A stretch of DNA of 39,933 nucleotides, taken from Clostridia bacterium. GTDB taxonomy: Bacteria; Bacillota; Clostridia; TANB77; CAG-508. Every line of letters begins with the position of its first letter. Position 1 is the stretch's first letter. The notes beneath the pieces are model-generated. The model worked only from the letters and a program-made list of their open reading frames with translations, was not told the DNA's origin and did not search any database. The DNA lies in contig JAFTJF010000004.1 of the NCBI GenBank assembly GCA_017456555.1, forward strand, positions 1 through 39,933, read 5' to 3'. Shown here piece after piece: positions 1-39,933 of the stretch. Position numbers and translations under genes: made by a program.

Positions 1-1
1 A

Positions 2-100
2 GATTCAATGATGAAATTATATGAAGCTGGAAAAACAGCAGCAGAAGTAATTCCTGACTGGATAAAGAAAGTAAAAAATGAAAAAATAGAAATAAAATAA
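2..100 (+). CDS. C-terminal end of an unidentified protein (partial)
   Basis: The frame is open from the left edge to TAA at 98-100 and gives the last 32 residues of a gene that starts outside the window. The visible tail is rich in Lys and Ile and contains KLYEAGKTAAEVIPDWIKK. It has the A+T-rich codon use of the ordinary genes here and is followed at once by a good intrinsic terminator, so it is probably the true gene end. There is too little sequence to assign a family. Confidence 0.6.
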   Translation, partial: DSMMKLYEAGKTAAEVIPDWIKKVKNEKIEIK

Positions 101-106
101 CAAGAA

Positions 107-137
107 AAATGCTATTCAAATATGAATAGCATTTTTT
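107..137 (+). terminator. Intrinsic terminator of the left-edge gene
   Basis: Perfect 12-bp arms (AAATGCTATTCA 107-118, TGAATAGCATTT 123-134) around a 4-nt loop, followed by a T run to 137. Confidence 0.85.
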
Positions 138-151
138 GATAGGTTACATAA

Positions 152-180
152 TTGACGGACTGGCTAGAATGTGCTATAAT
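152..180 (+). promoter_or_regulatory. Sigma-A-type promoter of the 267-755 gene
   Basis: TTGACG (152-157) and TATAAT (175-180) are separated by 17 bp. Transcription would begin near 187, leaving an untranslated leader of about 80 nt. That leader contains a hairpin formed by CGAAT and ATTCG around 192-213. Confidence 0.75.
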
Positions 181-266
181 ACTAAAGATGCGAATTTTTG
201 AAAAATCATTCGTACATTGAAAATTTAATATGGAACTGTGTGGGATTAAGAAGCGGAGGGATGTTC

Positions 267-755
267 ATGACAGCTAAGACAATATCACCAGAAAAATTAT
301 TAAGCAAAGAGCAAAAAGATGCAATTCGTGAAGCAACGACCCGAAACGGCATAATTCAAATTTGCCAGCAAATTCCTGAAGAACAAGAGTTGAGAGAAGC
401 GCATTGTAAGTTTTTTTGCAAATATGCTTACGAAAGCGGAGTAAATCATTTTGGTGCTTTGCCAGAAGATTACCAAGATGCAATTCTCAATAGAGTTTTA
501 AGGAAGTACACTTTGACCGATTTATATTTCAGATACAAAGAATCTTTTTTCTTGAAGTGTATCGTAAAAATCTTTTCGAGATCCAAGTTTGACAAATGCA
601 AATTTGTAAATGAAATGTTCATGTTTATGAGCGATGAGGGAACAGTTGCTTTGATCAAAGAAGCGGAAAAACTCACTACGGATTCAAAGGCACTTAAGAG
701 AATGAAGAAAGTTCGAGAGAGCTATTCGATTCAAGAGCCTGTTGATGATGAATAG
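267..755 (+). CDS. Orphan protein of foreign composition, 162 aa
   Basis: I do not recognise a family. The start is placed at ATG 267 because the GGAGGG at 255-260 lies 6 nt upstream; an ATG at 261 touches the Shine-Dalgarno and a TTG at 198 has none. The protein is soluble and largely helical, with a Cys/Phe/Lys-rich middle (residues about 85-125) and an acidic C-terminus. No membrane segment or signal peptide is seen. Codon use differs from neighbours: Arg is often CGT or CGA and Leu CTC/TTG, whereas flanking genes use almost only AGA and TTA. It is a single-gene unit with its own promoter (152-180) and terminator (799-831). This resembles the genes at 28690-29007, 32247-34070 and 34355-35215 and suggests horizontal acquisition. 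Function unknown. Confidence 0.75.
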   Translation: MTAKTISPEKLLSKEQKDAIREATTRNGIIQICQQIPEEQELREAHCKFFCKYAYESGVNHFGALPEDYQDAILNRVLRKYTLTDLYFRYKESFFLKCIVKIFSRSKFDKCKFVNEMFMFMSDEGTVALIKEAEKLTTDSKALKRMKKVRESYSIQEPVDDE

Positions 756-798
756 TTCCATATTGAAAATGGACTATTAAAATGTACTTGAGTGAAAG

Positions 799-831
799 GC
801 AGATACCTCTTGGTATCTGCTATTTTCTTTT
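799..831 (+). terminator. Intrinsic terminator after the 267-755 gene
   Basis: GCAGATACC (799-807) pairs with GGTATCTGC (812-820) around a 4-nt loop, followed by the T-rich tract TATTTTCTTTTTC. Confidence 0.85.
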
Positions 832-911
832 TCAAGAAAAATATTTAATTGATATTTATAAATTTAATATATATGATATAATAAACGAAAATAGTATTAT
901 AGGAGAAGAGT

Positions 912-1340
912 ATGGAAAATTGTGTTAGAGTTGGAATTGGAGTAATGATAAAAGACGGAAACAAGATATTATTGGGACACAGAAGTGTGAATCGAAAAGA
1001 TACAGGAGGAATATTTGAGCCAGATACTTGGACATTTCCAGGAGGAAAACAAGAATTTGCAGAAACAATATTTGAAGGTGCGATAAGAGAAGTTAAAGAA
1101 GAAACGAACTTAGATATTGATGAATTGGAAGTTTTTAGTGCATCAGATGATATTCAAACTTCAAAACATTTTGTTACTATACAAGTTATTGCTAATAAAC
1201 ATTCAGGAGAATTAAAAGTTATGGAACCAACCAAAGAAGATGAATGGAAATGGTTTGATTTAAATAATCTGCCAAAAAATATATACTCTCCAACTAAACA
1301 ATTTATAGAAAAATATAAAGAAAAATTTAATACAATATAA
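912..1340 (+). CDS. Nudix hydrolase, MutT/ADP-ribose pyrophosphatase type
   Basis: A 142-residue cytoplasmic hydrolase of a nucleoside diphosphate linked to another group. The Nudix box is at residues 45-67: GKQEFAE, then REVKEETNL, matching GX5EX7REUXEEXGU except that Asn66 replaces the usual Gly. The preceding TWTFPGG (residues 40-45) is typical of MutT/NudG-like members. Length is normal for a single-domain Nudix enzyme. AGGAGAAGAG lies just upstream of ATG 912. It is the first of three tightly spaced genes; the next is a nucleoside deoxyribosyltransferase-like protein, so a role in nucleotide salvage or pool sanitation is a reasonable inference. The substrate cannot be read from the sequence. 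Confidence 0.9.
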   Translation: MENCVRVGIGVMIKDGNKILLGHRSVNRKDTGGIFEPDTWTFPGGKQEFAETIFEGAIREVKEETNLDIDELEVFSASDDIQTSKHFVTIQVIANKHSGELKVMEPTKEDEWKWFDLNNLPKNIYSPTKQFIEKYKEKFNTI

Positions 1341-1356
1341 AATAAGGAGAATAAAA

Positions 1357-1695
1357 ATGGTAGGAAATTATAAAGTTATAACATTATGTGGTTCAACAAG
1401 ATTTGAAAAAGAATTTTTTGAGGTACAAAAAGAATTAACATTAAAAGGAAATATTGTTATATCAGTTGGATTCTTTGGTCATTCGAAAGATGCGGAAATT
1501 TGGGATAAAATGGATGAAGAAACACAAATAAAAACTAAAGAAATGCTTGATGATATTCATAAAAGAAAAATAGATATGGCAGATGAAATATTTGTAATAA
1601 ATGTAGGTGGCTATATAGGAAGTAGCACAAAATCAGAAATAGAATATGCTACAAAAGCAGGAAAAAAAGTTAATTATTTAGAAAGCATTAATTAA
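1357..1695 (+). CDS. Nucleoside 2-deoxyribosyltransferase-like protein
   Basis: A 112-residue single-domain protein. The N-terminal VITLCGSTRFEKEF (residues 7-20), the central DMADEIFVINVGGYIGSST (73-91) and the following KSEIEYATKAGKKV (92-105) are the usual pattern of short nucleoside 2-deoxyribosyltransferase-like proteins, where GS(T/S)R begins the nucleotide-binding fold and SxxEIxYA carries the catalytic Glu position. It lacks the extended N-terminus of true purine transferases, so it may act as a nucleoside or nucleotide N-glycosidase instead. It starts 16 nt after the Nudix gene with AAGGAG upstream, so the two are probably co-transcribed and both act on nucleotides. Confidence 0.8.
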   Translation: MVGNYKVITLCGSTRFEKEFFEVQKELTLKGNIVISVGFFGHSKDAEIWDKMDEETQIKTKEMLDDIHKRKIDMADEIFVINVGGYIGSSTKSEIEYATKAGKKVNYLESIN

Positions 1696-1708
1696 ATTAG
1701 GAGGGAAT

Positions 1709-2305
1709 ATGAAATTGTTTCAAACTAGTGGACCAGCTTTGTTTATGTATAGTGTAATTGCCTTAGGAGTTATAACATCTATAATATGTTTTTCGTTATA
1801 TTATGGTGGTTATAATGAAAGTGGAGCAATTTTATGGACAGGAGTAACTGCATTTACTATTACATATCACTTTTGGGTAAGAATTATTTTAGGAAATGTT
1901 TCTAAATTATTTAGAAAACATATTAATTATAAACAATGGTGGTTTAAAGAACGAAAATTTGAAAAAGGTCTTTACAAATTTTTAAAAGTAAAATTGTGGA
2001 AAGGAAAAGCATTAACATATAATCCAGAACAGTTTGATTTAAAAGAAAACTCTTTAGAAAAAATTGTAAATACAATGACAAAATCTGAAGTTGATCATTG
2101 GATTAATGAAGCAATTTCTATTTCAACAATGTTTTTCGGGTTAATATGGGGAAAGGCTTGGATCTTTGTTTTAACAGCAATTGCTGCTATGATTTTTGAT
2201 AGTCAGTTTATTATTATTCAAAGATATAATAGACCTAGAATAGTTAAAATATTAGAAAGAGAGCAAAGAAAATCCAATAAAGAAAAGGAAACTATGAAAA
2301 AATAA
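1709..2305 (+). CDS. CrtO-like (glycosyl-diaponeurosporenoate acyltransferase family) membrane protein
   Basis: 198 residues. Hydrophobic segments lie near residues 10-32, 38-60 and 135-170. The central WWFKERKFEKGLYKFLKVKLWKGK stretch region (around 74-100), the EVDHWINE segment (127-134) and the C-terminal QRYNRPRI (174-181) form the usual layout of the CrtO acyltransferase-like family. No carotenoid genes are nearby, so acylation of another lipid-linked substrate is possible; the family name should not be read as pathway proof. It follows the deoxyribosyltransferase-like gene by 13 nt with GGAGG in the gap, as the last gene of a three-gene operon. The C-terminal tail is highly charged. Confidence 0.7.
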   Translation: MKLFQTSGPALFMYSVIALGVITSIICFSLYYGGYNESGAILWTGVTAFTITYHFWVRIILGNVSKLFRKHINYKQWWFKERKFEKGLYKFLKVKLWKGKALTYNPEQFDLKENSLEKIVNTMTKSEVDHWINEAISISTMFFGLIWGKAWIFVLTAIAAMIFDSQFIIIQRYNRPRIVKILEREQRKSNKEKETMKK

Positions 2306-2323
2306 AGAAAATACAGAATTATA

Positions 2324-2364
2324 AAAAAATCTACATCAGTAGATATGAATATTTTAGATTTTTT
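2324..2364 (+). terminator. Possible terminator of the Nudix operon
   Basis: AAAAAATCTA (2324-2333) can pair with TAGATTTTTT (2355-2364) across a 21-nt interior that has its own small stem (CTAC/GTAG). A+T-rich and weak, but well placed after the last gene. Confidence 0.4.
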
Positions 2365-2387
2365 AACATAATTTAATTACGATTATA

Positions 2388-2439
2388 TTGACACATAAAT
2401 ATGATAGTGGTAAAATACTTAACAGTATTAAGTATTTTA
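2388..2439 (+). promoter_or_regulatory. marR promoter overlapped by a palindromic operator
   Basis: TTGACA (2388-2393) and TAAAAT (2411-2416) are 17 bp apart. A perfect inverted repeat, TAAAATACTTAA (2411-2422) and TTAAGTATTTTA (2428-2439) around 5 nt, begins exactly on the -10 element and runs over the start point. Such placement would let a bound MarR dimer block RNA polymerase, so autorepression of the MarR-ABC operon is inferred. Confidence 0.75.
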
Positions 2440-2455
2440 AGAGAGGGAAAATAAA

Positions 2456-2890
2456 ATGAATGCAAGAAATGCGGCAGAAGAGTTTTTTTGGATGATTGTA
2501 AAATGTAGAAAAAATCTAACAGAAATACCTCAAAACTGTTCACAAGGAGAAAATGGAGTTTTAGTATATTTAACTTTTTTTGATAAAGTTTCACCAAGTG
2601 AATTAAGTGAAAAACTAAATTTAAGTCTTCCTAGAATTGCGTCTATTTTAAATTCTTTGGAGAATAAAAAATTAGTTGTAAAAAATCTTGATAATGATGA
2701 TAAAAGAAAATCAATTGTAGAAATTACAGAAGAGGGAAGAAAATTAGTAGATGAAAAAAGAAAAGAAGCAATTGGAGATATAACTAAAGTTTTTGAAAAT
2801 TTAAATGAAGAAGAAAGAAAAGACTATATAAGATTAACAAAAAAAGTACTTAATTCAATTGAATGTAAATTACAAAATAAGGATGTTTAA
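2456..2890 (+). CDS. MarR-family transcriptional regulator
   Basis: 144 residues. The winged helix-turn-helix spans about residues 32-100: SPSELSEKLNLSLPRIASIL is helix-turn-helix, and the wing has the diagnostic DNDDKRKSIVEITEEG pattern with the D-x-R-K core. Flanking helices would form the dimer interface. GAGAGGG precedes the ATG by 8 nt. The gene is followed after 32 nt by a large ABC exporter, a classic MarR-transporter arrangement, and a palindrome fitting a MarR site sits on its own promoter. The usual inference is repression of the operon until a small-molecule stress signal (antibiotic, peptide or phenolic) releases the protein; the ligand is unknown. Confidence 0.88.
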   Translation: MNARNAAEEFFWMIVKCRKNLTEIPQNCSQGENGVLVYLTFFDKVSPSELSEKLNLSLPRIASILNSLENKKLVVKNLDNDDKRKSIVEITEEGRKLVDEKRKEAIGDITKVFENLNEEERKDYIRLTKKVLNSIECKLQNKDV

Positions 2891-2922
2891 AATATTAAAT
2901 AATATTTTATTGGAGGCGAAAA

Positions 2923-5900
2923 ATGCTACAAATTAAGAATATATCAAAACAATATAAAACTGGAGATTTGGTTCAAATTGCTTTGAATAATGTTAGTTTA
3001 AATTTTAGAGATAGTGAATTTGTTTCAATACTTGGGCCATCTGGTTCTGGAAAAACAACATTATTAAATATTATAGGCGGACTTGATCGTTATGATAAAG
3101 GTGATTTGATAATAAATAATGTTTCAACTAAAAAGTATAAAGATAGAGATTGGGATTCATATCGTAATCATACAGTTGGATTTGTTTTTCAAAGCTATAA
3201 TTTAATACCTCACCAAACAATTTTAGCAAACGTAGAACTTGCATTAACTATTAGTGGTATATCAAAAAAAGCAAGAAAAAGACGTGCTTTAGCTGCACTT
3301 GATAAAGTAGGACTAAAAGAACAAGCACACAAAAAACCAACTCAAATGTCTGGTGGACAAATGCAAAGGGTTGCTATTGCTAGAGCTTTAGTAAACGATC
3401 CAGATATTTTATTAGCAGATGAGCCAACTGGAGCTTTAGACACACATACAAGTGTACAAGTTATGGAATTATTAAAAGAAGTAGCTAAAGATAGATTAGT
3501 TGTTATGGTTACACATAATCCAGAACTTGCTGAAAAATATTCTACAAGAATTGTAAATTTAAGAGATGGTGAAATTCAAGGAGATACAAATCCATTTGAA
3601 ATAGATTTATCAAAAAGAGAAAAACCAAAACATAAAAACTTAGGTAAGTCTTCAATGTCTTTATTTACTGCATTTTCTTTAAGTTTAAATAACTTATTAA
3701 CTAAAAAAGGAAGAACATTTTTAACATCATTTGCAGGTTCAATTGGTATTATAGGTATTGCAATGATTTTATCTTTATCAACTGGATTCCAAAATTATAT
3801 TGATAAAATTCAAGAAGATACATTAACATCATATCCTCTTACAGTTCAATCTGAAACTGCTGATATGGCATCTATGTTGTTAGGGGCTAATGAAGAGGAA
3901 GATGAAAAAGAAAAAGTTAAAAAAGGTGTTGTTAAAGAACAACAAAATGTTGCAGATTTATTTGCTACAGTTGGAAGAAATGATTTAAAATCATTTAAAA
4001 AACATATCGAAAAAAATCAGGAAAAAGTGGATGAAATGGTATCTTTAACAAGATATAGTTATGCAGTTCAACCAACAATTTATAGAAGAAATACAGAAAA
4101 AGAATTAGTGCTTTTAAATCCAAGTGATTTTATAGCAACATTAATGGGAAGTTCATCAAGTTTAATGTCAGGTGGAATTACAATATTCTCTGAACTTATT
4201 GATAATGAAGAAATGGTTAATGAACAATATGAAGTTATAGAGGGAAAATTTCCGAGTGAATATAATGAAATAATGCTTGTTTTACCAGATGAACATTCAA
4301 TTTCAGATATGTTATTATATGGAATTGCAATAAGAGATCAAGATGAATTAAAAGACATGATTGGAAAAATTGTTGATGGAGAGAAAGTAAAAAACGAAAA
4401 TGAACCATTAGAATTATCTTATGAAGAATTAATGGGGTTAGAATTTAAATTGGTTAATCCTGCTGATACTTATAAATATAACGCTAAATATGATATTTAT
4501 GAAGATATGACTGACGATGAAAAATTTATGAATAATGTTTATGATAATTCATTAGATTTAAAGGTTGTGGGTATAGCTAAGCCAAAAGGTGAATCAATGA
4601 ATGGAATGGCAGGATCTGGAGTATTATATACAAGAAACTTAACTAAGTATGTAATAGAAAAAGCTTCAAAATCAGAAATTGTTCAAAAACAAATGGCAAA
4701 TGAAGATGTAAATGTTTTTAGTGGAAAAGAATTTGATGATGAAGAAAAATCAGCTGGATTAGATTTTCAAGATATGGTTTCAATTGATGAAGATATGCTA
4801 TCAGAAGCTTTTGGAGTTAATATAAATCAATCAGATATTGAAAATATGACTAAAGGATATATTACAGAAATTTCTGGTGCAATTACAGCAGATACTGCAG
4901 GTGCACAAAAAACATTTTTAGATAATTTATCAACAATAACAAAAAATATTTTAAATGATTATATTACGGAGAAACAAGTTGCTGGTATGGCAACAATGAA
5001 ATTAAGTGAAGTTCAAAATGTTGTAACCAATGGATTAGCTAAAGATAAAAATAAATCAATTTTAGCAAGTATGGAAAATCAATATGTAATTCCTCAAGAT
5101 ACATTTTCTCAAATGTATAATGGAATAATTACAGGAATTCTACAACAATATATTTCAATGCAAGTTGGAACAGGAATTCCAGGTGGAGGAATTACTGGTG
5201 GAACAACAGGAGAAACAATACCTGGGGCTGGTAGTGGTGCTGGAACAGGAACAGATAGTTCTGGAACAACTGATAATATAACAATAGAAGGTGGAAATAT
5301 AACTGCTGGTGGAGAAAGTAGTGTACCAAGTATTGGTCAAGGTGGAACAACAACTAATCCAGATTCTAGTGTTGGTTCAACAGATATTACAGGAATATTT
5401 GTAAGTGGAACAACAGATAGTATAGTAGATGAAGTTGTAAAACAAGATATGATAGTTTCTAGTACTAAAGAAATTGCAATTGCAATGACAGAAGCAACAA
5501 TGCAAAAAACAATTTTAACTAAAGTTGGGGAATTAACCGGAAAATTAATGGAAACTATGGGAAGTGCATTTAATGTAAATCCAGATAAAATAGCAAATGC
5601 TTTTAAGTTTGAAATGAATGAAGAAGAAATGAGACGTTTGTTTGAAACATTAACAACAACAACAGTTGAAAATGCAGAGACTAATCTTCTTGCTTTAGGG
5701 TATCAAGATTTAGAAAAGCCAACATCAATATCATTCTATTTTAAAGATTTTGATTCTAAAGAGTTGTTTTTAGATTTTATAGATGAATATAATCAAAAGA
5801 TGGAAAAAGAAGATGAAGAAAAAGTAGTGAAATATTCTGATATAACAGGACTATTAATGTCATCTGTAAAAACAATTGTAGACAGTGTAAGTTATGTGTT

Positions 5901-6285
5901 AATTGCATTTGTTAGTATTTCATTAATAGTTTCATCTATAATGATTGGAATTATAACTTATATTTCTGTTTTAGAAAGAACAAAAGAAATAGGTATATTA
6001 AGAGCTATTGGAGCTTCAAAAAAAAATATATCATCAATATTTAATGCTGAAACATTTATTGTTGGATTGTTCTCAGGATTAATTGGTATAGGAACAACTT
6101 TATTATTATTGATTCCTACAAATATGGTTATTCATAGTGTTAATGAGGAAATTACAGCTGTACTTCCAGTAATTGGTGGAGCAATACTTGTTATTTTAAG
6201 TGTAATTCTTACATTAATTGGTGGTGTAATTCCATCAAAAGCAGCAGCTAAGAAAGACCCTGTATTAGCATTAAGGAGTGAATAG
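2923..6285 (+). CDS. MacB-type ABC transporter, ATPase-permease fusion
   Basis: 1120 residues. The N-terminal ATPase has Walker A GPSGSGKT (38-45), Q-loop Gln90, signature MSGGQ (142-146), Walker B ILLADEP (162-168) and H-loop His198, like LolD/MacB proteins. A first membrane helix is at about 265-290 (SFAGSIGIIGIAMILSLS). A large extracytoplasmic region (about 295-955) follows, then the FtsX-type block with three helices (about 970-1110). The extracytoplasmic part contains a low-complexity Gly/Thr/Ser stretch at about 745-810. MacB-type proteins do not move substrate through the membrane; they use ATP to drive extracytoplasmic motions such as peptide or antibiotic resistance. One polypeptide carries both domains, so a homodimer is expected. 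GGAGGCG upstream of ATG; co-transcribed with marR. Confidence 0.9.
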   Translation: MLQIKNISKQYKTGDLVQIALNNVSLNFRDSEFVSILGPSGSGKTTLLNIIGGLDRYDKGDLIINNVSTKKYKDRDWDSYRNHTVGFVFQSYNLIPHQTILANVELALTISGISKKARKRRALAALDKVGLKEQAHKKPTQMSGGQMQRVAIARALVNDPDILLADEPTGALDTHTSVQVMELLKEVAKDRLVVMVTHNPELAEKYSTRIVNLRDGEIQGDTNPFEIDLSKREKPKHKNLGKSSMSLFTAFSLSLNNLLTKKGRTFLTSFAGSIGIIGIAMILSLSTGFQNYIDKIQEDTLTSYPLTVQSETADMASMLLGANEEEDEKEKVKKGVVKEQQNVADLFATVGRNDLKSFKKHIEKNQEKVDEMVSLTRYSYAVQPTIYRRNTEKELVLLNPSDFIATLMGSSSSLMSGGITIFSELIDNEEMVNEQYEVIEGKFPSEYNEIMLVLPDEHSISDMLLYGIAIRDQDELKDMIGKIVDGEKVKNENEPLELSYEELMGLEFKLVNPADTYKYNAKYDIYEDMTDDEKFMNNVYDNSLDLKVVGIAKPKGESMNGMAGSGVLYTRNLTKYVIEKASKSEIVQKQMANEDVNVFSGKEFDDEEKSAGLDFQDMVSIDEDMLSEAFGVNINQSDIENMTKGYITEISGAITADTAGAQKTFLDNLSTITKNILNDYITEKQVAGMATMKLSEVQNVVTNGLAKDKNKSILASMENQYVIPQDTFSQMYNGIITGILQQYISMQVGTGIPGGGITGGTTGETIPGAGSGAGTGTDSSGTTDNITIEGGNITAGGESSVPSIGQGGTTTNPDSSVGSTDITGIFVSGTTDSIVDEVVKQDMIVSSTKEIAIAMTEATMQKTILTKVGELTGKLMETMGSAFNVNPDKIANAFKFEMNEEEMRRLFETLTTTTVENAETNLLALGYQDLEKPTSISFYFKDFDSKELFLDFIDEYNQKMEKEDEEKVVKYSDITGLLMSSVKTIVDSVSYVLIAFVSISLIVSSIMIGIITYISVLERTKEIGILRAIGASKKNISSIFNAETFIVGLFSGLIGIGTTLLLLIPTNMVIHSVNEEITAVLPVIGGAILVILSVILTLIGGVIPSKAAAKKDPVLALRSE

Positions 6286-6301
6286 AATTTTATAATATAA
6301 T

Positions 6302-6331
6302 AAAAGGCTAGAGAAAATTCTAGTCTTTTTA
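6302..6331 (+). terminator. Terminator of the marR-ABC operon
   Basis: AAAAGGCTAGA (6302-6312) pairs with TCTAGTCTTTT (6319-6329), 11 bp including one G-U pair, loop of 6 nt, ending in a T run. Confidence 0.85.
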
Positions 6332-6431
6332 TTATATATATTTATGAGCACGAAAATTAAAAAATTTGATAATAATTTATATTAGAGGTGAATGCAAGAG
6401 TAAAATAATAACAGAAAAATTATAAAATAAC

Positions 6432-6460
6432 TTGAAAAAAATATATTTTTTATATATAAT
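6432..6460 (+). promoter_or_regulatory. Promoter for the riboswitch transcript
   Basis: TTGAAA (6432-6437) and TATAAT (6455-6460), spacer 17 bp. The start point would be near 6467, just before the aptamer. The 6332-6431 stretch before it holds nothing I can assign. Confidence 0.7.
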
Positions 6461-6473
6461 ATTTACAGAATTT

Positions 6474-6558
6474 AAAAGGGAGTAACTTGTAAATTACTAA
6501 TCAACATTCTCGATAAAAATCTGGTTAGTAACCTATATTCTAAAGGAGTGAGACTTTT
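6474..6558 (+). promoter_or_regulatory. yybP-ykoY (Mn2+) riboswitch aptamer
   Basis: The 5' strand AAAAGGGAGTA (6474-6484) and the closing GGAGTGAGACTTTT (6545-6558) match the two conserved ends of the yybP-ykoY motif, with P1 formed by AAAAG and CTTTT. Between them TTACTAA (6494-6500) pairs with TTAGTAA (6525-6531) and closes a loop holding TCAACATTCTCG, which resembles the conserved metal-site loop. Known yybP-ykoY RNAs bind Mn2+ and often turn genes on; a P-type ATPase is a known target class in streptococci. The 3' strand of P1 (6554-6558) is also the start of the downstream terminator, so aptamer formation and termination exclude each other. Confidence 0.8.
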
Positions 6559-6605
6559 AAAGAAGCAAACTAAGAAAAAAGATTGTTTCTTTAAGAGTCT
6601 TTTTT
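6551..6605 (+). terminator. Riboswitch expression-platform terminator
   Basis: An 18-bp stem: 6551-6568 (AGACTTTTAAAGAAGCAA) with 6583-6600 (TTGTTTCTTTAAGAGTCT), two G-U pairs, 14-nt loop, then T run to 6605. Its 5' arm uses the P1 3' strand. The remaining leader (6606-6755) has only a weak hairpin and no ORF. Confidence 0.85.
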
Positions 6606-6755
6606 CTGTATTCTAGGAAATATAGGAAGAGGTGAAATTTTAAATGTAATTTGAGAAATATAACTAATGAAAAAAATCAAAAAATATCAATAATACCTTG
6701 ATAATCTGATAATTTTTGTATATATTTACAAGTAGATTTAGATTAAGGAGAATTT

Positions 6756-7550
6756 ATGATTTATATTAATAATCAAGATAAAATTAATAGAATAAAATTA
6801 GATTCAAATAACTTTTATGTTGTTGCTGATTTTGATAAAACTTTAACAGAAGGAACTTCAAATAGTACATGGGGAGTTCTTGCAAATGCAAATCAAGTTG
6901 GAACAGAATATAAAGAAAAAAGAATTGCATTATATAATAAATATAGACCAATAGAAATTGACCAAACAATTTCAGAAGAAGAAAAATCAATTGCAATGAC
7001 AGAATGGTGGCAAGCTCATATAAATTTATTTTATGAGTATGGATTAAAACAAGAAGCTATAAAAAATGCCATTGCAGATGGCAATCTGAAATATAGACAA
7101 GGAGCAAAAGAGTTCTTAAAGAAAATGTGTGAACTAAATGTCCCTGTAATAATTATTTCAGCAGGAATTGGAAATGTAATTGAAGAATTTTTAAATAATG
7201 AAAATAATTATTTTTCTAATATAAAAATAGTAAGTAATTTTATTGAATTTGAAAATGGAATGATAAAATCAATAAAAGGTGAAACAATTCATGCTCTTAA
7301 TAAAAATATAGTTAGTCTTGATCAAGAATCAAAAAATGCTTTATCAAATAGAAAAAATATTTTATTATTAGGTGATGGATTAGCTGATTTAAAAATGATT
7401 TCAGAAGAAGAAAAAGAAAATGCAATAACAGTCGGATTTTTAGAAGAAAAAATAGAAGAAAATTTGCGATATTTTAATAAAGAATTTGATATTGTTCTTA
7501 CAAATAAAGGAACTTTAGATGATGTCAATAATATTTTAAAAATATATTAA
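6756..7550 (+). CDS. HAD-family phosphatase resembling pyrimidine 5'-nucleotidase (UMPH-1)
   Basis: 264 residues, soluble. HAD motif I is ADFDKTLT (residues 24-31; nucleophile Asp25, general acid Asp27). Motif II is IIISAGIG (Ser of SAG), and motif IV is LLGDGLADLKM (acidic Mg2+ site). The insert between motifs I and II (TEWWQAHINLFYEYGL and NAIADGNLKYRQGAKEFL) matches the cap of eukaryote-type cytosolic 5'-nucleotidase III/UMPH-1. The reaction would be dephosphorylation of a nucleoside monophosphate or related small phosphate ester. AAGGAG precedes ATG 6756. It is the first gene after the Mn2+ riboswitch and 16 nt before a cation ATPase. An Mn link is thus inferred, either as a cofactor-dependent enzyme or simply as an operon partner. 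Confidence 0.8.
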   Translation: MIYINNQDKINRIKLDSNNFYVVADFDKTLTEGTSNSTWGVLANANQVGTEYKEKRIALYNKYRPIEIDQTISEEEKSIAMTEWWQAHINLFYEYGLKQEAIKNAIADGNLKYRQGAKEFLKKMCELNVPVIIISAGIGNVIEEFLNNENNYFSNIKIVSNFIEFENGMIKSIKGETIHALNKNIVSLDQESKNALSNRKNILLLGDGLADLKMISEEEKENAITVGFLEEKIEENLRYFNKEFDIVLTNKGTLDDVNNILKIY

Positions 7551-7566
7551 ATTTAAGGAGGAAAGT

Positions 7567-10323
7567 ATGGAAAAAGAAAATTGGTATAATTTGACTGCAG
7601 AAGAAACTGCAAAAAAATTAGAAACTGATTTAAACAAAGGTCTTTCTGATGCAGAAGTTACTGCTAGAAGAGAGAAGTATGGAACTAACGAATTAAAAGC
7701 TAAGAGAAAGAAAACTCTTATCGAAAAATTCTTAGAGCAATTTAAAGATTTCATGATAATAATTCTTATAATTGCTGCTATAGTTTCAGGAATTGTTGGA
7801 GTACAAGAAGGAGAAGGATTTACAGATTCAATTATTATCTTAATAGTAGTTGTTGTAAATGCAATAATTGGTGTTGCTCAAGAAAGCAAAGCTGAAAAAT
7901 CTTTGGAAGCACTTCAAAAAATGAGTAGCCACGTAGCTAAAGTAATGAGAAATGGAAAATTAGTTGTTGTTCAATCAGCAGAATTAGTTCCAGGTGATAT
8001 TGTTATTTTAGATACAGGTGATTTTATTCCAGCTGATTTAAGACTTATTGAAGCTGTTAACTTAAAATCACAAGAAGCAGCACTAACAGGTGAATCATTA
8101 GCTGTTGAAAAACAAACAGAAAAAATTGATGAACAAGAAGTTGGTGTTGGTGATAGAACAAACCTATTATTCTCTTCAAGCTTAATTACATATGGTAGAG
8201 GAAAAGGTATTGTTGTTGAAACAGGAATGAATACTGAAGTTGGTAAAATCGCAACAATGATTAACGAAACAGAAGAAGGTGTTACACCACTTCAAGCAAA
8301 ACTTAATAGCTTAGGAAAAATATTAGGTGTTGCAGCATTAGTAATTTGTGCTATTATATTTGTTGTTGGTTTAGCATATGGTAAAGAACCAGTTCATATG
8401 TTTATGTCTGCAGTATCACTTGCTGTTGCTGCTATCCCTGAAGGATTAGCTGCTGTATCTACAATAGTTCTTGCTATTGGTGTTCAAAGAATGGTTAAGA
8501 AAAATGCTATTGTAAAAAAATTACCAGCTGTTGAAACTTTAGGATGTGCTACAGTTATTTGTTCAGACAAAACTGGAACATTAACACAAAATAAAATGAC
8601 AGTTATGAAATTATTCTATAATTCTAATCTTCAAGATTTAGATAAAATAAATAAAATAGATGAAGAAGGAAGATTAGTTGTAGAAGCATTAATGCTTTGT
8701 AATGATACAAAAGTTGCTGAAGATGGATCTTTAGCCGGAGATCCAACAGAAACAGCCTTAATAGATATGGCTAAAAATATGGATTATACACGTTTGGCAA
8801 ATGAAGCTGGAATTTCTAGTGATGGAACATATAATCCAGTTACAGCTTATAAAAGAGTTGCTGAAATTCCATTTGATTCAGACAGAAAATTAATGACAAC
8901 AGTAAATAAATATGCAGATGATAAATATATGGTTTACACAAAAGGTGGTGTAGACGAATTATTAAAATGCTGCAAAGGATATAGAATTCATGGAGAAATC
9001 AAAAATGATTTTAAAGAATATGGTCCAACAATCCAAGAATGTAATGCTCATTTAGCAGAAGATGCATTAAGAGTTTTAGCTGTTGGATATAAAGTATTAG
9101 ACCATGCTCCAACTGCAGAAGAAGTTAAAAACTTAGAATCAGATTTAATATTTGTTGGTATGGTTGCTATGATAGACCCACCAAGAATAGAAGTTAAAGC
9201 TGCTGTTGAAAAATGTGTATCAGCAGGAATCAAAACAGTTATGATTACAGGTGACCACAAAATTACAGCTACAGCAATAGCAAAAGAATTAGGAATTCTT
9301 CAAGAAGGTGATGAAGCTATAACTGGCGCAGAACTTGAAGCTATGTCTGATGAAGAATTAGAAAAAAGAGTTAGAAAAATTTCTGTATATGCTAGGGTTT
9401 CACCAGAGCATAAAGTTCGTATAGTAAAAGCATGGCAAGCAAACGGAGAAATCGTTGCTATGACAGGTGACGGTGTAAACGATGCTCCAGCTCTTAAAAC
9501 AGCTGATATCGGTTGTGCAATGGGAATCGTTGGAACTGATGTTTCAAAAGAAGCAGCAGATGTTATTTTAACAGATGATAACTTTGCAACAATAGTTTCA
9601 GCAGTAGAAGAAGGTAGAAGAATATATGACAACATATTAAAAGCTATCCAATTCTTATTATCAAGTAACATTGGTGAAATTGTTGTATTATTTACAGCTA
9701 TTTTAATAACACCATTATTAATGAGCCAATTTGGAATACCAGATTCATTAATTAGTGCATTAGAACCATTATTACCAGTTCAAATTTTATGGATTAACTT
9801 AGTAACAGACTCATTACCAGCTTTAGCATTAGCAGTTGACCCAGCTCAAAAAGGAATAATGAATAGAAAACCTTTAAAATCAAAAGGAATATTCACAAAA
9901 GGAATGACATGGAGAGTATTATACCAAGGTTTAATGGTAGGGGCTTTAACTTTAACAGCATTTATTCTTGGTTTAGCTACAGAAGGTGTAACACCAGAAG
10001 AAAAAATCCATATTGGTCAAACAATGGCATTTGCTACTTTAGCTCTTTCTGAGTTAGTACACGTATTTAACGTAAGAGATAACAAAAAATCAATCTTTAG
10101 CTCAAATCCATTTAATAACAAAATGTTATTATTAGCAATTGGAGCTTCAGCAGGTTTAATGTTAGTTGTATTATTAGTACCATTCTTACAAGAAATATTC
10201 AGTATAACAAACTTATTTAACTATCCAGAAAAATTAATAGAAGTAATTTGCTTAGTATTTGCTCCATTACTTGTAGTTGAAATCTTCAAACTATTAAAAA
10301 TTAATGGTTCAGAAAATAACTAA
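7567..10323 (+). CDS. P2A-type cation-transporting ATPase (Ca2+/Mn2+)
   Basis: 918 residues with the full P-type ATPase set: N-terminal cation ATPase domain, actuator TGES (174-177), phosphorylated Asp334 in DKTGTLT, nucleotide-domain TKGGVDELL, hinge TGDGVNDAP (Asp635, Asp639), and about ten membrane helices. Ion-site motifs are of the SERCA/PMR1 type: IPEGLAA in helix 4 and NLVTDSLPALAL in helix 6. It therefore exports Ca2+ and/or Mn2+, coupled to ATP hydrolysis through the aspartyl-phosphate. Location behind a yybP-ykoY riboswitch argues for a role in Mn2+ efflux, as in riboswitch-controlled Lactobacillales ATPases. AAGGAGG precedes ATG; 16 nt after the HAD gene. Confidence 0.93.
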   Translation: MEKENWYNLTAEETAKKLETDLNKGLSDAEVTARREKYGTNELKAKRKKTLIEKFLEQFKDFMIIILIIAAIVSGIVGVQEGEGFTDSIIILIVVVVNAIIGVAQESKAEKSLEALQKMSSHVAKVMRNGKLVVVQSAELVPGDIVILDTGDFIPADLRLIEAVNLKSQEAALTGESLAVEKQTEKIDEQEVGVGDRTNLLFSSSLITYGRGKGIVVETGMNTEVGKIATMINETEEGVTPLQAKLNSLGKILGVAALVICAIIFVVGLAYGKEPVHMFMSAVSLAVAAIPEGLAAVSTIVLAIGVQRMVKKNAIVKKLPAVETLGCATVICSDKTGTLTQNKMTVMKLFYNSNLQDLDKINKIDEEGRLVVEALMLCNDTKVAEDGSLAGDPTETALIDMAKNMDYTRLANEAGISSDGTYNPVTAYKRVAEIPFDSDRKLMTTVNKYADDKYMVYTKGGVDELLKCCKGYRIHGEIKNDFKEYGPTIQECNAHLAEDALRVLAVGYKVLDHAPTAEEVKNLESDLIFVGMVAMIDPPRIEVKAAVEKCVSAGIKTVMITGDHKITATAIAKELGILQEGDEAITGAELEAMSDEELEKRVRKISVYARVSPEHKVRIVKAWQANGEIVAMTGDGVNDAPALKTADIGCAMGIVGTDVSKEAADVILTDDNFATIVSAVEEGRRIYDNILKAIQFLLSSNIGEIVVLFTAILITPLLMSQFGIPDSLISALEPLLPVQILWINLVTDSLPALALAVDPAQKGIMNRKPLKSKGIFTKGMTWRVLYQGLMVGALTLTAFILGLATEGVTPEEKIHIGQTMAFATLALSELVHVFNVRDNKKSIFSSNPFNNKMLLLAIGASAGLMLVVLLVPFLQEIFSITNLFNYPEKLIEVICLVFAPLLVVEIFKLLKINGSENN

Positions 10324-10344
10324 TAAAATTAATAAAATAATTTT

Positions 10345-10377
10345 AGAAACTCTACTTTAAGTAGGGTTTCTTTTTTT
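10345..10377 (+). terminator. Terminator of the riboswitch operon
   Basis: AGAAACTCTAC (10345-10355) pairs with GTAGGGTTTCT (10361-10371), 11 bp with one G-U pair, loop 5 nt, then seven Ts. Confidence 0.9.
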
Positions 10378-10437
10378 ACATAAATTAATTTACTTTGGAA
10401 AGAATAATAGTATAGATTTTATAAGGAGAGATTAATT

Positions 10438-10575
10438 ATGGAAAATAAAAAAGAAAATACCACTAAATGTGGAGAACAAGTTTGCTCAGAATTTGCTTGG
10501 CTTCCACTTGATAAACAAAAAGAAAAAGCAGAGAAAATGGCTGAAATAACAAAGAAAAATAAAAAGAAAAAGTAG
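10438..10575 (+). CDS. Small Cys-containing basic protein, 45 aa
   Basis: ATG 10438 follows AAGGAGAG at a good distance; the frame ends at TAG 10573-10575. The peptide has a CGEQVC (residues 11-16) pair, then SEFAWLPLDKQ, and a tail made almost wholly of Lys, Glu, Ala and Asn. No membrane segment. The two Cys spaced CxxxxC with a nearby aromatic patch could bind metal or form a disulfide, but no family is recognised. It stands alone between the ATPase terminator and the XRE regulator. Confidence 0.6.
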   Translation: MENKKENTTKCGEQVCSEFAWLPLDKQKEKAEKMAEITKKNKKKK

Positions 10576-10674
10576 AATGTAAACTTCTGTTAACAAATTT
10601 CAATCCTCGGATTCTTGAAATATTATTTATACTTTTTTATAATAAAATAAAGAACTAAAGAGGAGGTACATAAA

Positions 10675-11769
10675 ATGAAAAAAGAAATAAAATTTTTAGG
10701 AGAAAATTTATATAAATATAGAAAAGAAAAAGGAATTTCTCAAGAAGAACTTGCAAATAAAATAGGAGTATCAAGACAAGCTGTATATAAATGGGAAACA
10801 GGAGAAAGGATACCGGATATAGCAAATTTAAATGCTCTTTGTGAAGAATTTGATAAATGTTTAGAAGACTTTATAGAAGGAGCTGAATATTTAGTAAAAA
10901 ATGATGTGCCAGAAGAAGTTTTCCAAAATGAAAACCAAAATAATTTATCTGGCGACAGCAATAAAAGTCAAGATAATGAAGCACAATCAAAAGATAATAG
11001 AAAGAAAATTAAAAAGATTATCAAAGGCGTACTTATTTTTATTTTTGTAATATATCTAGTATCAGTAATTTTTAAAGCTGTTTTCTTTTCTACGATGTTT
11101 GCAAAACTAAATAAGTATAAAGGGGCAGATAATTATACATATCAAAAAAGAATATATTATTCTGGACTTATAAGTGAAGAAGAATATTTAATAAGATATA
11201 AAAATGGAGTTCAAGTTGTAACAGATTTTAATAGTAATAATGGAAAAAGCTTTAAAACTTGGTATTATTATAAATCTCCTGAAGAAAAGGCTACTTATGG
11301 AATTGATTATAATTATTTAGATGAAGAGAAAAAGTATACTTATTATTATCAAGAAGGATTTGCTTATAAGAATTCAAGTCCTTATGAATTAGCTAGTGAA
11401 ATCTCACTAAATAATTATAGTATTAGTAATATTTTAAATCCATTATATGTATTAAATATAGATTTAAAAAATAAAGATTTGATAATAGAAAAATATGATA
11501 AAAATCCTCAAGCAGATAATCAAGTTTATATTAAAAAGATAAAATATATAGATTTGGAAACAGGCCTATTAACCAGAGAAGAAGAATATGAATTAGATAA
11601 ATTGACTTCATATAATGTATATTATAATTACGAATTTAATAAGATAGACTATGAAATTGAATTATCTGAAGAAGATAAAAAGAAAATAATAGACAATTAT
11701 ATATTACAAGAGGAAAAGAATACTTTTCCAAATGCTGAATATCAATTTCAACAATTAACAGTTAATTAA
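10675..11769 (+). CDS. Membrane-anchored XRE-family regulator
   Basis: 364 residues. HTH_3 domain at residues 6-65, with helix-turn-helix ISQEELANKIGVSRQAVYKW (21-40) and the usual ETGERIPD. An acidic, Asn-rich linker (80-110) leads to a single transmembrane segment (about 117-140), and then a 220-residue Tyr/Lys-rich extracytoplasmic domain that I do not recognise. The topology (DNA-binding domain inside, sensor outside) suggests a one-component envelope-stress sensor. RBS AGAGGAGG; a TATAAT-like -10 lies at about 10637-10642. An imperfect palindrome, AATCC-TC-GGATT with TTTCAA/TTGAAA flanks (about 10597-10620), just upstream could be its site. Monocistronic, with a strong terminator after it. 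Confidence 0.8.
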   Translation: MKKEIKFLGENLYKYRKEKGISQEELANKIGVSRQAVYKWETGERIPDIANLNALCEEFDKCLEDFIEGAEYLVKNDVPEEVFQNENQNNLSGDSNKSQDNEAQSKDNRKKIKKIIKGVLIFIFVIYLVSVIFKAVFFSTMFAKLNKYKGADNYTYQKRIYYSGLISEEEYLIRYKNGVQVVTDFNSNNGKSFKTWYYYKSPEEKATYGIDYNYLDEEKKYTYYYQEGFAYKNSSPYELASEISLNNYSISNILNPLYVLNIDLKNKDLIIEKYDKNPQADNQVYIKKIKYIDLETGLLTREEEYELDKLTSYNVYYNYEFNKIDYEIELSEEDKKKIIDNYILQEEKNTFPNAEYQFQQLTVN

Positions 11770-11780
11770 TAAAAATGTAG

Positions 11781-11836
11781 ATTAAAGATTTTCTATAAAC
11801 AATGAAATGTGATAGAAAATCTTTAATTTATTTTTT
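11781..11836 (+). terminator. Terminator after the XRE gene
   Basis: Perfect 16-bp arms: ATTAAAGATTTTCTAT (11781-11796) and ATAGAAAATCTTTAAT (11812-11827), 15-nt loop, followed by TTATTTTTTG. Confidence 0.85.
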
Positions 11837-11852
11837 GATTGTGAATTAACAC

Positions 11853-11880
11853 TTGAATTTTTGACAAAATACTATATAAT
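11853..11880 (+). promoter_or_regulatory. Promoter of the deacetylase gene
   Basis: TTGAAT (11853-11858) and TATAAT (11875-11880), spacer 16 bp, 21 bp before the ATG. Confidence 0.6.
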
Positions 11881-11901
11881 GATGACGAGGAGTGTCGAAA
11901 T

Positions 11902-12921
11902 ATGTTATATGGTATGGAAGACTACGAATATAATGAGTTTAGTCTAATGAAGAAAAATAAACTAAATATCAAAAAAGTAGTGCTACTTATTGTAGTTATT
12001 TTGGCATGCGTAGGTTTAGGAATTTTAGGGTTTTCAATATCATATAATGCAACAGATAGTAACACAAAAGTATATTCTGTTGATGAAAATAATGAAGTTC
12101 AAAAAGAGCAAATAGCAACTGTTCTAAAAGAAGAAAATCAAAAAGAAGAGGAAAAAACGCTTATTGCAAAATCAGAAAAACAAAACGAATTACCTGTGTA
12201 TGAAGGTAATCATGAACAATTACCAGTTCATAGTATAGAAAAAATAAAAACACAATTTATTCCTCAATTTAATGAAAACGGACACAATGAAATAAAAAAT
12301 ATATATTATTCAGATGAAAAAGTTGTATATTTAACTTTTGATGATGGACCATCAAAAACTATAACGCCACAAGTTTTAGATATATTAAAAGAACAAGATG
12401 TAAAAGCAACATTTTTTGTATTAGGAGCAAGAGTTGACTTGTATCCAGAAACTTTAAAAAGAGCATTTGATGAAGGACATTATATAGCAAACCATGGATA
12501 TTCACATAAATATTCACAAATTTATGAAAGTAAAGATACTGTATTCCAAGAATATGTGGAATGTGAAAACTCAATTAGAAATGCATTAAATAATCCAGAT
12601 TACAATTCATATCTTTTTAGATTTCCAGGAGGATCTAGTGGTGGTAGATATGAAAAAATAAAAGCACAAGCAAGAGAGCATTTTCAAAATTATGGAATTG
12701 CATATACAAACTGGAACTGTTTAACAGGAGATGCCGAAGGAAATGAAACAAAAGAAGAATGTATTCAAGAAGTAATTGATACAAAGGCTGGAAGAGGAAG
12801 CTTAGTATTGTTGATGCATGATGCAAATGACAAACCACAAACAGTAGAAGCCTTGCCTGAAATAATTCAAATGCTAAAAGCTGAGGGTTATACATTTAAA
12901 ACGTTTTATGAAATATTTTAA
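11902..12921 (+). CDS. Polysaccharide deacetylase (NodB domain), PgdA-like
   Basis: 339 residues: short cytoplasmic N-terminus, one membrane anchor (about 25-47), a charged linker, then the NodB domain from about 140. Motifs in order are TFDDGP (145-150; Asp147 base, Asp148 metal), the metal pair NHGYSH (His198, His202), RFPGG (240-244), and LMHD (304-307; catalytic His306). This is the complete active-site set of carbohydrate esterase family 4. It would remove acetyl groups from GlcNAc of peptidoglycan (lysozyme resistance) or of another wall glycan, outside the membrane. AGGAG is about 9 nt before ATG; a second ATG at codon 16 lacks a good site. Monocistronic. Confidence 0.9.
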   Translation: MLYGMEDYEYNEFSLMKKNKLNIKKVVLLIVVILACVGLGILGFSISYNATDSNTKVYSVDENNEVQKEQIATVLKEENQKEEEKTLIAKSEKQNELPVYEGNHEQLPVHSIEKIKTQFIPQFNENGHNEIKNIYYSDEKVVYLTFDDGPSKTITPQVLDILKEQDVKATFFVLGARVDLYPETLKRAFDEGHYIANHGYSHKYSQIYESKDTVFQEYVECENSIRNALNNPDYNSYLFRFPGGSSGGRYEKIKAQAREHFQNYGIAYTNWNCLTGDAEGNETKEECIQEVIDTKAGRGSLVLLMHDANDKPQTVEALPEIIQMLKAEGYTFKTFYEIF

Positions 12922-12946
12922 AGATACTGTTTTTATGGTATCTTTA
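12920..12946 (+). terminator. Hairpin after the deacetylase gene
   Basis: AAAGATAC (12920-12927) and GTATCTTT (12938-12945) with a 10-nt loop; poor T run after it, overlaps the stop codon region. Confidence 0.5.
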
Positions 12947-12981
12947 AAATAGATTATATAAAGAAAAAATTAAAATTTGTA

Positions 12982-13010
12982 TTGACAATAAAGTGTTATT
13001 TGTGTTAATA
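12982..13010 (+). promoter_or_regulatory. Promoter of the tRNA-Leu transcript
   Basis: TTGACA (12982-12987) with TTAATA (13005-13010) at 17 bp. A start near 13017 would give a precursor that includes the 5' tRNA fragment and the 67-bp insert before the intact tRNA. Confidence 0.55.
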
Positions 13011-13032
13011 TATTTATTGTCAGTTGAGACTG

Positions 13033-13141
13033 ATTTGCGGTAGTGGCGGAACTTGCTGAAGCTGTTAAAGCTTTGCTTGTTACAGATTCAGTATGTGAAG
13101 CAATTGCTAAATCAATATCAATTTGCGGTAGTGGCGGAACT
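13033..13141. repeat. 21-bp direct repeat duplicating the tRNA-Leu 5' end
   Basis: Bases 13033-13053 are identical to 13121-13141: four nt before the tRNA plus its first 17 nt, including GCGGTAGTGGCGGAACT. The two copies are separated by 67 bp (13054-13120) that reads open in one frame (SVCEAIAKSI among others) but has no credible start. It looks like an insertion or a local duplication at the tRNA 5' end. Confidence 0.85.
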
Positions 13142-13207
13142 GGCAGACGCGCTAGACTTAGGATCTAGTGGGAGACCGTGGGGGTTCAAGTCCTCTCTAC
13201 CGCACCA
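13125..13207 (+). tRNA. tRNA-Leu (anticodon UAG)
   Basis: Acceptor stem GCGGTAG (13125-13131) pairs with CTACCGC (13197-13203), followed by discriminator A and encoded CCA (13205-13207). The anticodon stem-loop is CTAGA-CTTAGGA-TCTAG with anticodon TAG, reading CUA-type Leu codons. A long variable arm (GGGAGACC region) marks a class II tRNA, as for Leu. The T arm contains the standard TTCAAGT. All parts appear intact. Confidence 0.95.
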
Positions 13208-13238
13208 GACCTGAAACTTTAAGTTTCAGGTCTTTTTT
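13200..13238 (+). repeat. 39-bp att-like repeat, left copy (tRNA 3' end plus terminator)
   Basis: This segment (CCGCACCA of the tRNA followed by the terminator hairpin and six Ts) is identical to 14924-14962. The two copies are 1724 bp apart and bracket the NERD/toxin-antitoxin segment. tRNA 3' ends are the classic attachment sites of tyrosine-recombinase elements, but no integrase is present here. Confidence 0.8.
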
Positions 13239-13239
13239 T
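13207..13239 (+). terminator. Terminator of tRNA-Leu
   Basis: AGACCTGAAACT (from 13207) pairs with AGTTTCAGGTCT (to 13233), then seven Ts. The stem begins on the last A of CCA. Confidence 0.9.
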
Positions 13240-13315
13240 GTTTAAATAGTGTTAATATTGTATTATCTTTAAATTGTGATATAATCAATGCAAATTGTGT
13301 TGAAAGGAAAATTAT

Positions 13316-14080
13316 ATGGAATATGCTATAAATCAGTTAATAAAATCATTGATAAATCCAGCAAATATAATAATATTTATACTATTAATATTAGTTACAG
13401 TTTTTTATAAAAAAATCCGTGGTTTTATGGGAGAATTTTGGGTAAAGCAAGAATTAAAAAAATTACCTAAATATAAATATATAATTTTAAATGATATAAT
13501 GATAAAATCTAGCAAAGGTACACATCAAATTGATCATATCATTATTTCTATATATGGAATATTTGTAGTAGAAATGAAAAATTATTATGGGTTAATTACT
13601 GGAGAAGAACATCAAAATAAATGGATTCAACATCTTGGAAAAAATAAATATTATTTTAATAATCCAATTCATCAAAATTATGGTCATATAAAAGCTCTTG
13701 AAGAATTATTAAATTTTAGCGAAGATAAATTTATTTCTATTATTTGTATTTCAAATCAAGCTAAAATAAAAGTAAAAGCAAAAAATGTTACTCAATTAGA
13801 TTTTGTTAATGATTTAATCAAATCATATAATAATGAAATAATTATAGAAGATTTAAGTAAGATAAAAAATAAAATTGAACAAAATAATATCACTGATAAA
13901 GAAATTAGGAAAAGCCATATTAAAAATATAAAGAATACCGTAAAAGAAAATAATGATAAAGAAAAAAATATGATATGTCCTAAATGTGGTGGTAATTTAG
14001 TTGAACGAAAGGGAAAATATGGAAAATTTATAGGGTGTTCGGATTTTCCTAATTGTAAGTATACGAGTAAAAATATCTAA
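13316..14080 (+). CDS. NERD-domain protein with topoisomerase-type zinc finger
   Basis: 254 residues. One membrane helix near the N-terminus (about 13-31) is followed by a NERD (nuclease-related) domain at about 38-150. The restriction-endonuclease-like core has GTHQIDHIIISIYGIFVVEM, then K, placing Asp73 and Glu86-x-Lys88 as the D...ExK metal site. The C-terminus is a topoisomerase-type C4 zinc ribbon (Cys221, Cys224, Cys241, Cys247; CPKCGGNLVERKGKYGKFIG). The family is thought to act on DNA or RNA and is common on plasmids, but no substrate has been fixed. Here it is the main gene of the segment bounded by 39-bp repeats at tRNA-Leu, so a mobile or defence-related role is plausible but unproven. 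GAAAGGA upstream is a modest ribosome binding site. Confidence 0.85.
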   Translation: MEYAINQLIKSLINPANIIIFILLILVTVFYKKIRGFMGEFWVKQELKKLPKYKYIILNDIMIKSSKGTHQIDHIIISIYGIFVVEMKNYYGLITGEEHQNKWIQHLGKNKYYFNNPIHQNYGHIKALEELLNFSEDKFISIICISNQAKIKVKAKNVTQLDFVNDLIKSYNNEIIIEDLSKIKNKIEQNNITDKEIRKSHIKNIKNTVKENNDKEKNMICPKCGGNLVERKGKYGKFIGCSDFPNCKYTSKNI

Positions 14081-14096
14081 ATAGGAGAAATAAAAA

Positions 14097-14381
14097 ATGA
14101 TACAATTATTTATATTATATTTAGCAATAACGGAATGTATTCAAGTCTTTATAGCAAATAAAAAAATTATAAAATGGATTTTGCCTATATTAAATTTTAT
14201 AATTTCTCTTTTTGTCGAAATAAATTTAATTATTTTTACAATGTTAAATGATGGTAAAAACTTTTTTAAAACAATTGATAAAGATGTAATTTTATTATTT
14301 TTAATATTAAATATTCCAACAATTATATATATAATTACAAATATAGTAATTAAGAAACGAAAAGAAAATGAAGATGTATAG
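14097..14381 (+). CDS. Small membrane protein, 94 aa
   Basis: Three predicted membrane segments (about residues 2-18, 24-48 and 63-84) and a short basic/acidic tail (KKRKENEDV). No conserved motif is recognised. It begins 16 nt after the NERD gene with AGGAG upstream, so the two are co-transcribed. Its position inside the repeat-bounded segment suggests a partner of the NERD protein, which is itself membrane-anchored. It lies just before the promoter of the antitoxin RNA. Confidence 0.65.
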   Translation: MIQLFILYLAITECIQVFIANKKIIKWILPILNFIISLFVEINLIIFTMLNDGKNFFKTIDKDVILLFLILNIPTIIYIITNIVIKKRKENEDV

Positions 14382-14391
14382 AAAAATATGT

Positions 14392-14420
14392 TTGACATAT
14401 ACTATTAAAAGTAGTATAAT
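14392..14420 (+). promoter_or_regulatory. Consensus promoter of the antitoxin RNA
   Basis: TTGACA (14392-14397) and TATAAT (14415-14420), exactly 17 bp apart. Both elements are perfect consensus, the strongest-looking promoter in the window; start expected near 14427. Confidence 0.85.
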
Positions 14421-14426
14421 TATATT

Positions 14427-14498
14427 ACAAATTAAGTGTCTGCAGAGTTCATAAAGGACACCAGAACTAAACACTGCAATGTTTAGTTCTTTTTTTTT
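14427..14498 (+). ncRNA. Putative type I antitoxin RNA (RNA II-like), about 72 nt
   Basis: The predicted transcript has no ORF with a ribosome binding site. GTGTC (14436-14440) and GACAC (14457-14461) can pair, displaying a loop that holds most of TCTGCAGAGTTCATA (14439-14453). That 15-mer is the exact complement of the start-codon region of the 14547-14636 peptide mRNA. The RNA ends in a terminator: AGAACTAAACA (14463-14473) with TGTTTAGTTCT (14480-14490), loop CTGCAA, then eight more Ts. The loop is the perfect complement of the toxin-terminator loop TTGCAG. This follows the antitoxin design of the pAD1 par (Fst) system; function is inferred, not shown. Confidence 0.75.
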
Positions 14499-14539
14499 GC
14501 AAAAAAAGAAGAACTGTTACTGCAATAACAGTTCTTCTT
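14499..14539 (-). terminator. Terminator of the toxin mRNA
   Basis: On the minus strand AAGAAGAACTGTTA (14539-14526) pairs with TAACAGTTCTTCTT (14519-14506), perfect 14 bp with hexaloop TTGCAG, followed by a T run into 14501. It nearly abuts the antitoxin terminator, so the two transcripts converge without overlapping. Confidence 0.85.
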
Positions 14540-14546
14540 AAGAGGA

Positions 14547-14636
14547 CTATTCCTCACTTGGTGTCTCTTTTTTATCTTTATCTTTTTCTTCTAATAGAAG
14601 ATTGATTAGATAAAAAATTACATCTGCAGAGTTCAT
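14547..14636 (-). CDS. Putative type I toxin peptide, 29 aa
   Basis: On the minus strand, AAGGAGGTGG (14653-14644) lies 7-10 nt before ATG (14636-14634); the stop TAG is at 14549-14547. The peptide has a hydrophobic core (SADVIFYLINLLL, residues 3-15) followed by a charged tail (EEKDKDKKETPSEE). Size and layout resemble Fst/Ldr-type toxins (about 33 residues, hydrophobic segment plus polar tail). The core is shorter and has an Asn, however, so membrane insertion is less certain, and I see no direct sequence match to Fst. The gene has its own promoter, SD-sequestering 5' hairpin and terminator. It is matched by a convergent RNA complementary to its start. Too short for most gene finders. Confidence 0.7.
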   Translation of the reverse strand: MNSADVIFYLINLLLEEKDKDKKETPSEE

Positions 14637-14648
14637 ATAAAGTCCACC

Positions 14649-14679
14649 TCCTTTCATTAAAGATTTCCTTAAGAAAGGA
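14649..14679 (-). promoter_or_regulatory. 5' hairpin sequestering the toxin ribosome binding site
   Basis: In the toxin mRNA TCCTTTC-TTAAGG (14679-14667) pairs with CTTTAA-(T)-GAAAGGA (14662-14649) around a 4-nt loop: 13 bp with one bulge. It begins one nt after the predicted start point and covers part of the AAGGAGG. In Fst mRNA an equivalent 5' helix holds back translation and protects the RNA end. Confidence 0.75.
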
Positions 14680-14686
14680 TGGAACA

Positions 14687-14715
14687 ATTATAAAGTAAAA
14701 AATATAAAAATACAA
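14687..14715 (-). promoter_or_regulatory. Promoter of the toxin mRNA
   Basis: Minus-strand TTGTAT (14715-14710) and TATAAT (14692-14687), spacer 17 bp. Start near 14680, immediately before the 5' hairpin. Confidence 0.65.
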
Positions 14716-14923
14716 TACTAAAAAACATAAAATTTAAGCAAGTTTTAGGGGTTGCTGTACAAAAGTTTGTTTGTTACTTTAATATCAATGCTGAAGTCCT
14801 CTCTTTTTTGAAAAATAAAACATTATGTTACTAAAAGGCTGAAATGCAGTATTTTACATATAAGGACTTCTTCTGTACAAAATCTCGCAAAGTACTGATA
14901 TATAAAGAAATAAGTTGTACCTG
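14716..14923. other. Non-coding tail of the island with short repeats
   Basis: No credible gene. CTGTACAAAA occurs twice (14755-14764 and 14873-14882), and GAAGTCCT (14793-14800) is inverted as AGGACTTC (14863-14870). This could be remnant recombination or regulatory sequence; the function is unknown. Confidence 0.5.
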
Positions 14924-14962
14924 CCGCACCAGACCTGAAACTTTAAGTTTCAGGTCTTTTTT
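14924..14962 (+). repeat. 39-bp att-like repeat, right copy
   Basis: Identical to 13200-13238: CCGCACCA, the GACCTGAAACTTT hairpin and the T run. The sequence before it (TTGTACCTG) does not continue a tRNA, so this is a copy of only the tRNA 3' end and terminator, as expected at the far end of an element inserted at a tRNA gene. Confidence 0.8.
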
Positions 14963-15007
14963 AGTTTATACATAATGTAGAAATGAATAAAATATAAAAA
15001 TACCTAT

Positions 15008-15036
15008 TTGACTTAGAATAAAAGAGATATTATAAT
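15008..15036 (+). promoter_or_regulatory. Promoter-like site before the rearranged toxin-antitoxin copy
   Basis: TTGACT (15008-15013) and TATAAT (15031-15036), spacer 17 bp. It occupies the position that the antitoxin promoter has in the intact module. A 10-bp hairpin (ATATTATTGA/TCAATAATAT, about 15045-15076) follows. Confidence 0.6.
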
Positions 15037-15101
15037 AAAATTAATATTATTGAGATTAGCGAATTTCAATAATATTTCTTAAATGCTACCCACATTTAGG
15101 A

Positions 15102-15234
15102 AAATAAGAATAGTTTGGGTAGAAACAGTTCTTATTTGAGGATATTCCTCGTTTGCTTTATCTTTTATAAAAAGGTATAAAATTATATCAGCAGAGGTCA
15201 AAAAAGAGTAAAACGCTGCAACGTTTTACTCTTT
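15102..15234 (-). pseudogene. Rearranged remnant of a second toxin-antitoxin module
   Basis: On the minus strand, 15200-15120 aligns with the intact toxin: CTCTGC, GAT, TAATTTT, AAAGATAAAG, GAGGAATA, CCTC and TAAGAACTG are shared in the same order. In frame it reads SADIILYLFIKDKANEE against SADVIFYLINLLLEEKD, but the start codon and ribosome binding site are gone. In their place, directly after the repeat-like CAGCAGAGGTCA (15189-15200), is an antitoxin-type terminator on the plus strand (AAGAGTAAAACG/CGTTTTACTCTT) with the same CTGCAA loop (15216-15221). A hairpin AAATAAGAA/TTCTTATTT (15102-15110, 15129-15137) stands where the toxin terminator would be. The arrangement is what recombination between the two internal repeats of neighbouring modules would leave. 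Confidence 0.6.
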
Positions 15235-15289
15235 TTTATAACGTTTATCTTAAATATTAATACAGTTATCACAAGTATAGCTTTTTTTA

Positions 15290-15317
15290 TTGAATGAAAA
15301 AATAGAAATGCTATAAT
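15290..15317 (+). promoter_or_regulatory. Promoter of the LytTR operon
   Basis: TTGAAT (15290-15295) and TATAAT (15312-15317), spacer 16 bp, 19 bp before ATG. Confidence 0.6.
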
Positions 15318-15336
15318 TTATTTAAGAGGTGAAACA

Positions 15337-15804
15337 ATGGAAATAAAAATTAACACGAATATTTCTGAAGAATTTTCAAATATAACTATAAACATAAATG
15401 CTCCAAAGATGACTGAAGAAGTTGAAAATATTATAAGACAAATATCTAATATTAATAGTATTCCAAATCAGGTTATTGGATATATAAATAATGAAATATA
15501 TTTTATAGAATTAAAAGACATTATTTGTTTTTTTAGTAAAGATAAATATGTTTTTGCAAGAACTAAAGAAAATAGCTATAAGATAAAATATAAATTATAT
15601 GAATTGAATGAAATTTTCGAACAAAAAGATTTTATTAGAATTTCAAATTCTTGTATCATAAATATTAATAAAATTGAATGTTTTGATACAAGTATAATCG
15701 GAACAATAACTGTAAAAATGAAAGATGGAACAAAAGAGATTGTATCTAAAAGAAATGTTTCTCAGATAATGAAATTATTAAAGCAAAGGGGGAATTTAAA
15801 ATGA
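15337..15804 (+). CDS. LytTR-domain transcriptional regulator
   Basis: 155 residues with no receiver domain. The C-terminal LytTR DNA-binding domain covers about 52-150 (FIELKDIICFFSKDKYVFAR; FIRISNSCIININKIECF; VSKRNVSQIMKLL). The N-terminal 50 residues are a short alpha/beta extension seen in small LytTR proteins paired with membrane partners. It overlaps the next gene by 4 nt (ATGA), so the two are translationally coupled. In known pairs of this type (LytTR regulatory systems, DUF3021 partners) the membrane protein holds the regulator in check; that relation is inferred here. RBS AGAGGTG. Confidence 0.85.
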   Translation: MEIKINTNISEEFSNITININAPKMTEEVENIIRQISNINSIPNQVIGYINNEIYFIELKDIICFFSKDKYVFARTKENSYKIKYKLYELNEIFEQKDFIRISNSCIININKIECFDTSIIGTITVKMKDGTKEIVSKRNVSQIMKLLKQRGNLK

Positions 15805-16496
15805 AAAATTTCTTAATAAAATTGTTAAAAATACTATTAGTATTCGTACTTTCAACAATGATTATATATACTTTTTTTACGTTAAAAAAACTTATTAATT
15901 TATCTAACAAGTATCAAATAAGTATATTTGGACATATGACGTATATATATGAACTTGATACTGAAATGATAAATAATCTGAGCGAAGAAGTAAAACAAAT
16001 GAATCAGTTTGCCGAATTACTGCGAGAAGAAGCTGAAAATTCTATATATAAAAATGATGGTTTAGAGCATTCACTTGGAGATGGCCATATACATACATTT
16101 GGAGAATTTTTTGATCCAGTAGGATTTTCAGCATGGAGTTTGCTACAATCAACAGTATATAATATTTTCGCTGAATATATTAGAATATCAATTGCTTTAG
16201 GAATAGTTGTTGCGGTTACATACGGTATAATTTCAAGTAAAAAAGTTAATAAAGTTTTGAAATTCATAATAGGATATATTGGTGTGATGTTAGCTTTTCC
16301 ACCTCTTTATATGTATAGTTGGACTGGTAGATTTTGGGATTTTAAAGCTATGTACCTAAATGGAGATTCAAAATTTTTCTATTTTGCATATACAATAATA
16401 TTTTTATTGATTTGTTTGACTAATTATATTATAAGTAAAAAAATGACTAAAGAACTAAATAATGCAATAAAAGAAAATAAAAAAAAGATGTGTTGA
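15801..16496 (+). CDS. Membrane partner of the LytTR regulator
   Basis: 231 residues with four predicted membrane segments: about 7-27, 124-147, 152-172 and 195-214. An approximately 90-residue extracytoplasmic loop between the first two carries HSLGDGHIHTFGEFFDPVGF, whose His residues could bind metal. The C-terminus is cytoplasmic and Lys-rich. I do not recognise a named family, but position and coupling with the LytTR gene suggest the inhibitory or sensor partner of that regulator. The stop codon TGA lies in the loop of the operon terminator, leaving almost no 3' untranslated region. Confidence 0.7.
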   Translation: MKNFLIKLLKILLVFVLSTMIIYTFFTLKKLINLSNKYQISIFGHMTYIYELDTEMINNLSEEVKQMNQFAELLREEAENSIYKNDGLEHSLGDGHIHTFGEFFDPVGFSAWSLLQSTVYNIFAEYIRISIALGIVVAVTYGIISSKKVNKVLKFIIGYIGVMLAFPPLYMYSWTGRFWDFKAMYLNGDSKFFYFAYTIIFLLICLTNYIISKKMTKELNNAIKENKKKMC

Positions 16497-16512
16497 CCAC
16501 ACATCTTTTTTT
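16481..16512 (+). terminator. Terminator containing the stop codon of the preceding gene
   Basis: GATGTGT (16487-16493) and ACACATC (16499-16505), extended by A/T pairs, enclose TGACC; TGA 16494-16496 is the stop. T run to 16512. Confidence 0.85.
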
Positions 16513-16582
16513 ATTGCTAAAAATTAAAAGATATGTTAAATTTAGAGTATATTAATTTAACATGTTGTGCAGGAGAATAAAA

Positions 16583-18349
16583 ATGGACACAAAAAATATT
16601 TTTAATAAAATAGTATCAAAAGATGTGATAAAGAATATCATATTTTTTATTGTAATTTTTATATTAATTGCAATAAGAATATATATGATATTAGAGCTTC
16701 CTATATATGGATATATAGATTATATAGATGATGATCAATTACAAGTTCATCAAGCAAAATCTTTAGTAGATGGAAATTGGCTTGGAAATTATGGTTACAA
16801 TACTTTGCTAAAAGGACCGGTTTTCCCACTATTTTTAGCTGTAATTTCTATATTTAAAGTTCCATACATTTTTTCTGTTACATTAGTATACGCAATTGCT
16901 TGTTGTTTCTTTATTTATTCAATAAAAGATATTATAAAAAATAAATTGGCTTTAATAATAATTTTTGCATTTATGTTGTTTAATCCAATAATGTTTTCGT
17001 CAAGCTTTCAACGTGTATACAGAAATAGTTTAACTCCAACATTAGCAATTGTTTTGATGAGTTTGTTTAATATAGTGTTAATTAATAGAAATGAAAATAA
17101 GATGTCGAAATACGTATTTGGAATTGTATTGGCAAGTATTGTTTTTCCATTCTTTTATTATGTGAGAGAAGATTCTATTTGGTTAGTTCCATTTATTTTG
17201 TTTTATTCGTTTGTAATTATAGTAAGTGTTATTAATGAAATATTTAAAAATAAAAAAATCAAAATAGCAAACACATTAAAAATGGTATTGTTAATACTTC
17301 CATTAGTAACATTGATAATATTTGAACAAATTATAGGAAGTATAAATCTTTCATATTATGGTGGAAAAGTAGTTAATCAAAATAATTTTGAAAGTTTAAA
17401 AAATGTAATTCATTCGATTAATATAGTTAAAAATGTTGATGGAAATACAGAGGTAACAAATTCAAGAGAAAAAATAAAATATTTATATACGATTTCACCA
17501 TCATTAAATAAAATAAAAGATAATTTTGAATTTTCTATGGATATAATAACAGGTGGAAAAGGAAATGAAATTGAAGACGGTATGTTTTTATGGGGCTTCC
17601 TTGCTGGTGTTTCTTCTAGTTGGTATAGTACTTATGAGATGCAAGATGAACTATATAAAAATATAAGTTCTGAAATAAATGTTGCGATAGAAAACGGAAC
17701 TGTTGAAACTCAAGAGTTGGTTCCTATTTTTCAAGACACTTTAAAATCTAAATTTAAATTAAATGAATTTATGGTAGAATTTAAAGACGCCATGAATGCA
17801 ATTAATGATTATGAGTCTTTTTATTTAATGGATACTTATGATAGTAAAGTGAATTATTCTGATTTTTACGAAAGTAGAATAAGAGAATTTTTAGAAATAA
17901 CTAATGATAAAATTTTATTAGAAGATAATGAATTAAATTGGAAGATGTTTGGTGAGTTAGTTTCTTCTAATCAAAAAGATTATTTAGAAAGAATGGAACC
18001 TAAAATACAAAATTTAAAGAGTGTTAGAGATTTTTATGATAATACTTCAGCAGTGATTAGAGTTGTTGGATATCTATCATATTTGATAATGACAATTATA
18101 TTAATAATAGATTTGATAAAGAAGAGGGAAAAAGTGCTTTTGAATAATTGGATTATATCTTCAGGAATTATAGGCTCCATAATAACCCTTGCTGCAGGTG
18201 TGGCATATACAAAGCTTACCAAAATATCTTTAGAGCATTCTTTTTATATGATGAGTGGATACATACTAAATAATGTTTTTGGTATAATTTGCATTATAAC
18301 GTTATTTAATTATTTTTATAAAGTGTTTAAAAATAAAACTAATAATTAA
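16583..18349 (+). CDS. GT-C-like multi-pass membrane glycosyltransferase (putative)
   Basis: 588 residues from ATG 16583; AGGAG at 16571-16575 fits this start, while the ATG at 16562 has no site. About ten membrane helices flank an extracytoplasmic region of about 200 residues (roughly 255-475). After the first helix comes IYGYIDYIDDDQLQVHQAKS (41-60), then GNWLGNYG and LLKGPVFPLFLA (76-87). This is the acidic first-loop motif and following Lys-Gly-Pro pattern typical of GT-C fold (PMT/ArnT-like) enzymes using polyprenyl-phosphate sugars. The exact donor and acceptor are unknown. It is monocistronic, though close behind the LytTR pair, which might control it. Confidence 0.6.
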   Translation: MDTKNIFNKIVSKDVIKNIIFFIVIFILIAIRIYMILELPIYGYIDYIDDDQLQVHQAKSLVDGNWLGNYGYNTLLKGPVFPLFLAVISIFKVPYIFSVTLVYAIACCFFIYSIKDIIKNKLALIIIFAFMLFNPIMFSSSFQRVYRNSLTPTLAIVLMSLFNIVLINRNENKMSKYVFGIVLASIVFPFFYYVREDSIWLVPFILFYSFVIIVSVINEIFKNKKIKIANTLKMVLLILPLVTLIIFEQIIGSINLSYYGGKVVNQNNFESLKNVIHSINIVKNVDGNTEVTNSREKIKYLYTISPSLNKIKDNFEFSMDIITGGKGNEIEDGMFLWGFLAGVSSSWYSTYEMQDELYKNISSEINVAIENGTVETQELVPIFQDTLKSKFKLNEFMVEFKDAMNAINDYESFYLMDTYDSKVNYSDFYESRIREFLEITNDKILLEDNELNWKMFGELVSSNQKDYLERMEPKIQNLKSVRDFYDNTSAVIRVVGYLSYLIMTIILIIDLIKKREKVLLNNWIISSGIIGSIITLAAGVAYTKLTKISLEHSFYMMSGYILNNVFGIICIITLFNYFYKVFKNKTNN

Positions 18350-18355
18350 AAATAA

Positions 18356-18393
18356 AAGAAGAATTGTTAATTAAATAACAGTTCTTCTTTTTT
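18356..18393 (+). terminator. Terminator after the GT-C-like gene
   Basis: AAGAAGAATTGTTA (18356-18369) and TAACAGTTCTTCTT (18376-18389), loop of 6 nt, then Ts. Arms equal those of the toxin terminator (14506-14539) except for one base. Confidence 0.88.
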
Positions 18394-18464
18394 ATTTAAT
18401 GTATATTTTTTGTTAATACGTATAATTGGTTGATACGAAAGCTAAATTTATAAAATGATTTTTA

Positions 18465-19091
18465 TTAAAGCAAAACAATTTTGCTTTTGTTTTTCTTAAT
18501 TATTTTTTCGTCTTGCAATCTTTTTAATTCTCTCATCATAGCAGTTCTTTCTATCATTAAATAATCTGCCAAGTCTGTTAAAGAGAAAGGTAGCTCGATA
18601 GTTTTACTTGAGTTTTCGATTGATAAATAATTAAAATATGTTAATAATTTATCTCTAACCCCTTTATAGGTTAAAAGAATCATTCTAAAGTTTTGCTCTG
18701 CAATACTATGAAGTATTAAATCAGGTAAATTTCTTAAAATCTCAATATGATAAATACAAGATGTATTTGTACAGTTTTCAGCAGTATCGTAAGGATAGAA
18801 TAATACTCTACATTTCTTTTTTGCCAAAACAAATAATTCTTTATTCATATATACTTTGAATAAAGCTTCACCAAAAAGGTCGTTTTTCTTATAGTAATAT
18901 AAGATTTTTTTATTTCCTTCGCTATCATAAGTAATCAGTTGAGCTTCACCTTCAAGCAAGATACAAAATTGATTTCTTCTTAAAAGGAAAGTAGTAATTA
19001 CTTCATCTGCTTGGAATTCTTTTACTTCACATAAATTGCAGTGTGCTTGCATTTTTTTAATAAAATTTTCTGGATCAAAATTTCTTCTCAT
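18465..19091 (-). CDS. Crp/Fnr-family regulator with several Cys
   Basis: 208 residues from ATG 19091-19089 (preceded by GGTGA); an upstream in-frame ATG at 19103 and a TTG at 19109 are alternatives. The cyclic-nucleotide-type effector barrel (about 25-120) is followed by a dimer helix and a C-terminal winged HTH (about 166-202; LTDLADYLMIERTAMMRELK). Six Cys are present, including CNLC (18-21) near the N-terminus and CTNTSC (107-112). This could support an Fe-S or redox/heme sensing role, as in Fnr, but Cys spacing is not that of E. coli FNR. It is divergent from nrdD, and both promoters carry matching palindromes, so control of anaerobic ribonucleotide reductase and of itself is inferred. 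Confidence 0.85.
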   Translation of the reverse strand: MRRNFDPENFIKKMQAHCNLCEVKEFQADEVITTFLLRRNQFCILLEGEAQLITYDSEGNKKILYYYKKNDLFGEALFKVYMNKELFVLAKKKCRVLFYPYDTAENCTNTSCIYHIEILRNLPDLILHSIAEQNFRMILLTYKGVRDKLLTYFNYLSIENSSKTIELPFSLTDLADYLMIERTAMMRELKRLQDEKIIKKNKSKIVLL

Positions 19092-19107
19092 AAAAATCAC
19101 CATAAAC

Positions 19108-19139
19108 AATATATCACAAAATTGTTGCTATAGCAACAA
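19108..19139 (-). promoter_or_regulatory. Regulator promoter with perfect 18-bp palindrome
   Basis: TTGTTGCTATAGCAACAA (19122-19139) is a perfect palindrome. On the minus strand TTGCTA (19136-19131) could be the -35 and TATATT (19113-19108) the -10, spacer 17 bp. The palindrome thus covers the -35, which suggests autorepression by occlusion. Confidence 0.7.
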
Positions 19140-19265
19140 AAATGTAAAATTGGGTGCTTAAAAAGCTTCAAAAATCAATGTTAAACATTTGTAATGTAAA
19201 ATTAATAATGGTTAAAACTCAATAAAATCAAGGGAAAATATGGAAAATAAAAGAAAAATAATAAA

Positions 19266-19309
19266 ATGTTGCTATGGCAACATTATTTTTGCGAAAAATA
19301 AATTAGAAT
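19266..19309 (+). promoter_or_regulatory. nrdDG promoter with Crp/Fnr-type site
   Basis: ATGTTGCTATGGCAACAT (19266-19283) shares GTTGC-TATR-GCAAC with the site before the regulator. A -10 TAGAAT lies at 19304-19309 with no good -35. A start near 19316 would put the site centre at about -41.5, the position for class II activation by Crp/Fnr proteins. Confidence 0.7.
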
Positions 19310-19340
19310 GTAATTAACCTAGAATAAGGAGGAAGGAAAA

Positions 19341-21623
19341 ATGCAAGTAATTAAAAGAGATGGAAGATTAATGGAATTTAAAAGGGAAAGAATTGTAGAC
19401 GCAATATCAAAAGCGATGTCACATACAATTGAAGGAATAGATTTAGATTTAGCAAATAAAATTGCAGATAGTGTTGAAAAACAATTTGAAAATCAAACAC
19501 AAGTTAGTGTTTATGAAATTCAAGATGCTGTAGAGAAAAAGCTAATGGGTTCAAGTAGAAAAGAAGTAGCTCAAAGTTATATAACATATAGATATAATAG
19601 AGATGTTGCAAGAAAATCAAAAACAAGAGAAATGTTTTTGGATATAATAAGTGCAAAAGCTAATGATATTACAAGAGAAAATGCTAATATGAATGCAGAT
19701 ACTCCAGCTGGAATGATGATGAAATTTGCATCAGAAACAACAAAACCATTTGTTGATGATTTTCTATTATCAAAAGATGTTAGAGAAGCTGTAAAACTTG
19801 GATATGTTCATATTCATGATAAAGATTATTATCCAACAAAATCTTTAACTTGTCTTCAACATCCTTTAGATAAAATTCTAGAAAATGGATTCAAGGCTGG
19901 ACATGGTTCTTCAAGACCTGCAAAAAGAATTGAAACAGCTAGTATTTTAGGTTGTATTTCAATGGAAACTATACAAAATGAAATGCATGGTGGTCAAGCA
20001 ATTCCTGCTTTTGATTATTTCTTAGCTCCTTATGTTAGAAAAACATTTGAAGAAGAAATAAAAAAACAAGGTGAAGTTTTAAATGAAGATGTTACAAAGC
20101 TTTTAACATATGAAGTAAAAGATTATGTGAAAAAAGATTTAAAAGGAATAAAAGGAAAAGAGAGAATAATTCAAGTTGCTATAAATAGAACTGTAGACAG
20201 AGTTCATCAATCAATGGAAGCATTTATTCATAATATGAATACTATTCATTCAAGAGGTGGAAACCAAGTTGTATTTAGTTCAATTAACTATGGAACAGAT
20301 ACAACAGCAGAAGGTAGATGTGTTATAAGAGAATTACTTCAATCAACATATGAAGGTGTTGGAAATGGAGAAACTGCAATATTCCCAATTCAAATTTGGA
20401 AAAAGAAAAGAGGAATTAACTATTTACCAGAAGATAGAAATTATGATTTATATGAATTTTCTTGCAAAGTTGCTGCAAAAAGATTTTTCCCTAACTATAT
20501 AAATTTAGATGCTACATATAATCATAATGACAAATGGGATGAATCAGATCCAAGAAGATGGTATTATGAATGTGCTACAATGGGATGCAGAACTAGAGTT
20601 TTTGAAAATAGACATGGTGAAAAAACTTCAATAGGAAGAGGAAATCTTTCATTTACAACAATTAATTTACCTAAAATTGCAATTGAGTCAGCATTAAAAG
20701 CTCAAGAAAAAATTGGTAAAAAATTTGAACTTGGAATTGGAAGTGACGTTCATATGAACGACTTATATAAAAAGGCTGTAAAAAGAATTTTTATGCATGA
20801 ACTTGAAAAATATACAACAATTGCAGCTCAACAATTACATGAAAGATTTTTATTCCAATCTACAGCTATTGCAAAACAATTCCCATTATTAATGGAAGGA
20901 ATGTGGATTGATAGTGATAAATTAAAACCAAATGATACTGTAGGAGAAGTTTTAAAACATGGAACTTTAAGTATAGGATTTATTGGATTAGCAGAATGTT
21001 TAATTGCTTTGGTTGGAAAACATCATGGTGAAGATGAAGACGCTCAAAAATTAGGTATAGAAATAATTAATGAAATGTGGGACTTAACAAAAGAATTCTC
21101 AGAAAAATATAATTTGAATTATTCAATTATTGCAACTCCTGCAGAAGGACTATCTGGAAGATTTACAAAAATGGATAGAAAAGCTTATGGTGTGATTCCT
21201 GGTGTAACAGATAGAGAATATTATACAAACAGTAATCACGTTCCAGTATGGTATAAATGTACAGCAGAGCATAAAGCAAAAATAGAAGCTCCATATCATG
21301 AAATGTGTAGGGCTGGACATATTTTCTATATTGAACTTGATGGTGATGCAACACATAACCCAGATTCAATAAAAGCTGTTGTAGATTTAATGGATAAATA
21401 TAATATGGGATATGGAAGTGTAAACCATACAAGAGCAAGATGTTTAGATTGCGGTTTTGAAAATGCTGATGCAAACTTAGTTTCATGTCCAAAATGTGGT
21501 AGTGAAAATATAGATACAATTCAAAGAATTACAGGATATTTAGTTGGAACAACTTCTCGTTGGAACAAGGCTAAACTTGCTGAGTTAAGAGATAGAGTAA
21601 CACATAATGGACTTGGAGAGTAA
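19341..21623 (+). CDS. nrdD: Anaerobic ribonucleoside-triphosphate reductase (class III)
   Basis: 760 residues. An N-terminal ATP cone (VIKRDGRLMEFKRERIVDAI, residues 3-22) gives allosteric control. The ten-stranded catalytic barrel includes HIHDKDYYP (about 154-162) and CMETIQNEMHGG-like core sequence (ILGCISMETIQNEMHGGQ). The C-terminus has the structural Zn site (Cys701, Cys704, Cys716, Cys719) and the glycyl radical site RITGY with Gly732, followed by the conserved TTSRWN. It reduces ribonucleotides to deoxyribonucleotides for DNA synthesis without oxygen, after NrdG activation. AAGGAGGAAGG precedes ATG. It is the only ribonucleotide reductase in the window. nrdG follows by 18 nt. Confidence 0.97.
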   Translation: MQVIKRDGRLMEFKRERIVDAISKAMSHTIEGIDLDLANKIADSVEKQFENQTQVSVYEIQDAVEKKLMGSSRKEVAQSYITYRYNRDVARKSKTREMFLDIISAKANDITRENANMNADTPAGMMMKFASETTKPFVDDFLLSKDVREAVKLGYVHIHDKDYYPTKSLTCLQHPLDKILENGFKAGHGSSRPAKRIETASILGCISMETIQNEMHGGQAIPAFDYFLAPYVRKTFEEEIKKQGEVLNEDVTKLLTYEVKDYVKKDLKGIKGKERIIQVAINRTVDRVHQSMEAFIHNMNTIHSRGGNQVVFSSINYGTDTTAEGRCVIRELLQSTYEGVGNGETAIFPIQIWKKKRGINYLPEDRNYDLYEFSCKVAAKRFFPNYINLDATYNHNDKWDESDPRRWYYECATMGCRTRVFENRHGEKTSIGRGNLSFTTINLPKIAIESALKAQEKIGKKFELGIGSDVHMNDLYKKAVKRIFMHELEKYTTIAAQQLHERFLFQSTAIAKQFPLLMEGMWIDSDKLKPNDTVGEVLKHGTLSIGFIGLAECLIALVGKHHGEDEDAQKLGIEIINEMWDLTKEFSEKYNLNYSIIATPAEGLSGRFTKMDRKAYGVIPGVTDREYYTNSNHVPVWYKCTAEHKAKIEAPYHEMCRAGHIFYIELDGDATHNPDSIKAVVDLMDKYNMGYGSVNHTRARCLDCGFENADANLVSCPKCGSENIDTIQRITGYLVGTTSRWNKAKLAELRDRVTHNGLGE

Positions 21624-21641
21624 AAGGAGATTTTGTATAAA

Positions 21642-22145
21642 ATGAAAATGGCAGGATTTTATGATGAAAGTATGTCAAATGGTATAGGATGGAGAGCAGT
21701 TTTGTTTGTTAGTGGATGTCCTCATAATTGCCTTGGGTGCCATAATAAAGTAGCTCAAGATTTTAATTATGGTGAAGAATTTGATGAGAATAAAATCATA
21801 GAAAGAATGAAAGAAAATTCAATTTTAAAAGGGGTCACCATAAGTGGTGGTGAACCATTATGTCCTGAAAATATAAGTGAGGTAAATCACTTTATAGAAC
21901 GTGTAAGAAAAGAGTTGCCAAAATTTAATGTTTGGTGTTATACGGGGTATACTTTTGAAGAGTTGAAAAATAGAGAAGATGAGATTACAAATATAACATT
22001 AAATAATATTGATGTCTTAGTCGATGGAAGATTTATTGAAGCAAGAAAAAATCCTGAAATAAAATTTAGAGGATCAGATAATCAAAGAATAATTGATTTA
22101 AAGAAAACATTGAAGGAAAACAAAATTGTTGAACTAGAAGTTTAA
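21642..22145 (+). CDS. nrdG: Anaerobic ribonucleotide reductase activating enzyme
   Basis: 167 residues. A radical SAM protein with the Fe-S motif CPHNCLGC (Cys26, Cys30, Cys33; CX3CX2C), GGEP motif TISGGEPLCPENI and the usual WCYTGYTFEEL. It cleaves S-adenosylmethionine to make the glycyl radical on NrdD. Start: ATG 21642 is 12 nt after AAGGAG (21624-21629); a TTG at 21633 is too close and ATG 21648 too far. The product begins MKMAGFYDESMSNG, normal for the family. In operon with nrdD. Confidence 0.95.
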   Translation: MKMAGFYDESMSNGIGWRAVLFVSGCPHNCLGCHNKVAQDFNYGEEFDENKIIERMKENSILKGVTISGGEPLCPENISEVNHFIERVRKELPKFNVWCYTGYTFEELKNREDEITNITLNNIDVLVDGRFIEARKNPEIKFRGSDNQRIIDLKKTLKENKIVELEV

Positions 22146-22166
22146 AATCAAGGAATAAAGTAAATT

Positions 22167-22198
22167 AAAAGAGAATTGCAAATTGTAATTCTCTTTTT
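22167..22198 (+). terminator. Terminator of nrdDG
   Basis: AAAAGAGAATT (22167-22177) with AATTCTCTTTT (22187-22197), 9-nt loop, T run. Confidence 0.85.
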
Positions 22199-22504
22199 GG
22201 ATTTAATATAAAATTAATTAGAGAATATACATCAAAAAAATTATAACAAAAAAATTTCTAAATTATTACAAAAATTTAAATACTGAGTATAAAAAATACT
22301 CGGTATTTTTTTTGTTCTGTTATATAATCTTGCCGAAAAAAATATACGTCGTTTTATTTACGCATATGCAAGTTTGAACAATTTGAATAATTTTGTAACA
22401 AAATTGTAATATTAATAAATAAAATGATAGTAGCTATTATTTATTAACAGGTTATAGATAAGTATAAAAATAATAATTAATAGTAAGTATGAGGGGGAGT
22501 TTTT
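22199..22504 (+). other. Intergenic region before the adhesin gene
   Basis: No credible ORF. After the terminator-like hairpin at 22278-22313 comes a leader of about 190 nt with an A+T-rich hairpin (AATAAATAA/TTATTTATT, about 22413-22444) and the strong AGGGGGAG site before ATG 22505. I looked for a cyclic-di-GMP riboswitch and saw no match. Confidence 0.5.
22278..22313 (+). terminator. Second terminator-like hairpin
   Basis: AAATACTGAGTA (22278-22289) pairs with TACTCGGTATTT (22297-22308), one G-U, then eight or more Ts. No gene lies between it and the nrdDG terminator, so it may end read-through or a small RNA starting in 22200-22270. Confidence 0.7.
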
Positions 22505-25500
22505 ATGAATAAGGGGCAATTTATTCTTGGCAAAAAAGTAGTTGCATTACTTTTGTTAATCGTAGTGCTATCAACTTATATGCCATTAAACCTAGTTTAT
22601 GGTGTATCTGATGCTATTAGTTCAGAACCAGAAACAAACACAGTGGTAGAAAATACTTTACCAACAAACGAAGTAGTTAATAATACTCAATCAGATGAGA
22701 TTATAAATGATGCTCCAAATGAGCAGACAAACAATGTAGTAGAAAATAATACTGAAGCTACGCAACCATCAGTACCCGTAGTGGAAGAGAATAAAATAGA
22801 AAATCAAGATGTTCCGGAGAACAACAGCGAAAATAACGTTGTTGTTGATAATGGTGCTCAAAAAGAAGCAGAAGGAACAACAGAGGAAGCAACAGAAGAA
22901 ACAACTCAAAATCAAGTAGGAAGTGAATCAAATGTAGAAGATTCGCTTAATTCTGATGTTTCAAATACTGTGAAAACAGAAAACAAATTAGAAAATCAAG
23001 AAGAAATAAAACAAGAAGATGAAAATCAAGTAGAAAATACTACTGAAGAGATAGAAAATAATAATAATTTAATAGATAATAAAGAGAATTTGGATAACGA
23101 AGAAGGTAACGTAAATGATGTTATAGTAAACAAAATAAATCTAACTGGAAATATTACATGGATAGATAATCAAAATAGCTACGGAACAAGACCTTCAAGC
23201 ATTAAAGTGAGCTTAATAAAAAATGATGAAGCTACTGCAATGAAAGAGGTTGAAGTTAATCCAGATGCAACAGGAAATTGGGTATATAATTTCCAAGAAT
23301 TAGACGAACAAGATGAAAACGGAGTGAACATAACATACAAAATTACAACTAATGGAATAGAAAATTATAATGTTGTTATTGATGAAAATAATAATATTAA
23401 AAGTACTTTAGTTGGAAAAACAGAAGTTGTAGGAAGTAAGGTTTGGAAAGACAACTCAAACGCTTACGGAACAAGACCTGCAGCTATTACAGTTAATTTG
23501 TTAAAAAATGCTGGTACTGCAGTTGTAAATTCTACAAGCGTTACTGCAGATAATGAAGGAAACTGGAATTATAAATTTGAAAATCTAGAAAAATATGATG
23601 AAAATGGTGTTTTAATAGATTATCAAGTAGCAGAAAATGAAATTGCTGGTTATGAAACAGTTCAAGAAGGAACTAATTTTGTAAGTAAATTAGTTGGCAA
23701 AACAGAATTAAAAGGAACAATTACTTGGGAAGACCAAGAAAATAAAGATGCTACAAGACCAGAAATTATTTATGTTAGTGTATTAGAAAATGGAAATAAA
23801 ACATCTGCTAAATCTTATGCTATAACTGCAGATGAAAATGGAAATTGGAATTATACTTTTGAAAATTTAGAAAAATATGATGAAAATGGAACTATAATCA
23901 ATTATTCAATTATAGTTAATGAAATAGAAAATTATAAATCTATTGTAGAAACAGTAAACCAAAATGAAATTAACATATCAAATATATATTCACCAAAGAT
24001 AGAAATGGATTTTACTTGGCAAGATATTCTTTCTTATGGTCCATACATGTCAATGAATGTTAAATATGCTGAAGAATACGGTTTAGAAGTTTCTCAAGAG
24101 GAAATGTATATATATGAAAAATATCAAGAAATGATATATGTAAGAGGACCTGAACTTGCAGCAATTGCAATGTTTGAAGGAACTGATGATTTTACCGAAG
24201 AAGAATTAGCAATATATAATGCATATCAAGAAATAGTATTAAATGGTGGAGAAAAAAGTCCTATTTCAACTTTAGCAGAAATGGGAGATACAGGAAAAGC
24301 AATTAAAAATGACGGAACACCAGTTTTAGCATATTTAAGGTGTTATGGAAGACCTGTTCGTAATTCAATAAAATACGTAACTTCTGTAGACAAGAATGCT
24401 CCAGAAAAGGGGAACCGTGTGGCTTATTGCGTAAACTATGATAGAAGTTATGAAAATTCAGCAACTTATGATGGAACTTCTTGGGATAAGATTGTAGATA
24501 AATATGAACCAGTATATTTAAGATTATATTCAGAACTTTCTTATTTAGTTTCTATAGGGTGTAAAGAATATGAATATACAAGTGAATCAGCTTATTCAAC
24601 TGGAAGATGGAAAGAAGATTACTATGCAACACAAACAGTTATATATAATGTAATTTATGATTATACAGGATATAAAGATCCAAAAACTGGTGAATACGAT
24701 ACTACATCATTAGCAACATTACAAGAAATCTTAAGAGATATTAAAGCAGAAGATAGTAGTTCTTTAAAAATTAATCCAAACAATATAAATGATGTAATAA
24801 AAGTTGCAGATAAAATTAGAGAAACTTTTACAGGTCATCCAGGTGGAGATGAAACAACTTTAAATTCTGCTTATTCAAGATCACAACAAGTAAAAGATGC
24901 TGTTACGAAAATATATAATGCTGTAACAGATTACAGAAATAATATATATAGTTTAGATAATGCAGATGGATATGCAGCTTCAATAATAATAAAAGATATT
25001 TCAGATTTTGAATTTATAGAAAGAACAAATGGAAAATCTTATTATGAAGTTATAGTAACAGTTGAAACTACAGGAAAAGTAAATGGTAATATAAGTGTTA
25101 CTGCAACAGGAAGTGGATTTTCTGCAACAGGAACACAAATTGATTCATCAAATCAATATAAAATAAAAATTCCAAAAAATAAAATTGGAAATCAAAAAAG
25201 TTTTACTTTTACAGCATCAGCTAATTTTGATATGAGTAGAACAATTACTTATATTAGTGAAGTTAAAGGAACTCAAAATGTTGCATTCTATCAAACAAAT
25301 GTGGATCAAGATGCAATGAAGATGGTTTCTAATACAAAAACAGGACCAAATACTTATGCGATAAATGGTTCTAAAACATGGAAAGATAATAACAACGAAT
25401 ATAAAACAAGACCATCAAGCATTAAAATAAAATTACTTTCAGGAAGTACAGTTCTTGAAACAAAAACAGTTACACCTGATGCAAATGGTAATTGGACTTG

Positions 25501-27538
25501 GAGCTTTACAAACTATCCAAATCAAACTGGATATACTATCGAAGAAGAAGTTAATGGAAAATATGTATCAACAGTAAATGGATATAATGTTACAAATACA
25601 CTTACAGACAAAACAGAAGTTTCTGTAACAAAACAATGGAAAGACAATAGCAACAAATATAGTACTAGACCAAGTGAAATAACAGTAAATTTATTAAGAA
25701 ATGGAACTGTATATAAAACAGAAAAATTAAATTCAAGCAGAGCAACAGATAAAAATACATGGAAATATACATTTACAGGATTAGCAAAATATGATTCAAA
25801 TGGTAAATTATATAAGTATACAGTATCAGAAGAACCTGTTCAATCTGCAAAACCTGAAGTTGGAACTTATAAATCTGAAGTAAATGGAACAACTATTATA
25901 AATACATTAGTTGGAAAAGTTGAACTTGGTGGAGAAAAAACTTGGAAAGATAATAATAACGCATATGGTACAAGACCAGATAGTATTAGAGTTGAATTAT
26001 TAGAAAACGGAAAATATAACAACAAATATATTGATGTAACAGAAAATCAAGATAGAAAATGGTTATTCTTATTTAGTGAACTAGATAAATTTGATAAAGA
26101 TGGTAAAGAAATAACATATAAAATAAAAGAAAATCCATCAATTGGTGAAAACTATGAAGTAACTGTAGATGGAAACAACTTAATTAATAAATTAGTTGGA
26201 AAAGTAAAAGTTGGTGTAAAAAAAGCTTGGAATGATGATAATAATCATCATGATACAAGACCTGAATATATAACAGTTAATTTATTAGCAGATAATGTTC
26301 TAGTAGATTCTTATAATTTAACTGAAGCAGACAATTGGAGCCATACTTTTGAAGATTTAGATAAATACACAGAAGAAGGTGTAAAAATTGTTTATACAAT
26401 ATCAGAAACTGCAATAGTTGAAGTTCCAGCTGGAAGATATGTTACAACTATTACAGAAGGTGTAGCATCAACAGAAGATGATAAACAATATGAATTAACA
26501 AACTGCTTAACAGATGAGATTAATATAAAAGGTGCAAAAATCTGGAAAGACAACAACAATGAATATGGAACAAGACCAGAAACAATAACAATAAAATTAT
26601 ATAGAGAAAATAAAAATGTTTCAAAAGAATATGTTCAAGAAACAACAATTTCAGCAGATAGCGATGGAAATTGGGGATATGAATTTACTGGTTTACCAAA
26701 ATATGATGCTAAAGGTGTGAAATATGATTACACTGTAGAAGAAAATGTAATACCAGAACATGAAGAAGGCCACTATGTAGATACTTATAAAGTAACTACT
26801 GAAAATGATGAAGAAAAAGTTATAGATATTACTAATAGACTAACAGGAACAACAGAACTTGGCGGAGGAAAAACTTGGAAAGATAACAATAATGCATATG
26901 GAACAAGACCAGATAGTATAATTGTAAATCTTTTAGCAAATGGAGAAAAAGTTCAAGACAAAGAAGTTACTGAAGGAGAATTAGGAAATTGGAATTTCTT
27001 CTTTGAAAACTTAGTAAAATTTGATGAAGAAGGAAAGAAAATTGAATATTCAATTTCTGAAAATGATATTATAAATTATATTGGTAAAGTTGAAAATACA
27101 AATATAACAAATACTTTAACTGGAACAACAGAAGTTCAAGGTATTAAAATTTGGCATGATAGTGATAATGACTATGAAACAAGACCAGAAAGCATAATTG
27201 TAAAATTATTAGCAAATGGAAAAGTAATAGATAAAAAATCTGTAAAAGCTGATGAAAATGGCGAATGGAAATTTGCATTTGAAGATTTAGATGAATATGA
27301 TTCTGAAGGTGTAAAAATTGAATATACTGTAGATGAAGTTCCAGTTGATAGATATGCAACTGATATAAAAGGAACAACAATAATTAATACATTAATTCAT
27401 AATCATGTTGACTTAGTAAATCTTGACTCAGCACCAAAAACAGGTAAAAAGAATTTATTAACTGTATTCTCATTAACAGCATTAATGTCATTAGTAGGAA
27501 TGTTTATAGTTAGCAAAAAAGAAGAAGATAAATTCTAG
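22505..27538 (+). CDS. Sortase-anchored thioester/CnaB-repeat surface adhesin
   Basis: 1677 residues. Signal peptide at 1-35 (KKVVALLLLIVVLSTYMPL), then an Asn/Glu-rich low-complexity stretch (about 38-205). Three CnaB-type domains follow (about 213-498). Next is a thioester domain with the Cys-Gln pair Cys642 (RVAYCVNYD) and Gln710 (YATQTVIYN), and a TQXA-type beta domain (about 800-945). Seven more CnaB domains follow (952-1630), then sorting signal SAPKTG (1642-1647), membrane helix and KKEEDKF tail. Thioester domains bind host surfaces covalently and CnaB stalks are stiffened by Lys-Asn isopeptide bonds, so this is a wall-anchored adhesin. AGGGGGAG precedes the ATG. The dedicated class B sortase is 8 nt downstream. 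Confidence 0.92.
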   Translation: MNKGQFILGKKVVALLLLIVVLSTYMPLNLVYGVSDAISSEPETNTVVENTLPTNEVVNNTQSDEIINDAPNEQTNNVVENNTEATQPSVPVVEENKIENQDVPENNSENNVVVDNGAQKEAEGTTEEATEETTQNQVGSESNVEDSLNSDVSNTVKTENKLENQEEIKQEDENQVENTTEEIENNNNLIDNKENLDNEEGNVNDVIVNKINLTGNITWIDNQNSYGTRPSSIKVSLIKNDEATAMKEVEVNPDATGNWVYNFQELDEQDENGVNITYKITTNGIENYNVVIDENNNIKSTLVGKTEVVGSKVWKDNSNAYGTRPAAITVNLLKNAGTAVVNSTSVTADNEGNWNYKFENLEKYDENGVLIDYQVAENEIAGYETVQEGTNFVSKLVGKTELKGTITWEDQENKDATRPEIIYVSVLENGNKTSAKSYAITADENGNWNYTFENLEKYDENGTIINYSIIVNEIENYKSIVETVNQNEINISNIYSPKIEMDFTWQDILSYGPYMSMNVKYAEEYGLEVSQEEMYIYEKYQEMIYVRGPELAAIAMFEGTDDFTEEELAIYNAYQEIVLNGGEKSPISTLAEMGDTGKAIKNDGTPVLAYLRCYGRPVRNSIKYVTSVDKNAPEKGNRVAYCVNYDRSYENSATYDGTSWDKIVDKYEPVYLRLYSELSYLVSIGCKEYEYTSESAYSTGRWKEDYYATQTVIYNVIYDYTGYKDPKTGEYDTTSLATLQEILRDIKAEDSSSLKINPNNINDVIKVADKIRETFTGHPGGDETTLNSAYSRSQQVKDAVTKIYNAVTDYRNNIYSLDNADGYAASIIIKDISDFEFIERTNGKSYYEVIVTVETTGKVNGNISVTATGSGFSATGTQIDSSNQYKIKIPKNKIGNQKSFTFTASANFDMSRTITYISEVKGTQNVAFYQTNVDQDAMKMVSNTKTGPNTYAINGSKTWKDNNNEYKTRPSSIKIKLLSGSTVLETKTVTPDANGNWTWSFTNYPNQTGYTIEEEVNGKYVSTVNGYNVTNTLTDKTEVSVTKQWKDNSNKYSTRPSEITVNLLRNGTVYKTEKLNSSRATDKNTWKYTFTGLAKYDSNGKLYKYTVSEEPVQSAKPEVGTYKSEVNGTTIINTLVGKVELGGEKTWKDNNNAYGTRPDSIRVELLENGKYNNKYIDVTENQDRKWLFLFSELDKFDKDGKEITYKIKENPSIGENYEVTVDGNNLINKLVGKVKVGVKKAWNDDNNHHDTRPEYITVNLLADNVLVDSYNLTEADNWSHTFEDLDKYTEEGVKIVYTISETAIVEVPAGRYVTTITEGVASTEDDKQYELTNCLTDEINIKGAKIWKDNNNEYGTRPETITIKLYRENKNVSKEYVQETTISADSDGNWGYEFTGLPKYDAKGVKYDYTVEENVIPEHEEGHYVDTYKVTTENDEEKVIDITNRLTGTTELGGGKTWKDNNNAYGTRPDSIIVNLLANGEKVQDKEVTEGELGNWNFFFENLVKFDEEGKKIEYSISENDIINYIGKVENTNITNTLTGTTEVQGIKIWHDSDNDYETRPESIIVKLLANGKVIDKKSVKADENGEWKFAFEDLDEYDSEGVKIEYTVDEVPVDRYATDIKGTTIINTLIHNHVDLVNLDSAPKTGKKNLLTVFSLTALMSLVGMFIVSKKEEDKF
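23141..23990 (+). repeat. N-terminal CnaB repeats 1-3 (coding)
   Basis: Three tandem units of about 93 codons with W.D..N...TRP..I.V.L near the start and L..YDE.G near the middle. Isopeptide positions read Ile/Thr/Ser in unit 1, Lys/Glu/Ser in unit 2 and Ile/Val/Asn in unit 3 (Lys, Glu and Asn expected), so none has the full triad. Confidence 0.8.
25358..27400 (+). repeat. C-terminal CnaB repeats 4-10 (coding)
   Basis: Seven tandem units of 85-113 codons beginning G.KTWKDNNN.Y.TRP and ending (I/T)N(T/K/R/C)L. All seven keep the Lys two residues before Trp, the Glu in YTVxE and the terminal Asn. DNA of units 6 and 9 is particularly alike (GCATATGG-ACAAGACCAGATAGTAT region), suggesting recent copying. 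Confidence 0.85.
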
Positions 27539-27546
27539 AGGAAATT

Positions 27547-28380
27547 ATGAAAGAAAAAATCAGAAAAATTTTATTTGTAATTTTTTTAGTTATTTTTATT
27601 ATTTCAATGATTTATATAATCACATATTTATACACTATGAAAAAAGATGAAAAAGATTTAAGTGTACTTCAAAATATGATGAGTGTAAAAAATAAAGAAG
27701 AGATTAATAATACTCTTCAAATTGATGAGAATGAAAATATAGTAGAAAATAATCAAGAGATAAGCACTAACCTAGCTAAAGTTGAAAATTTGAAAAAACT
27801 TCAAGCTGAATATGCAGACATTGTAGCTTGGCTTGAAATTGAAAATTCTTCAATTAATTATCCTGTGTTACAAGGAAAAGATAATGATTATTACTTATAT
27901 AAAAATTACAAAGGAGTTTATAGTAGAAATGGTTCAATATTTTTAGATTACAGATATGACTTTTCTAAAGAAAATCAAAACTTTTTTGTATATGGACACA
28001 ATAATAATGATCAAATGATGTTTAATGAATTAATTAAATATAGTGAAGAGGAATATTATAAATCTCATCAAAATATTTCTTTAATTACAAATCAAACAGT
28101 TGAACAATATGAGATTGTTGCAGTATTTAAATCTGAAATTTTTAATAAAGATGTTACTGATGTTTTTAAATATTATAAATATTTAGAATTTGAAACTGAA
28201 GAAAAATTTAATGAATTTATAAATAATTGTAAAGAAAAATCGTTATATAAAATTGATAAAGATGCTGAATATGGTGACAAAATATTAACATTATCAACTT
28301 GTGAATATTCAAAACCAAATGGAAGATTTGTTGTTGTTGCAACTTTAAAACAAGAGGTTGAAAATATGGAAAATAAGTAA
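27547..28380 (+). CDS. srtB: Class B sortase
   Basis: 277 residues. N-terminal membrane anchor (about 7-29), then a sortase domain with VAWLEIENSSINYPVLQG. The catalytic triad is His151 (FVYGHNN), Cys252 (TLSTCEYS) and Arg260 (NGRFVVVA). The YYLYKNYKG and helix before the Cys are of class B type. It would cleave the sorting signal of the upstream adhesin (SAPKTG, close to the (S/P)PxTG motif known for C. difficile SrtB) and link it to the wall or into a polymer. It starts 8 nt after the adhesin stop, so co-expressed. Confidence 0.93.
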   Translation: MKEKIRKILFVIFLVIFIISMIYIITYLYTMKKDEKDLSVLQNMMSVKNKEEINNTLQIDENENIVENNQEISTNLAKVENLKKLQAEYADIVAWLEIENSSINYPVLQGKDNDYYLYKNYKGVYSRNGSIFLDYRYDFSKENQNFFVYGHNNNDQMMFNELIKYSEEEYYKSHQNISLITNQTVEQYEIVAVFKSEIFNKDVTDVFKYYKYLEFETEEKFNEFINNCKEKSLYKIDKDAEYGDKILTLSTCEYSKPNGRFVVVATLKQEVENMENK

Positions 28381-28446
28381 TATAATAATTATAGAGATGA
28401 AAATCTCTGTCTCTATAAAAATAAAAGAGTAAAGTTTTAAAAAAAG

Positions 28447-28480
28447 CAAAAATACACTATTTTTTAATAGTGTATTTTTG
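28447..28480 (+). terminator. Terminator of the adhesin-sortase operon
   Basis: Perfect 15-bp arms CAAAAATACACTATT (28447-28461) and AATAGTGTATTTTTG (28466-28480), 4-nt loop. It can work in both directions. Confidence 0.85.
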
Positions 28481-28633
28481 TTTGTATAAAAGAAAGATTT
28501 TATATTATTATGTAGATTTCTTAAATGTAATTTATAGAAAATATGATTGTTAATCATATATATTTTTAAAAAAGAGAAATGAAGACACAATCTAAACTAA
28601 GTTTGTGTCGAATGTGCCTCTACAAAAATAAAA

Positions 28634-28658
28634 TAAGAGCCACATATATCGGCTCTTA
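28634..28658 (-). terminator. Terminator of the 28690-29007 gene
   Basis: TAAGAGCC (28634-28641) and GGCTCTTA (28651-28658), with a T-rich tract following on the minus strand (TTTTATTTTTG). Confidence 0.8.
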
Positions 28659-28689
28659 ATAAAGTTTTAAAAAAATAAATGGGGTTTTA

Positions 28690-29007
28690 CTAGTCATATT
28701 GATGCCCAGCCTGAGCATAGAATTTTTCCATGAATGCTTTTAAGACCATTGTGTAATGCCAAAGGATTTCTAGATTTTCTTGACCTCTGATTAAAAGTTT
28801 ACCTTCAAGAGTAGATGTGACTTTGTGAAATGAAATAATGGCGTCATTGTTTAAACGTACGTCATTAATATCATAAACACAACAAAGTGCATCTAAATAC
28901 TCTTCTGCCACTGCTTTAAAAGTTTGAATGTTATCAGCATTTGCAAATTTTGAACTTCCATTTTCCAATATTTCTTTTATTTTTTCAATAGTTTCTTTAT
29001 CTTTCAT
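28690..29007 (-). CDS. Orphan helical protein, 105 aa
   Basis: Not recognised. The sequence is soluble and probably all helical, with an amphipathic N-terminus (KDKETIEKIKEILENG), a CC pair at residues 42-43 (DALCCVYD) and an aromatic C-terminus (ILWHYTMVLKAFMEKFY). TAGGAGGTAAC precedes ATG 29007. Base composition is less A+T-rich than its neighbours and codons such as GTA-CGT appear. It is a stand-alone unit with a good promoter (29149-29121), a leader of more than 100 nt with a hairpin (AATGTAC...GTACATT, 29083-29116) and a terminator, flanked by an 11-bp inverted repeat. Probably acquired; function unknown. Confidence 0.7.
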   Translation of the reverse strand: MKDKETIEKIKEILENGSSKFANADNIQTFKAVAEEYLDALCCVYDINDVRLNNDAIISFHKVTSTLEGKLLIRGQENLEILWHYTMVLKAFMEKFYAQAGHQYD

Positions 29008-29120
29008 AAGTTACCTCCTATAAATTAAAAAATTTAAAAATAAGAGGCACATTACTAGAGCCGAAAAGGTTATCTTCATTTCAATGTACAAGGTTTCCTA
29101 AAAAGGAAAGTACATTAATT

Positions 29121-29149
29121 ATTTTACAACAATTAACATAAAAAGTCAA
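29121..29149 (-). promoter_or_regulatory. Promoter of the 28690-29007 gene
   Basis: Minus-strand TTGACT (29149-29144) and TAAAAT (29126-29121), spacer 17 bp. The transcript would carry a leader of about 107 nt with a stem-loop at 29116-29083. Confidence 0.7.
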
Positions 29150-29290
29150 CAATAAAAAGTGATGGAATAAAAATAATAAATTTTTAAAAAGGTATTTTTT
29201 ATTTTTTATTTATGATAAAATCTAATTAACAAAAAGCAATTTGATTTTTAGGAAAAATTAATGATATATAAGAAATACAAGGAGAATAAA

Positions 29291-30064
29291 ATGCCAAACA
29301 ATGACGATCCAATTCAAAGCTATGGAGAAAATAAGGTTTCAAAATTATTTCAAAGCAATGAATTAAAAGGAAAAAGAGAAAGTAAATATGAATATAGTGG
29401 AGAAGATAGCATAATAGAAGAATATAATGAAACTTATTCTAATAATTATAATAATGATTATAAGAATAATTATTCTACCAATAGATACAAATCTAATTCA
29501 AATATGAAACTAATTCTTTCAGGAGTGTTTTCTGCGCTTCTGCCAATAGTGATTGGAGTATTTTTTATGATATTAGCTTTAACGATGAATACTATAAATG
29601 AAAAAAAATCTTCAAATTCTAATTCAAGAACTTCTGTTAATGTGAATGGAGTAGAAAAAAATACAAAAGAAATTGAATATGAAGAAGAATATAATAAATA
29701 CAATTTTTCTAGATTGAAAAGCATATCTTTTGATAAAGGTGAGGCTATTCCTACTTTATTTAAATATGAAACTACACGAAAAACTGTAAACTATCAAAAA
29801 TATACATATTCAGATAAAAGATTTGGTGATAGTATAACAACTGTTGAAATAGTATATGAAGAAGAGATTACAGATGAAGATCAAAAACTTTATATGCAAG
29901 CTTTAGAAAGAAAAAGTTATGTTCCTGTTGAAATAAATGATGAAGGGGAATATATAATAGTAAAAGATGATCTTGATGAAAATGTATTTATGGTAGTTAT
30001 TCTTGGAAAAAATAGAGTTGTATATGGAATTGGTAATGGAAGAGTGTCAGATTTTTTGAATTAA
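29291..30064 (+). CDS. Single-pass membrane protein of unknown function, 257 aa
   Basis: Start at ATG 29291, 6 nt after AAGGAG; an earlier ATG (29261) has no site. A hydrophilic cytoplasmic N-terminus rich in Tyr, Asn and Ser (residues 1-72; SNNYNNDYKNNYSTNRYKSN) is followed by one membrane helix (about 76-98). A Ser/Asn linker then leads to an extracytoplasmic domain (about 130-257) with a mixed beta/alpha pattern (ISFDKGEAIPTLFKYE, VEIVYEEEITDEDQKLYMQAL, VFMVVILGKNRVVYGIGNGR). The C-terminal domain might be a ligand-binding fold, but I recognise no family. No signal peptide; no obvious partner. Confidence 0.75.
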   Translation: MPNNDDPIQSYGENKVSKLFQSNELKGKRESKYEYSGEDSIIEEYNETYSNNYNNDYKNNYSTNRYKSNSNMKLILSGVFSALLPIVIGVFFMILALTMNTINEKKSSNSNSRTSVNVNGVEKNTKEIEYEEEYNKYNFSRLKSISFDKGEAIPTLFKYETTRKTVNYQKYTYSDKRFGDSITTVEIVYEEEITDEDQKLYMQALERKSYVPVEINDEGEYIIVKDDLDENVFMVVILGKNRVVYGIGNGRVSDFLN

Positions 30065-30153
30065 AAAAAGATGACCAAACGGTAAGTTTAGTTGTGTAAA
30101 TTAAAAAATGATGTTAAAATATTTTGGTACAAAAGTGAAAGGAGAAAAGAAAT

Positions 30154-30849
30154 ATGGAACCAATATTAGAAGGAATACAAAAGCTAATGCTTATAGAGGA
30201 ATTTGAAATATTTTTCAAACTTGTTTTAATTGTAATTTTAGCAGGAATAGTAGGTTATGAAAGAGAGTCATGGAAGAAACCTGCTGGTTTTAGAACTTAT
30301 GTATTAGTTGGAATAAGTGCTGTTTTAGTAATGGTTTGTGGTGATTTACTATATGAAGAACTAGGAGCAGATCCTACAAGAATACCTGCTCAATTATTAT
30401 CAGGAATAGGTTTTTTAGGTGCAGGAACAATTTTAAGAGATGGATTTAATGTAAAAGGTTTAACAACAGCTGCAGGACTTTTAGCTGTTACTTGTATAGG
30501 TCTTATTGTTGGTGCTGGTTTCTATATTCCGGCCATTGTAGCAACTTTTGTAGTATATTGTGTATTATCATATTCACATGTATTATCTTCAAAATTAGAA
30601 CATTATTATTTTATTGATTTAAAAATAGTATCTCAAAAACCAAAAGAAATTTTAGATGATATAAGAAAAGTATTTAATCAAGAAAAATTAGAAATAATTC
30701 AAATAAAAATCGTTGAAGATAAAGAAGCTAATGATTACATTAAATTAGAAGTTAAATATAAAGAAAAAGTTGATGTAAACAGAATAGTTTCAAAAATTAT
30801 GGCAATAAATACTGTAAAAGAAGTTGTTGAAACTAAAAAAGCAGAATAA
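30154..30849 (+). CDS. MgtC/SapB family membrane protein
   Basis: 231 residues. Four to five membrane helices in the N-terminal 145 residues contain the family hallmarks GYERESWKKPAGFRTYVLV (about 30-48), LLSGIGFLGAGTILRDG (about 82-98), and VKGLTTAAGLLAVTCIGL. The C-terminal 80 residues form a soluble ACT-like domain. MgtC/SapB proteins help growth at low Mg2+ or modulate membrane ATPases; no transport has been shown for the family in general. AAAGGAG precedes ATG. The next gene follows after 20 nt, so it may be in one transcript with the GltD-like gene. Confidence 0.88.
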   Translation: MEPILEGIQKLMLIEEFEIFFKLVLIVILAGIVGYERESWKKPAGFRTYVLVGISAVLVMVCGDLLYEELGADPTRIPAQLLSGIGFLGAGTILRDGFNVKGLTTAAGLLAVTCIGLIVGAGFYIPAIVATFVVYCVLSYSHVLSSKLEHYYFIDLKIVSQKPKEILDDIRKVFNQEKLEIIQIKIVEDKEANDYIKLEVKYKEKVDVNRIVSKIMAINTVKEVVETKKAE

Positions 30850-30869
30850 TAAAGGCAAAGGAAGTAGAA

Positions 30870-32114
30870 ATGGAAAATATAAAAGAATTAGCAAGTAGTT
30901 GTTTAAATTGTAAAGTAAAACCATGTAGTGTTAAAGGATGTCCAATACAAACTAACATACCGGAATTTATAAATGAAGTAAAAAATAATAATTATGAAAA
31001 TGCATATAAAATATTAAAAGAAAATAATATATGTTCATATATTTGTAGTTTAGTATGTCCACAAGAAGAGCAATGTGAAGGAAGTTGTGTTAGAGGAATA
31101 AAATCAACTCCAGTACATATTGGATTTTTAGAGAAAACTGTAAATGAATGGGCAATCGAAAATAATTATAATTACGAAATAACTGCAAAAGAAAGTAATG
31201 GAAAAAAAGTTGCGATAATAGGCTCAGGACCTGCAGGAATTGCTTGTTCAGTAGAACTTTTAAAACAAGGATTTTCAGTTGATATTTATGAAAAAGATGA
31301 AATTCCTGGAGGAATTCTTGTTTATGGAATTCCTGATTTTAGATTATCAAAAGATAAGGTTGAAAATTTAATAAATGATGTAAAAAAATTAGGTGGAAAA
31401 TTTATAACTAGAAAAGAGCTTGGAAAAGATTTTTCATTAGAAGAAATTTCAAAAAAATATGATGCTGTATTTTTAGGAATAGGTGCACCAAAATCAACAA
31501 CTTATGGATTATCTGAAGAAAGTGTTACAGGTGTTTATAAATCAGATGAATTTTTAAAAGCATATAATGAAAAAGAATTTATAAAAGATTTAGGAACAGT
31601 TGTTGTAATTGGCGGTGGAAATGTTGCAATGGATTCTGCTAGAGCTGCAGTAAGAATGGGTGCTGATAAAGTAAAAATACTTTATCGTAGAGATAGAGCT
31701 CATATGCCATCAAGAGAAGTTGAACTTGATGAAGCAATTGAAGATGGAGTTGAATTTAAAGAACTTGTAAGAGTTATTTCAGCTGATAATAAAAATGGAA
31801 AAATTGAAAATGTAAATTGTATAGAAACTGAAATTGTTGAAGGAAAAGCTGCAGATAAAAAAGATGCAAAAGAATACAAAGAAAAAGCTAATACTGTAGT
31901 TTTTGCAATTGGATTAAAACCAGATAAAAACTTAATTCAAGAACAAGGAATTGAACTTGATGATTGGGGATATATAAAAATTGATGAAAATGGAAAAACT
32001 AATTTAGAAAATGTATATGCTGGTGGAGATAATACAGAAAGTAAAGCAACAGTATGTAGAGCATTAGCTGCTGGAAAAAAAGCTGCTAATGGAATTATTA
32101 AAAATTTATTATAA
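30870..32114 (+). CDS. GltD/NfnB-like NAD(P)-linked flavoprotein
   Basis: 414 residues. The N-terminal iron-sulfur domain has two Cys groups (Cys11, 14, 19, 24 and Cys55, 59, 63, 69, 73). The FAD-binding fold starts VAIIGSGPAGIACSVELLK (114-132), and the NADPH-binding fold has VVVIGGGNVAMDSARAA (about 244-260) with YRRDRAHMPSR, the 2'-phosphate-binding Arg region. The C-terminal VYAGGDNTES is the second FAD contact. It moves electrons between NAD(P)H and a partner, as in the glutamate synthase small subunit or ferredoxin-NADP transhydrogenase NfnB. No large glutamate synthase or NfnA gene is adjacent, so the partner is unknown. Somewhat shorter than GltD (about 460-490). Confidence 0.85.
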   Translation: MENIKELASSCLNCKVKPCSVKGCPIQTNIPEFINEVKNNNYENAYKILKENNICSYICSLVCPQEEQCEGSCVRGIKSTPVHIGFLEKTVNEWAIENNYNYEITAKESNGKKVAIIGSGPAGIACSVELLKQGFSVDIYEKDEIPGGILVYGIPDFRLSKDKVENLINDVKKLGGKFITRKELGKDFSLEEISKKYDAVFLGIGAPKSTTYGLSEESVTGVYKSDEFLKAYNEKEFIKDLGTVVVIGGGNVAMDSARAAVRMGADKVKILYRRDRAHMPSREVELDEAIEDGVEFKELVRVISADNKNGKIENVNCIETEIVEGKAADKKDAKEYKEKANTVVFAIGLKPDKNLIQEQGIELDDWGYIKIDENGKTNLENVYAGGDNTESKATVCRALAAGKKAANGIIKNLL

Positions 32115-32145
32115 ATAGAATAAGATAATTATAAGATTAAATAAA

Positions 32146-32181
32146 AGAGCAATTAAAGATATTTTAGTTGTTCTTTTTTTT
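32146..32181 (+). terminator. Terminator after the flavoprotein gene
   Basis: AGAGCAATTAAA (32146-32157) and TTTAGTTGTTCT (32163-32174), 12 bp with two G-U pairs, then Ts. Confidence 0.8.
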
Positions 32182-32195
32182 ATGCAAAAGAAAAG

Positions 32196-32225
32196 CCCCT
32201 TATTCCACAAGTGCGGAATAAGGGG
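32196..32225 (-). terminator. Terminator of the ABC transporter at 32247-34070
   Basis: CCCCTTATTCC (32196-32206) and GGAATAAGGGG (32215-32225), perfect 11 bp; on the minus strand it is followed by CTTTTCTTTTG. It is much richer in G+C than other terminators here. Confidence 0.85.
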
Positions 32226-32246
32226 ATGTTTGTTGATTAGCCAAAA

Positions 32247-34070
32247 TCAAAGTTCAGTGACAATGTCAAAAGCTCCGGGAAGGATGGTTTCTTTTCCATC
32301 AGCATCATAAGCTTTACGAGAAAGGAAGGTGATGTTGCCATCAGTGATTTCCTTAGTAAGTTCAACCTGATGAGAAACAAACAACACAATTCTCTTCATA
32401 TCCTTCTGACAATAGTCAGACATGAACTTAAGGACGGAGATTGCAGTGCTGTCATCCAATGCGTTGGTTGCTTCATCAAATACAACGATCTGATGGATAG
32501 AGCTTAAATTGTAGAGAACTTTAACAATGGCCAAACGCTGCTTCTGACCAGAAGAGTATTGCTCGATAGTGGTGCTATTGAGATACTCCAAGACTTTTTC
32601 ATCATTGTCGATGGTGAGTCCCAAGTTTCTCATGATATCCTCATAGATATGAGTACCATGAAGGATTTCAATCATTCGAGAACGATTGAAACTTGAAACA
32701 TCATTACTGAAAATGATTTCCTGGAGAACAGGATTTGCACCCAATCTGCCATTGCTTTCATGCATGATAGATGCAAGATAAGCTTTTTCGCATTTATTTC
32801 CATAGGAAATTGGCGAAAGTGCCATGCGAATTTTGCCAATCAGCAAATGCATAAAGGTGGACTTACCACAGCCTGTGTGACCATGTACAAGATAAGATTT
32901 CCCAGGAATAAGCTCAAAAGAGTTGGTATTTCTTAACTTGTAAACAGACATAGTACCAGGATAGCTGAATTCAAAAGGTTCGACGTTTATGGTTTCAATC
33001 TGTTCGTTTTCAGCAAACTTGATACCATTTTCAAACTCAAACACAGACATGATATTGTCTACATCAGGTTTAACTCTCTCTGCATCTCTAAGGGTGTTAG
33101 TGATGGTTTCAAAGTCAGTTAAGATAGATGCGACTTTATCAAGAATGTTCGAGTAAACAGTCGAAACAGCGATGATGTCAGTCAAGATTGCAATGTTGAG
33201 ATTGTCGATTCCGCCAGCGAATTTGAGCTTGATGATGATAATGAGAATCATGAAAAGTCCAAGCACAAGGCTTCTTAAGACTTGCAGACCATTGAGTTTG
33301 AAAATTTCATTTTTTTCGAGACCACGCTTGCTTTGCAAATTCTTGATAAGAAGTTTAACTCGATAGAGAAATTCTCTTTCAATAAGAGGCTCAATGTTTT
33401 TAACATCGTTCATCAAGACATCATTTTCTTTTCTGAGTATGCGATGGTTGTCTCTAAAATTCTTTCGTACATGAAGGCGAAGTTTGAAAAGAAGTCCAAA
33501 CAAAGCGATGCATGCAAAAAGAATAAGAGAAAAGACGATGGTAAGCTTTGTGTTGCCAGTCTGAATGAATTCACTTACCAGAATTGCAATAGCCATTACG
33601 AAAGCCATAATGGAATTTGCGATTGCGACAGGGAAGTTTTGCCAGAATACCCAAATGTATCCGATAAACTCCTTCATACTAAAGATAACTTCAGCATTTG
33701 TCATAATCAAAGAATAGTCATTCTTGGTGTGAAAAACTTTTCCTCTGACTTTGTTGGAAATTTCACTGATACTTGCGGTAATGTAGGCGTCACTGTCGCT
33801 GTTGAAATCGGCTTTTTCTTTATCTAGATACGTCTGAACAGAACTTCTGAGAGTTTGACGAAGAAAATAAAGAATCATAAATCCGACTGCAAACCAGTTA
33901 AGGCCGAGTGCTAATGCAGTTTGAGCTCCTTTGATGGAAAAACTCAGAATGTCAAAAATGACGGTGCTTACAATGGTTACTGTCAAAATGACATTTTTGC
34001 GGTGTTTCATTGCTTCAGGCATTTCAGCAACTGAATGAGAGTGTAATAAGTTTTGTAATTTTGCTAACAC
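32247..34070 (-). CDS. ABC exporter-type half transporter, foreign composition
   Basis: 607 residues. Membrane segments lie at about 27-47, 54-72, 142-168, 175-197, 265-282 and 290-312, typical of a type IV exporter half. The ATPase domain has Walker A GHTGCGKST (397-405), signature YSSGQ (505-509; the second position is usually S/G), Walker B IVVFDEA (528-534) and H-loop His567. It would homodimerise and export a lipid, drug or peptide; no peptidase domain is seen. ATG 34070 is preceded by AAGGAGGAG. Codon use (CGC, CGA, CTC, GCC) and higher G+C differ strongly from flanking genes. Divergent from 34355-35215, which shares this composition. Confidence 0.85.
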   Translation of the reverse strand: MLAKLQNLLHSHSVAEMPEAMKHRKNVILTVTIVSTVIFDILSFSIKGAQTALALGLNWFAVGFMILYFLRQTLRSSVQTYLDKEKADFNSDSDAYITASISEISNKVRGKVFHTKNDYSLIMTNAEVIFSMKEFIGYIWVFWQNFPVAIANSIMAFVMAIAILVSEFIQTGNTKLTIVFSLILFACIALFGLLFKLRLHVRKNFRDNHRILRKENDVLMNDVKNIEPLIEREFLYRVKLLIKNLQSKRGLEKNEIFKLNGLQVLRSLVLGLFMILIIIIKLKFAGGIDNLNIAILTDIIAVSTVYSNILDKVASILTDFETITNTLRDAERVKPDVDNIMSVFEFENGIKFAENEQIETINVEPFEFSYPGTMSVYKLRNTNSFELIPGKSYLVHGHTGCGKSTFMHLLIGKIRMALSPISYGNKCEKAYLASIMHESNGRLGANPVLQEIIFSNDVSSFNRSRMIEILHGTHIYEDIMRNLGLTIDNDEKVLEYLNSTTIEQYSSGQKQRLAIVKVLYNLSSIHQIVVFDEATNALDDSTAISVLKFMSDYCQKDMKRIVLFVSHQVELTKEITDGNITFLSRKAYDADGKETILPGAFDIVTEL

Positions 34071-34284
34071 AAAATCTCCTCCTTTTTTGATATTTGGTTT
34101 TCAAAGTACATCTATAGCTCTTCTTGCCAGGGTAATTATATCTACTTGGCGTAAAAGTTATAGTTAACATAAGTATAACATAAAAAGTGTGAAAAATCTA
34201 GGTAGAATTGAAATCTAAGAACTATATCAATAATGTAAATACTCAAAAATATGAGGTTATAATAGAGTAGAACATTATGTAATA

Positions 34285-34313
34285 TTGAAAAATTATGTAA
34301 AGTATGTTATAAT
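34285..34313 (+). promoter_or_regulatory. Promoter of the 34355-35215 gene
   Basis: TTGAAA (34285-34290) and TATAAT (34308-34313), spacer 17 bp. The 284-bp divergent region has no other clear site; a minus-strand TATAAT (34140-34135) may serve the ABC gene. Confidence 0.65.
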
Positions 34314-34354
34314 TTTAAAGATACTAATATAGGAATTAGACATAAGGAGGTAAC

Positions 34355-35215
34355 ATGACAAATAAAGATATCGTTACAAAACTTTACATGGACTTTTCGT
34401 CCAAAGAACGTTTGGTACTTGGTCTTAAACCTGTAACAACAGTACAGACTATGGCACAAGCTGACCGGGTCCTCGTTGAAGATGAACTTCTTGACTATTT
34501 AAGAGATTTCTTCAACGGAATCTATGATGGAGAACCTATTCCAGAAGTGTTTTCGAATGCTCTTATCGAGTGGAAAAATCCTCATGCATTGGTGAGAATG
34601 TATGTGACTTTTCCAAAGGATAAAAAAGACTGGGTTTACATCGATGTTTTCGTTTGTTGGAAATTTATCGGCAAGTTGCTTTATCCTAATGTAAAAATGG
34701 ATGACAGTGAGAGAAATGAAGAAGGACGATTTATGACCTACACTCCGTTCCTTACTATGCAACAAGACCTTCCTGCAGATTTTCTACATCAATTGGTTCC
34801 TGCTGTTAAAGACATTTTTACATATGCTTACTTGTATGTGAAAGCAAACCAAGAAGAAAAGGCAATCTACAAGGAAGAGAAGGTGTCTACACCTCAGAAT
34901 GATAGAGGTGGAAAAAAGGGAAAGAAGTCTGGAGGAAAGAAAAAGAAGGATGTGAGTTCTAAGCAGGAACGTGATAAGGTATATGTTCCTACCAGAAGAA
35001 TTTACACAGTCCGCAAAACCGAAACAACAGAACGACGTTTGAGTGAGTATGTATATTCTCGCTGGAAAGTGAGAGGATACTCCTACAGACGAAAAGATGG
35101 AAAAATCGTGAATGTGAAAGAACATTACGCATTTCGCCATCTTCCGAACAAAGGTATTGACAAGGAGGGAACTGATTTCATTCTTAGAAAGCCAGAGAAT
35201 GATGATAAAAAATAA
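34355..35215 (+). CDS. Lys-rich orphan protein of foreign composition, 286 aa
   Basis: No family recognised. The N-terminal domain (1-165) is mixed alpha/beta with MYVTFPKDKKDWVYIDVFVC. A very basic linker at about 185-206 (GGKKGKKSGGKKKK) follows, and the C-terminal segment (about 225-270) has RWKVRGYSYRRKDGKIVNVK. That last piece resembles the WxVRGHWR-type C-terminal signature of assorted phage and plasmid proteins; this is a visual likeness only. The linker suggests nucleic-acid contact. Arg codons are often CGT, CGA, CGC or CGG, unlike ordinary genes here. TAAGGAGGT precedes ATG. Divergent from the ABC transporter; own promoter and terminator. Confidence 0.75.
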   Translation: MTNKDIVTKLYMDFSSKERLVLGLKPVTTVQTMAQADRVLVEDELLDYLRDFFNGIYDGEPIPEVFSNALIEWKNPHALVRMYVTFPKDKKDWVYIDVFVCWKFIGKLLYPNVKMDDSERNEEGRFMTYTPFLTMQQDLPADFLHQLVPAVKDIFTYAYLYVKANQEEKAIYKEEKVSTPQNDRGGKKGKKSGGKKKKDVSSKQERDKVYVPTRRIYTVRKTETTERRLSEYVYSRWKVRGYSYRRKDGKIVNVKEHYAFRHLPNKGIDKEGTDFILRKPENDDKK

Positions 35216-35238
35216 TTTGAAATGAAGCCTCAAGTGAA

Positions 35239-35269
35239 AGAGTCTGGTGCAATGCACTAGACTTTTTCC
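35239..35269 (+). terminator. Terminator of the 34355-35215 gene
   Basis: AGTCTGGTGC (35241-35250) and GCACTAGACT (35254-35263) with a 3-nt loop and T run; one mismatch-free G-T pair inside. Confidence 0.85.
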
Positions 35270-35298
35270 AGTTATAATAAAGAATTTAAAAAGTTATA

Positions 35299-35328
35299 TT
35301 GACAAAATTATGTAAATGGTGATATTAT
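35299..35328 (+). promoter_or_regulatory. Promoter of the T-box transcript
   Basis: TTGACA (35299-35304) with TATTAT (35323-35328), spacer 18 bp. Confidence 0.6.
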
Positions 35329-35361
35329 ATTGGTACAAATTTAATGAATAAAAACTTTGAA

Positions 35362-35602
35362 AAGGACAAGATAAATAAAGTAAAACCTTAAAAGAGAGCT
35401 GGGAAAGGTGAAAGCCAGTAGGAAAATAATTTATTTATTATCACCTTGGAGTTAATTATTTGAACGTTTTTATATAAGTAAAATAATTCGCATTGCCTTG
35501 CGTTAAAAGGAAAAGAGATAATTATATTTCAAGATATAGTTAATATTAGGTGGTATCGCGATAACGAGTCGTTTCGTCCTTTTAGGATGGAACGACTTTT
35601 TG
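35362..35602 (+). promoter_or_regulatory. T-box leader, isoleucine type
   Basis: Stem I contains AGAGAGCTGG (from about 35393) and GGTGAAAGCCAG, then the specifier loop ATCACCTTGGAG, where ATC (35440-35442) is an Ile codon in the standard place before ACC. The T-box AGGTGGTATCGCGA (35548-35561) has TGGT, which pairs with ACCA of an uncharged tRNA. The terminator is AGTCGTTTCGTCCT (35567-35580) with AGGATGGAACGACT (35584-35597), then Ts. Uncharged tRNA-Ile would stabilise the antiterminator and switch on proX-ileS. Confidence 0.92.
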
Positions 35603-35639
35603 TTTTCAAAGTTTTATAAAAAATAAATAGGAGGTATAT

Positions 35640-36125
35640 ATGAAAGAAAAAGTATTAAACAAATTAAAAGAACTAAACATTGATTACAAGGAAATTGAAC
35701 ATACCCCCGTTTATACAATTGAAGATATGGACAATTTAGGTAATATTTTTGAAAATGCGAAAATTTGTAAAAACTTATTTGTAAGAGATCAAAAAGGAAA
35801 AAGACATTTTCTAGTTGTTCTTCCAGAAGAAAAAAGAGCACCACTAGCTGATATTGCTACAAAGATTGGAAGTACAAAATTAAGTTTTGCTTCTGAAGAA
35901 AGATTGATGAAATATTTAAAATTAGAACCAGGTGCTGTAACTCCATTAGCTGTAATTAATGATGAAGCAAATGAAGTTGAAGTTGTATTTGATGAAGATT
36001 TGAAAAAAGAAGCAATGCTTGGAGTTCATCCATGTGTAAATACAGCTACAATATTACTTACACCAACAGAACTTGAAAAATATGTAACATCTAATAATAA
36101 CAAATTAAAATATATTAAAATTTAA
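35640..36125 (+). CDS. proX: Prolyl-tRNA editing protein (YbaK/ProX family)
   Basis: 161 residues, single YbaK/aminoacyl-tRNA deacylase domain. Features are EIEHTPVYTIEDMD (residues 18-31), CKNLFVRDQKGKRHFLVVLP (42-61; Lys-Asn-Leu-Phe with the substrate-binding Lys), GAVTPLAVIND (99-109) and HPCVNTATILL (130-140). It is of the ProX/PrdX type, which hydrolyses mischarged Ala-tRNA(Pro) in trans. It is the first gene after an Ile-specific T-box and 144 nt before ileS, so it is induced by isoleucine shortage rather than by proline or alanine. This is unusual for its substrate. AGGAGG precedes ATG. Confidence 0.85.
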   Translation: MKEKVLNKLKELNIDYKEIEHTPVYTIEDMDNLGNIFENAKICKNLFVRDQKGKRHFLVVLPEEKRAPLADIATKIGSTKLSFASEERLMKYLKLEPGAVTPLAVINDEANEVEVVFDEDLKKEAMLGVHPCVNTATILLTPTELEKYVTSNNNKLKYIKI

Positions 36126-36269
36126 TTATGAAAAATACTTAAAATTCTGAAAAAATAAAAAAGTATAAATGAGCTAATTTATAAAGTTAAAGCTTGATAT
36201 AAATTTTTAATAAAAAGTACATAATAATAAGCTAATTATAAAATAAAATATATAAAGGAGATTTTTAAA

Positions 36270-39056
36270 ATGTGTAAAGATTGCGAAGAGAAAAAAGATT
36301 ATGGTAAAACACTAAATTTACCAAAAACAGACTTCCCAATGAGAGCTAGTCTTCCAGAAAATGAACCTAAAATACAAGCAAGAGTATTTGATCAAGGTTT
36401 ATATGAAAAAATGCTTAAGAAAAATGAAGGAAATACACCTTTTGTATTACATGATGGACCACCTTATGCAAATGGAGAAATCCATATAGGACATGCTTTA
36501 AACAAAGTATTAAAAGACACTATAGTAAGATACAAAAACTTACAAGGATTTTATACTCCATTTATACCAGGATATGATACACATGGTATGCCAACAGAGA
36601 AAAAAGCAATTGAAAAATTAGGATTAAATAGAGATGAAATTCCAGTAAATACATTTAGAGATACATGTAAACAATTTACTATGGATTACAAAGATAAACA
36701 AACAGAAGGATTTAAACGTTTAGGTGTTCTTGGTGACTGGGAAAATCCATATATAACATATCAACCACAAATGGAAGCAAAACAAATTGGTGTATTTGCT
36801 GATATGTATAAAAAAGGATATATCTATAAAGGATTAAAACCTGTTTACTGGTGTACAGATTGCGAAACAGCTTTAGCTGAAGCTGAAATCGAATATAAAG
36901 ATATAAATTCAAATACAGCATATGTAAAATTCCCAGTTGTTGATGGAAAAGGATTAGTTCAAAGAGATAATACTTATGTAGTAATCTGGACAACAACTCC
37001 ATGGACATTACCAGGAAACACAATGATAGCTGTAGGTGAAGATTTTGATTATGCAGTAGTAAGAGTTGGAACAGAAAGATTAATATTTGCTAAAGACTTA
37101 GTAGAACAAGTTATGAAAAAAGCTGGAATCGAAGAATATGAAATAGAAGAAGATTTCAAAGGAAAAGCTTTAGCTGGAATAGTATGTAAACACCCATTCT
37201 TAGATAGAACTTCAACAGTAGTTACAGGAACAGAAGATTCTGTAAATGTAGAACTTGGAACAGGTTCAGGATGTGTTCACTGTGCACCAAGTTATGGTAA
37301 AGAAGACTATTTATTAGGTTTAAAACATAATAGTGAAATAATAGTTACAGTTGACTCTAAAGGTGTTCAAAGAGGAGAAGGCGCTGGACCATTTAAAGAT
37401 ATGTATTATGCAAAATCTGATAAAGAAATAATCAAATGGTTAGAAGAAAACAATTTATTATTAGCTAGTGAAGTTGTAAATCACTCATATCCACATTGCT
37501 GGAGATGTAAAAAACCAGTTATCTTTAGAGCTACAAGTCAATGGTTTGCATCTGTTGATGGATTTAGAAAAGAATCTTTAGATGCAATAAAATCTGTAAA
37601 ATGGTATCCAGCTTGGGGGGAAGAAAGAATCTCTAAAATGATAGAAGATAGAAATGATTGGTGTATTTCTCGTCAAAGAACATGGGGAGTTCCAATACCA
37701 GTATTCTATTGCAAAGACTGTGAAAAAGAATATGTTACTCCAGAAAGTTTGGATAAAGTTCAAGGAATAGTTAAAGAGCAAGGAACAAATGCATGGTTTG
37801 GTTTGTCTGAAAAAGAATTAATGCCAGAAGGTGCAAAATGTTCTTGTGGATGTGAAGAATTCAAAAAAGGAACAGATATCATGGATGTTTGGTTTGATTC
37901 TGGATCAACACATGAATCAGTTCTTGCTGAAAGAGGACTTCCAGAAGCTGATTTATACTTAGAAGGAAGTGACCAATATAGAGGATGGTTCCAATCTTCA
38001 CTTTTAACATCAGTTGCTGTAAAAGGAAAAGCTCCTTATAAAGAAGTTTTAACACATGGTTACACAGTTGATGAGCAAGGAAGAAAAATGTCTAAATCTA
38101 TAGGAAATGTTGTTGCACCTCAAGAAATAATCAAAGAATCAGGTGCAGATGTTTTAAGACTTTGGGTATTAGCTTCTGACTATAAATCTGATGTTAGTGT
38201 TTCTAAAAACATAATCAAACAAGTAACAGAAGTTTATAGAAAAATAAGAAATACAGCTAGATATATTTTAGGAAATACATCTGATTTTGATGTTAACAAT
38301 CCTGTAGTATATGAAGATTTACAAGAAATAGATAAATGGGCTTTAACAAGATTAAATAAATTAATTGCTACATGCACAAAAGCTTATGATACTTATGAAT
38401 TCCATGAAGCATATCAAGCTATAAATCAATTCTGTGTTGTAGATATGAGCCAATTCTATTTAGATATAATCAAAGATAGATTATATACATCTAGACCAGA
38501 TAGTTTAGAAAGAAGAGCAGCTCAAACTACAATGTATGAAATATTATCTTGTTTAGTTAGAATATTAGCTCCAATGACATGCTTTACAGCAGAAGAAATC
38601 TGGAGTTACATGGCTCATAGAGATGGAGAAAACACTGAAAGCGTTATGCTTGAAAAATATCCACAAGTAAATCCAAAATATGAAAATGAAGAATTAGCTT
38701 TAAGATGGGCTAAACTTATAAAAGTAAAAGAAGAAGTTGCTAAAAAGTTAGAAGTAGCAAGAGCAAATAAAGAAATAGGATTATCTTTAGAGGCAAAAGT
38801 TACATTATTTGCAGAAAGCGATGAATATGAATTCTTAAAAGGAAAAGAAAATCTATTAAAAGAAATCTTTATAGTTTCTGATGTTGTAGTTAACGAAAAC
38901 AGAAGAAATGCTGATGAAGAAGTTGCAATTGGTGTAAAAGTAGAAAGAGCTGAAGGTGAGAAATGTGAAAGATGCTGGATGTATTCTACTACAGTTGGAG
39001 AAAGTGCAGAATATCCAACTCTTTGCGAAAGATGTAGAGATAATATAATAGAATAA
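36270..39056 (+). CDS. ileS: Isoleucyl-tRNA synthetase
   Basis: 928 residues, normal length for bacterial class I IleRS. Motifs: PPYANGEIHIGH (64-75; the HIGH signature 72-75), the CP1 editing domain with TTPWTLPGN and GTGCVHCAPSYG-like core (GSGCVHCAPSYGKEDY), KMSKS (606-610), and a C-terminal Zn ribbon (Cys899, Cys902, Cys919, Cys922). It charges tRNA-Ile with Ile and edits Val. Controlled by the upstream Ile T-box with proX; there is no second promoter that I can see in the 144-bp gap. AAAGGAG precedes ATG. Confidence 0.98.
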   Translation: MCKDCEEKKDYGKTLNLPKTDFPMRASLPENEPKIQARVFDQGLYEKMLKKNEGNTPFVLHDGPPYANGEIHIGHALNKVLKDTIVRYKNLQGFYTPFIPGYDTHGMPTEKKAIEKLGLNRDEIPVNTFRDTCKQFTMDYKDKQTEGFKRLGVLGDWENPYITYQPQMEAKQIGVFADMYKKGYIYKGLKPVYWCTDCETALAEAEIEYKDINSNTAYVKFPVVDGKGLVQRDNTYVVIWTTTPWTLPGNTMIAVGEDFDYAVVRVGTERLIFAKDLVEQVMKKAGIEEYEIEEDFKGKALAGIVCKHPFLDRTSTVVTGTEDSVNVELGTGSGCVHCAPSYGKEDYLLGLKHNSEIIVTVDSKGVQRGEGAGPFKDMYYAKSDKEIIKWLEENNLLLASEVVNHSYPHCWRCKKPVIFRATSQWFASVDGFRKESLDAIKSVKWYPAWGEERISKMIEDRNDWCISRQRTWGVPIPVFYCKDCEKEYVTPESLDKVQGIVKEQGTNAWFGLSEKELMPEGAKCSCGCEEFKKGTDIMDVWFDSGSTHESVLAERGLPEADLYLEGSDQYRGWFQSSLLTSVAVKGKAPYKEVLTHGYTVDEQGRKMSKSIGNVVAPQEIIKESGADVLRLWVLASDYKSDVSVSKNIIKQVTEVYRKIRNTARYILGNTSDFDVNNPVVYEDLQEIDKWALTRLNKLIATCTKAYDTYEFHEAYQAINQFCVVDMSQFYLDIIKDRLYTSRPDSLERRAAQTTMYEILSCLVRILAPMTCFTAEEIWSYMAHRDGENTESVMLEKYPQVNPKYENEELALRWAKLIKVKEEVAKKLEVARANKEIGLSLEAKVTLFAESDEYEFLKGKENLLKEIFIVSDVVVNENRRNADEEVAIGVKVERAEGEKCERCWMYSTTVGESAEYPTLCERCRDNIIE

Positions 39057-39094
39057 ATATATAGTTGATTAGATTTACATCAAAAATGACATGG

Positions 39095-39133
39095 AAAATA
39101 ACAGTTTGTAATTTTACAAACTGTTATTTTTTT
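39095..39133 (+). terminator. Terminator of ileS
   Basis: AAAATAACAGTTTGTA (39095-39110) and TACAAACTGTTATTTT (39115-39130), perfect 16 bp, 4-nt loop, T run. It lies between convergent genes. Confidence 0.9.
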
Positions 39134-39141
39134 GCACAATC

Positions 39142-39834
39142 TTACAAATTAATAATAGATGCCAAAGTGTTTATTATTAGTTTTGCAGTTGGCTTTTGAG
39201 GATATTCAATAGCAAAATATTTTTCAATATAATAATAGGTATCTTCAGTTTGTTTTTGATACATATAATTTATTGCTCTTTCAATTGCCCATTTTATTCG
39301 TTTTGGTGTACTATTGTTTTTTTGAGCAATATAAGAATAAATATCTTTTTCTAATTTTTCAAAAGAATAACCACTTCTATATGTATTTGTATATAAGATT
39401 GAATCAATTAAATACATAGTTCCTGAGAGCTTTAAATTAAATCCAATTTCAGATAAAATTTTTCTAATTTGTTCTTTTTTAGATATGCTGAAATTATCTG
39501 TTATGAAATTTCTGATTTTTCGAATCATTATATCAAAATCCAAATTGTATTGTAAAATCAATAAACTTCTATAAAAGAATTGTGGTTCTTCTAATTTTTT
39601 TGAAAGCAATATAATACCAGGAGTGTAATGCTTAAAATTATGTTTAACTAATAATAAGATATTTTTATCTGTGCTAATTATTAAATTAGGTTTTTGCTCT
39701 TCTAATATTTTAAGAGCTTCGGTTTGAGTGTTGGCAATTCCAACTAAACGTAAAATACTTATTTTTGAAATAACATAGTTTACTAATGATTTTGATGTTT
39801 CACTTTTTTTACATAAAATTAAAATTTTTATCAT
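39142..39834 (-). CDS. Spo0A-like regulator with degenerate receiver domain
   Basis: 230 residues. The C-terminal 110 residues match the Spo0A DNA-binding domain: IGFNLKLSGTMYLIDSIL, then SFEKLEKDIYSYIAQKNNSTPKRIKWAI, and the ending PTAKLIINTLASIINL. The N-terminal part has a receiver-like alternation, but the acidic pocket near residue 9 reads ILCKKSE, the phospho-acceptor position reads IISTDKN (Asp one place off), and the KP motif of beta-5 is missing. Phosphorylation as in Spo0A is therefore unlikely. It is also about 35 residues shorter than Spo0A. AAGGGGA precedes ATG 39834. 0A-box-like repeats lie upstream. It may be a paralogue acting constitutively or sensing protein partners. Confidence 0.8.
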   Translation of the reverse strand: MIKILILCKKSETSKSLVNYVISKISILRLVGIANTQTEALKILEEQKPNLIISTDKNILLLVKHNFKHYTPGIILLSKKLEEPQFFYRSLLILQYNLDFDIMIRKIRNFITDNFSISKKEQIRKILSEIGFNLKLSGTMYLIDSILYTNTYRSGYSFEKLEKDIYSYIAQKNNSTPKRIKWAIERAINYMYQKQTEDTYYYIEKYFAIEYPQKPTAKLIINTLASIINL

Positions 39835-39870
39835 ATTTAAATCCCCTTCTACTTATTAAAACAATTAAGG

Positions 39871-39889
39871 TCGACAAAAGGTGACAAAA
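39871..39889 (-). promoter_or_regulatory. 0A-box-like repeats before the Spo0A-like gene
   Basis: On the minus strand TTTTGTCAC (39889-39881) and TTTTGTCGA (39879-39871) are spaced 10 bp, one helical turn. The second matches 6 of 7 bases of TGTCGAA, the known 0A box. Autoregulation is inferred. Confidence 0.5.
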
Positions 39890-39933
39890 ATTTTCAAAAA
39901 AATTAAAAAAAATTAAAAAAGTTAAAAAAAATA

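What the first reader, a model, noticed from the sequence alone, without database searches (positions are those of the whole stretch)
14392..14715. Par/Fst-like type I toxin-antitoxin module with an unfamiliar peptide
Two promoters with near-consensus elements and 17-bp spacing face each other. The minus-strand RNA (start near 14680) opens with a 13-bp hairpin over its AAGGAGGTGG site and encodes a 29-residue hydrophobic-then-charged peptide. The plus-strand RNA (about 72 nt) carries TCTGCAGAGTTCATA, an exact 15-nt complement of the peptide start-codon region, displayed in a GTGTC/GACAC hairpin loop. The two terminator loops (CTGCAA and TTGCAG) are fully complementary, which would permit a kissing contact. 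Direct repeats, convergence and SD sequestration reproduce the pAD1 par logic. The peptide, however, does not look like Fst, and the terminators are separate rather than shared. Each element is read directly; toxicity is inferred.
Basis: partly seen in the sequence, partly recalled or inferred. Interest (0 to 1): 0.88.

Follow-up and report, generated by a model that had tools for sequence, protein, structure and literature searches.

The report
Toxin-like peptide with RNA lock
A tiny gene for a toxin-like peptide faces a matching small RNA that should keep it silent, and the matching letters of the two RNAs change together across many uncultured Clostridia, which points to a new family of a known kind of self-poisoning module.

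Summary
The window holds a par-like type I toxin-antitoxin module: a 29-residue peptide gene (14547-14636, minus) facing a predicted 73-nt antisense RNA (plus, perfect TTGACA-17-TATAAT promoter). The peptide matches no Pfam, NCBIfam or PHROGs family, but a profile of relatives hits 133 of 292 genomes of the window's taxonomic family; class and phylum samples gave no hit outside it.

In 105 loci (window included) both RNA contacts covary. The repeat over codons 2-5 matches inside a locus and differs between loci (0 of 2000 permutations). The terminator loops share 5 nt or more in 82 of 89 parsed loci against 9% of mismatched pairs (0 of 5000). In two loci 88% identical both loops are replaced by their reverse complement. 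An antitoxin is recognisable for 104 of 105 peptide genes (96 by script; 8 by eye), four of them displaced.

It works like par_pAD1 but is not Fst: no profile hit, no PXXXG, a short amphipathic helix, usually two terminators; four loci have one. Toxicity and transcription are inferred. New variant of a known kind; interest 0.62.

The parts
14687..14715 (-). promoter of the peptide mRNA, TTGTAT-17-TATAAT (9 of 12)
14498..14681 (-). inferred peptide mRNA, 184 nt
   Evidence: inferred from promoter and terminator; folded; no transcript data
14649..14679 (-). 5' hairpin of the mRNA that takes in part of the Shine-Dalgarno sequence
   Evidence: fold; in 69 of 73 non-redundant leaders at least 3 of 5 SD bases are paired, mean z -2.80
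14644..14653 (-). Shine-Dalgarno region AAGGAGGTGG
   Evidence: sequence
14547..14636 (-). 29-residue peptide gene (stop included), MNSADVIFYLINLLLEEKDKDKKETPSEE
   Evidence: purifying selection
14623..14637 (-). direct repeat copy at the start codon and codons 2-5 (contact site)
14506..14539 (-). terminator of the mRNA, loop TTGCAG
14463..14490 (+). terminator of the antisense RNA, loop CTGCAA, complementary to the mRNA terminator loop
14439..14453 (+). direct repeat copy inside the antisense RNA
14436..14461 (+). 5' hairpin of the antisense RNA (GTGTCT/GGACAC) that displays the repeat
14427..14499 (+). inferred antisense RNA antitoxin, 73 nt
   Evidence: promoter to terminator; no transcript data
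14392..14420 (+). promoter of the antisense RNA, TTGACA-17-TATAAT (12 of 12)
   Evidence: at least 11 of 12 in 80 of 98 loci against 3 of 300 control windows
15101..15237 (-). decayed second copy: repeat, peptide body without SD, degraded terminator, joined to an antitoxin-type terminator
   Evidence: reading by eye

Best explanation
A type I toxin-antitoxin module of a new peptide family, found so far in one taxonomic family of uncultured Clostridia, that works like par of pAD1. The peptide mRNA folds its ribosome site into a 5' hairpin (predicted). The small antisense RNA, with the better promoter, first touches the mRNA through complementary terminator loops (inferred from covariation). It then pairs over codons 2-5 and, in many loci, a second block beside the ribosome site (inferred from covariation and duplex energies), so the peptide is not made. 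If the antisense RNA falls, for example after loss of the locus or under stress, the peptide is translated. Its amphipathic helix with a polar tail probably acts at the membrane or on a cell target and stops growth (inferred, not shown). Each locus keeps its own RNA key.
For: Family: A2 profile in 133 of 292 genomes of the taxonomic family, 25 of 39 genera. Repeat: cognate score 12.15 against 7.65 for mismatched pairs in 75 non-redundant loci, 0 of 2000 permutations; at wobble positions +5 and +8 cognate identity 0.90 and 0.90 against 0.37 and 0.31 in 69 loci. Second block: at least 6 nt shared in 37 of 69 against 7.9%, 0 of 2000. Loops: at least 5 nt shared in 82 of 89 parsed loci (54 of 59 non-redundant) against 9%, 0 of 5000; in 39 further loci not in that set, 30 parsed and 25 share 5 nt or more. 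Both loops replaced in concert in loci 88-91% identical. Antitoxin recognised for 104 of 105 peptide genes: 96 by script, 8 by eye, four of these displaced. Antitoxin promoter at least 11 of 12 in 80 of 98 against 3 of 300 control windows. Duplex -29.2 against -13.2 kcal/mol, n 57. Peptide genes broken while the antitoxin is kept, and a lone antitoxin whose repeat still spells M-T-S-A-D. Neighbour genes not shared: 5 of 247 ORF clusters occur in 3 or more of 71 loci.
Against: No transcript and no growth test. The hydrophobic stretch is short: only 1 of 93 peptides reaches a 19-residue Kyte-Doolittle mean of 1.6, and the longest run without D, E, K, R, N, Q or H is 8 residues at the median, unlike usual membrane-spanning type I toxins. 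The window's minus promoter is weak (9 of 12), and toxin promoters reach 10 of 12 in only 50 of 105. The repeat core is at least 70% unpaired in only 27 of 57 predicted antitoxins. The cognate duplex is the strongest in 39 of 57, not in all. Copies within one genome are no better insulated than random pairs: 10 of 94 cross matches against 8.1% between genomes. 16 of 105 loci gave no terminator pair and 7 of the 89 parsed share fewer than 5 nt; of 39 further loci 9 gave no pair and 5 parsed ones share fewer than 5 nt. The named relatives are nearly all metagenome-assembled genomes.
Confidence: 0.8

Rival explanations
1. An antisense-controlled small peptide that is not toxic, for example a signalling or membrane-adaptor peptide, silenced except under one condition.
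For: Toxicity untested; short amphipathic helix with conserved D/E5, W8 and R9 could bind a protein partner; intact peptide genes are common.
Against: Patchy presence, 1 to 7 matches per genome where present, no widely shared neighbours, broken peptide genes beside kept antitoxins and a lone antitoxin, an antitoxin recognised for 104 of 105 genes: the pattern of a toxin-antitoxin unit.
Confidence: 0.15
2. A true but very divergent branch of the par/Fst family by descent, with the RNA circuit inherited and the peptide diverged.
For: Convergent genes, direct repeats at the start codon, 5' hairpin over the SD, complementary terminator loops; four loci with a single shared terminator (L124, L135, two in L146; by eye), the pAD1 state.
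Against: No PF13955 hit in 53 genomes of the genus, none for 4 peptides at E up to 10, no [PDST]xxxG in 93 peptides, and the W is at residue 8, not at the end of the helix.
Confidence: 0.1
3. Chance or repeat-element artefact: palindromic repeats with similar loops and a chance 15-mer.
For: A similar palindrome sits at 18351-18393 in the window.
Against: Covariation at both contacts never reached by permutation, purifying selection on the peptide.
Confidence: 0.01

Closest known systems
par_pAD1 / Fst (Enterococcus faecalis) and chromosomal par homologues
   Same: Convergent peptide mRNA and small antisense RNA, direct repeats (one over the initiation region), 5' hairpin on the SD, contact begun at complementary terminator loops (PMC7472228: abstract, its sections 2 and 4, and passages seen). 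Four family loci even have one bidirectional terminator (by eye).
   Different: Peptide unrelated by profile; no PXXXG; helix too short for a usual membrane span; in the window and most relatives two separate terminators whose loops stay complementary by covariation; YUNR U-turn in only 17 of 54 toxin loops; insertions between the genes and one divergent layout occur.
Clostridioides difficile type I modules (CD2907.1-RCd9, CD0977.1-RCd11 and others)
   Same: Small peptide with charged tail and an antisense RNA, Clostridia, several copies per genome (PMC6563280: abstract and its section 3; PMC7699646: passages seen).
   Different: Those toxins are 34-59 residues with positively charged tails and several lie in prophages (same sources); here 24-43 residues (median 29), net charge mostly negative, and one relative's peptide has no match in 50,697 phage records. 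No direct sequence comparison with them was run.
txpA/RatA (Bacillus subtilis)
   Same: Apical loops that include the terminators are complementary to loops of the partner RNA (PMC3531473: passages seen).
   Different: Pairing there is an extended 3' overlap of about 120 nt; here the two RNAs are predicted to overlap by hardly more than a base or two and pair through separate repeats.

Membership tests
par/Fst | Fst peptide profile (PF13955) | tested here: not met
   0 families for 4 peptides at E up to 10; 0 of 53 genomes of the genus (the control rang in 1 of 14 named genomes, under its cut-off, so the search is not very sensitive)
par/Fst | PXXXG-type motif ([PDST]xxxG) in the membrane helix | tested here: not met
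   0 of 93 distinct peptides in residues 1-20
par/Fst | conserved tryptophan between helix and charged tail | tested here: not met
   W in residues 14-22 in 2 of 93; W at residue 8 in 81 of 93; the window peptide has no W
par/Fst | convergent promoters | tested here: met
   one divergent exception, G025
par/Fst | direct repeats DRa and DRb crossed by both RNAs | tested here: met
   codons 2-5 block in 98 of 105 at score 8 or more; second block in 37 of 69
par/Fst | single shared bidirectional terminator | tested here: not met
   two terminators in the window; one shared terminator in four loci on three contigs (by eye)
par/Fst | 5' stem-loop on the SD | tested here: met
   predicted fold, 69 of 73
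par/Fst | 5' upstream helix that guards the mRNA 5' end | not tested
   not looked for in relatives
par/Fst | U-turn (YUNR) in the toxin terminator loop | tested here: not met
   17 of 54 non-redundant toxin loops, 21 of 54 antitoxin loops; the source says not all homologues have it
type I toxin-antitoxin | antisense RNA complementary to the peptide mRNA | tested here: met
   by sequence:
type I toxin-antitoxin | peptide stops growth and the RNA relieves it | not testable with these tools
   needs expression tests
type I toxin-antitoxin | hydrophobic membrane-spanning peptide | tested here: inconclusive
   1 of 93 reaches Kyte-Doolittle 1.6 over 19 residues; helical moment 0.43 against 0.27 shuffled

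The most novel reading that the evidence does not exclude
The two terminator loops form a rewritable lock and key that is replaced as a pair, even by its reverse complement, while both stems stay put. The locus would then be a natural generator of new, specific RNA-RNA pairs, perhaps through concerted loop inversion or conversion, and the peptide a short amphipathic toxin unlike the membrane-spanning type I toxins.
Probability: 0.25. Interest if true: 0.78.

Novelty: new variant of a known kind. Interest (0 to 1): 0.62.

Why it matters
It adds a peptide family that I found described in none of the held papers (searches) and that occurs in 133 of 292 sampled genomes of one family of uncultured Clostridia. 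About a hundred natural variants whose contact sites covary are a ready-made data set on how small RNAs find one partner. Loci with one shared and with two separate terminators in the same family let the step between them be studied.

Tried and rejected
Rfam: no match over a family's threshold on the module (gathering; permissive on 14080-15400, only sub-threshold matches; 20 relatives, none). Pfam and NCBIfam with 4 peptides and PHROGs with 5: none at E up to 10. PDB sequences with A2: four weak matches, to engineered, designed and ankyrin-repeat proteins, best E 0.0042, read as helix composition. Phage and plasmid records with one relative's peptide: none. Viral contigs: 18 pattern hits, none confirmed. 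A first terminator parser found the loops in 100 loci with 85 sharing 5 nt or more, but misplaced some hairpins; a stricter one found no pair in 41 entries; the one replaced both. Peptide genes without antitoxin were suspected (L028, L034, L105, L108), then rejected when the antitoxin turned up displaced. Extra insulation between copies of one genome: not found. A conserved RNA at 14745-14965: not supported; matches in 4 of 53 genomes of the genus, those outside G000 only 26-35 nt long, and the segment's end is a copy of a tRNA 3' end. On recheck, the 62 loci that I had first taken as a fresh set proved partly refetched: 21 of 60 distinct ones were already in the main set, so only the 39 new ones are used.

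Full report
What is there. The plus strand carries a perfect promoter (TTGACA-17-TATAAT, 14392-14420) followed by a predicted 73-nt RNA that ends in a terminator (14463-14490). Facing it, the minus strand carries a weaker promoter (TTGTAT-17-TATAAT, 14687-14715), a 13-pair hairpin that takes in part of the Shine-Dalgarno sequence, a 29-codon gene (14547-14636) and its own terminator (14506-14539). The 15-mer TCTGCAGAGTTCATA occurs at 14439-14453 and 14623-14637, so the two RNAs are complementary over the start codon and the next codons. The two terminators share ATTGCAGT around their loops, so the loops are complementary as RNAs.

Relatives. A profile of 28 peptides from the genus (A2) hits 133 of 292 genomes of the taxonomic family, in 25 of 39 genera, at E up to 1e-3, with up to 7 matches per genome. 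An order sample gave 101 of 287 at E up to 1e-4, and the hits listed were all of the same family. A class sample gave 4 of 391, all of the same family, and a phylum sample 1 of 398, the window's own genome. A scan of named genomes gave 62 loci, titled as uncultured Clostridia, Clostridium, Lachnospiraceae and the like; where a title names a source it is an animal, such as deer, goat, sheep or chicken. Pfam, NCBIfam and PHROGs know none of the peptides tested. A script collected 109 distinct peptide loci, the window's included, from the DNA then held; fetched loci without a passing frame and SD were left out, and one spurious hit was dropped. Of the 108, 105 have at least 150 nt after the stop. 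Near-identical loci were thinned to 75 by shared 12-mers.

Coding. Codons 6-15 have pN/pS 0.28 over 72 loci and the tail 0.87, so the helix is under selection as protein and the tail is nearly free. Of 93 distinct peptides, residue 5 is D or E in all 93, 7 is I in 92, 8 is W in 81, 9 is R in 71, 10 is L in 92 and 14 is L in 92. The helical hydrophobic moment is 0.43 against 0.27 in shuffles, and only 1 of 93 would pass as a membrane span by the 19-residue Kyte-Doolittle test.

First contact site. The toxin start region matches the cognate antitoxin region with mean score 12.15 against 7.65 for mismatched pairs in 75 non-redundant loci; 0 of 2000 permutations reach it, although the cognate is the single best partner in only 22 of 75, probably because many relatives share similar first codons. 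In 98 of 105 loci the score is 8 or more near the gene. Position by position in 69 non-redundant loci, the gain lies in codons 2-5 and is largest where the peptide does not fix the base: +5 0.90 against 0.37, +8 0.90 against 0.31, +10 0.86 against 0.36. The first base of the start codon is hardly matched (0.46 against 0.41). A second block before the start codon shares 6 nt or more in 37 of 69 against 7.9%. Predicted duplexes average -29.2 against -13.2 kcal/mol; the cognate is the strongest in 39 of 57, and the window's own (-37.2) is first of 57.

Second contact site. The final parser found both terminators in 89 of 105 loci. The loops share 5 nt or more in 82 and 6 or more in 79; mismatched pairs do so in 9.1% and 5.0%; 0 of 5000 permutations reach the observed sum. 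Non-redundant: 54 and 52 of 59 against 9.3% and 3.7%. Misses: seven parsed loci share fewer than 5 nt (L040, L041, L058, the second copy in L079, L119, L121, L141). Sixteen gave no pair. By eye from the printed sequence, eight of these do share a loop word (L010, L013, L036, L039, L070, L085, L118, L149), four have a single shared terminator (L124, L135, two in L146), and four have a displaced antitoxin (L028, L034, L105, L108). With the same parser, 39 loci fetched later and not in the first set gave 30 parsed, 25 of them at 5 nt or more; 33 of the 39 have a repeat score of 8 or more, and 3 of the others have too little flank.

The loops change as pairs. L112 and L116 are 88% identical with the same stems in both terminators, but the loop is CCACCA twice in one and its reverse complement TGGTGG twice in the other. 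L131 and L118, 91% and 89% identical to L106, carry TGTCGG and CTGCCA where L106 has CCGACA, each in both terminators (the second L118 loop read by eye). Other reverse-complement words across the family are listed. I know no simple way to get this without selection for the match; how both loops flip is open.

The antitoxin stays with the gene. By script, 96 of 105 loci have a repeat score of 8 or more together with a loop match or an antisense promoter of 10 of 12 or better. Of the other nine, L050 and L168 have the loop word, and L070 and L121 have the repeat. In L105, L108 and L028 the antitoxin lies beyond inserted DNA, about 0.34, 1.0 and 1.5 kb from the start codon. In G025 (L034) it lies upstream in divergent order. 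The ninth, L119, runs into a palindromic contig end. In L028, L034, L105 and L108 loop words of 5 nt or more are kept (by eye). The antitoxin promoter scores at least 11 of 12 in 80 of 98 loci against 3 of 300 control windows; toxin promoters are weaker, at least 10 of 12 in 50 of 105.

Decay. Peptide genes are broken beside kept antitoxins: start codon lost in L011, in-frame stop in L038 and L057, SD lost in L041 (in L041 the parser found no loop match). In the window's own genome a second place (C9, L002) has an antitoxin region with 86% identity and no peptide gene; its repeat, read on the toxin strand, still spells M-T-S-A-D. The window also holds a decayed second copy at 15101-15237. Such decay of the toxin first is what I would expect of toxin-antitoxin loci.

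Structure of the RNAs. In 69 of 73 non-redundant 5' leaders at least 3 of 5 SD bases are paired, with mean z -2.80 against mononucleotide shuffles. Predicted antitoxins have a median length of 69 nt, n 57. The repeat core is unpaired in 66% of positions against 52% for the 5' part as a whole, and in only 27 of 57 is it at least 70% unpaired, so the loop display seen in the window is not universal.

Specificity. Mismatched pairs inside one genome match about as often as pairs between genomes: 10 of 94 against 8.1%. Copies therefore tend to have different keys, but there is no sign of extra avoidance.

Comparison. [quoted passage not shown]). The module here has these in substance, except that in most loci the terminator is two separate hairpins. 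The peptide fails the Fst tests. So it works like par but is not filed as Fst. C. difficile modules (PMC6563280: abstract and its section 3; PMC7699646: passages) and txpA/RatA (PMC3531473: passages) are further off. Six literature searches (listings seen) gave no description of this family; the motif DLIWRLI occurs in none of the held papers. Subscription papers are mostly not held.

Setting. The module lies between a NERD-nuclease gene with a zinc ribbon (13316-14080), followed by a small membrane-like ORF, and a LytTR gene. A tRNA-Leu (13125-13207) stands upstream, and its 3' end with terminator is repeated at 14912-14968 (57 nt, 89%), as if the 1.7-kb piece with the module had come in at the tRNA. 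G007 has tRNA-Leu, a zinc-ribbon-like ORF, a nuclease-like ORF, a small membrane ORF and the module in the same order, but no such tRNA repeat was reported there (gene readings there by eye). In a set of 71 loci few neighbours are shared.

What is shown and what is inferred. Shown: the sequence elements, the covariation at two main sites and a partial third, coding selection, distribution, decay. Inferred: transcription, silencing, toxicity, the order of contact.

Noticed in passing
window 13188-13244 and 14912-14968: The 3' end of tRNA-Leu and its terminator is repeated (57 nt, 89%) 1.72 kb downstream, which brackets the NERD nuclease gene, a small membrane ORF and the module; possible footprint of integration at the tRNA.
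   Followed up: partly
window 13033-13062: A 30-nt copy, 90% identical, of the start of the tRNA-Leu gene lies upstream of it, a possible tRNA remnant.
   Followed up: no
window 15101-15237: A decayed second module: peptide body joined through the repeat to an antitoxin-type terminator, as if tandem copies had recombined at the repeat (by eye).
   Followed up: partly
L002 1501-1647 (G000 C9): Antitoxin without a peptide gene in the same genome, near sigma-factor-like ORFs (by eye); predicted duplex with the window mRNA -24.6 against -37.1 for the own antitoxin.
   Followed up: partly
L108 3137-3990: About 0.85 kb inserted right after the toxin terminator, beginning GTGCGAC like a group II intron (recalled resemblance, not tested), with the antitoxin kept beyond it.
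   Followed up: partly
L112 and L116: Near-identical loci with both terminator loops replaced by their reverse complement; the mutational route is unexplained.
   Followed up: partly
window 18351-18393: A palindrome similar to the module's terminator stands after an unrelated ORF.
   Followed up: no
window 35348-35584: T-box leader above its gathering score, upstream of 35640-36125 and of an ORF at 36270-39056 that reads like an isoleucyl-tRNA synthetase (by eye).
   Followed up: no
window 22505-27538: 1677-residue ORF with repeated blocks and an anchor-like C-terminus, followed by a sortase-like ORF (by eye).
   Followed up: no
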